35,521 bases of DNA from Cyanobacteria bacterium M5B4. GTDB lineage: Bacteria > Cyanobacteriota > Cyanobacteriia > Pseudanabaenales > Pseudanabaenaceae. The DNA lies in NCBI GenBank assembly GCA_002861535.1, contig PHFO01000008.1, positions 1 to 35,521 on the forward strand, in the 5' to 3' direction. Positions 1 through 35,521 of the stretch are shown piece after piece (the stretch's first letter is position 1; each line of letters starts with the position of its first letter). The translations under genes were made by a program, and so were the position numbers. The notes under the pieces were generated by a model that had not been told where the DNA came from, did not search any database, and saw nothing but the letters and a program-made list of their open reading frames with translations.

Positions 1-19
1 TCATCCCTCAATCCCTTAT

Positions 20-92
20 CTCACAAGGAGAATAATTTTTTCTAGTCCCCTCTCCCGCTTCCTGAGGGCAGCCGAAGGAGGATGAGGGTCTT
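20..92 (-). repeat. Degenerate copy of the window's dispersed MITE-like repeat
   Basis: Read on the minus strand, this stretch has the order CCCTCA..., GAGAGGGGACTAGAAAAA, then an A/T-rich run. The same order is seen inside the repeat at 21122-21233. No terminal GGACTTACG end is visible here, so it is a decayed or internal fragment. It lies beyond the stop of the sugar-binding lipoprotein gene. The similarity was found by eye and its edges are approximate. Confidence 0.45.
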
Positions 93-109
93 AGCCCTGC
101 AGAATATCC

Positions 110-130
110 AATCTCCTTGCCAAGGAGATT
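110..130. repeat. Perfect inverted repeat, possible terminator
   Basis: AATCTCCTTG and CAAGGAGATT form a perfect 10-base inverted repeat around a single C. It lies 28 bases beyond the stop codon of the leftward sugar-binding lipoprotein gene, where a terminator would be expected. No T-run follows on the minus strand, so an intrinsic terminator is not certain. It could instead be a processing hairpin or a protein site. Confidence 0.4.
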
Positions 131-158
131 GTCGAGAGTTCGCATCTCTTCTCCCGCT

Positions 159-1388
159 TTATTGCAGACGTTTTTGAGCTGTACTCAGGGCAATTGCAGG
201 TTCTTTTGTTTTTAGGAGCACCTCCTCGATCGCTCTACCCAGGCTTTGGGAAATGCGGGGATACTGATAAACGATCGGGCGGTTTTTCCCTGTGGACATC
301 TGCCGCAAAAAGATCGCCATCAGGGGGTTGGCTTGCAAATAGGCTTGATAAGCGGGACTGCGTTGTGCCTTGAGATTGATGGGCAGGTAGCCAGTGCCGA
401 TCGCCCATTCGGTCTGAAATTCCTCCGAGAGGACGTACTCCATAAACTTCCAGGCGAGTTTTTGCCGATCGGGGTTAGTGCGAAACATGAACAAATTTTC
501 GCCGCCGACAGCGGTAGCGGGGTTTTTGGCATAGGGCAGGGGCATTACGCCGTAGTCAATGCCTTTAGAGGCGATGAATTGCAACGCCCAGGAGCCGCTA
601 ATTTGCATCGCCACCTTACCACTAAAAAAGTTGTCTTCTTCGTAGCCCCGTTCTGGTTGGGAGAGGAGGGCATATTTTTGTTTGACTAGGGTTTGCCAGA
701 AACTGAGAGCTTCGATCGCGCCCCTGCTGTTGAGGTTGGGCACGCCATTTTCTAACAATTCTGCCCCCGTGCTCCACAAAAAGGGCAACCAACTGAAGAC
801 GGTAAATTCCCCTTTGCCCAGGGGGAGGAGGATGCCATAGCGATCGTTTTGGCTGAGCTTTTGGGCTACCTGGGCTAAATCCGACCAGGTTCTGGGTAGT
901 TCCTTAATGCCAGCTTCTTGCAGTAGGCTGGGGCGATAAAATAGAGCGATGTTATTGGCGCTAAAGGGAATTGACCATAGGTGTCCTTCTAATTCCATGG
1001 TGGAGTGGAGGGCGGGGTCTAATTCGGCAGCGAGGGGGGAAGTTGCCAGAAAGTTATCGATCGGTTGAATTGCCTCTAATTCCACCAACCGACCGGTAAT
1101 TGTCGGGTTATACCAGAGCAGATCGGGGGGGGCATTGCCCACTACAGCCGCTAAAATTTTGGGGATTTGCTGGTCTGGTTGCCCCACGTATAAAGAGTCA
1201 ATGAAAACTTCTGTTTGGGATTGGTTAAATTTATCGACTAATTTTTGTAATACTGCCCGATTGCTGGGAGGATTTACCCCCTGCCACAGGGTCAGGTGAA
1301 CCCGATCGGGGGGAGTGCCACACCCCGCTAAAAATACTAGGATAAACAACAGGCATACAACTAAGCCGATCGGTTTAATTTTGGGCAT
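159..1388 (-). CDS. ABC transporter family-1 sugar-binding lipoprotein
   Basis: A 409-residue extracellular solute-binding protein of the MalE/UgpB type, expected to capture a sugar or glycerol-linked solute in the periplasm for an ABC importer. The N-terminus has a hydrophobic signal (about residues 8-21) and the lipobox LAGC, so it should be a lipid-anchored protein with the modified cysteine near residue 23. The body has family features: LTLWQG near residue 33, a PPDLLWYNP segment near 87, and WSIPFSANNIALFYRP near 138. No permease or ATPase gene lies next to it in the window, so it is an orphan binding protein here and its partner must be elsewhere or just outside the left edge. It is divergent from the SemiSWEET gene with 37 bases between the starts. 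The substrate cannot be named from sequence alone. Confidence 0.85.
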   Translation of the reverse strand: MPKIKPIGLVVCLLFILVFLAGCGTPPDRVHLTLWQGVNPPSNRAVLQKLVDKFNQSQTEVFIDSLYVGQPDQQIPKILAAVVGNAPPDLLWYNPTITGRLVELEAIQPIDNFLATSPLAAELDPALHSTMELEGHLWSIPFSANNIALFYRPSLLQEAGIKELPRTWSDLAQVAQKLSQNDRYGILLPLGKGEFTVFSWLPFLWSTGAELLENGVPNLNSRGAIEALSFWQTLVKQKYALLSQPERGYEEDNFFSGKVAMQISGSWALQFIASKGIDYGVMPLPYAKNPATAVGGENLFMFRTNPDRQKLAWKFMEYVLSEEFQTEWAIGTGYLPINLKAQRSPAYQAYLQANPLMAIFLRQMSTGKNRPIVYQYPRISQSLGRAIEEVLLKTKEPAIALSTAQKRLQ

Positions 1389-1425
1389 AGGGACTGTAAA
1401 ATAATGGCGACAATGCAGGTATTTT

Positions 1426-1680
1426 ATGAATTGGATCGATGTCTTGGGGATGGTTGCAGCAACTTTATCTACTCTCTCTTTTTTACCCCAGGTAATTAAA
1501 GTATGGCAGACCCGATCGACTAAAGACCTCTCTACTATAACTTTAGTTTCTCTGAATTTAGGGATTTTTCTGTGGTTAGTTTATGGCTTCTTGATCCAGA
1601 AAGCGCCGGTAATTATAGCTAATGCCATTACCTTAATTTTAACTTTAACTATGCTATTTCTTAAGCGCAAATATGGCTAG
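1426..1680 (+). CDS. SemiSWEET-type PQ-loop sugar transporter
   Basis: An 84-residue protein with three predicted membrane helices (about residues 4-22, 38-57 and 60-79). This matches the size and fold of bacterial SemiSWEETs, half-transporters that form dimers to pass sugars passively across the membrane. The PQ signature is present as LPQVIKVW near residue 20, and the conserved asparagine and tryptophan region appears as [13 protein letters not shown]. It is divergent from the sugar-binding lipoprotein gene, suggesting but not proving a shared role in sugar handling. Its 3' end overlaps the 3' end of purQ by about 20 bases, tail to tail. Substrate and direction are not visible in the sequence. 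Confidence 0.85.
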
Positions 1681-2329
1681 AGAGGAGGCTAGTAAACAGA
1701 GCTAAACCATCGGTGTTCCCTAAAGCCCGATCGGCGGCACGCTCTGGGTGGGGCATCATGCCTAGAACATTGCCTGCCTGGTTACAAATACCAGCGATGT
1801 CGTGGAGGGAACCGTTGGGGTTATTTTGGTAGCGCCACACTACTTGGCGATTGGCTTCGAGGCGGTCTAGGGTGTCTTGGTCGCAGTAGTAGCAGCCCTC
1901 GCCGTGGGCGATGGGCAGTTCGATCGTCTGCCCTGGTGTATAGTTTTTAGTCCAGACCAGATCATGGCGTTCTAGGCGCAATTGGACGCGGTCACAAATG
2001 AAATGTAAGCCCCGATTGCGGATCAGTGCCCCTGGCAACAAGCCTGTTTCGGTGAGCACCTGAAAGCCGTTACAAATGCCTAGTACGTAGCCCCCCCGCT
2101 GGACATGGGTCACCACCGATCGTAAGATGGGAGCCGATCGGGCTAAAGCGCCACACCGGAGATAGTCCCCATAACTGAATCCTCCGGGCAAAATAACTAC
2201 ATCTACTCCCTGGAGGTCACTTTCCCGATGCCACAGCCATCGTGTTTCTTGACCCAAAAGCCCCTGGGTCACCCAAGCCACATCTCGGTCACAATTAGAA
2301 CCAGGGAACACTACAACCCCAAACTTCAT
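1661..2329 (-). CDS. purQ: Phosphoribosylformylglycinamidine synthase, glutaminase subunit PurQ
   Basis: PurQ supplies ammonia from glutamine to PurL in the fourth step of purine synthesis (FGAR to FGAM), in the cytoplasm with PurS. It is a class I glutamine amidotransferase. The nucleophile is Cys86 in VLGICNGFQ, and the catalytic His-Glu pair is in MPHPERA near the C-terminus. [13 protein letters not shown] (about residues 49-61) is typical of PurQ. I chose the ATG at 2329 (222 residues) because the family begins [14 protein letters not shown]. The frame is open 16 codons further upstream, but that extension is not family-like. The start codon overlaps, on the opposite strand, the start of the GNAT gene. 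Confidence 0.96.
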
Positions 2330-2846
2330 GGCACAATCCCAATCCTTCTCCTCTGAGTTTAATACGACCCTCTGCATCCGGCAGGCGGAATATCTCGATA
2401 CCTACGCGATCGGTGAACTGTTGAGTTTAAGTTTTTATCCCTGGGGGCAATGGGCAAAACCGCTGATGGATTTGTTGGTAGCCCTGGATGTGCAGAGTCG
2501 TTTTAATGAACCGAACAACTTCTACCTTTGCACGATCGCTATGGTGGAAGGTAAAGTTGTTGCCAGTTTAGAAATTGCCCTGCGCCTGATCCCGATCGGG
2601 AGGGTGCCCTATCTGTTCAATTTGGCAGTGCATCCACAATGGCGGCGGCGGGGCATTGGGGCACGGTTGTTACGGGAGAGTGAGGTGCTGATTGCCAGTT
2701 GGAATGTTCCCTATCTTTATCTCCATGTGCTATCCCATAATCAGCCCGCCCAGCAACTTTACTTACGATCGGGGTTTGAAATTTGGCAGAGAGAAAAGCA
2801 CTGGTTCCGCGCCGAACGTCTACTCATGCGAAAAGTCCTAAAATAG
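2328..2846 (+). CDS. GNAT-family N-acetyltransferase (RimI-like)
   Basis: A 172-residue acetyl-CoA-dependent acetyltransferase. The fold starts around [10 protein letters not shown] (residue 16). The acetyl-CoA pyrophosphate-binding motif is [15 protein letters not shown] at residues 101-115, and the C-terminal [16 protein letters not shown] segment fits RimI-type enzymes. The target (protein N-terminus, small amine or antibiotic) cannot be told. The ATG at 2328 shares two bases with the purQ start on the other strand. No clear ribosome binding site is visible before it, so a start a few codons further in cannot be excluded. The next gene, ycf34, begins about 25 bases downstream on the same strand. 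Confidence 0.8.
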
Positions 2847-2871
2847 GAGCATTGTTAACGGGAGTATGGCT

Positions 2872-3120
2872 ATGTGTATTTGTATTCATTGCTACTATGT
2901 CGATCGGTGTGAAACCTACCATGCCGTAGAGCACCAGCACCAACAGCCCCATCTCACTGACAACCCTACATTTTCTGCGACTAACCCCCAAATTAACGTT
3001 AATATCAGAACGATCGGGGCAGAAATTCAGATGGAATGGGATGTAGTTGGTTGTGATAGCTTTTTACAGGAGCAGGATAAATGGGCGAAACTGCGTCCTG
3101 GTGTAGCGGTACCGACCTAG
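2872..3120 (+). CDS. ycf34: Ycf34 family iron-sulfur protein
   Basis: A small (82-residue) protein matching Ycf34, conserved in cyanobacteria and red-lineage plastids. In Synechocystis it has been reported to bind an Fe-S cluster and to support photosynthetic electron transport. The N-terminal signature is clear: MCICIHCYYVDRC with four cysteines, then a histidine-rich stretch EHQHQQPHL and a later isolated cysteine. There are two possible starts, 2866 and 2872. I prefer the ATG at 2872 because the GGGAG at 2860-2864 sits 7 bases before it, the usual spacing, while it is only 1 base from the first ATG. The stop is directly followed by the start of the DUF58 gene, so the two are probably co-transcribed. 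Confidence 0.88.
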   Translation: MCICIHCYYVDRCETYHAVEHQHQQPHLTDNPTFSATNPQINVNIRTIGAEIQMEWDVVGCDSFLQEQDKWAKLRPGVAVPT

Positions 3121-4461
3121 ATGCTCCTCACCGATCGGGCTTACATTTTATTGATTGTCGTCGGCATTGTCGCCAGCGTGCTGTTTGCTGTTACCCCAGA
3201 AGCGCTCAGGTGGGATTTATCCCTAGCCACTTTGATCGGCGCAAATTTACTGATTCTGATCTTAGCCCTGGTAGATATGCTCACCATCGATCGGGTCAAA
3301 ATTCGCAGGCACCCCCTGCAACGCCTATCCATCGGTCAGTTTAATCCCGTTACAATCACGATCGAAACGGGCAATCAACCCTGCCACCTCGCCATCCGCG
3401 ACTGCTATCCGGTTCAGTTTGCCGTTTCTGAAGATACCCTTACCGTCCACCTAGCTGCTAAAACAAGCCATACCCTCAGCTACACCATCAAACCCGATCG
3501 GCGGGGACTATTCGAATGGGGCGATATTCATGTCAGACAGAGGGGCAAGTGGGGGCTGGCATTGAGCCAGTGGCGCGTCAGTGCCAAACAACAAGTTTCC
3601 GTCTATCCCGATCTGATGGCACTGCGGTCTTTGACAATTAAACTAGCAATGCAGTCCTCAGGGGCAATCAGGCAAAGGCAGCGGCTGGGCATGGGGACAG
3701 AATTTGCTGAACTGCGGGAATATCGCGTGGGGGATGACCCCCGTTTAATTGACTGGAAAGCCACAGCAAGGCGCGATCGTCCCCTCCTCAGAGTCTTAGA
3801 ACCGGAACAGGAGCAGACCCTAATTATTTTGCTCGATCGGGGCAGGTTAATGACGGCAAGGGTAAAAGGATTAACTCGTTTTGATCACGGTCTAAATGCC
3901 CTGTTAGCCCTCGCCACTGCCGGTCTGCATCGGGGCGATCGGGTGGGAGTAGGAGTATTCGATCGGGAAATGTACTGCTGGCTCCCCCCAGAGCGGGGAC
4001 AACACCGCCTGCCCAAAATCATTGAACAACTCACTGCTATTGAACCCCTCCTCCTAGAACCAGACTATATGTCTGCCGTGGGCAAGGTAGTGCAACAGCA
4101 ACATCGCCGCGCCCTTGTTGTCATCCTCACTGATATTGTCGATAGCACTGCTTCCGCTGAACTTTTGAGTGCCCTTATCCATCTTACGCCCCGTTATTTG
4201 CCCTTTTGCGTCACCCTGCGCGACCCGGAAGTCGATCGGGTCTCCTCTAACTTCACCGATCCCCATAGCACCGATCGCGTTCCCGTAGTGATCAAAGCTG
4301 CCTACAATCGTGCCGTTGCCCTTGACCTACTAGACCAGCGGGAATTAGTCTTTGCCAGACTGCGCCGTCGGGGCGTTTTAGTGTTAGATGCCCCCGCCCA
4401 CCAGGTAACGGAACCCCTCGTCGATCGGTACTTACAACTAAAAATGCGTAGTCTGCTATGA
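3121..4461 (+). CDS. DUF58 domain protein with two N-terminal membrane helices
   Basis: A 446-residue membrane-anchored protein with two hydrophobic helices near residues 8-26 and 36-53, followed by a beta-rich region and a DUF58 domain. The DUF58 hallmark is ELREYRVGDDPRLIDWKATA around residues 199-218, followed by a von Willebrand A-like fold (LIILLDRGRLM in place of a classical MIDAS). In other bacteria DUF58 proteins often pair with MoxR AAA ATPases in envelope or protein-maturation roles. No MoxR gene is visible here. The gene starts on the base after the ycf34 stop and ends with an ATGA overlap with pgeF, so the three genes form a tight operon. The exact function is unknown. Confidence 0.85.
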   Translation: MLLTDRAYILLIVVGIVASVLFAVTPEALRWDLSLATLIGANLLILILALVDMLTIDRVKIRRHPLQRLSIGQFNPVTITIETGNQPCHLAIRDCYPVQFAVSEDTLTVHLAAKTSHTLSYTIKPDRRGLFEWGDIHVRQRGKWGLALSQWRVSAKQQVSVYPDLMALRSLTIKLAMQSSGAIRQRQRLGMGTEFAELREYRVGDDPRLIDWKATARRDRPLLRVLEPEQEQTLIILLDRGRLMTARVKGLTRFDHGLNALLALATAGLHRGDRVGVGVFDREMYCWLPPERGQHRLPKIIEQLTAIEPLLLEPDYMSAVGKVVQQQHRRALVVILTDIVDSTASAELLSALIHLTPRYLPFCVTLRDPEVDRVSSNFTDPHSTDRVPVVIKAAYNRAVALDLLDQRELVFARLRRRGVLVLDAPAHQVTEPLVDRYLQLKMRSLL

Positions 4462-5129
4462 CCCAGGCATGGTACTGGCGGGATGGTTCTTTGCGCTGTC
4501 GTTTACTCGATCGGTGGGAGCATCATTTTCTCACCAGAGATCAATCTCCCCCCAGGGATGCCCTCTACGCCAAACAAATCCATGGCAGTCGTTGTATTTA
4601 TGGTGCCACCGACCAAGAAGCCGATGGTCTATGGCTCAGGGGAGATGACCACCGATCGGTATGGGTTTGTAGTGCCGATTGCGTCCCTATTCTCATTGCC
4701 GATCGAGCTACAGGAGCAGTTGCCGCCGTCCACAGTGGCTGGCGGGGGACAGCCGCAGCGATCGGGAAAGTCATGGTCACCACCCTGCTAAACCAAGGTT
4801 GCCGTCCAGCCAACTTGATCATTGCCCTTGGACCCGCCATTAGTGGGGAAATGTATCAAGTCGGTATAGATGTCGCCGATCGAGTCCTCCAGACGCTCGA
4901 AACACCTGTGGGAGTCCTAGCAGATGATGTACCGGGACATTGTCGACTCGATTTACGCCTAGTGCAACAACAACAATTCCTAGAAATGGGCATACCCGCC
5001 GAAAATATCCAAATTGCTCCCTATTGCACCTTCCGATCGGCAGATTTATTTTATTCCTACCGCCGTAGCCGCCAGGAAAACGATCGGGATAGTCTCGGCA
5101 AAGTGCAGTGGTCGGGCATCAGGGCTTGA
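4458..5129 (+). CDS. pgeF: PgeF/YfiH family (DUF152) purine nucleoside phosphorylase/laccase-domain protein
   Basis: A 223-residue cytoplasmic protein of the YfiH/DUF152 family. Members have been described as multi-copper polyphenol oxidase-like, as purine nucleoside phosphorylase/deaminases, and as a peptidoglycan editing factor in E. coli. The three metal or catalytic ligands are present: His42 (KQIHG), Cys75 (CSADCVPIL) and His92 (VHSGWRGTA). LGPAISG near residue 124 is also family-typical. Translation is probably coupled to the DUF58 gene through an ATGA overlap. The 3' end overlaps the hybrid kinase gene by 11 bases, tail to tail. The physiological substrate in cyanobacteria is not known. 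Confidence 0.9.
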   Translation: MTQAWYWRDGSLRCRLLDRWEHHFLTRDQSPPRDALYAKQIHGSRCIYGATDQEADGLWLRGDDHRSVWVCSADCVPILIADRATGAVAAVHSGWRGTAAAIGKVMVTTLLNQGCRPANLIIALGPAISGEMYQVGIDVADRVLQTLETPVGVLADDVPGHCRLDLRLVQQQQFLEMGIPAENIQIAPYCTFRSADLFYSYRRSRQENDRDSLGKVQWSGIRA

Positions 5130-6753
5130 CTATACTCTGGATTGTTTGTTCCAACAACACAAAATCGAGCGGTTTTGACAGATAAGCATCCATTGTTTCT
5201 GTAACCCTTTCTTGAATATCACTCAGCGCATGGGCAGACAGCGCTAAAATCGGTATATTAGGATTGAGTTCTTTAAGAAGACGGGCTGCTTCTTCTCCTC
5301 CCATTATAGGCATTTCCAAATCTAAAATGACCAAATCAAAGTGCTCTTTCCTAAACTTCTCCAAGGCTTCTTGCCCATTGCCAGTCATAGTTACTTTATG
5401 CCCATTGCGTTTGAGAGCAATACTCACCACCATCTGATTAACAGGATTATCTTCTGCAATGAGAATATTAAATTGTCTATGTTTAACAGGAGTGATCATA
5501 GCTTTTGGTTCCAAAGGCCCAGTAGAGATAGAAGCAGTTAAGATAAAAGAGAATGTTGAACCACTCCCTTTTTTACTTTTAATCGAAAGCTGACTATTCA
5601 TTAAGCGCAACAATTCATTAGTAATAGAAAGACCCAAACCAGTGCCGCCATAGGTTTTGCTAGTCTGGGCAGATGCCTGAGCAAAAGGAATTAAAATTCG
5701 CTCTTGTTCTTCTTCAGAAAGACCAATACCCCGATCGGTCACTTGGAACTCTATGCTAACATATTCTGCCGATCGTTCTACTAAAACAACCTTTATTGTT
5801 ATATCTGCACCTTGGGGACTAAATTTAATTGCATTACTAGTTAAATTTAACAAAATCTGCCGCATCCGATCGGGGTCAAGACTCAGATATTCTGGTATTT
5901 GCGTATCATAATCTATGATTAAATTTAATACCTTTGGTTGTAAAAGAGGACTAACGATCGTTTTTACCTCTTGCAACAAGACCGATAAATTAGTCGGTTC
6001 AAAGACTAATTCCACCTTACCCGCTTCAATTTTCGCCAAGTCCAACACTTCGTTGATCAATCCTAAAATTGATTTGCCGCAGGTTTGAGCCACATTAAAA
6101 TATTCCACCTGCATTGGACCAAGGGAAGTCCCCCCCAACAGATGTAAACTCCCCAATAATCCATTCAATGGCGTACGAATTTCATGGCTGAGAGTAGCAA
6201 TGAACTTGGTTTTCGATCGGTTTGCTTCTTCTAAAGAGCGAGCATATTCTGCCAACTCTTTTTTATACAAACGAGATTCCAGTAAATTCACTACTTGTTT
6301 AGCTAAAATCTGCAACGTATAAAGTTGATGTTCATCTAAACTACGGGGAATGAAATCGATCACACACAAACTACCCAGGCGATAACCCCTGGGGGAAATT
6401 AGCGGTATGCCAACATAAAATCGAATAGAAGGGGGTTTCAACACCAGGATATTGTCATTTACTCTTGGGTCTTGCAAAGCGTCTTGAACAATAAAAGGTT
6501 CGTCTGACAGAATGGTATAAGCACAAAACGCCTGATCCCTGGGAGTCTGACGCACATCTAAACCAAAACAAGACTTAAACCACTGCCGATCGTGGTCAAC
6601 CAAACTAACCAAAGCCACTGGAGTATGACAAATTTGCTGGGCAAGGTGGGTCAAGTTATCAAAACTCTCTTCCTCTGGCGTATCTAAAACTTCGTAGGAT
6701 AGAAGTTCCTGTAAGCGATTAAATTCGTTGGCAGGTATAGGGGCAGGAGGCAT
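5119..6753 (-). CDS. GAF-domain hybrid sensor histidine kinase with receiver
   Basis: A 544-residue soluble hybrid kinase. Domains in order: GAF at about 20-165 (with RFYVGIPLISPRGYRLGSLCVID), HisKA at about 180-245 with phospho-accepting His190 in LSHEIRTPLNG, HATPase_c at about 290-405 (N-box LLNLTSNAIKF, G boxes DRGIGL and TYGGTGLGL), and a receiver at about 428-543 with acidic pair E434/D435, phospho-acceptor Asp478 (VILDLEMP) and Lys527 (SKP). All catalytic residues are present, so it should be active. There is no membrane segment. The GAF lacks the phytochrome-type bilin cysteine context, so I do not call it a photoreceptor. It is a single-gene unit read leftward, and no partner regulator lies beside it. 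The signal it senses is unknown. Confidence 0.93.
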   Translation of the reverse strand: MPPAPIPANEFNRLQELLSYEVLDTPEEESFDNLTHLAQQICHTPVALVSLVDHDRQWFKSCFGLDVRQTPRDQAFCAYTILSDEPFIVQDALQDPRVNDNILVLKPPSIRFYVGIPLISPRGYRLGSLCVIDFIPRSLDEHQLYTLQILAKQVVNLLESRLYKKELAEYARSLEEANRSKTKFIATLSHEIRTPLNGLLGSLHLLGGTSLGPMQVEYFNVAQTCGKSILGLINEVLDLAKIEAGKVELVFEPTNLSVLLQEVKTIVSPLLQPKVLNLIIDYDTQIPEYLSLDPDRMRQILLNLTSNAIKFSPQGADITIKVVLVERSAEYVSIEFQVTDRGIGLSEEEQERILIPFAQASAQTSKTYGGTGLGLSITNELLRLMNSQLSIKSKKGSGSTFSFILTASISTGPLEPKAMITPVKHRQFNILIAEDNPVNQMVVSIALKRNGHKVTMTGNGQEALEKFRKEHFDLVILDLEMPIMGGEEAARLLKELNPNIPILALSAHALSDIQERVTETMDAYLSKPLDFVLLEQTIQSIVKP

Positions 6754-6783
6754 AACTACCTTGAGGTGAAATAGTCTACTATT

Positions 6784-6815
6784 ATCTTATACTTATGAAT
6801 ATTCAATTATAAGAT
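6784..6815. repeat. Inverted repeat upstream of the hybrid kinase
   Basis: ATCTTATA (6784-6791) and TATAAGAT (6808-6815) are perfect reverse complements about 16 bases apart. They lie in the A/T-rich region 30-60 bases upstream of the hybrid kinase start. It could be an operator or part of the promoter, but A/T-rich short palindromes also arise by chance. Confidence 0.25.
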
Positions 6816-6831
6816 TGAGTAAACTTAATGA

Positions 6832-7127
6832 AAATTTAAGTTGAGATTTCTGCTAACAAATCAAGTTCGACGTGCAACTATGGCATTGGGTACTTCTCCG
6901 AATGTAGAGATACGGGAATGTATGAAGTCTTGCCAAACATCAATCAACGCCTTCTTGAAGTAGTGGGTAATTGGCATGGTCTTCGTCGAGCATTCAAGTT
7001 ACGTCATCGACTTGTTCATGGCATAACTTCTTGTAGACGCGAATATACTGAAGAGCGACTACATTGGGCAGTTTCCGCTACCACCAATGTCCGAGCCGTG
7101 TGTACTGTTTGTGAAAAAGCAGTTTAG
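6832..7127 (+). pseudogene. Broken HEPN-like gene remnant
   Basis: Two adjacent plus-strand frames together look like part of one small protein. The first is open from 6832 (LLTNQVRRAT, MALGTSPNVEIRECMK) to a stop near 6961. The second is open from 6918 to 7127 and holds VVGNWHGLRRAFKLRHRLVHG. The motif RHRLVHG fits the R-x(4-6)-H signature of HEPN domains, which are found in toxin, abortive-infection and RNA-cleaving proteins. A one-base shift near 6930-6955 would join the frames, and the N-terminus appears missing. I see no intact antitoxin or nucleotidyltransferase partner nearby. The HEPN call rests on one motif. The alternative is an unrelated short gene starting at 6918. Confidence 0.4.
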
Positions 7128-7306
7128 TTTTATGTGATTACACTCTATTTCACGTTAGGACTTACGTTGCTTTTTCTGAAACCCTTACCCTCGCCCTCTC
7201 CCCAAAAATGACTAGAAAAAATTGATCTACTTCCCTTAAACCGGCATAAATGTTGTTTATCAACATTTGTCGCACAAATTAACTTAATAAGGCTTAATAA
7301 AAGTTC
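7128..7306. other. Intergenic region upstream of the EAL/PAP-like cluster
   Basis: This is the 179-base gap before the EAL gene; the wider stretch 6754-7306 has no intact gene. It holds half a MITE-like repeat (7157-7236) and an A/T-rich leader with the direct repeat CTTAATAA at 7283-7290 and 7293-7300, just before the EAL start. Any promoter for the downstream six-gene block would be expected here. I cannot pick a confident -10/-35 pair. Confidence 0.4.
7157..7236 (+). repeat. Left half of a MITE-like repeat
   Basis: The first 24 bases, starting AGGACTTACGTTGC, are identical to the left end of the complete element at 21122. A second shared block, GACTAGAAAAA followed by TTGATCTACTTC, comes further in. 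The right terminal repeat (CGTAAGTCCT) is absent, so this is a truncated copy. It lies between the HEPN-like remnant and the EAL gene, and could have brought or disrupted promoter sequence there. Confidence 0.7.
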
Positions 7307-8233
7307 ATGACAAAAAATGACAAAAAAGCAAAAAAACATAAAACCGATCGGGGAAGATTAGTTAAAGTGACGGCAATAGATTATCAGGCAACAGCAATGG
7401 CAATACAACTAGATTTAATATCCTCCCGAATGATCGAGGATGCCATCGATCGAAATGAACTGACTTTAGTATTTCAGCCCCAGAATTGTTTAGAGACCAA
7501 TTCCCTATTTGGCATCGAAGTTTTGACTAGGTGGAACTCATTAGAATTAGGCACGATCGACACCCAGCATTTTATTGAGATTTTAGAATCCTCTAGCTTA
7601 CTGCTAGTCAAGAAATTCCATGAATGGTTACTCAAAGAAACATTTACCCAGATGTCCTTGTGGCAAGATTTAGGTCTATCCGTACCGGTATTTATCAATT
7701 TTTCTAGCCGCTATTTACAGTGTAAAGATAGTTTAAGTTATATTCTATACTTGATTCAAGAATACAGAATTGATCCCCACTTTTTAGGCATTGAACTTAC
7801 AGAGACCGCTCCCATTACGCACAAAGATGAGATTTTCTTTGTTCTTTATCACCTTAATATGTTGGGCATTAAAATCTCTTTAGATGACTTTTGCACTTCC
7901 TATTGTTCTTTGGAATATCTCTGCGATCTGCCAGTGGATATGATCAAGCTGGATAAGCGTTTTGTCCATGGTCTTGTAGATGACTCTGGGGAAAGACGGG
8001 TTGCTATGACCACGATCGTGAACCATTTAATTACCATGGCACACCAGTTAGGCATAAAGGTTGTGGCAGAGGGCGTAGAAACGATCGAGCAGCTAGAATT
8101 AGTCACGGCTATGGGCTGTGATGCTTTTCAGGGATACCTCTTGAGCCGCCCTGTAGTCGCCCCAATTTTGCGGTTGATGTTGAGTAACCTTGTCACACAC
8201 AAGATGAGTTATTACCCAGCTTGTGCTGCCTAG
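7307..8233 (+). CDS. Stand-alone EAL-domain c-di-GMP phosphodiesterase
   Basis: A 308-residue protein that is essentially one EAL domain (about residues 43-300) with a short lysine-rich N-terminus and no membrane segment or sensor domain. EAL enzymes hydrolyse cyclic di-GMP to pGpG. The catalytic set is present: Glu71 (EVLTRW in place of EALxRW), Asn131 (FINFS), Glu163 (GIELTE), Asp193/Asp194 (LDDF), Lys214 (IKLDKRF), Glu255 (AEGVET) and Gln275 (FQGYLLSRP). It is therefore predicted to be active. Loop 6, usually DFGTGYSSL, reads DFCTSYCSL, which could alter dimerisation or activity. The next gene starts 33 bases downstream on the same strand, so it may be co-transcribed with the ferredoxin/V4R block. 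The start is uncertain, because a clear Shine-Dalgarno is missing and an internal ATG at codon 31 is possible. Confidence 0.93.
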   Translation: MTKNDKKAKKHKTDRGRLVKVTAIDYQATAMAIQLDLISSRMIEDAIDRNELTLVFQPQNCLETNSLFGIEVLTRWNSLELGTIDTQHFIEILESSSLLLVKKFHEWLLKETFTQMSLWQDLGLSVPVFINFSSRYLQCKDSLSYILYLIQEYRIDPHFLGIELTETAPITHKDEIFFVLYHLNMLGIKISLDDFCTSYCSLEYLCDLPVDMIKLDKRFVHGLVDDSGERRVAMTTIVNHLITMAHQLGIKVVAEGVETIEQLELVTAMGCDAFQGYLLSRPVVAPILRLMLSNLVTHKMSYYPACAA

Positions 8234-8266
8234 TTTTGCCCTTTTATTATTTTTGAGAAGAACACC

Positions 8267-9274
8267 ATGAGTAAACTACTAACTTCTAATCCTTCTGGAA
8301 CTAAGCCCCCTCCTAATTCCAAAATTAGGATTGTCGTAGCTGAATCAGACACAGTTATTTTGTCCCAGTTGCTGGAAACTCTGGAAGGAATGGGCAAATG
8401 GGTTATCTATCCCTGTTCTGAATATAAAGAACTTTACAATACCCTCGCCCAGGGCAGTCCCGACCTTTTGCTTTTAGGTAATGTCAATCAGGGGAGTTGT
8501 TTTGACATCTGTCGTCAATGTCAGAAAGACTACGAACATCTGCCGATCGTGTTAATTTCCCACGAAACAAAGGTTCCAGACTTCTACCGTCAATGGGTAT
8601 CTGAGAAAGGGTTTGGGGATGTTGTCAGTAGCGCCCCCACTTGTCGATCGGAATTTATCAGTGTCATTCAAAATATCGTCGGTGTAATTCAGGCACAAAA
8701 ACAAGCCCAGTCTTTCAGTCCTTCTCCTCAAGAGGAAGATGCTCCTAGCTTGTTTTTAGAAATTGATGGTACTCCCACCAAAGCGAAGGAAGGAGCTAGG
8801 TTACTCAGTGTGCTGTTGGCCAACCACGTTAAAGTGCTCAAAGCCTGTGGCGGGCAGGGGCGATGCGCTACCTGTCACGTCTATGTTAATCAAGGTATGG
8901 AATGCCTAACGCCACCGACGGAGCAAGAAAAACTGACTCTGAGTCTGATGAAGATTGAGCGGGAAAACGCTCGTCTTGCCTGTCAATGCCGTGTCATCGG
9001 TAATGGCGTTGCTCTGGAAGTGCCGAAGGGTAAATACGTCGGCTCAGAAGCAGAACTAGAGTCTTTAGTCGGTAAGAAAGCCCAACAGACTATCATTCAC
9101 CCCATTACCGGGGAAGTCTTGGTTCGAGAAGGTAAGCTCATTCTCCGATCGGCATTGGAAAAGATGCAAGAGGTGAATCAACAATTCGAGAAAGAGATGG
9201 CAACAATGCTCTCTCGCAAACCCAATCTTCCCGCTAAAGAAAAAAACAAAGTGACCAGGAGGAATGAACAATGA
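8267..9274 (+). CDS. Degenerate receiver-2Fe-2S ferredoxin fusion (PAP-type ferredoxin, Slr0148-like)
   Basis: A 335-residue fusion. Residues 20-142 have the receiver (REC) fold pattern, but the phospho-acceptor is Gly71 (PDLLLLGN where PDLxLLD is usual), the second acidic residue is Ser27 and the conserved Lys is Ser122, so it cannot be phosphorylated in the normal way. Residues 162-258 are a 2Fe-2S ferredoxin with ligands Cys194, Cys200, Cys203 and Cys239. The C-x5-C-x2-C spacing is of the adrenodoxin type rather than the plant type (C-x4-C-x2-C) of photosynthetic PetF. A basic tail (260-335) with HPITGEVLVREGK and a helical stretch follows. It ends in an ATGA overlap with the first V4R gene. 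In Synechocystis the ferredoxin of the PAP locus (slr0148) lies after the V4R genes; here it leads the block. Its likely role is redox sensing or electron transfer during photosystem assembly, by inference. Confidence 0.85.
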   Translation: MSKLLTSNPSGTKPPPNSKIRIVVAESDTVILSQLLETLEGMGKWVIYPCSEYKELYNTLAQGSPDLLLLGNVNQGSCFDICRQCQKDYEHLPIVLISHETKVPDFYRQWVSEKGFGDVVSSAPTCRSEFISVIQNIVGVIQAQKQAQSFSPSPQEEDAPSLFLEIDGTPTKAKEGARLLSVLLANHVKVLKACGGQGRCATCHVYVNQGMECLTPPTEQEKLTLSLMKIERENARLACQCRVIGNGVALEVPKGKYVGSEAELESLVGKKAQQTIIHPITGEVLVREGKLILRSALEKMQEVNQQFEKEMATMLSRKPNLPAKEKNKVTRRNEQ

Positions 9275-10005
9275 CAGAAGTAATTACTCAGATGCCCGTC
9301 TTCAAAACGCCGCCGATTCCCATGCCCTCTGTATGGAAGGTTTGTCATTACAATCATCATACCTTTTTTCAATTTGACATGAAAAAGGGAGAAATCCAAG
9401 ACTACCATCATCAACGCAATATCTTGGTGGGGGAAGACTTCATTGTGGCATTGCTCAAAGGTCTGGAACATGAAGTAGGAGAATCGGCGGGTTGGTTGCT
9501 TTACACGATCGGGTACAATTGGGGTAAAGCAGACGCGATCGAGTTTGACAAGTGGTTTTACGAATTTTATCACCTCACCCTGCAAACAGCGAATCTGCAC
9601 TTTGCTTTAGAAACATGGTGGTGGCCCCTCACAGCCCAGGGTTGGGGGACATGGAAAGTAGATTTAACTTCTTTGAAAGAGGGTTTTATCTTTGTTGATC
9701 TATTTGATTCTGCCGTTGCTAAGACTTTAGGTTATGTGGGTAAACCTGTTTGTCATCTTTACGCCGGTCTGATTGCGGGCTTTTTCTCGGCAGTATTTGA
9801 CAAAAATCTCAGTGGAACAGAAGTGCAATGTTATGCCATGGGCAATGATTTTTGCCGCTTCTTAGTCGGCTCAGAAAAACGCATCCGTGCCACCGAGTTC
9901 TGGTTATCATCAGGGGCAACTGTTGCTGATATTGAAGCCAGATTTGCTAGCCAAGAAATTGCGGCAGACCTTGAACTTTTAGTATCAGGAGATTACAATG
10001 AATAG
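9271..10005 (+). CDS. V4R-domain protein, Slr0144-like (PAP cluster)
   Basis: A 244-residue soluble protein with a V4R (4-vinyl reductase) domain across about residues 55-200. V4R domains occur in bacteriochlorophyll-related proteins and in sensors that bind small hydrophobic or porphyrin-like ligands. Three conserved cysteines are present: Cys161 (PVCHLYAGLIAG), Cys187 and Cys195 (CYAMGNDFCRFLVG), the usual V4R putative metal or ligand site. The order V4R - small protein - phycobiliprotein-like - V4R matches slr0144 to slr0147 of Synechocystis, a locus reported to improve photosystem II assembly. The gene overlaps the ferredoxin-fusion gene upstream (ATGA) and the next gene by 8 bases, so translation is probably coupled along the operon. 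Confidence 0.9.
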   Translation: MTEVITQMPVFKTPPIPMPSVWKVCHYNHHTFFQFDMKKGEIQDYHHQRNILVGEDFIVALLKGLEHEVGESAGWLLYTIGYNWGKADAIEFDKWFYEFYHLTLQTANLHFALETWWWPLTAQGWGTWKVDLTSLKEGFIFVDLFDSAVAKTLGYVGKPVCHLYAGLIAGFFSAVFDKNLSGTEVQCYAMGNDFCRFLVGSEKRIRATEFWLSSGATVADIEARFASQEIAADLELLVSGDYNE

Positions 10006-10348
10006 AGATTTCCGTCAATGGCTTAGGGGAATTTGGACTAGTTTCTGCCGCTGGTGGAAACGTCTTACACAGCCTAATCGTAAAACAGCAAGAGGCAATA
10101 TTCTTTTTACGCCAATTAAGTTGTGGTCGCCTAAGCAACCGAACAACAGTGTTGGTCTTTGGGAAGGTTGCCACCCCGAAATGCAGATTAGCAATGTAAT
10201 TGGAGTAGAGCAATTCCGCAACGCGCCGTTTTTACCGATTGATAATTTGATGTCTCAAGTGCAGTGGCGGATGCCTAAATCATCCCGCAAAGCTACAGCA
10301 GGTGATGTCACGATCGGTTCTATCAAGTCAGATATTCAATGGGATTAG
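9998..10348 (+). CDS. Small PAP-cluster protein of unknown function (Slr0145 position)
   Basis: A 116-residue protein that I recognise only by its place between the first V4R gene and the phycobiliprotein-like gene, the position of slr0145 in Synechocystis. The N-terminus is basic and tryptophan-rich (FRQWLRGIWTSFCRWWKR), which could form an amphipathic helix that lies on a membrane. No full transmembrane segment or known motif is visible. The rest includes FTPIKLWSPKQ and VQWRMPKSSRK and ends with an acidic DIQWD. It overlaps the preceding gene by 8 bases and is followed after 15 bases, with an AAGGAG ribosome site, by the next gene. This makes it a real co-translated gene rather than a chance frame. 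Confidence 0.75.
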   Translation: MNRDFRQWLRGIWTSFCRWWKRLTQPNRKTARGNILFTPIKLWSPKQPNNSVGLWEGCHPEMQISNVIGVEQFRNAPFLPIDNLMSQVQWRMPKSSRKATAGDVTIGSIKSDIQWD

Positions 10349-10363
10349 TTAAGGAGAAAAACT

Positions 10364-10837
10364 ATGCTTACTTTATTAGAAAATGTCCTCGATCGAGCAG
10401 ATGGTACCTATGTTAGTGCCCAGGATTTACGCTTAATTGAACAGTCCCTTTCCTCTTGGCACGATCGCCGGGATGCCTATACCGCAATTCAGGTCAATGA
10501 AGGGGCTATTATTCGTCGGGCGTTGGAACTAATGCAAGACAGCGATCGTTTTGCAGCTAAACCCCTGAACAACCTAGGAGTCGATCGGTGTCAGAGAGAC
10601 ATGCTCCTGGGACTCCGTTCCTGCGCCCTTGCCATGCTCTTAGAAGACCAAGACCTACTGAAAGACCGCATCCTTTATTGGCAACAAAACATCTTTCAAG
10701 CAATGAACCTTAACTATCAAGGCTACAAGTTCATGTGGCAAGCGATGCGGTCAGTATTGACAGAAAAACAAGCAGAACTGATGAAACCCTATCTCCGTAC
10801 TGCCCACGAACTGATGAGCGGTGAAACTGTTGCTTAA
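10364..10837 (+). CDS. Phycobiliprotein-like protein of the PAP cluster (Slr0146-like)
   Basis: A 157-residue all-helical protein with the globin-like phycobiliprotein fold and about the length of an allophycocyanin subunit. The segment DRCQRDMLLGLRSCALAMLL (about residues 75-94) corresponds to the phycobiliprotein segment CLRDxxxxLRYxxYAML. The bilin-attachment cysteine is present as Cys76, with the Arg-Asp pair (R78/D79) that normally contacts the chromophore. Usual light-harvesting subunits share more of the linker-contacting sequence, so this is a divergent family member. It matches slr0146 by position and type. A bilin or chlorophyll-precursor carrier role during photosystem assembly is plausible but inferred. 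Whether it binds pigment must be tested. A strong AAGGAG site precedes the ATG. Confidence 0.85.
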   Translation: MLTLLENVLDRADGTYVSAQDLRLIEQSLSSWHDRRDAYTAIQVNEGAIIRRALELMQDSDRFAAKPLNNLGVDRCQRDMLLGLRSCALAMLLEDQDLLKDRILYWQQNIFQAMNLNYQGYKFMWQAMRSVLTEKQAELMKPYLRTAHELMSGETVA

Positions 10838-10893
10838 TCTGCCAGTCTTTTTTCTATTCCATTGTTTATGAACTAATTACTTTAGAGGTTTTT

Positions 10894-11520
10894 ATGTTAA
10901 CAGACATGAGGCGGGAACCAGTACCCGCAAGTTTTTTTAATCCTAGAAGCTATGTCAAATCTAATCCCGCTACCGGGTTGCTCCATTCCCGCCAAGGCAA
11001 TCGTCTTTTGGCAATACCAGAAATTCTGATGGACAGCATCTTTCATACTTTGGCAGAAGAAGCAGGAGAAGCATCGCAATTGGCTCTTTATACCTTTGGC
11101 TTTAGTTGGGGTAAGTCTTTCTTTCAACGGGTAAAGAAGGAAACAGAAGTCTATTTTGCTACTCCTTTATCCCAAATGATCGCAGCCGACTTTTTTGCCA
11201 CTATGCAACAGGCGTGGGCAGTTCATGGTCTAGGAAAACCGATCGTTGATTTTAGTTTTTGTAAGAAGGGCATTTTAATTGTCACGATCGAAAATTCGGG
11301 AATTTCCACCGCCCAGACTGGGTTTGACCTGGAGGCAGGATTTTTGGGAGGGTGGTTTGCTGCCCAGACCCATCAGGACCTGCGGGGTTGCTTGGGCGAT
11401 CGCAGTAAGTTTCCCCGCCGTGCCCAGTACCTGATCGGAGGCAGTAGTCATATTCTTGATCTGCAAGAAAAACATCTCAACAAGGGTAAGACTACGCCCT
11501 CTATCATTCCCCATCTTTAG
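10894..11520 (+). CDS. Second V4R-domain protein, Slr0147-like (PAP cluster)
   Basis: A 208-residue V4R protein, paralogous to the one at 9271. Both share an EEAGEAS/HEVGESA segment followed by LYTFGFSWGK or LYTIGYNWGK. The metal or ligand cysteines are mostly lost here: only Cys166 (LRGCLGDRSKFPRR) remains where the other copy has a Cys-x7-Cys pair, so it may have a structural or regulatory rather than ligand-binding role. It is the last gene of the block, 56 bases after the phycobiliprotein-like gene and with an AGAGG ribosome site. It faces the pstS-like gene tail to tail with a 47-base gap. Confidence 0.85.
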   Translation: MLTDMRREPVPASFFNPRSYVKSNPATGLLHSRQGNRLLAIPEILMDSIFHTLAEEAGEASQLALYTFGFSWGKSFFQRVKKETEVYFATPLSQMIAADFFATMQQAWAVHGLGKPIVDFSFCKKGILIVTIENSGISTAQTGFDLEAGFLGGWFAAQTHQDLRGCLGDRSKFPRRAQYLIGGSSHILDLQEKHLNKGKTTPSIIPHL

Positions 11521-11567
11521 TCAGAACTTGAATCCTCCCGTGATGTCTGGGTTTGTCGAGCCTTCAA

Positions 11568-12614
11568 TCAAGGCATGACTTGGGCAAGGGCGCTCTGCAC
11601 CCTCGGTACTAATTGACTACTGAGGGGGACAAAACTCAGTTCCTCTGCGAACTGTTGCCCTGTGGTGAGACACCAGGAGAGAACATCTTTTAGGGCGCGG
11701 CTTTGGGTGCTGTCGTTGTAGGTTTTGTAGACTAAAATCCAGGAGTAGGTCACGATCGGGTAGGCATTCGCCCCGGGGGGATCGGGAATAAAACCTAATA
11801 AATTGTCTGGCAGCTCTAGGGTACTGATGGCTTCGGTGACGGTAGCAGTATCCGACCTGAGATAGTTGCCGCTTTTGTTTTCTAATTTTGCCGTGCTTAG
11901 TTTGTTTTGCATCGCATAGGTAGATTCTAAATAACCGATCGTACCCACCTGCTGGGACACCTGGGCGGTGACTCCTTCATTGCCCCTACTGCCGATCGTG
12001 CCCTCTGGCCACTCTACCGCAGTGCCCGAACCTACCCGCTCTTGCCATTCTGGATTGATCGCACTCAAGTGCTGGGTAAAAATCCCCGTCGTGCCACTGG
12101 CATCCGATCGGCGGATCACAAAAATTTCTTGATCGGGTAAATCCATACCCGGATTGTCCTGCTGGATTAGGGGGTCATTCCAGCGCTTAATCTTGCCCAA
12201 AAATAATTCCCCGTAAGTCGCCCGCGACAACTTTAGATCAGTGATCCCAGGCAAATTGTAAGCTAGAACAATACTGCCGATCGTGACTGGGAGCATAATC
12301 ACGCCCCGATCGACCTGTTTAATTTCCTCTGGGGTCATACCCACATCACTAGCCCCAAAGTCTACCGTCTGGGTCTGAAACTGCCGCACCCCCGCCACAC
12401 TGCCGATCGATTGGTAGCTCACCTGCACATTGGGAAACAGTTTGTTATATTCCTGGAACCACTTAAAGTAGAGGGGAGCCGGCAGGGTTGCTCCTGCCCC
12501 AGTCAGAGAAACTAAACTGGGAGGAGGCTCTACAGTAGGATTTTCCGATCGAGTGCACCCCCATAACGTCCCCAACGCCACAGACCCATACAAAAAATTA
12601 CGGCGTGAACCCAT
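11568..12614 (-). CDS. pstS: Phosphate ABC transporter substrate-binding lipoprotein (PstS)
   Basis: A 348-residue periplasmic phosphate-binding protein. Family features are LTGAGATLPAPLYFKWFQEY near the N-terminus of the mature protein, SDVGMTPEEI, and the phosphate-loop region RRSDASGTTGIFTQHL. I start at the ATG at 12614 because AAGGAAG lies about 10 bases upstream and the protein then opens with a signal. The frame continues 12 codons further without signal-like sequence. The signal contains twin arginines (SRRNFLY) and the lipobox-like LWGC, so it may be a Tat-exported lipoprotein with Cys20 lipidated. No pstCAB genes follow in the window. It lies 38 bases after the ComFB gene on the same strand. 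No convincing Pho box is seen upstream. Confidence 0.93.
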   Translation of the reverse strand: MGSRRNFLYGSVALGTLWGCTRSENPTVEPPPSLVSLTGAGATLPAPLYFKWFQEYNKLFPNVQVSYQSIGSVAGVRQFQTQTVDFGASDVGMTPEEIKQVDRGVIMLPVTIGSIVLAYNLPGITDLKLSRATYGELFLGKIKRWNDPLIQQDNPGMDLPDQEIFVIRRSDASGTTGIFTQHLSAINPEWQERVGSGTAVEWPEGTIGSRGNEGVTAQVSQQVGTIGYLESTYAMQNKLSTAKLENKSGNYLRSDTATVTEAISTLELPDNLLGFIPDPPGANAYPIVTYSWILVYKTYNDSTQSRALKDVLSWCLTTGQQFAEELSFVPLSSQLVPRVQSALAQVMP

Positions 12615-12652
12615 ACTAATTTCTTCCTTGCGTCGGGGGTAGTGTAACAAAA

Positions 12653-13618
12653 TTAACCATTTTCTGCCACAGGAGTAATTCGTTGCCAGTCCAATTCTCC
12701 CGTCAAGCGTAACCGATCGATTGCTTCTAAAATCATGCTATGGCTATTTTCCCAAGTTATGTCCTTGCGTTTGAGCATCCAGTTCACCCTGGTGATTCCC
12801 TCCTGCCGTTCCTGGCGGATCTTCTGAAACAGCAGGGGAGGGACAGCAAAATTCTTGCTCGCCTCTTGCCCGATCGTGATTACTGCCCTAGTTACAACCT
12901 CAGCAATCTGGGAGCCAATTTGCATCCGGCTGTGGTAGCGCAACCGTTTTAAGCCCTGATCGGTAGTGGCATACATGGGGGGCAAGCAGTTTAGAGCAAC
13001 CGCCACCACTTCATCTACCCGAATCAGGCGGGCATAGGGAGCCAACTTGGGGGGCAGAGTCTCCAGACGACTGACACTGAGGCGATGGACTAACTGCTCA
13101 ATGCCATGCACCATCTTCATAGTCGCCGGCAACAGATAGTCCTCATAGTCAGCACTAGATGCCAATTGCTCCGTTTCTTCCTTTCGTGTCACCACCATCT
13201 TGATTGACGGCGTGCCCGACGATCGGTTAATCCCCAGAAGACAAGTTTCTAAAGTTTGGGGCAGTTCTGACCAAGTCATTTGCGGCTTTTTTAATAGTTC
13301 CCGCAGGCGCAGCAGGCTCAACATCGGGGTAAGCAATTCTCCGGTAGACAGGGGAGTAACCGACTCCAGGCGCGGTTTGCGTGCTTGCAAGATTCCCTGG
13401 TACACCACCTCTGCGATCTTTTCCCCCATCCTCTGGGGAAAGAGTTGGCGGTGTGCCTCCCATTCTGCTTCCCGCGCAATAAATAGAGGGGGAATTCGAT
13501 TGAGACTGTAGGCGACGACATCCGCTATAGAGATAGTGCTTTTAGCTCCGCCTTTTTGTAATTGACGATTAGCTTCTTCATACACTAGGGGCAGCAGTAC
13601 ATTACGGCAGCATTCCAT
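12653..13618 (-). CDS. Tandem ComFB-domain protein, predicted c-di-GMP receptor
   Basis: A 321-residue protein with two ComFB (late competence) domains. The first spans about residues 5-80 (LVYEEANRQL, then IADVVAYSLNRIPPLFIARE and KIAEVVYQGI). The second spans about 160-255 (RVDEVVAVALNCLPPMYATT and QIAEVVTRAV). The repeated DVVAxxLNxxPP(L/M)(F/Y) core is diagnostic. In cyanobacteria, single-domain ComFB proteins have recently been described as c-di-GMP receptors (CdgR in Anabaena and related proteins), so this is a plausible double receptor. The linker and C-terminal tail (260-321, RVNWMLKRKDITWE) have no recognised domain. It is the first gene of a leftward pair with pstS, and an EAL phosphodiesterase lies about 4.4 kb away on the other strand. 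Ligand binding is inferred from family membership. Confidence 0.85.
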   Translation of the reverse strand: MECCRNVLLPLVYEEANRQLQKGGAKSTISIADVVAYSLNRIPPLFIAREAEWEAHRQLFPQRMGEKIAEVVYQGILQARKPRLESVTPLSTGELLTPMLSLLRLRELLKKPQMTWSELPQTLETCLLGINRSSGTPSIKMVVTRKEETEQLASSADYEDYLLPATMKMVHGIEQLVHRLSVSRLETLPPKLAPYARLIRVDEVVAVALNCLPPMYATTDQGLKRLRYHSRMQIGSQIAEVVTRAVITIGQEASKNFAVPPLLFQKIRQERQEGITRVNWMLKRKDITWENSHSMILEAIDRLRLTGELDWQRITPVAENG

Positions 13619-13745
13619 TTACTGATTAACAAGCAAGCGATATTTTGAATATACCATCTTTAATCTCCCGCAATAATTTTAATCGACGACGAAATCCCCC
13701 CTAATAAAATAAGCTAAACTAAAGAAAATATCTCTAAAAATAACC

Positions 13746-14705
13746 ATGGAAACATTAGTCCCAACTACAGTATTAACAGGCTATTTAGGAGCCGGAAAGA
13801 CCACACTGCTAAATCGAATCCTTACCCATGAGCATGGCAAAAAAGTTGCTGTGATTGTCAATGAATTTGGGGAAGTCGGTATTGATCATCAGTTAGTTAT
13901 CAATGCCGATGAAGAAGTATTTGAAATGAACAATGGCTGTATCTGTTGTACAGTGAGGGGCGATTTAATTCGTATTATTAACAATCTGATGCGTCGCCGT
14001 CATAAGTTCGATCATCTCCTAATTGAGACTACGGGTTTAGCCGATCCTGGTCCTGTCATTCAGACTTTTTTTGTAGATGAAGACATCCGACAGCGGGTGG
14101 CTTTAGATGCCGTTATCACAGTGATCGATGCTAAACATGTCTGGCAACATTGGGATAGTGATGAAGTTAAAGAGCAGATTGCTTTTGCTGATATTATTTT
14201 AATCAACAAGACCGATTTAGTAACAACAGCAGATTTGACAAATCTGGAAGACCGTATCCGGCAAATGAATGCTTTGTCTAAGATTTATCGTTGCCAAAAT
14301 GCTGAGATTGCCATCGATCGTTTGTTGGATGTCGGTGCTTTTAACTTGGAGCGGGCGCTATCCATCGATCCTGACTTTTTGACCTCAGACCATGACCACG
14401 ACCATGAAGAAGATGTTTCTTCCGTGGCTTTAGTAGAACAGGGAGCAGTAGATTTAGAAAGATTGAACAACTGGTTAGGAGAACTACTGCAAACTAATGG
14501 TTCTAATATCTTTCGTATGAAGGGCATCTTAAATATTGACCAACAGGAGGAACGTTTTGTCTTTCAAGGCGTACATATGATGTTTGACGGCAGACCCGAT
14601 CGCCCTTGGCAGCCTGGAGAAGTGCGTAAAAATGAGATTGTCTTTATTGGGCGTGACCTCGATCGGGAAGGATTAACACGATCGTTTCGTGCTTGTCTAG
14701 TTTAA
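13746..14705 (+). CDS. CobW/COG0523-family metal-chaperone GTPase
   Basis: A 319-residue G3E GTPase. The Walker A is GYLGAGKT (residues 12-19), the metal-binding CxCC is Cys65-Ile-Cys67-Cys68 in NNGCICC, the Walker B-like region is LLIETTGLADP, and the guanine-specificity motif is NKTD near residue 154. The conserved C-terminal CobW domain starts around residue 235. A histidine/aspartate stretch (SDHDHDHEED, about 215-225) lies before it and could bind zinc or cobalt. COG0523 proteins deliver zinc, cobalt or nickel to client enzymes. The window also has cbiD/cbiF, but they are not adjacent, so a cobalamin role is only possible. No Zur-type palindrome was seen upstream. The 3' end overlaps the UbiB gene by 4 bases tail to tail. 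Confidence 0.93.
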   Translation: METLVPTTVLTGYLGAGKTTLLNRILTHEHGKKVAVIVNEFGEVGIDHQLVINADEEVFEMNNGCICCTVRGDLIRIINNLMRRRHKFDHLLIETTGLADPGPVIQTFFVDEDIRQRVALDAVITVIDAKHVWQHWDSDEVKEQIAFADIILINKTDLVTTADLTNLEDRIRQMNALSKIYRCQNAEIAIDRLLDVGAFNLERALSIDPDFLTSDHDHDHEEDVSSVALVEQGAVDLERLNNWLGELLQTNGSNIFRMKGILNIDQQEERFVFQGVHMMFDGRPDRPWQPGEVRKNEIVFIGRDLDREGLTRSFRACLV

Positions 14706-16384
14706 TCCTCGGCTAACTTTTCTAGTCTTTCTCTTAGGTTTAGAGTTAATAACAGACGTAAAACTATCAACAGGGCAAAGCTACCGATGCAAAACAAGAG
14801 AATTATCCATCCCAGGTAACTGCCCTTTCCTAAAAGTAATAACAAAACAGCAATAGCAAAACTGAATCCTGCCAAACAGATATAAACTAGGGACTTGAGG
14901 GCAAGGTTCATTCGTTTTAACAGTCTTTCAGTTTCCAGGGAACGGATTTGTATTTCTAGTTCTCCTCGTTCTAGTCTTTCTTCTAGTTTTAATATCATTA
15001 ACTCGGAACGGGAAGGTTGATTCAAACGATGACTAATAAACGATCGGGTTTGTTTGAACAACTCACTAACTAAATTACCTTTATTTTGGGAGGCAATACT
15101 CTGGACAAAGGGCTGAGCAGCTGCCGTCAAGTTATATTCTGGATCGAGGATGCGGGCAAGACCATCGAGGGTTGCTAAAGACTTGAGAATGTAGGTCATC
15201 TTAGCAGGTAAACGAAAGGGTTGTTGTTCAAATACGGCATAAATTTCCCGTTTGATCGCTTCAAATTCCTGGATGTTGATCGGTTTTTCTGTAAACTTGT
15301 CTAACACAAATTTGAGTAACCGTTTTACCGGTGCCATATCACTGACTGGCTCTAACAATCCCATCCCTGTTAGAGTATTAATTACTTCGTTAGTATCCTT
15401 TTTTAAGACAGCAAAAAATGTTTTTACCATTTGCTCTTTACTGAGGGAGGGCACTTCTGCCATCATGCCGAAATCGTAAAAGATTAACTCCCCTTTTTTA
15501 CTAACAGCAATATTGCCGGGATGGGGGTCGGCATGGAAAAAACCATCCTGTAACAATTGCCGCAAATAACAGTAAATACCAAACTGATTTATCTCTTTAG
15601 GATCAATGTCGCAAGCCTCTAGCGCCGCCCGATCGTCTACCTTTATCCCTGGTACATATTCTAAGGTCAAAACTTTAGAAGTTGAGTATTGCCAATAAAC
15701 TTTGGGGATAATTACTCGTGGTTGGTCTTGAAAATTTTGGCGGAACCGATCGGCGTTTTTGCCCTCTTGGAGATAGTCGATTTCTTGGAATAACACTGTG
15801 AAAAATTCTTGATAAATTTCTTGTAGCTGCCATCGTTTGAACCAGCCCAACTTACGGAATAAATCTAGTAGCTTTTGAATCGCCAAATAATCTAATTCAA
15901 ATAATTTCTTTAAGCCAGGGCGCTGGATTTTTACTACTACTTCTTCCCCTGTATGTAATCTTGCTTTGTGTACTTGTCCTAAACTGGCAGAAGCTAAAGG
16001 TTCAGGGCTAAAATCTCGGTAAATGCTAAACAAAGGTTTGCCTAATTCTAATTCTACGATCGTGTGGGCTTCCTCGTTATTAAAGGGAGGAACACGGTCT
16101 TGTAATTGGGAGAATGCTTCTATGTATTCCTTGGGTAAAAGATCAATCCTGGTTGAAAGAGACTGACCAATCTTGATAAAGACAGGACCAAGTTCTAACA
16201 TCTGTTTGACAAGCCAGCTTGAACGACGCTGACGGCATTCGCTGGATTTATCGCCCCGCAAATTATCCCACCATAAAAGAAAGATAAAAGAAAAGACCGC
16301 AGTAAAAACATCGATCTGACGGGAAATCTGACTATAACGTTGTCTTTGCCAGCGTAGCGGTCGGGGAGAGGGCTTAGTTAACAT
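14702..16384 (-). CDS. UbiB/AarF (ABC1/ADCK) family atypical kinase
   Basis: A 560-residue membrane-associated atypical kinase. The family signature KIGQSLSTR (the KxGQ motif) lies near residue 71. The alanine-rich nucleotide loop ASASLGQVHKA is near 131, with VVKIQRPG near 148. The catalytic HADPHPGN is near 281, and the metal-binding YDFGMM follows. Two hydrophobic helices near the C-terminus (about 495-520 and 522-545) anchor it. Cyanobacteria carry several such proteins, thought to act in prenyl-quinone or lipid metabolism, and plastid homologues (ABC1K) act in plastoquinone/tocopherol homeostasis. It faces the divergently transcribed cbiD across less than 100 bases. Confidence 0.93.
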   Translation of the reverse strand: MLTKPSPRPLRWQRQRYSQISRQIDVFTAVFSFIFLLWWDNLRGDKSSECRQRRSSWLVKQMLELGPVFIKIGQSLSTRIDLLPKEYIEAFSQLQDRVPPFNNEEAHTIVELELGKPLFSIYRDFSPEPLASASLGQVHKARLHTGEEVVVKIQRPGLKKLFELDYLAIQKLLDLFRKLGWFKRWQLQEIYQEFFTVLFQEIDYLQEGKNADRFRQNFQDQPRVIIPKVYWQYSTSKVLTLEYVPGIKVDDRAALEACDIDPKEINQFGIYCYLRQLLQDGFFHADPHPGNIAVSKKGELIFYDFGMMAEVPSLSKEQMVKTFFAVLKKDTNEVINTLTGMGLLEPVSDMAPVKRLLKFVLDKFTEKPINIQEFEAIKREIYAVFEQQPFRLPAKMTYILKSLATLDGLARILDPEYNLTAAAQPFVQSIASQNKGNLVSELFKQTRSFISHRLNQPSRSELMILKLEERLERGELEIQIRSLETERLLKRMNLALKSLVYICLAGFSFAIAVLLLLLGKGSYLGWIILLFCIGSFALLIVLRLLLTLNLRERLEKLAED

Positions 16385-16471
16385 ATCTATACGTTACCAC
16401 TGGCAATAATTTAACTTAAATTTGTGCCTTTATGCCACAATTATATTGCTTCAAAAATCCGATCGGTGTTG

Positions 16472-17518
16472 ATGAAAACTGGTTATACTCTGCCTGTATT
16501 TGCTATTGCTAGTGCCAAAGCAGCTTTACTTTATCTCTTAGGAGAACACCATAATCAAGTAACATTAAACCTACTAGAGGCGGGCAGGGGAAATATCCCG
16601 ATCGCGCAATTACTACCTATCGATAGGTATACCTGTTTAGGCATGTCGATTAGTGAGCCTGGGGACAACTTAGATTTAACAGCAGGCATAGCAGTATGGG
16701 CATGGGTACAAATAACAGAAACTAACAATCCCTGCCCTCGGTATGTATTAGAAGCAGGGGAAGGAATTGGTAAGAAATCTACAGGAGAGCCGGCAATTTA
16801 CCAGTTAACTTACAAACTAGCAGATGCAAATCTGTTACCCCTGATTCCCCCCTACCGATCGGTGACAATTCGTTTTATTTTGCCAGAAGGGAGAGAAATT
16901 GCCAAGCGTACTTCTAATCAAGCCTTTGGCATTTTAGAAGGGCTTTCTTTACTGGGAACTACTGCTATTGCCCATCCTTTGTCAGTAGAGGAAAAATTAG
17001 AAGAATTTCGCTGGGATTTGCAATCTAAAGCCCAATCTAATCAAGAAATAGTATTTTATATCGGTGCTAACAGTCAGCAAGTAGCAAAGAATTTGGGCTA
17101 TTTAGATAGTCAGCTAGTCCAAACAGCGAATTGGATTGGCGTTTTGTTGGTAGAAGCAGCTTTGTTAGCGGTTAAGTCCCTAGTAATAATTGGTTATCAC
17201 GGTAAACTGCTTAAGTTGGCGGGGGGGATTTTTAATACTTCTAGTCATATTGCTGATGCCCGTATTGATATTTTAGTTAACTGTGCTGTAAGGAATAAAT
17301 TACCGATCGATGTAATTAACAAAATTGCCGAGATGGCAACGGCAGAAGCGGTACATGATTACCTCAAGTTATGCCAATATGACCAAATCATCTTTCAAGA
17401 TTTAACTGACTGCATCACTCGAAAATCCCAGGACTATATCTACAAATATACAGAAAAACAAATAGCAATTAAGACTATTCTATGCGATCGTCAGGGAAAT
17501 TTAGTTCTAAAGCCATGA
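16472..17518 (+). CDS. cbiD: Cobalt-precorrin-5B C1-methyltransferase CbiD
   Basis: CbiD methylates C1 of the corrin ring in the anaerobic (cobalt-early) route to cobalamin. The protein of 348 residues starts MKTGYTLPVFAIASAKAAL at the ATG at 16472, the usual CbiD opening. The frame is open 16 codons upstream but without family similarity. The internal GLSLLGTTAIAHPLS (family GTSGIVHPxS) is near residue 155, and GGIFNTSSHIADAR, near 252, resembles the cobalt-route segment of the family. Its last bases overlap the start of cbiF (ATGA), so the two are co-translated. No cobalamin riboswitch fits in the short leader between it and the UbiB gene. Confidence 0.93.
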   Translation: MKTGYTLPVFAIASAKAALLYLLGEHHNQVTLNLLEAGRGNIPIAQLLPIDRYTCLGMSISEPGDNLDLTAGIAVWAWVQITETNNPCPRYVLEAGEGIGKKSTGEPAIYQLTYKLADANLLPLIPPYRSVTIRFILPEGREIAKRTSNQAFGILEGLSLLGTTAIAHPLSVEEKLEEFRWDLQSKAQSNQEIVFYIGANSQQVAKNLGYLDSQLVQTANWIGVLLVEAALLAVKSLVIIGYHGKLLKLAGGIFNTSSHIADARIDILVNCAVRNKLPIDVINKIAEMATAEAVHDYLKLCQYDQIIFQDLTDCITRKSQDYIYKYTEKQIAIKTILCDRQGNLVLKP

Positions 17519-18246
17519 AGCCAATTTATTTTGTCGGTGCTGGTCCTGGGGATGCCGAACTAATTACAGTTAAGGGGAAAAATTTACTCCAACAAGCGGA
17601 TGTTGTCATTTACACTAACTCCCTTATTCCTGACCAAATACTTGCCTATTGCCGATCATCTGTTGAGCTAATTCCTAGTCTTGATCTATCCCTAGAAACA
17701 ATGATAGAAATGATGATTACCCATGCTACAAACGATCGGTTAGTAGTACGGTTACATGACGGTGATCCATCTTTATTTAGCACGATCGGGGAGCAAATAA
17801 ACCTCCTCAATCAGGCAGGAATACCAATAGAAGTTATTCCAGGAGTGAGTGCCTTTCAGTTGGCAGCTGCCCGCCTTAAAACCGAATTAACCGTACCGGA
17901 GTTAGTCCAGACTATTATTCTCACCCGTGCCAGCGGCAGAACAAAAGTACCGGAAAAAGAAGCCCTGATGGAGTTAGCAAAACACCGCGCTTCTCTGTGT
18001 TTGTATTTGAGTGCCAAACATATACATCAGGCTCAATTAGAATTATTAGAACATTATCCCCAAGATACACCGGTAGCTATTTGTTACCATCTGGGCTGGG
18101 AGGATGAAATCATCAAACTGACTACTTTAGACTGTTTGGCAACGGTTAGTTGTGCTATGAATTTGTCCCGATCGGTTCTTTATATTATTAGTCCTGCCCT
18201 CAAACAAGAACAAAACCGATCGCAGTTATATCAACAACTCCAATAG
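17515..18246 (+). CDS. cbiF: Cobalt-precorrin-4 C11-methyltransferase CbiF/CobM
   Basis: A SAM-dependent tetrapyrrole methylase of 243 residues that methylates C11 of precorrin-4 in cobalamin synthesis. Family motifs are IYFVGAGPGDAELIT at the N-terminus, RLHDGDPSLFSTIGEQ near residue 79, PGVSAFQLAAARL near 104, and LTRASGRTKVPEKE near 141, typical of CbiF/CobM. I take the ATG at 17515, which overlaps the cbiD stop as ATGA. Eleven extra upstream codons in frame lie inside cbiD and are not family-like. The gene ends 6 bases before the end of the convergent VOC gene. Confidence 0.93.
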   Translation: MKPIYFVGAGPGDAELITVKGKNLLQQADVVIYTNSLIPDQILAYCRSSVELIPSLDLSLETMIEMMITHATNDRLVVRLHDGDPSLFSTIGEQINLLNQAGIPIEVIPGVSAFQLAAARLKTELTVPELVQTIILTRASGRTKVPEKEALMELAKHRASLCLYLSAKHIHQAQLELLEHYPQDTPVAICYHLGWEDEIIKLTTLDCLATVSCAMNLSRSVLYIISPALKQEQNRSQLYQQLQ

Positions 18247-18252
18247 AGGACA

Positions 18253-18755
18253 TTACCGATTTCTGCCACTACTAATCTCCGCAATTTCAATAATATTACC
18301 CCGACTATCCTTTACCCAGAAGACCAAGGGGTTATCACTTTTAACCTTATGTTTCAGTTTTAGTTTTTGTACCCTTAATAAAATTTTTTCGATACAATCC
18401 CGATCGAAACAAACATGACGATCGCGGTTATCTACCCTGTAGGCTCCACTAACAATATGGATTTGGGTATTTTTTTTAATTGATACCACACTCCATCGGG
18501 CATTTTTTGACTGAAATCTGTAGGAATATAGAGGGGATCAAGGGAGGGAATACCCTGATTATAGCCATAATATTGCAGGGGGATTTTAGCGATCGACAGT
18601 CTTAAAATCCCTTCGTATAATTCCTTAGCTTGCTCCAAATTCGACACCATGACTGTGTAAACTTTAGGGGCACTACTTAAAAACATCCACATTGCTACCC
18701 CGTAGGTAATTAGTAACATTACCATGATGCTCTGGGTCGAAAATAATCCCTCCAT
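18253..18755 (-). CDS. VOC/glyoxalase-fold membrane-anchored protein, apparent frameshift
   Basis: Two leftward frames (18755 to about 18470, and about 18477 to 18253) make one protein of about 167 residues. It has an N-terminal membrane helix (IMVMLLITYGVAMWMFL), then a vicinal-oxygen-chelate fold: KVYTVMVSNLEQAKELYEGIL, DGVWYQLKK, then HVCFDRDCIEKIL and FWVKDSRGNIIEIAE, where the last segment usually holds the metal Glu. The break lies in a run of eight A on the coding strand (T run at 18470-18477), and one extra A would restore the frame. This could be a sequencing error, a real mutation, or slippage on the A-run that gives both products. Ligand or substrate is unknown. Confidence 0.65.
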
Positions 18756-18787
18756 CCGATCGGTTCCTAAAATTTATGTAGGCACTA

Positions 18788-18804
18788 TGATACCATCGGT
18801 ATCA
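18788..18804. promoter_or_regulatory. Perfect palindrome upstream of the YIP1 gene, possible operator
   Basis: TGATACC-ATC-GGTATCA is a perfect 7-base inverted repeat with a 3-base spacer. It lies in the 66-base gap between the divergent VOC and YIP1 genes, 17 bases before the YIP1 start. The size and symmetry suit a dimeric repressor site controlling one or both genes. No regulator is identified, and chance is possible. Confidence 0.35.
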
Positions 18805-18821
18805 AGTTCACTGCCCAGATT

Positions 18822-19364
18822 ATGCTTCCCCTTTTTACTCTGTTAGATGACATCTACGGTGTTTTGTTTCTGCCCCAAACAACATTGACAGCCCTGCGTG
18901 ACCGATCGGTGGCTTTCGCGGGCGCATTGATTATTGTGGGAGTAAATATTTTGGAAGCCCTGCGCCAGGGTATAGATACTCTTCTAACCACAATTTTAGC
19001 CAGTTTGGTGACCTGGTTTCTGTTTTCCTATCTACTAGAACGTCTGGGTCATGCCCTGGGTAAAGAGGTAAACCTCAATCGGCTGTTGGGATTGACCGGT
19101 TTTTCTAGTCTGCCTTGGATATTTTTTGCCCCTGCCTTAAATTTGGGGGGCAGTTTAGGCACAATTCTTGCCCTGGCAGTGGTGGCATGGTTTTTGACCT
19201 GGCAAGTCTGGGCGGTAGCAATTGCCCTCGAAGCTCAAGTAGTTAGGGTGATCACCCTCATCCCCCTAGCCTTTGCTGGAAGTTTGGTCAGTATCACCAT
19301 TTTGATCAAGAGTTTTAGTACTCTTTCGGAGATCGGAAATCTTCTCCATCTCCCGCAGGTATAA
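18822..19364 (+). CDS. YIP1-family integral membrane protein
   Basis: A 180-residue hydrophobic protein with about five membrane helices, matching the YIP1 domain pattern: an N-terminal FLPQTTLTALRDRSVAFAG, then a helix pair, SYLLERLGHALGKEVNLNRLLGLTGFSSLPWIFFAP, and two more helices. In eukaryotes Yip1 proteins act in membrane traffic. The bacterial role is unknown. The last 99 bases overlap the 3' end of the adenylate cyclase gene on the other strand, an unusually long tail-to-tail overlap. The C-terminus after the last helix (FSTLSEIGNLLHLPQV) lies in this overlap. Confidence 0.75.
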   Translation: MLPLFTLLDDIYGVLFLPQTTLTALRDRSVAFAGALIIVGVNILEALRQGIDTLLTTILASLVTWFLFSYLLERLGHALGKEVNLNRLLGLTGFSSLPWIFFAPALNLGGSLGTILALAVVAWFLTWQVWAVAIALEAQVVRVITLIPLAFAGSLVSITILIKSFSTLSEIGNLLHLPQV

Positions 19365-20325
19365 CTCTAAATCACTGAAAGTGCCCATGTAGGCGGTGAG
19401 GGGTTCGTCATAGTTTTTCGCCGGTACACGGTGGCGGGCAAAATTTAATAGCCTCGATCGGGGCACGTTGTTAAAGGTCTCTTCCCCCAGGGCAACATCT
19501 ACCCCCACTTCCTTAGTGGAAGACTCCAACCGGAAGGCGGCATTGACTGAATCCCCTAAAGCGGTATACTCCGGTCTCCCACCGGCGCTCATCTGTCCCA
19601 CGATCGCTGGTCCTGTGTTGATCCCCGCCCCAATTTTTAATCTGAAGTAGGGTAAAGCGATCGTTGAGGGCATCACTGACGCGGTAAAGGTCGTAGAGTG
19701 CCCGCAATACCAGCAAAACTTCTTTGGGATTGACGCTTTCCTCATTCCCTGCTACCCCTTCATGGATCCAAACCGCCATGATGGCATCGCCGATATATTT
19801 GTCTGCCCCACTGCCATAGCGCTGTAAAATCTTCCAGGCTTCGCTAAACCACTTGCCGATCACCTGGGAGAGCAATTGCTCCTGGAGCAGTTGGGTCAGC
19901 TTTGTGTAGTTGCGAATATCTATTACTAGAGCCGTGATCAGTCTTTTTTTCTGTAACATCACAGTAGAATGATCGCCGTAGCGAAATACTTCCCCTACTT
20001 CCGCTTTATGTTGCTCTTGGGTGTCTGGACAAATAAGGCGCATTTGAGTAGTGCCAAGGGCAATTCTATCGTTGTGTTTTAGTTGGACAGGAATACTAAT
20101 TCTTTTGCCATTGACAAAAGAACCGTTCATACTTCCTAAATCAATTAAATAAAAAGTTCCTGGTTCCATGCTCTGAATGACAGCATGATTGGATGAACAA
20201 TAACGATCTTTCATGACGATGTCGTTATTATCTGCCCTGCCTAAAGTCCAGAAAGACGCGTTTGTCAGGAAGAAAGTCGTCTCTCGCCCCTCTTGCTCAA
20301 TAATTAGATGGGGGTTTTGATTCAT
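19266..20325 (-). CDS. FHA-domain class III adenylate cyclase (Cya1-like), apparent frameshift
   Basis: An FHA-cyclase of about 353 residues, the architecture of Cya1 (Slr1991) of Synechocystis. The FHA domain covers about residues 1-100 (FWTLGRADNNDIVM, NHAVI, GSMNGSFVNGKRI). The class III catalytic domain follows: first metal Asp in LVIDIRNYTK, then DKYIGDAIMAVW with substrate Lys and second metal Asp, then, in the shifted frame, GAGINTGPAIVG and YTALGDSVNAAFRLES. All catalytic parts are present, but the frames change around 19638-19650, where one base appears extra (or two missing). Joined, it should make cAMP; read as given, it stops without the second half of the active site. Its 3' end overlaps the YIP1 gene by 99 bases. 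Confidence 0.8.
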
Positions 20326-20380
20326 AGGCTAGGTTAAAAGTTTACAAGTTGGTATCAAAATTCATAATATCACGACATCT

Positions 20381-21049
20381 CTAGGCAGAAATGAGCATAA
20401 ATACACCGAAGGCAAAAAGGCTATCTGTTACTAGGGTGAACAAAATTGCTCCGGCAAAGACATAGCGATCGATGCTCTTTGTTGTCATTACTGCCTTAGC
20501 TAACCAACCTAAACTCAGGGCTAAAATTATCCCTAAGCCTAACCCCCAAGGCGTTTGGATGCGGGCAAAGGCATCATAGAGGGCTGTAGTAACTTCTGGC
20601 TGTTCGGGGTCCAAATTTGCCAGCACCCGCCAAGTAGGAAGTAGGTCTGTTAACCAAAAGTAAATATCGGTCACGATCGTGCCCCAGAGCGAGCCCAGGT
20701 AAAAGCTACTGCCTACACGGTAGCGCGAATGCCCCAAGCCCCACAGGGCAAAGGGTAGGGCTATGGCTTCCATGGGCAAGTGCCACAGGGGTTCCAGTCG
20801 ATACCAGCCCCAGTAGAGAGAGCCACAAAACCAAGTTAAGGCAAAGCCCCATATTAAGCTGCCCCAGGGCTGTTGCCATTTGGCGCTCAAGGACAACCAG
20901 CCCAAAGTCAGTGCTAAACTCATCCAGGGATAGGAACGCACCAGGGGCGCTTGCATAAAGACAGGAATTGTCACCAGTAAGCCGGCGACAACTACAAAGG
21001 ACAAGGATCGGGGAATACTAAAGGTACTGTTGCTAAAAAAAGTAATCAA
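20381..21049 (-). CDS. DUF3120 family cyanobacterial membrane protein
   Basis: A 222-residue protein with about six hydrophobic helices, matching DUF3120, a family found in cyanobacteria. The typical N-terminal segment is VAGLLVTIPVFMQAPLVRSY, followed by PWMSLALTLGWLSLS. The middle is tryptophan-rich (WGFALTWFCGSLYWGWYR), and a conserved LPTWRVLANLDPEQPE lies near residue 140. The function is unknown. It is upstream of the cyclase gene on the same strand with a 55-base gap, so a shared transcript is possible. A MITE-like repeat lies about 70 bases upstream of its start. Confidence 0.75.
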   Translation of the reverse strand: MITFFSNSTFSIPRSLSFVVVAGLLVTIPVFMQAPLVRSYPWMSLALTLGWLSLSAKWQQPWGSLIWGFALTWFCGSLYWGWYRLEPLWHLPMEAIALPFALWGLGHSRYRVGSSFYLGSLWGTIVTDIYFWLTDLLPTWRVLANLDPEQPEVTTALYDAFARIQTPWGLGLGIILALSLGWLAKAVMTTKSIDRYVFAGAILFTLVTDSLFAFGVFMLISA

Positions 21050-21121
21050 AGTATAAAAAAAATTAATATTTATTTACCAAATGTAACCTAAATTCCTAAA
21101 TGCGGTCAAGTTTGACCTGAT

Positions 21122-21233
21122 AGGACTTACGTTGCTTTTTCTGAAGCCCTCACCCTAGAGAGGGGACTAGAAAAAGTTGATCTACTTCTCTTCTCCCCCT
21201 TCGACAAGCTCAGGGGACCTCAGCGTAAGTCCT
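21122..21233. mobile_element. MITE-like element with terminal inverted repeats
   Basis: A 112-base non-coding element with perfect 10-base terminal inverted repeats: AGGACTTACG at 21122-21131 and CGTAAGTCCT at 21224-21233. The inner part is C/T-rich (GCCCTCACCCTAGAGAGG, CTTCTCCCCCTTCGACAAGC). Related fragments lie at 20-92, 7157-7236 and 26820-26892 in this window, so it is a dispersed family. It carries no transposase and would have to be mobilised in trans. A TA precedes the left repeat inside GATAGG, but the right flank is TG, so a clean target duplication is not seen. Confidence 0.75.
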
Positions 21234-21241
21234 GTTTGCTT

Positions 21242-21649
21242 CTAAATTTGATAGATACTAAATTGCGATCGTTGTTCTGGGGTCATCCGCAGGGGCTTGT
21301 GGCTCTGCCGATCGATGAATAGAGCTGTTTGGCTGGATGTGGCAATCAGGCGGTTTGCTTCGTTGTAAAAGTCCCCTACGATCGTGACGGAGGCGAAGCG
21401 AATTTCTTGACACCCCATTTCCAGACGCATAGTGTTGTGCAAATAAAGGGGGGCTTTATACTCGATCGTGAGGTCTGCCAAAATAGGCACTATGCCCTGT
21501 TCCAGGAGTCGGGGGATAGAGAAGCCCGCCCCCTCCAGGAGTAGCTGGCGTGCTTCTTCCAGCCAGCGCAGGTAGACCCCATTATTCACATGCCCCGCAA
21601 AATCAATCTGATGGGTAAAAATGGGGGCGCTATAGATCAATTTAGGCAC
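21242..21649 (-). CDS. Hot-dog-fold acyl-CoA thioesterase (4-hydroxybenzoyl-CoA thioesterase/YbgC type)
   Basis: A 135-residue single hot-dog-fold thioesterase. The active-site segment is HQIDFAGHVNNGVYLRWLEEAR with the catalytic Asp near residue 17, followed by the hot-dog helix. Later LTIEYKAPLY and FASVTIVGDFY form the beta-sheet. Members hydrolyse various acyl-CoAs; one cyanobacterial branch hydrolyses DHNA-CoA in phylloquinone synthesis. I cannot say which substrate this one uses. It overlaps the end of leuD by 8 bases and is probably co-translated with it. Confidence 0.85.
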   Translation of the reverse strand: MPKLIYSAPIFTHQIDFAGHVNNGVYLRWLEEARQLLLEGAGFSIPRLLEQGIVPILADLTIEYKAPLYLHNTMRLEMGCQEIRFASVTIVGDFYNEANRLIATSSQTALFIDRQSHKPLRMTPEQRSQFSIYQI

Positions 21650-22184
21650 CGATCATCCCAGTTTGGCGGGCGTAGGCGAATAGTCCGCCAGCGTCAATGA
21701 CGGGTTTCACTTCCCCTAGAGGTTGCAGGGCATAGCTCTTGCCCGTGGTTTCATTGATCAGTAAATTGCGAGCGAAGTCGATCGTGGCAAGGTGACCCGT
21801 CTCAAATAATTCACAGATGCGTTCTGGGCATTCCCAGGGATAAAGTTCGCCAGTGGCGGCACAATTGCGAAAGAAAATGCGGGCATAGGACTGGGCGACC
21901 ACCGCTTTGACCCCCGCAGCCCCAAGGGCAATGGGAGCATGTTCCCGGGACGAACCACAGCCAAAATTTTGTCCCGCAATCACGATCGGGTAAGCGGTCT
22001 TCAATTCCCCGGGGGCGATAAACTTGCCGTAGCGATCGGGCAAACCAATTAGGGCATAGCTACCCAACTTTTCGTATTCATCGGGCTTAGAAGGCACTAG
22101 AGTTAAATACTCAGCGGGAATAATTTGATCGGTGTCGATGTTATCGTCTACGACAAATACTGGTCCATGAATTGAATCTGTCAT
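21642..22184 (-). CDS. leuD: 3-isopropylmalate dehydratase small subunit LeuD
   Basis: LeuD is the swivel-domain small subunit that, with LeuC, isomerises 2- to 3-isopropylmalate in leucine synthesis in the cytoplasm. Signature segments are DNIDTDQIIPAEYL near the N-terminus, GQNFGCGSSREHAPIAL near residue 70, and FFRNCAATGELYPW near 102. I choose the ATG at 22184 (180 residues), which has a GAGAG about 8 bases upstream. An in-frame TTG seven codons earlier is a weaker choice. leuC is not in the window. It lies 36 bases after the Ser/Thr kinase gene and overlaps the thioesterase gene. Confidence 0.95.
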   Translation of the reverse strand: MTDSIHGPVFVVDDNIDTDQIIPAEYLTLVPSKPDEYEKLGSYALIGLPDRYGKFIAPGELKTAYPIVIAGQNFGCGSSREHAPIALGAAGVKAVVAQSYARIFFRNCAATGELYPWECPERICELFETGHLATIDFARNLLINETTGKSYALQPLGEVKPVIDAGGLFAYARQTGMIGA

Positions 22185-22220
22185 TATTCTGCTCTCAAAG
22201 TGCAACTATTATAGGCAAAA

Positions 22221-23687
22221 TTAGAGGAATTGTCTTAGAACCTGGTTAAACAAACGAAACATGATTAAGACTGCCACTGTACCAAATCCTACAACCAGGC
22301 TTACTGCTAATAGGTCAGCAATGGCGGGTTGGGCAAAACCTGAGCGAAATAACACTTTCAAGATTAAGACAAAGACAAAGGTTACCACTGGGGAAGCTAT
22401 CATATCTTTGTTATCTAAAATATTTTGCCACCGCAGAAATAACAAACCCAATAAAATACCCAACAACAGCAACAAACTAGGAATAACACCCATCAATCTA
22501 AAGCCTTGAGTTAAAGCCAAAACCCCCCATAATCCTAACTGAAAACCAAAACCAAAGCCACTTAAAATATAGGATTGCACAGGAATTTGATTGATCGATT
22601 GGGCAAATTTGCCGGCTAACACTTCCCCCACCTGTTCCTTGGGAGGCGCTACTTCCACCCGGGCACCAACTGCTGGCTTAAAACTAACTTCTAGGTCTAC
22701 TTCTGGGGGCGCTGCAGTATTGACTGGCTCCGCCTGGGGTAACTCTGCAACCAGACTTTCTAGATCGGCTAAAACAGCATCGGCACTGCCATAACGTTTC
22801 TCTAAGCTAGGAGCAGTCATGCGATCGATAATATCCGCCAGTATGGGATTTACATTGGGGGCATACTGTCGCCAATTTACCTCGTTAGTATGAGGATTAT
22901 CTAATTCATCTGGGTCTTTCCCTGTTAGTAGAAATATACAAGTGGCACCCAACCCATAAATGTCTGTAGCGGGATAAATAGTCCCCCCTTTCATCTGTTC
23001 AGGAGCGGCAAATCCTGGGGTAAAAATACAAGTCGATCGGGAGGGGCGGGGGGATGTAATGGACTGAATTTGTTTGACCGCACCAAAGTCGAGGAGATAA
23101 TAAACCTGGGTGGTACGATGAACCATGATGTTGGCAGGCTTAATGTCACGGTGTACAGCATTGCGATCGTGGACAAACTGTAATACTGGTAGAAGTTTAT
23201 GCAAAACTTCAATTACATCATGGGAAGAAAGGGGGGCTAAATCTTTAACTAACCGTTCTAAGGTTATGCCGTCAATGTATTCTTGCACTAGATAGAAAAA
23301 ATTTTCTCCATCTACATCTAATTCAAAAAATGCTAATAAATCTGGTATTTGGGGATGGTTACCCAATTCTTCTAAAACGGCTCCTTCTCGTTCAAATAGT
23401 TGTTTGGCTAGGCGCGTTTGGTCGGCATCAAAACCTTGGAGGATGAGTTGCTTGACTACGCAGCGTTTTAGTTTAGGTGTACGCCGATCGCGGGCAAGGT
23501 AGGTAATACTGAATCCGCCCTTGGCAAGGGGTTTTTCGGGGACATAACGTCCATCTAGGATGAGGGGCATTCCACAGTTCTGACAAAATAGCTGCCCCAT
23601 GGCAGTGTTCTTGATTGTAGTAGAGTCTAGCTCTGGGAATTGATTGCGGGGTTTGGCACAGCCGGGGCGGGAGCAGAAAATTTCCAC
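22221..23687 (-). CDS. Ser/Thr protein kinase with N-terminal Cys motif and C-terminal membrane helices (SpkB-like N-terminus)
   Basis: A 488-residue Hanks-type kinase. The N-terminus has four cysteines (Cys5, Cys10, Cys35, Cys38) in CSRPGC and CQNCG, a zinc-ribbon-like motif also found in SpkB-type cyanobacterial kinases. The kinase domain covers about 45-310: glycine loop LAKGGFSITYLA, Lys79, catalytic HRDIKPAN at 179-186, Asp200 in LLDFGAVK, and an APE-like AAPEQMKGG. All key residues are present. A proline-rich linker (about 315-360) leads to about four membrane helices (375-485). It should be an active kinase anchored at the C-terminus. Substrate unknown. leuD follows after 36 bases, which may be only a positional link. 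Confidence 0.92.
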   Translation of the reverse strand: MEIFCSRPGCAKPRNQFPELDSTTIKNTAMGQLFCQNCGMPLILDGRYVPEKPLAKGGFSITYLARDRRTPKLKRCVVKQLILQGFDADQTRLAKQLFEREGAVLEELGNHPQIPDLLAFFELDVDGENFFYLVQEYIDGITLERLVKDLAPLSSHDVIEVLHKLLPVLQFVHDRNAVHRDIKPANIMVHRTTQVYYLLDFGAVKQIQSITSPRPSRSTCIFTPGFAAPEQMKGGTIYPATDIYGLGATCIFLLTGKDPDELDNPHTNEVNWRQYAPNVNPILADIIDRMTAPSLEKRYGSADAVLADLESLVAELPQAEPVNTAAPPEVDLEVSFKPAVGARVEVAPPKEQVGEVLAGKFAQSINQIPVQSYILSGFGFGFQLGLWGVLALTQGFRLMGVIPSLLLLLGILLGLLFLRWQNILDNKDMIASPVVTFVFVLILKVLFRSGFAQPAIADLLAVSLVVGFGTVAVLIMFRLFNQVLRQFL

Positions 23688-23918
23688 AGGGTTTCTTGAG
23701 ATTAACTCTAAATCTAATTTTACAAAATTTACATCCTCAAAGTAAGCTAACTCAAACGTTTTAGGAGTGCAATCGACCCTAAGATTAGACAGTACTTACA
23801 GAGGATTTTCTAATAGCTTCTGCCAAAATAACAGAGGCAATAAGGAAAATCAGGATAAAAGGGCGCGATGTTTATCTTTGCGCTAGAGTAAGAATATCAC
23901 CTATGTAAACCAATCCCT
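23688..23918. other. Divergent intergenic region between the kinase and ssb
   Basis: A 231-base region between two divergent genes, which must hold both promoters. It is A/T-rich near the kinase and more mixed near ssb. I saw no tRNA, no strong palindrome and no long repeat in it. TAGAGTAAGAAT near 23884-23895 could include a -10-like element for ssb, but this is weak. Confidence 0.3.
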
Positions 23919-24269
23919 ATGCTAAATAAAATTCACTTAGTCGGGCGGGCGGGTAGAGACCCGGAAATTAGATTTTTTGAGACTGGTAAAAGTGTCTGTA
24001 ACTTTACCCTGGCTGTCAATCGCCGTACTAGCAATCGGGATGAGCCGCCGGATTGGTTTGATTTAGAACTGTGGGGTAAAACGGCTGAAATTGCTGCTAA
24101 CTATGTCAAAAAAGGGCATCAGGTTGGTATTATTGGTTCCCTGCGTTTCGATCGGTGGAAAGATAAAAATACGGGAGAAGACCGAACGAAGCCTGTGATT
24201 CTCGTGGATCAGTTAGAGTTATTAACCTCTAAAAAAGATAGTGAAGCGATGACAGGGGATGACTTTTAA
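23919..24269 (+). CDS. ssb: Single-stranded DNA-binding protein
   Basis: A 116-residue OB-fold protein that coats single-stranded DNA in replication and repair. It opens MLNKIHLVGRAGRDPEIRF and contains NFTLAVNRR, DWFDLELWGKTAEIAANYVKKG, and IIGSLRFDRWKDKNTGEDRTKP, all typical of SSB. It ends with an acidic tail DDF, as is usual for the partner-binding tip, but the flexible linker is short compared with many SSBs (about 116 residues against 150-180), as in several cyanobacterial SSBs. It overlaps the next gene start by one base (TAATG). Confidence 0.93.
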   Translation: MLNKIHLVGRAGRDPEIRFFETGKSVCNFTLAVNRRTSNRDEPPDWFDLELWGKTAEIAANYVKKGHQVGIIGSLRFDRWKDKNTGEDRTKPVILVDQLELLTSKKDSEAMTGDDF

Positions 24270-25144
24270 TGTTACCCAAGTTAATCATCCACGGTGGTGC
24301 TGGGGATAATCCTGATGATAAGGGAGGCATAGCAGAAACTAGGGCTAGTCTCTATCAAATTATTGATGCGGTCTACGGCAAACTCACCGCAGGTATGGAC
24401 GCGATCGGGGCTGTCACCTATGCCTGTCAATTACTAGAAGATGAACCCCGTTTTAATGCGGGGACTGGTTCCGTTTTGCAGTCCGACGGACAAATTAGGA
24501 TGAGTGCTTCCCTCATGAACGGTGAGACGCAATGCTTCAGTGGCGTAATCAATGTCAGCCGCGTGCAACACCCGATCGATTTGGCTAAATATTTGCAAAC
24601 ATCCCCCGATCGGGTACTCTCCGATTTAGGAGCACAAGAGCTTACACGGGAGCTAAATCTTCCCATCTATAACCCCCTCACCGATCAGAGGTTAGAAGAA
24701 TGGCTAGAGGAAAGAAAAACTAACTTCCGCCGCAAAATGGCAACAGTAACCAGGGGCACGATCGGGGCAGTCGCTCTGGATCAGGATGGTAAATTAGCAG
24801 TCGGCACCTCCACCGGAGGCAGGGGCTTCGAACGCATTGGTCGGGTGAGCGATTCCGCGACTCCCGCTGGCAACTATGCTACAGAATTGGCTGCCGTTAG
24901 CTGTACTGGCGTGGGAGAAGACATTTTAGATGAAGGCTTAGCCGTCAGAATTGTCACTAGAGTTACAGACGGCATGACCCTCCAGGAAGCCTTTAGCAAA
25001 TCTTTTGCTGAAGCAAGGGCAAGGAAGCGGGACTTCGGTGCCATCGGCATCGATCGATCGGGAGCAATCGCCTGGGACAAAACCTGTGCCGTTATTTTTG
25101 CCGCCTACCATAACGGAATAGAGCGGGGAGATACTCTAGGCTAA
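24269..25144 (+). CDS. iaaA: Isoaspartyl peptidase/plant-type L-asparaginase (Ntn hydrolase)
   Basis: A 291-residue Ntn-hydrolase precursor that cleaves isoaspartyl dipeptides and asparagine after self-processing. The nucleophile is Thr164 in RGTIGAVALD, the autocleavage site between alpha and beta subunits. The N-terminal IIHGGAGD and RFNAGTGSVL are family-typical, and VGTSTGG follows the nucleophile. It is a little shorter than the usual 310-320 residues. It starts at the last base of ssb, and atpC starts 47 bases later on the same strand, but a promoter for atpC may lie in that gap. Confidence 0.92.
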   Translation: MLPKLIIHGGAGDNPDDKGGIAETRASLYQIIDAVYGKLTAGMDAIGAVTYACQLLEDEPRFNAGTGSVLQSDGQIRMSASLMNGETQCFSGVINVSRVQHPIDLAKYLQTSPDRVLSDLGAQELTRELNLPIYNPLTDQRLEEWLEERKTNFRRKMATVTRGTIGAVALDQDGKLAVGTSTGGRGFERIGRVSDSATPAGNYATELAAVSCTGVGEDILDEGLAVRIVTRVTDGMTLQEAFSKSFAEARARKRDFGAIGIDRSGAIAWDKTCAVIFAAYHNGIERGDTLG

Positions 25145-25191
25145 AGTGACGATCGATACTATGATGATCAAGGGATTCTAGTTATCGCATT

Positions 25192-26136
25192 ATGGCAAAC
25201 CTTAAAAGTATTCGTGACCGCATCGCCAGTGTCAAAAACACCAGAAAAATTACCGAAGCTATGCGCCTGGTGGCAGCCGCCAAAGTACGTCGCGCCCAAC
25301 AACAGGTGATCGATGCCCGCCCCTTCTCCGATCGGTTGGCACAGGTTCTCTTCCGCCTCCAAACCCGTCTCAAAATCGAAGATGTCCGCCTCCCCCTCCT
25401 CGATCAAAGGGAGGTTAAAACTGTGGGAATTTTGGTCATTTCCGGCGATCGGGGTCTCTGCGGTGCCTACAATACCAACATCATCCGTCGTGCCGAAAAT
25501 CGTGCCCAAGAACTCAAAGAAAAAGGATTAGACTATCAATTCTTCCTGATCGGTAGAAAAGCAGTGCAATACTTCAGCCGCCGCAAGCAACCGATCGCGG
25601 CGAGCTTTACCAATCTCTCCCAAATTCCTAGCGCCAGCGAATCCGCCAACATTGCTACCCAATTTACCGACAGTTTTTTAACCGGTAAAATCGATCGTTT
25701 GGAACTGGTCTACACCCGTTTCATCTCCCTGATTAGCTCCCAGCCAGTAATTCAGACCCTGCTCCCCCTCGAACCCCAAGGACTAGAACCCAAGGACGAT
25801 GAAATCTTTCGTCTGATTATCGCCGGGGGCAAATTCACCGTACAGCGCCAAGCCCTGGAAACTACCGTTACAGATGTGCCCAGGGATATGATCTTTGAGC
25901 AAGACCCCGTGCAGCTGTTGGATGCCCTGTTGCCCCTCTATGTCAACTACCAACTCCTGCGCGCCCTCCAGGAATCCGTAGCCAGTGAACTAGCATCCCG
26001 TATGACCGCTATGAGCAACGCCAGCGATAACGCATCTGAGTTAGCCAAGGTATTGACTCTTAGTTACAACAAAGCTCGTCAAGCCGCCATCACCCAAGAA
26101 ATCCTAGAAGTGGTCGCCGGTTCCTCCGCTTCCTAG
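25192..26136 (+). CDS. atpC: F-type ATP synthase subunit gamma
   Basis: A 314-residue gamma subunit, the rotating shaft of F1 on the thylakoid. The N-terminal coiled coil is [20 protein letters not shown], and the C-terminal helix is [19 protein letters not shown] with [18 protein letters not shown], both highly typical. The length (314, against about 287 in E. coli) reflects the cyanobacterial/plastid central insertion (about 195-230). The two cysteines that give redox control in chloroplast gamma are not seen in this insertion, as in other cyanobacteria. The other atp genes are not in the window, so it is a separate gene here, as is often so in cyanobacteria where atpC sits apart. Confidence 0.97.
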
Positions 26137-26192
26137 CTCTTGCCCTTCATGGCAATGGGTAGTAACCTATAGGAACGTGTTCATCCAATCCC

Positions 26193-26819
26193 ATGCCAGC
26201 CCCCAATCGTTCCCTCCGTAATACCTTTGCTCGCTACGAGTCCATGCGACTGCAGAGCTTGTTACCCCCAGAACTACAGGCATGGGTCAAAGTAATTCAG
26301 GCAGACGGCGTGCGCCCCAAACTTATTTCCTGTGAAGAAGCGGGGGGAGACGAGGTGGTAATTTTAGTGGATATGCCCAAGTGGGAGCGTCTCTCGGAAG
26401 ACCAGCGCAATCTCTTGTTTTGGCATGAGGTTGCCCGTATTCAGAGTGACAATGTACCCAAGGATGGCTGGGAGATCGCGGCTCTGGCAGTGGGGCTTGG
26501 CGGTGCTGTGGGAGAGTTGTGGGTACAAAATGGGGCGTTATTTTTGGCGGCAGTGGCAGTTTGTGCTGTGGCAGGCTTTCAATTGTGGCGCAAGGGCACC
26601 AGCAAAAAAGACATCCGTCGTCTAGTAGAAGCGGATCAGGCTGCTATCAGGCTGGCAGTCAAAAATGGCTATAAACTCCCTGATGCCTATAAAAGTTTGG
26701 GCACTGCCCTCAAAACTATGCTTAGTCAAGAGAAAGGTAGACAAAAGGTAGTTTTAGAAACTCGACTAGAGGCTCTGCGGGCAGACGCGGCTAGGGCAAG
26801 GCGTGCCTATGATGCTTAA
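26193..26819 (+). CDS. DUF3318 family cyanobacterial protein
   Basis: A 208-residue protein matching DUF3318, a cyanobacterial family of unknown function. Its N-terminus has RYESMRLQSLLPPELQAWV. The middle has NLLFWHEVARIQSDNVP followed by two short hydrophobic helices (about residues 90-106 and 109-126). The C-terminus is a charged helix (SKKDIRRLVEADQAAIRLA) typical of the family, and the last third looks coiled-coil and basic. The HEVAR segment resembles a zinc HExxx motif but lacks the second histidine. It is followed by a repeat fragment and then by DUF3086. Confidence 0.8.
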   Translation: MPAPNRSLRNTFARYESMRLQSLLPPELQAWVKVIQADGVRPKLISCEEAGGDEVVILVDMPKWERLSEDQRNLLFWHEVARIQSDNVPKDGWEIAALAVGLGGAVGELWVQNGALFLAAVAVCAVAGFQLWRKGTSKKDIRRLVEADQAAIRLAVKNGYKLPDAYKSLGTALKTMLSQEKGRQKVVLETRLEALRADAARARRAYDA

Positions 26820-26892
26820 TTTCGTAGCCTTTTCTTAAACCCTCACCCCAAAAGGGAGAGGGAGATTATTCCCTTGAGCTTGTCGTATCCCA
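26820..26892. repeat. Degenerate copy of the MITE-like repeat
   Basis: TTCGTAGCCTTTTCTTAAACCCTCACCCC resembles the left end of the element at 21122 (CTTACGTTGCTTTTTCTGAAGCCCTCACCC), and GAGCTTGTCG matches the inner CGACAAGCTC in reverse. The terminal repeats are decayed. It sits in the 95-base gap between the DUF3318 and DUF3086 genes. Confidence 0.5.
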
Positions 26893-26914
26893 TTGACTAG
26901 CAAAGTGCAATAAT

Positions 26915-27893
26915 ATGGAGAAAAGCTACCAAGAGATGCCCATGGAAAATGATGCCTGTGAAGATTTGCAACGATCGATCGTGGAACTAAAAGCAGAAAT
27001 TGCCGAACTGCAACAACAAAAGGCGCAGTTAATTGCCACGCAAACAGAAGCTCTGCAACAGTCTTTACAGGCTAGTCTCAGCCTATACGAACAAAAGAAG
27101 CAAGAACTGCAAGACCAAATCAATGTTTTACAGCGCAAAGCAGAACGCATCCAGCAGGAGATGAGGACTACCTATGCGGGGGTGTCCCAGGATATAGCGG
27201 TGCGGGTGCAGGGGTTTCGCGATTATTTAGTGGGAAGTTTGCAGGATTTGGTCACTAGCGTCGAAAAGTTGGAGTTAGTTCCTGTCCCTCCTGCCACGCC
27301 TGCCCCTGAAGTGCCTGCGCCCCAGGAGGTGCCTCTGCTAGCAGAAGATGTCTTTGATGATTACAAGGAAAAGATTACCCAACTCCTCGATCGCTATCGC
27401 ACCATGCCGGACTACTATGGTCCTGCCTGGAAGTTGCGGCGCACCTTTGAGAAAGTCCACAGCGATCGGGTGGCGGACTGGTTTTTTAAGGCGGCGGGCA
27501 GGGGGGCGGTCAGTTCCATGGGCACCAGGTTGCAGAACATTTTAGTGGCTTCGGCTGCCGTGTCGGTGTTGCGGGTGCTCTATGGCAACAGGGTGAAGTT
27601 ATTGATTTTGGCTACTTCTCCGGAACGACTGGGGGAATGGCGTAGAGGGTTGCAGGATTGCCTGGGCGTGAGCCGGGATGTGTTTGGTCCGATCGGGCAT
27701 AACTCTATTTGAAGACCCAGAACCGCTGGTAGATAAGGGGGAAAAAATGCTCAAGGAAGACCTGTTGCCCTTGGTGATCATCGATGAATCGGAGGAGTTT
27801 ATCTTTGTGGAGATGTTGAAATTTCCCCTCTTGATGTGCTTTGCTAAAGACCGTAATGCCAAGACCAGTTATAGTCGAGATTTTGATTTTTAA
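26915..27893 (+). CDS. DUF3086 cyanobacterial coiled-coil protein, apparent frameshift
   Basis: A protein of about 325 residues. The N-terminal half is a long coiled coil (VELKAEIAELQQQKAQLI, KKQELQDQINVLQRKAER), then a proline-rich linker and a domain with RTMPDYYGPAWKLRRTFEKV and ILVASAAVSVLRVLYGNRV, matching DUF3086. The frame as given stops after VSRDVFGPIGHNSI. The usual C-terminus (GITLFEDPEPLVDK ... LLPLVIIDESEE) is in another frame up to 27893. The shift is at about 27688-27698, next to a CGATCGGG site, and two missing bases (one C and one G) would restore a normal alignment. Function unknown. plsY starts 2 bases after the true end. Confidence 0.7.
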
Positions 27894-27895
27894 CT

Positions 27896-28521
27896 ATGGA
27901 ATACACGATCGGTGGTTGTTGTCTACTCATTGCCTATCTTTTGGGTTCTTTGCCTACGGGTTTTTGGGTGGGCAAACTTAAGGGGATTGACATCAGGGAA
28001 CATGGCTCTGGGTCGACGGGGGCGACCAATGTGTGGCGCACGATCGGCAAGGTTGAAGGGGTGTTTGTCTGGCTGGTGGATTCTTTGAAGGGCTACGGCG
28101 CGGTGGTCTTGGCGCTCCATCTCGATCGTTTCTTCCCCCTTTTTAGTGGCAATGAATGGTGGGTAGTGGGCAGTGCCCTGATGGTGTTGCTGGGGCACAG
28201 CCGATCGGTGTGGCTGGGCTTTCAGGGGGGCAAGTCGGTGGCAAGTGGGCTGGGGGTTTTATTTGCCCTCAATCCCATCGTGGCGGGCAGTGCCTTTGGG
28301 CTTTGGCTAGTCAGTTTGGCAATTTGGCGCACAGTTTCCATCAGTTCCATTTTGGCAGCGGTGGCAACCCCGCTGTTATTTTTGCCCTCGATCGTCATTT
28401 ATCCTACTTATTATTCACGATCGTGGGGTCTGCCTTTGTCGTGTGGCGGCACAGTAGCAACATTCAACGTTTGTTGGAGGGAACAGAACCAAAAATCTTT
28501 GCGGAAACTGCCAAGGAATAA
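27896..28521 (+). CDS. plsY: Acyl-phosphate glycerol-3-phosphate acyltransferase PlsY, apparent frameshift
   Basis: PlsY is the membrane enzyme that adds the first acyl chain, from acyl-phosphate, to glycerol-3-phosphate in phospholipid synthesis. The joined protein is about 208 residues with several membrane helices. Conserved loops are LLGSLPTGFWVGKLKGIDIREHGSG(S/T)GATNVWRT (only part quoted per motif: GSLPTGF, GSGSTGATN), GHSRSVWLGFQGGKSVAS and, in the shifted frame, RHSSNIQRLLEGTEPKI. The break is at the T-run 28379-28383, and one more T restores the frame. Read as given, the protein continues out of frame with an unlikely basic tail. PlsY is usually essential, so I think the indel is an assembly error. 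Confidence 0.88.
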
Positions 28522-28523
28522 CG

Positions 28524-28805
28524 ATGATCGAAAAACAACTAGAAGACTATACAACCAATCACAAAAACGAAGCCTTAGTTATCACGATCGTGGTGGAAGA
28601 CAGGGAAGAACAACTGATCGTCTTTCGCGGTTTTACCAGTTCTTTGAGTCAAGGCACCCCTGCTGATCCTGAAGAGCCTGTCATTCCCAAGGGGGCAGAA
28701 ATCAAAAGCATCGATCGGGTAAAAGCGCCCTACAATCCCCAGAACCCTGAGTACATCGATCGGGGTTTATCTTGGTCAGAGTTTCAGTTACTTTTACAAG
28801 CATGA
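28524..28805 (+). CDS. Small conserved-looking protein of unknown function
   Basis: A 93-residue acidic protein, no membrane segment. It opens MIEKQLEDYTTNHKNEALVITIVVED and contains VIFRGF-like beta strands (LIVFRGFTSSL), then the proline-rich DPEEPVIPKGAEI and RVKAPYNPQNPEYIDRGLSW. I think it belongs to a small family shared by cyanobacteria and plastids, but I cannot name it with certainty. It lies 2 bases after plsY and 9 bases before nadC, so it is very probably translated as part of that operon. No catalytic residue pattern is recognised. Confidence 0.65.
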   Translation: MIEKQLEDYTTNHKNEALVITIVVEDREEQLIVFRGFTSSLSQGTPADPEEPVIPKGAEIKSIDRVKAPYNPQNPEYIDRGLSWSEFQLLLQA

Positions 28806-28814
28806 AAGAATAAG

Positions 28815-29657
28815 ATGTTACCGCCTTTACCCCTACTCGATCGGTTTGTTTTAGATTGGTTAGCGGAAGACATTGGTTTTACTGACCGCACAACTCAGTC
28901 TTTAGTCTGGCAAAATGAACAAAGTTTGGCACGATGGATATTAAAAGCACCTGGTGTAATTTGTGGTTTGACTATTGCCGAGAGGGTATTTCATTTACTT
29001 GATCCTGCTTGTCAATTTAAGTCTTTGGTCAAAGAAGGAGAATGGCAAAACCCGGGAAAGGTCATCTGCACGATCGAGGGCAAAACAGCGGCTCTGTTAA
29101 CGGCAGAAAGAGTAGCCCTAAACAACGTGATGCGACTATCGGGAATTAGCACTACTACTTACATTTTGGCAGACCAAATTAAAGACCTGCCTACCCAGTT
29201 AGTCGATACCCGCAAAACTACACCGGGTCTGAGGTTTCTGGAAAAATATGCCGTTTTAGTCGGGGGTGGGAAAAACCACCGCAGTCGCCTAGATGAAGCC
29301 GTCATGATCAAAGATAATCACATCCAAGCTGTAGGCTCTATTACCGCCGCCGTGCACCAAGTCCGACGGTATCTACCTATTACTACCACGATCGAAGTGG
29401 AAACGGAAACGATCGAGCAGGTCAAAGAAGCAATCCCCCTCCATATCGACATCATCATGTTAGACAACATGGATCAGCAAACGATGAAAGAAGCCATCTC
29501 TATGATTCGGCGGCAGAGTCCTCACACCAAAATCGAAGCCTCCGGCAACATCACGATCGATAACATCCGATCGGTGGCAGAACTAGGAGTAGACTACATT
29601 TCCACCAGTGCCATGGTGACCCGATCGGGGTGGTTAGACATCAGTATGCGGTTTTAA
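28815..29657 (+). CDS. nadC: Nicotinate-nucleotide pyrophosphorylase (quinolinate phosphoribosyltransferase) NadC
   Basis: NadC converts quinolinate and PRPP to nicotinate mononucleotide in de novo NAD synthesis. The 280-residue protein contains LLTAERVALNNVMRLSGIST, the substrate-binding DTRKTTPGLRFLEKYAV, and GGGKNHRSRLDEAVMIKDNH, followed by the beta-barrel segment VEVETIEQ-type (IEVETETIEQV) and IMLDNM. All family residues are in place. It ends with a 4-base tail-to-tail overlap with rps1. It closes the plsY operon. Confidence 0.96.
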   Translation: MLPPLPLLDRFVLDWLAEDIGFTDRTTQSLVWQNEQSLARWILKAPGVICGLTIAERVFHLLDPACQFKSLVKEGEWQNPGKVICTIEGKTAALLTAERVALNNVMRLSGISTTTYILADQIKDLPTQLVDTRKTTPGLRFLEKYAVLVGGGKNHRSRLDEAVMIKDNHIQAVGSITAAVHQVRRYLPITTTIEVETETIEQVKEAIPLHIDIIMLDNMDQQTMKEAISMIRRQSPHTKIEASGNITIDNIRSVAELGVDYISTSAMVTRSGWLDISMRF

Positions 29658-30553
29658 GCATCCCCTTTTTCCCACAGTTTACTGATATTTTTTTCTAGGC
29701 GCTCCTCCGCTTCCGCAAACACCTGCTCATGGCGCTCGATCATCTCCCCTGGATGCAGTTCCAAAATTTTAGTCGATAGGGCAATGCGGTTGCGCGACTC
29801 ATCAATTTCTGTAATTACTACCCTGACGGCATCCCCCGGCTTAAATAGACGACCGGCATCCCCGATCGGCTTTTGACTAATTTCCTTGTTGTGCAATAAC
29901 CCCGACACGCCGCCCAAATCGACAAACACGCCAAAGGGACGCAGACCACTCACCGTACCCGTTACCAACTGACCAATACCCAATTGCCCCATAGCGCTAG
30001 TTTTAGCCGCCAACTTATGGGACAAAATAATGCGCTTCCGTTCCTCATCCAACTCCATCACCATTACGGGGAGCACCTGCCCCACCAATTTTTCGATGTC
30101 ATTGCGCTCTACCAACTGCGATCGGGGGATAAAGCCCTGCAAGCCCTCCGCCTCGGTGACCACCCCCCCCTTGTTAGCACTCAAAACCCTTACCTGGAAA
30201 ATCCGCCCCTCCGTTTGACATTCCTGTAAATTGAGCCAGGACTTTTTGGCATACAACCGGCGGATAGAGAGCTTCACTTCCCCATCTTCGTCCTGGTCGC
30301 GGAAGATCAAAAACTCATGCTCCGAGCCGAGGGGAAACACCTCCTCCAACACATCTTCCATGCCGATCACAATCTCTTCCATCGGCAAAAATCCAGGGGA
30401 TTTACCGCCAATATCCACATAAATGCCCCGTGAATCCCATTGAAATACCTTGCCCTTGACAATTTGTCCCACCTGAAAATTGTAGTCATGGGTTGTCAGA
30501 GCTTGGAGAAAATCATCTTCCGAAAATGCAGGAATAGCCTTTCTTGGTGCCAT
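29654..30553 (-). CDS. 30S ribosomal protein S1 homologue with three S1 domains
   Basis: A 299-residue RNA-binding protein with three S1 OB-fold domains at about residues 25-98 (VGQIVKGKVFQWDSRGIYVDI), 112-180 (weaker) and 194-265 (LVTGTVSGLRPFGVFVDLGG). Cyanobacterial S1 proteins have three rather than the six domains of E. coli S1. Some species carry two copies (rps1a and rps1b/nbp1), and I cannot tell which this is. It binds mRNA leaders and helps translation start. It is divergent from ftsH across 104 bases that must hold both promoters. The C-terminal tail is short and charged (EERLEKNISKLWEKGDA). Confidence 0.92.
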   Translation of the reverse strand: MAPRKAIPAFSEDDFLQALTTHDYNFQVGQIVKGKVFQWDSRGIYVDIGGKSPGFLPMEEIVIGMEDVLEEVFPLGSEHEFLIFRDQDEDGEVKLSIRRLYAKKSWLNLQECQTEGRIFQVRVLSANKGGVVTEAEGLQGFIPRSQLVERNDIEKLVGQVLPVMVMELDEERKRIILSHKLAAKTSAMGQLGIGQLVTGTVSGLRPFGVFVDLGGVSGLLHNKEISQKPIGDAGRLFKPGDAVRVVITEIDESRNRIALSTKILELHPGEMIERHEQVFAEAEERLEKNISKLWEKGDA

Positions 30554-30657
30554 AAGTACTTCAAAATGAGGTGTTAGATAGTTTAACTTACAATTATTCC
30601 GATCGGGTAGATTAAACTAGAATCATTAACTCAAAAGTTGAATGGGAGTCAGACGCA
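30554..30657. promoter_or_regulatory. Divergent promoter region of rps1 and ftsH
   Basis: A 104-base A/T-rich gap between two divergent genes. A plus-strand TTACAA (30589) followed after about 18 bases by TAAACT (30613) is a possible -35/-10 pair for ftsH. A GGGAG (30643-30647) lies about 10 bases before the GTG start. No clear promoter for rps1 was picked. The assignment is by eye. Confidence 0.35.
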
Positions 30658-32511
30658 GTGAAAAGTCTTCAGTGGTTCTTGGTGACAATAATAATGACCC
30701 AGGGCTTGATCTGGGGAACAGTCAGAGCTCAAACCAAAGAAGTGACTGGAGACTTGACCTACAGCGAATTTCTCCAAAAGGTGCAAAGCAAAGAGATAAA
30801 ATCCATCGAGATCGATCACGATGGCAGGGGGGCAAAAGTTACCCTGCAAAACAACAAAAAGCTGACCGTTGAACTACCCTCCAGGGCAAATAGTGGCGCT
30901 CTAATTCAGACCCTGCGCCAAAACCAAGTGGATATTGCTGTGCTCCCCCCGCGCTCCAATACCTCTAGCGGTAGATTATGGATCACGATCGGTATCCCCA
31001 TCCTCTTTGTCCTGTTCTTAATCCTGATGCTGCGCCGCCTCTCCAATGCTCCGGGCGGTCCTATGCAGACTCTCAATTTTGGGCGCAGCCGGGCGCGCTT
31101 TTCCCCCGAATCGAAAACGGGGGTGATTTTTGATGACGTGGCGGGGGTAGAAACCGCCAAGGAAGAGTTACAGGAAGTAGTAAGTTTTCTGAAAGAGCGG
31201 GAACGCTTCGATAAGGTAGGAGCCAAAATTCCCAGGGGTGTCCTGTTGGTTGGTCCTCCTGGTACGGGTAAGACCCTCCTGGCAAGGGCGATCGCGGGGG
31301 AGGCAGGAGTTCCCTTCTTTTCCCTCTCCGGGTCGGAATTTGTGGAAATGTTTGTGGGGGTGGGTGCCTCTAGGGTGCGGGACTTGTTTGCCCGCGCCAA
31401 GGAAAATGCTCCCTGTTTGATCTTTATTGACGAAATTGATGCCGTCGGTAGACAGCGCGGTTCCGGCTTGGGGGGCGGCAATGACGAACGGGAGCAAACC
31501 CTCAACCAACTCCTGAGCGAAATGGATGGCTTTCAAACTAATGCAGGGGTGATCGTCCTGGCGGCAACTAATCGCCCTGATGTCCTCGATGCTGCCCTCC
31601 TCCGCCCTGGTAGATTCGATCGGCAGATCGTCGTCGATTACCCAGACTACAAGGGCAGGTTAGATATTCTCAAGGTCCATGCCCGCAATAAAAAATTAGA
31701 CGAACAGGTATCCCTAGAAAATATTGCCCGCCGCACCCCTGGTTTTGCTGGGGCAGATTTGGCGAATTTATTAAACGAGGCGGCCATTCTCACCGCCCGC
31801 CGCCGCAAAGAAGCAATAACCGACCTGGAAATTGACGATGCCATCGATCGGGTCACGATCGGTCTTTCCCTCAAACCCCTCCTCGACAGTGTGAAAAAAC
31901 GCCTGATTGCCTACCATGAGGTGGGTCATGCCCTGCTGCAGACCCTCTTAGAAAATGCCTTTTTGATGGATAAAATCACCATCATTCCCCGCAACGGGGG
32001 CATTGGCGGCTTTGTCAAACCCCTGCCCACGGAAGATTACAGCCCTGGTTTTATGACCCAAGCCTCCCTCTTGGACGATATTACGGTGTTGTTGGGGGGC
32101 AGGGTCGCCGAAGAATTGATCTTTGGCTACGATGAAGTCACGGTGGGAGCTTCTGGGGATATTGAGCAGATTACCCAGCGCGCCCGCCAGATGGTAACGA
32201 TGTTTGGCATGTCTGACCTGGGTTTGCTCGCCCTGGAGCGCCCCAACGGCGGTATGTTTTTGGGCAGGGATTTTATGCCCGTCACGGAATATTCTGAAGC
32301 TGTTGCCAGCCAGATCGATCGGCAGGTGCGGCAAATTGTCCGGTTTTGCTACGATCGTGCCCACTCTATCCTCAGTGCTAATCTGCCCCTGATGCACCAT
32401 TTAGTGGAGGTGCTAATTGAAAAAGAAACGATCGAGGGGGAGGAATTCCGCCAAATTGTGGCGCAGTTTACGCCCCTGCCCCAGAAAAAACTAGAGTATG
32501 CTCGCACTTAG
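30658..32511 (+). CDS. ftsH: ATP-dependent zinc metalloprotease FtsH (FtsH1/FtsH3-like), divergent protease domain
   Basis: A 617-residue membrane-bound AAA protease that degrades damaged membrane proteins, such as D1 of photosystem II. It has a signal/first helix (about 5-24), a lumenal domain, a second helix (107-126), an AAA domain with GPPGTGKT at 199-206, [12 protein letters not shown] near 254 and the SRH segment [20 protein letters not shown], and a metalloprotease domain with zinc ligands His420, His424 (HEVGH) and Asp501. The segment after the active site reads [18 protein letters not shown] where most FtsH have IPRGxxxGLTWFTPxED, so it has lost the GLTWF strand, which lies near the substrate-binding edge. 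GTG start at 30658, preceded by GGGAG. A lysozyme gene follows 41 bases later. Confidence 0.94.
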
Positions 32512-32552
32512 CCTGGTATATTAAAACTGACTGGTGTGAAGAGTAGCATTCC

Positions 32553-33286
32553 ATGCACAAAAATTTAGCCGTTGTGATGACCACAACCCTGGTAGCAAGT
32601 TCTGTGGTGATGGGGAAAGCCTCTGCCCAGGACTGTTTTATGGTAACTTCGACTGGGCAATATATCAGCTTGAGTCACCTCTGTCGCAGTGGTCTACCCA
32701 GCAATCCTGGGGTGCCCAAACCCAAGCCCAAGGCTAAACCTACCTCCCCACAGAATCCTACATTGATACAAGGGAATATCCTACTTATCCTGCTTCGGTA
32801 AATTTACAGGCATTTTTACGGGTGATTCGCTACGCCGAAGGCACTGCCAGTGACGACGGCTATCAAATTGAATTTACGGGTACAAGATTCTACAATTTTG
32901 GCGACCATCCCCGCCGTGTGCGCTGTAGTGGCAGGTTGTGTTCCTCTGCCGCCGGTGCCTACCAGTTTTTAGAAACTACCTGGGATGATGTGGCCCGATC
33001 GATCGGGGCGCGGGACTTTAGCCCCGAATGGCAGGATCAGGCCGCGATCGAGTTGATTAGAAGGGAGGGTGCCCTCGCCGATGTGGAAGCGGGCAGAATT
33101 GAACAAGCGATCGCTAAAACTGCCAATGTGTGGGCTAGTTTTCCTACCCGCTACGGCGACTACTACGGTTACTATGGGCAGTCCGTGGTGCCCATGGAGT
33201 ACCTGGTGGGGGAATTTCGCCGCCAGCAATCCCTAGTATCTAGTGGGGGCATCGCCCGTCGTCCTACGGTGAGGCTATCCCGCTAA
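32553..33286 (+). CDS. Exported GH104-type lysozyme (lambda R-like), apparent frameshift
   Basis: A protein of about 244 residues. The first 82 residues are a signal peptide (MHKNLAVVMTTTLVASS, cleavage near KASAQ), a cysteine-containing segment (DCFMVTS ... HLC) and a Pro/Lys linker. The frame as given then ends. The second frame adds EYPTYPASVNLQAFLRVI and the lysozyme domain, RYAEGTASDDGYQ with the predicted catalytic Glu, SSAAGAYQFLETTWDDVA and FSPEWQDQAAIELI, which match the lambda R (GH104) muramidase pattern. One missing C in the CCCC at 32746-32749 restores one frame. No phage genes surround it, so it is a cell-wall enzyme of the host or a domesticated endolysin. It would act in the periplasm on peptidoglycan. 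Confidence 0.8.
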
Positions 33287-33860
33287 TGTTTCAGCCCCCC
33301 CGCTCTATGATGGAATTTTTCCGTCTCAGTCAGGTGTATGGTACACCCAACGATCGGTGCATCACTTTGACCTGGTGGCAGACCAATCGGGGGAATCCCT
33401 GCTCTATGTGGATGTGTTGAGTGCCGGAGACGATCGGTGCCGGTTAATTTGCGCCCAGCAGGATATTGACCCTAATTTAATCGCTGGGGGGGCTAGTTTT
33501 ATGTGGCAGCCCCACGACCAAGACCAGCCCCCCAATCCCGACCAGGCTGCTATTTTGGTAGATGTGCCCCAGGACAGCAGTCACGGTAGGTTGTTACGCA
33601 ATCAGGGCTATGTAGAAAAAATTCCCGTCGTCAGTCGTTACTGGTTTGGCGAAGACGGCATCTTAACGATCGAGACGGAGTATGAAACTAACCAGGGGCA
33701 AGAACGCTGCTGGTTTTTGAGCGAAGACTTTCGCGTCAGGGCGATCACCGTGCGGATGCTGGGGGGCGTTTATATGATGACCTACTGCTCCGAGCGCCGT
33801 ATGCTCAGTGAAACAAAATTGCGGGAGATGAGTTTGCGCCATCCCCCACTAGCTGACTAG
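33286..33860 (+). CDS. cpcS: CpcS/CpeS-type phycobiliprotein bilin lyase, apparent frameshift
   Basis: A lyase that attaches phycocyanobilin to Cys84-type sites of phycobiliproteins. The joined protein is about 184 residues from the ATG at 33307 (an in-frame ATG at 33286 overlaps the lysozyme stop as TAATG). Family features are MMEFFRLSQ, then [78 protein letters not shown] and a C-terminal SERRM. The break is at GG 33333-33334, where one missing G restores the frame and yields the usual W-x-T/S-QRSVHH segment. The family has S, U and T types, and I assign S-type from the N-terminal and ETEYET segments. It indicates that the organism makes phycobilisomes. Confidence 0.85.
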
Positions 33861-35350
33861 CTTGCCATACTTAAGACCCAGTTGACCAGGGTGCGCACTG
33901 GGTAACCCGTGCCGCCGCTGTTGTTGTAACCAGATTCTTTTTCTGTCCACACAGGACCCGCCACATCCAAATGCGCCCAGGCAGTAGTTTTTTCTACAAA
34001 TTGCTTCAGGAATAGGGCTGCGGTAATGGCACCGCCGTAACGCCCGCCGGCATTTTTACAATCGGCGATGGGGGACTTCATCCCTTCCCAATAGGCTTCT
34101 TCTAGGGGCATGCGCCAGAATTTTTCCCCGGCGGCTTTGGCGCTTTGCTCTAGCCTTTGGGCTAACTCGTCATCCGTTGCCCACAAACCGCCGATGCCTT
34201 CTCCCAACGCTACAATGCAGGCACCGGTGAGGGTCGCCAAATCCACGATCGCTTTGGGTTCTAACCGATCGGCAAAAACTAGGGCATCCGCCAGGGTCAA
34301 CCTACCTTCGGCATCGGTATTGTTGACCTCGATCGTTTTGCCGTTAGCCGCCGTGAGAATATCCCCGGGATGCATCGCTCTGCCACTGATCATGTTTTCG
34401 CAGGCGGCGATGATAAAGTGAACCTCAAGGTTTTGCGGTTGCAAGGCGCCGATCGTGTGGGCACAACCCAGGGCAGCAGCGGCTCCCGCCATATCGATCT
34501 TCATCATTTCAATGCCACTACCGCCCGTTTTCAGGTTCAGCCCGCCAGAGTCAAAGGTCAGCCCCTTGCCCACGATCGCTACTTTGACAGGGTTTTCCCC
34601 CTGTTTGTAGGTGAGGTGGATAAACTTAGGCGGCAAGTCCGATGCCTGGGATACCCCCAGAAATGCCCCCATGCCCAGGGCTTGGCACTGCTCCCGTTCC
34701 AAAATCTCTAACGCAAACCGATCGGGATGGGCTTGGGCAATCTCCTGGGCAGTTTCTGCTAACTTAGCTGGAGTGACCACATTGGCGGGGGCAGAAACCA
34801 ATTCCCGCGCCAAAATTACCCCTTCACAGACCAACCGCCCTCGATCGATGCCAGCCTGGGCATTAGACTCCAACAGCTCGATCGTTTCTAGGGTAGGCTC
34901 GTTTTTATCCTCCTCCTCCGATTTAGACTTAAAGCGCTTGTCTTGGTGAGAAGCCAACAAAACTCCCTCTGTAACCACTTGTGCCGTCAGTTCAGCATCG
35001 GCATTGAAAAGAGGAAAATGAAGGGCAAGGGTTTTAACTTTCGCCTGGTTAGCCCATTTAGTGGCTTGGGCGGCGGCTTTGCGCCAATTATCCGTATTAG
35101 CCTTTGCCGGTTCTCCTAAACCAATCAGCATCACTTTTTTGATCTGGCTGCCAGTTCCCACCCTGCCAGAGACAGAAGTATTGACATCCCCCTTGAATTT
35201 TTGCTCGGCAATTAATTCCTGTAAAGTACCTCCAAGGCGCTCCCGATCGAGGTCTTGTAATTGCGGACTCAACTCACCGCTGTACATCGACAATACTAAA
35301 GCATCCCCAGACCATGTTTGAGGAGTGGCACTAACTGCGCGAATTTCCAT
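33857..35350 (-). CDS. pepA: Cytosol leucyl aminopeptidase PepA (M17)
   Basis: A 497-residue (from the ATG at 35350) di-metal M17 aminopeptidase that removes N-terminal residues in peptide turnover. The catalytic region has [17 protein letters not shown] and the signature [14 protein letters not shown], with metal-binding Lys, Asp and Glu present, and the active-site [12 protein letters not shown]-type ([17 protein letters not shown]) segment. I choose 35350 because the family begins near MEIRAVSA. The frame extends four codons further to a GTG. It overlaps the end of the lyase gene by 4 bases tail to tail. The next 170 bases to the window end show no gene. Confidence 0.96.
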
Positions 35351-35521
35351 GTAACTATGCACTATAAAGTCATGCCTATATTAAAGCAAAATTTAGATAT
35401 TAGGATAGAACGTCAGGAAATCAGCAATTTTCTCTGACCTAGTCCTAATTTTGACCGTGGATGACTAATAGTAATCTCGGTGAATTGTAGGGAAAGTGAA
35501 CTACCACCGATAAATCGGGGG

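Follow-up and report, generated by a model that had tools for sequence, protein, structure and literature searches.

A pseudo-receiver fused to a Fed5-type ferredoxin in a cyanobacterial V4R/phycobiliprotein-like gene cluster: a candidate docking module

The window, i.e. the whole stretch of 35,521 nucleotides from Cyanobacteria bacterium M5B4 that was analyzed, carries a gene in which a receiver-like domain without a phospho-acceptor is joined to a ferredoxin. This raises the question what such a receiver contributes to a predicted electron carrier. A preliminary description of the locus had suggested that the state of an iron-sulfur cluster replaces phosphorylation as the signal. The fusion gene, its two domains and the neighboring genes are listed in Table 1.

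Table 1. Coordinates of the fusion gene, its domains and its neighbors in the window
Feature	Position	Strand	Evidence
Stand-alone EAL c-di-GMP phosphodiesterase gene, 33 bp upstream of the fusion	7307..8233	+	Pfam EAL 205 bits
Pseudo-receiver/ferredoxin fusion gene, 335 aa	8267..9274	+	ORF, Pfam, AlphaFold2, Foldseek
Predicted pseudo-receiver domain, residues 20-149	8324..8713	+	AlphaFold2, Foldseek, profile vs PDB, residue counts
Predicted adrenodoxin/ISC-type [2Fe-2S] ferredoxin domain with Fed5-type C-terminal extension, residues about 160-320	8744..9226	+	Pfam Fer2, phmmer, invariant Cys
V4R-domain protein, Slr0144-like; start overlaps the stop of the fusion (ATGA)	9271..10005	+	Pfam V4R 4.7e-20
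Hypothetical protein, Slr0145 position, overlaps previous gene	9998..10348	+	No Pfam match; place conserved in related loci
Phycobiliprotein-like protein, Slr0146 position	10364..10837	+	Pfam Phycobilisome 2.6e-13
Second V4R-family protein, Slr0147 position	10894..11520	+	Resembles V4R proteins in related loci; no Pfam match alone
Phosphate-binding-like protein, next gene downstream of the cluster	11568-12650	other strand	By inspection

A chance open reading frame or a misassembly was ruled out, as the same fusion is present in three other genomes with mostly matching neighbors. Between homologous fusions, change was highest at codon third positions (0.62/0.56, compared with 0.15 at second positions), and this bias points to a selected protein. 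The stop codon of the fusion and the start codon of the first V4R gene overlap as ATGA at 9271-9274. Thus the coupling noted earlier is correct, but the fusion does not clearly lead the cluster, since the EAL gene on the same strand ends 33 bp upstream. By alignment this EAL gene has its catalytic motif residues. An EAL gene also precedes the fusion in loci L047 and L049 and is absent from the fusion loci L048 and L050; the split genes examined, described below, have no EAL gene immediately in front of them. The region 6840-7160, upstream of the EAL gene, resembles a decayed coding remnant by eye only. Genes for a GAF/HisKA_2 kinase and a REC-AraC response regulator lie upstream of the fusion clusters at L047:61-2999, L048:972-6070 and L049:8402-12978, the AraC-type regulator of L047 being identified by eye. 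Beside the window cluster neither gene was found; a hybrid kinase is encoded at 5119-6753 on the other strand. A scan for promoters and terminators gave no excess over shuffled sequences.

The N-terminal part was analyzed by structure prediction and by profile searches. In the AlphaFold2 model, residues 21-140 form five beta/alpha repeats with a pLDDT of 90-98, and a long last helix (124-149) ends the domain. Foldseek aligned this part to FrzS, PhoB, YycF and other receivers with a target TM of about 0.8. A profile of 18 sequences of the N-terminal-domain family matched receiver structures in the PDB (YycF, E=1.6e-5), placing Gly71 opposite the phospho-Asp, and phmmer matched the window protein to the pseudo-receiver FrzS. 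The Pfam Response_reg score was 18 bits, under the cut-off of 30.2. Structure and profile searches support the receiver fold that had been proposed for the N-terminus. The Asp acceptor, the acidic pair and the Lys of canonical response-regulator receivers were not found: the window protein has Glu26/Ser27 at the acidic pair, Gly71 at the acceptor, Ser98 at the T/S position and Ser122 at the Lys position. The reported loss of acceptor, second acid and Lys also held when the family was compared. Among 24 distinct members, fused and stand-alone, we found no intact phospho-acceptor; residue 71 is Gly in 24/24, residue 27 is S/Y/M and residue 122 is I/S/V/G, never Lys. Ala25, Gly115 and Ser121 are invariant as well. 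Cys50 is present in 22/24 and Cys85 in 19/24, with Tyr in place of Cys85 in the other 5. The most conserved elements are beta3, beta4 and beta5, while alpha4 (F106, R108, W110) is moderately conserved and alpha5 is variable. A conservation scan for a partner surface revealed none that stands out. With a (beta/alpha)5 receiver fold and no phospho-acceptor Asp, the domain is predicted to be a non-phosphorylatable pseudo-receiver.

Among solved pseudo-receivers, FrzS of Myxococcus xanthus is the best match by sequence (phmmer) and among the best by structure (Foldseek). FrzS has also lost the phospho-Asp (Ala53, Gly71 here) and likewise has Ser as the second acid (Ser10, Ser27 here) (PMC1974792). 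In contrast to the window domain, which has lost the Lys and is joined to a ferredoxin, FrzS retains both this Lys and the switch Tyr and is joined to a coiled coil. It works via protein contacts without phosphorylation (PMC1974792; PMC12632262). The pseudo-receivers of KaiA and CikA are also cyanobacterial receiver folds that act without phosphorylation, and are tied to redox through quinone binding (PMC12632262); no close sequence match between them and the window domain was found. In general, pseudo-receivers act by dimerization, protein contacts or ligand binding, and the 2025 review that describes them regards the way they are switched on and off as unresolved and mentions no ferredoxin fusion (PMC12632262). 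A literature search for receiver-ferredoxin fusions, with subscription papers outside its scope, found no report.

The C-terminal part matched Pfam Fer2 with 37.5 bits against a threshold of 21 bits. It was matched by phmmer to ISC Fdx and putidaredoxin, and by Foldseek to FDX2, R. capsulatus FdC and the E. coli ISC-type ferredoxin. The cluster cysteines are arranged as C194-x5-C200-x2-C203-x35-C239, i.e. as the C-x5-C-x2-C-x(about 35)-C of an adrenodoxin-type ferredoxin within a Fer2 fold, and all four are invariant in 34/34 ferredoxins compared from four groups. An additional cysteine, Cys241, is confined to the fused ferredoxins and the three split ferredoxins closest to them. We confirm the fused ferredoxin and its cysteine spacing, and judge the domain from its sequence to be adrenodoxin-type with a predicted [2Fe-2S] cluster. 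A C-terminal extension (HPxTG...GKLIxRS) is shared with Fed5/Slr0148 in addition to the cysteine motif, so that the window ferredoxin belongs to the Fed5/Slr0148 sequence group. The proteins examined at the Slr0148 position, however, stand alone with 160 aa and follow the second V4R gene, whereas the window ferredoxin is fused and precedes the first. In the ferredoxin tree its group is related to, but separate from, the canonical ferredoxins that the Slr0148-position proteins resemble. The survey of Slr0148 homologues suggested earlier had the opposite outcome to a shared N-terminal domain, as the ferredoxins examined at this position (L169-L171) do not carry it. Synechocystis can do without fed5 (slr0148), which is adrenodoxin-like (PMC4284462); its Fdx5 relative is described as [2Fe-2S], and the fed5 product was without activity with HoxEFU (PMC7363133). 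Neither PMC4284462 nor PMC7363133 names a partner of Fed5. Similar Fer2 domains occur in genes annotated as adenylate/guanylate cyclases, e.g. CyaC in Sinorhizobium (annotation only). There the cyclase is the output, whereas the partner in the window is a pseudo-receiver without enzymatic output.

The cluster had been called PAP-like, after the PAP operon slr0144-slr0152 of Synechocystis. The two share the order V4R, hypothetical, phycobiliprotein-like, V4R. In contrast to the PAP layout, the window cluster starts with the EAL gene and the fusion, and no Fed5, ApcA-like, Fed4, TPR or kinase genes come after its V4R core. Another locus, L169 of genome G052, encodes V4R, hypothetical, phycobiliprotein-like and V4R proteins, a stand-alone 160-aa ferredoxin, a second phycobiliprotein-like protein and ORFs of 103, 317 and 627 aa; this gene order is the one expected of slr0144-slr0152. 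The L169 ferredoxin shares 59% identity with the canonical ferredoxin of the window's relatives and 46% with that of the window. Since several relatives have both the canonical and the pseudo-receiver-type cluster, and given these identities, we read the window cluster as a paralogue of the PAP operon, which itself has a stand-alone ferredoxin. Thus the V4R/phycobiliprotein-like setting stands, but the cluster is distinct from the PAP operon. That operon's V4R proteins are described as unexplained (PMC13326532). The phycobiliprotein-like protein of the window keeps Cys-x-Arg-Asp at the bilin site in the alignment to phycoerythrin beta and may carry a bilin. Its counterparts in the canonical clusters L127 and L136 lack the bilin-site Cys.

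In most relatives, pseudo-receiver protein and ferredoxin are encoded by separate neighboring genes. At all split loci (L051-L057, L059-L063, L133-L135), the gene for the stand-alone pseudo-receiver protein immediately precedes that for the ferredoxin. The stand-alone protein has 260-332 residues and consists of the pseudo-receiver and a conserved helical C-terminal domain of about 115 residues; the split ferredoxin has 161-184 residues and is followed by V4R, hypothetical, phycobiliprotein-like and V4R genes. Pfam revealed no known domain in the helical part. Foldseek matches of the stand-alone protein were driven by the receiver part, and the one KaiA structure among the matches to its model was uninformative, with an rmsd of 15. 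The window's own genome, only about 90% complete, gave no match to the helical domain. The complete fusion is present in 4/38 genomes of the family as five genes (one in the window, two in G003 and one each in G005 and G006). Samples of the phylum and class outside the family revealed no fusion, a plasmid search returned ferredoxin parts but no fusion, and a contig search with the single window protein gave one distant ferredoxin only. A wide distribution of the pseudo-receiver family was ruled out by the class survey, in which scores of 145-217 bits were confined to family f1 and G095, with a gap down to the ordinary receivers at 51 bits. Outside that survey G229 adds one member. A further ferredoxin paralogue of 145-190 aa is encoded upstream of the stand-alone pseudo-receiver gene (L054:7421-7861; equivalents in L055, L057-L063 and L133-L135), and these paralogues form their own long-branched group in the tree.

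The history of the fusion was followed in trees of both parts. All five fused receivers fall into a single clade (support 93/99). The tree of the ferredoxins groups the five fused domains with three split ferredoxins from G010, G001 and G002 (100/100), the latter two genomes belonging to the window's own genus. A single clade of fused ferredoxins was not rejected (p-AU 0.234). These trees are compatible with one fusion event for all five genes. A later fission is possible for the split genes of G010, G001 and G002, although those of the window's own genus may also be ancestral. Loss of the acceptor most likely predates the fusion, since every stand-alone protein lacks it too, and the invariance of Gly71 in all 24 domains makes the loss of phosphorylation independent of the fusion. 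Stand-alone pseudo-receivers without a ferredoxin are equally degenerate, so the suggestion that the cluster state replaced phosphorylation in the fusion is not supported in that form. Loci L048, L049 and L050 contain both the fusion and the stand-alone protein, in line with the joining of a duplicated domain to the ferredoxin.

Compared with the pseudo-receiver, the helical domain of this stand-alone protein is far more widespread, with matches in 183/291 genomes. In the examples read outside the pseudo-receiver clade, it follows a conserved Roadblock/LC7-like N-terminal domain. This assignment is only moderately supported: Pfam Robl_LC7 was detected in 7/14 counterpart proteins (best E=0.001), and a PDB profile search with the domain gave no match. 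The Roadblock/LC7-like adaptor gene often lies directly upstream of a Fed5-type ferredoxin gene. It is within 1.5 kb of the ferredoxin in 11/29 canonical-type ferredoxin-centered loci, with the pseudo-receiver version in 2 more. By gene neighborhood, then, the ferredoxin appears to be paired time and again with an adaptor that has an exchangeable N-terminal module, LC7-like or pseudo-receiver. As a separate observation, the proteins with a Roadblock/LC7-like N-terminus and the helical domain form a widespread cyanobacterial family without a Pfam name and with an invariant NYW in the helical domain (L128:6817-7800, L130:6264-7364, L018:2108-3145 and many others).

We give a probability of about 0.5 to the reading that the pseudo-receiver is a docking module, which tethers the Fed5-type ferredoxin to a V4R/phycobiliprotein-like complex for electron delivery. 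The pseudo-receiver would be a module for protein docking or dimerization, already non-phosphorylatable before the fusion, and the C-terminal part would be an electron carrier of the Fed5 family with a [2Fe-2S] cluster. Fusion would permanently tether the ferredoxin to the docking module, which elsewhere is supplied by the neighboring-gene protein with its pseudo-receiver and helical domain. Through the module the ferredoxin would be positioned at a complex formed by V4R and phycobiliprotein-like proteins of the same cluster, and there it would pass electrons. This reading is based on indirect evidence, namely the fusion and the adjacency of the split genes, because proteins that are fused in one genome and encoded by neighbors in others often interact. 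We infer that the separate pseudo-receiver protein binds the ferredoxin and that fusion makes this binding permanent; the V4R/phycobiliprotein-like proteins would be the partners, and electron delivery rather than signaling would be the output. The main reason to prefer docking over a redox switch specific to the fusion is the exchangeable adaptor module beside a constant link to the ferredoxin. Against docking stand the conservation scan, in which no partner surface stood out, the undefined placement of the two domains in the model, and the grouping of three split ferredoxins among the fused ones. A purely electron-transfer role also leaves the EAL gene, and the kinase and AraC-type regulator near some fusions, without explanation.

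A redox-read switch, in which the [2Fe-2S] cluster, when oxidized, reduced or lost, alters the surface of the pseudo-receiver and hence the activity of a downstream partner, is unlikely. The invariant cluster ligands are in its favor, as is the covalent connection of the domains via the long final helix 124-149; in receivers, a long final helix is a common signal-transmitting element. PAP-type ferredoxin genes in Synechocystis also respond to light and to electron-transport inhibitors (PMC4284462). However, the phosphorylation site was already lost in proteins without ferredoxin, no output domain is fused, and separate pseudo-receiver proteins are kept in three fusion genomes. In addition, the AlphaFold2 model of the window fusion (pTM 0.54) does not define the relative placement of the two domains and has no confident interface between them. 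More doubtful still is the specific form in which the redox or assembly state of the attached cluster would set the conformation or partner binding of the pseudo-receiver, and an Fe-S-gated switch would control a V4R/phycobiliprotein-like pigment-handling complex.

A ligand might instead gate the ferredoxin, either a quinone as in KaiA and CikA, or c-di-GMP as in ShkA with its level set by the EAL enzyme. Such ligands are known for pseudo-receivers, two in cyanobacteria (PMC12632262), and the window, L047 and L049 have an EAL gene with catalytic motif residues ahead of the fusion; the absence of this gene from the other two fusion loci speaks against this, and we regard gating by a ligand as improbable. 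The same low probability applies to a passive fusion, i.e. duplication of a neighboring gene and joining by deletion without functional coupling of the domains. The fusion is indeed rare and both parts exist separately, but it has been retained in four genera with 55-63% identity between the fused proteins, and identity and codon pattern indicate purifying constraint on both parts. Least probable of all, we consider it hardly credible that Cys50 and Cys85 form a RitR-like disulfide or intermolecular bond with the ferredoxin as reductant. RitR and Hp1021 offer precedents (PMC12632262) and both cysteines are well conserved in the counts given above, but their positions differ from those of known redox cysteines, and Cys85 is replaced by Tyr in five members.

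Fed5 ferredoxins are widespread in cyanobacteria and poorly understood. Under the docking reading, the fusion suggests a candidate partner for them, namely the product of the adjacent gene; a Roadblock/LC7-like counterpart of this protein occurs across cyanobacteria. With this candidate, the role of Fed5 ferredoxins beside V4R/phycobiliprotein-like genes becomes directly testable.
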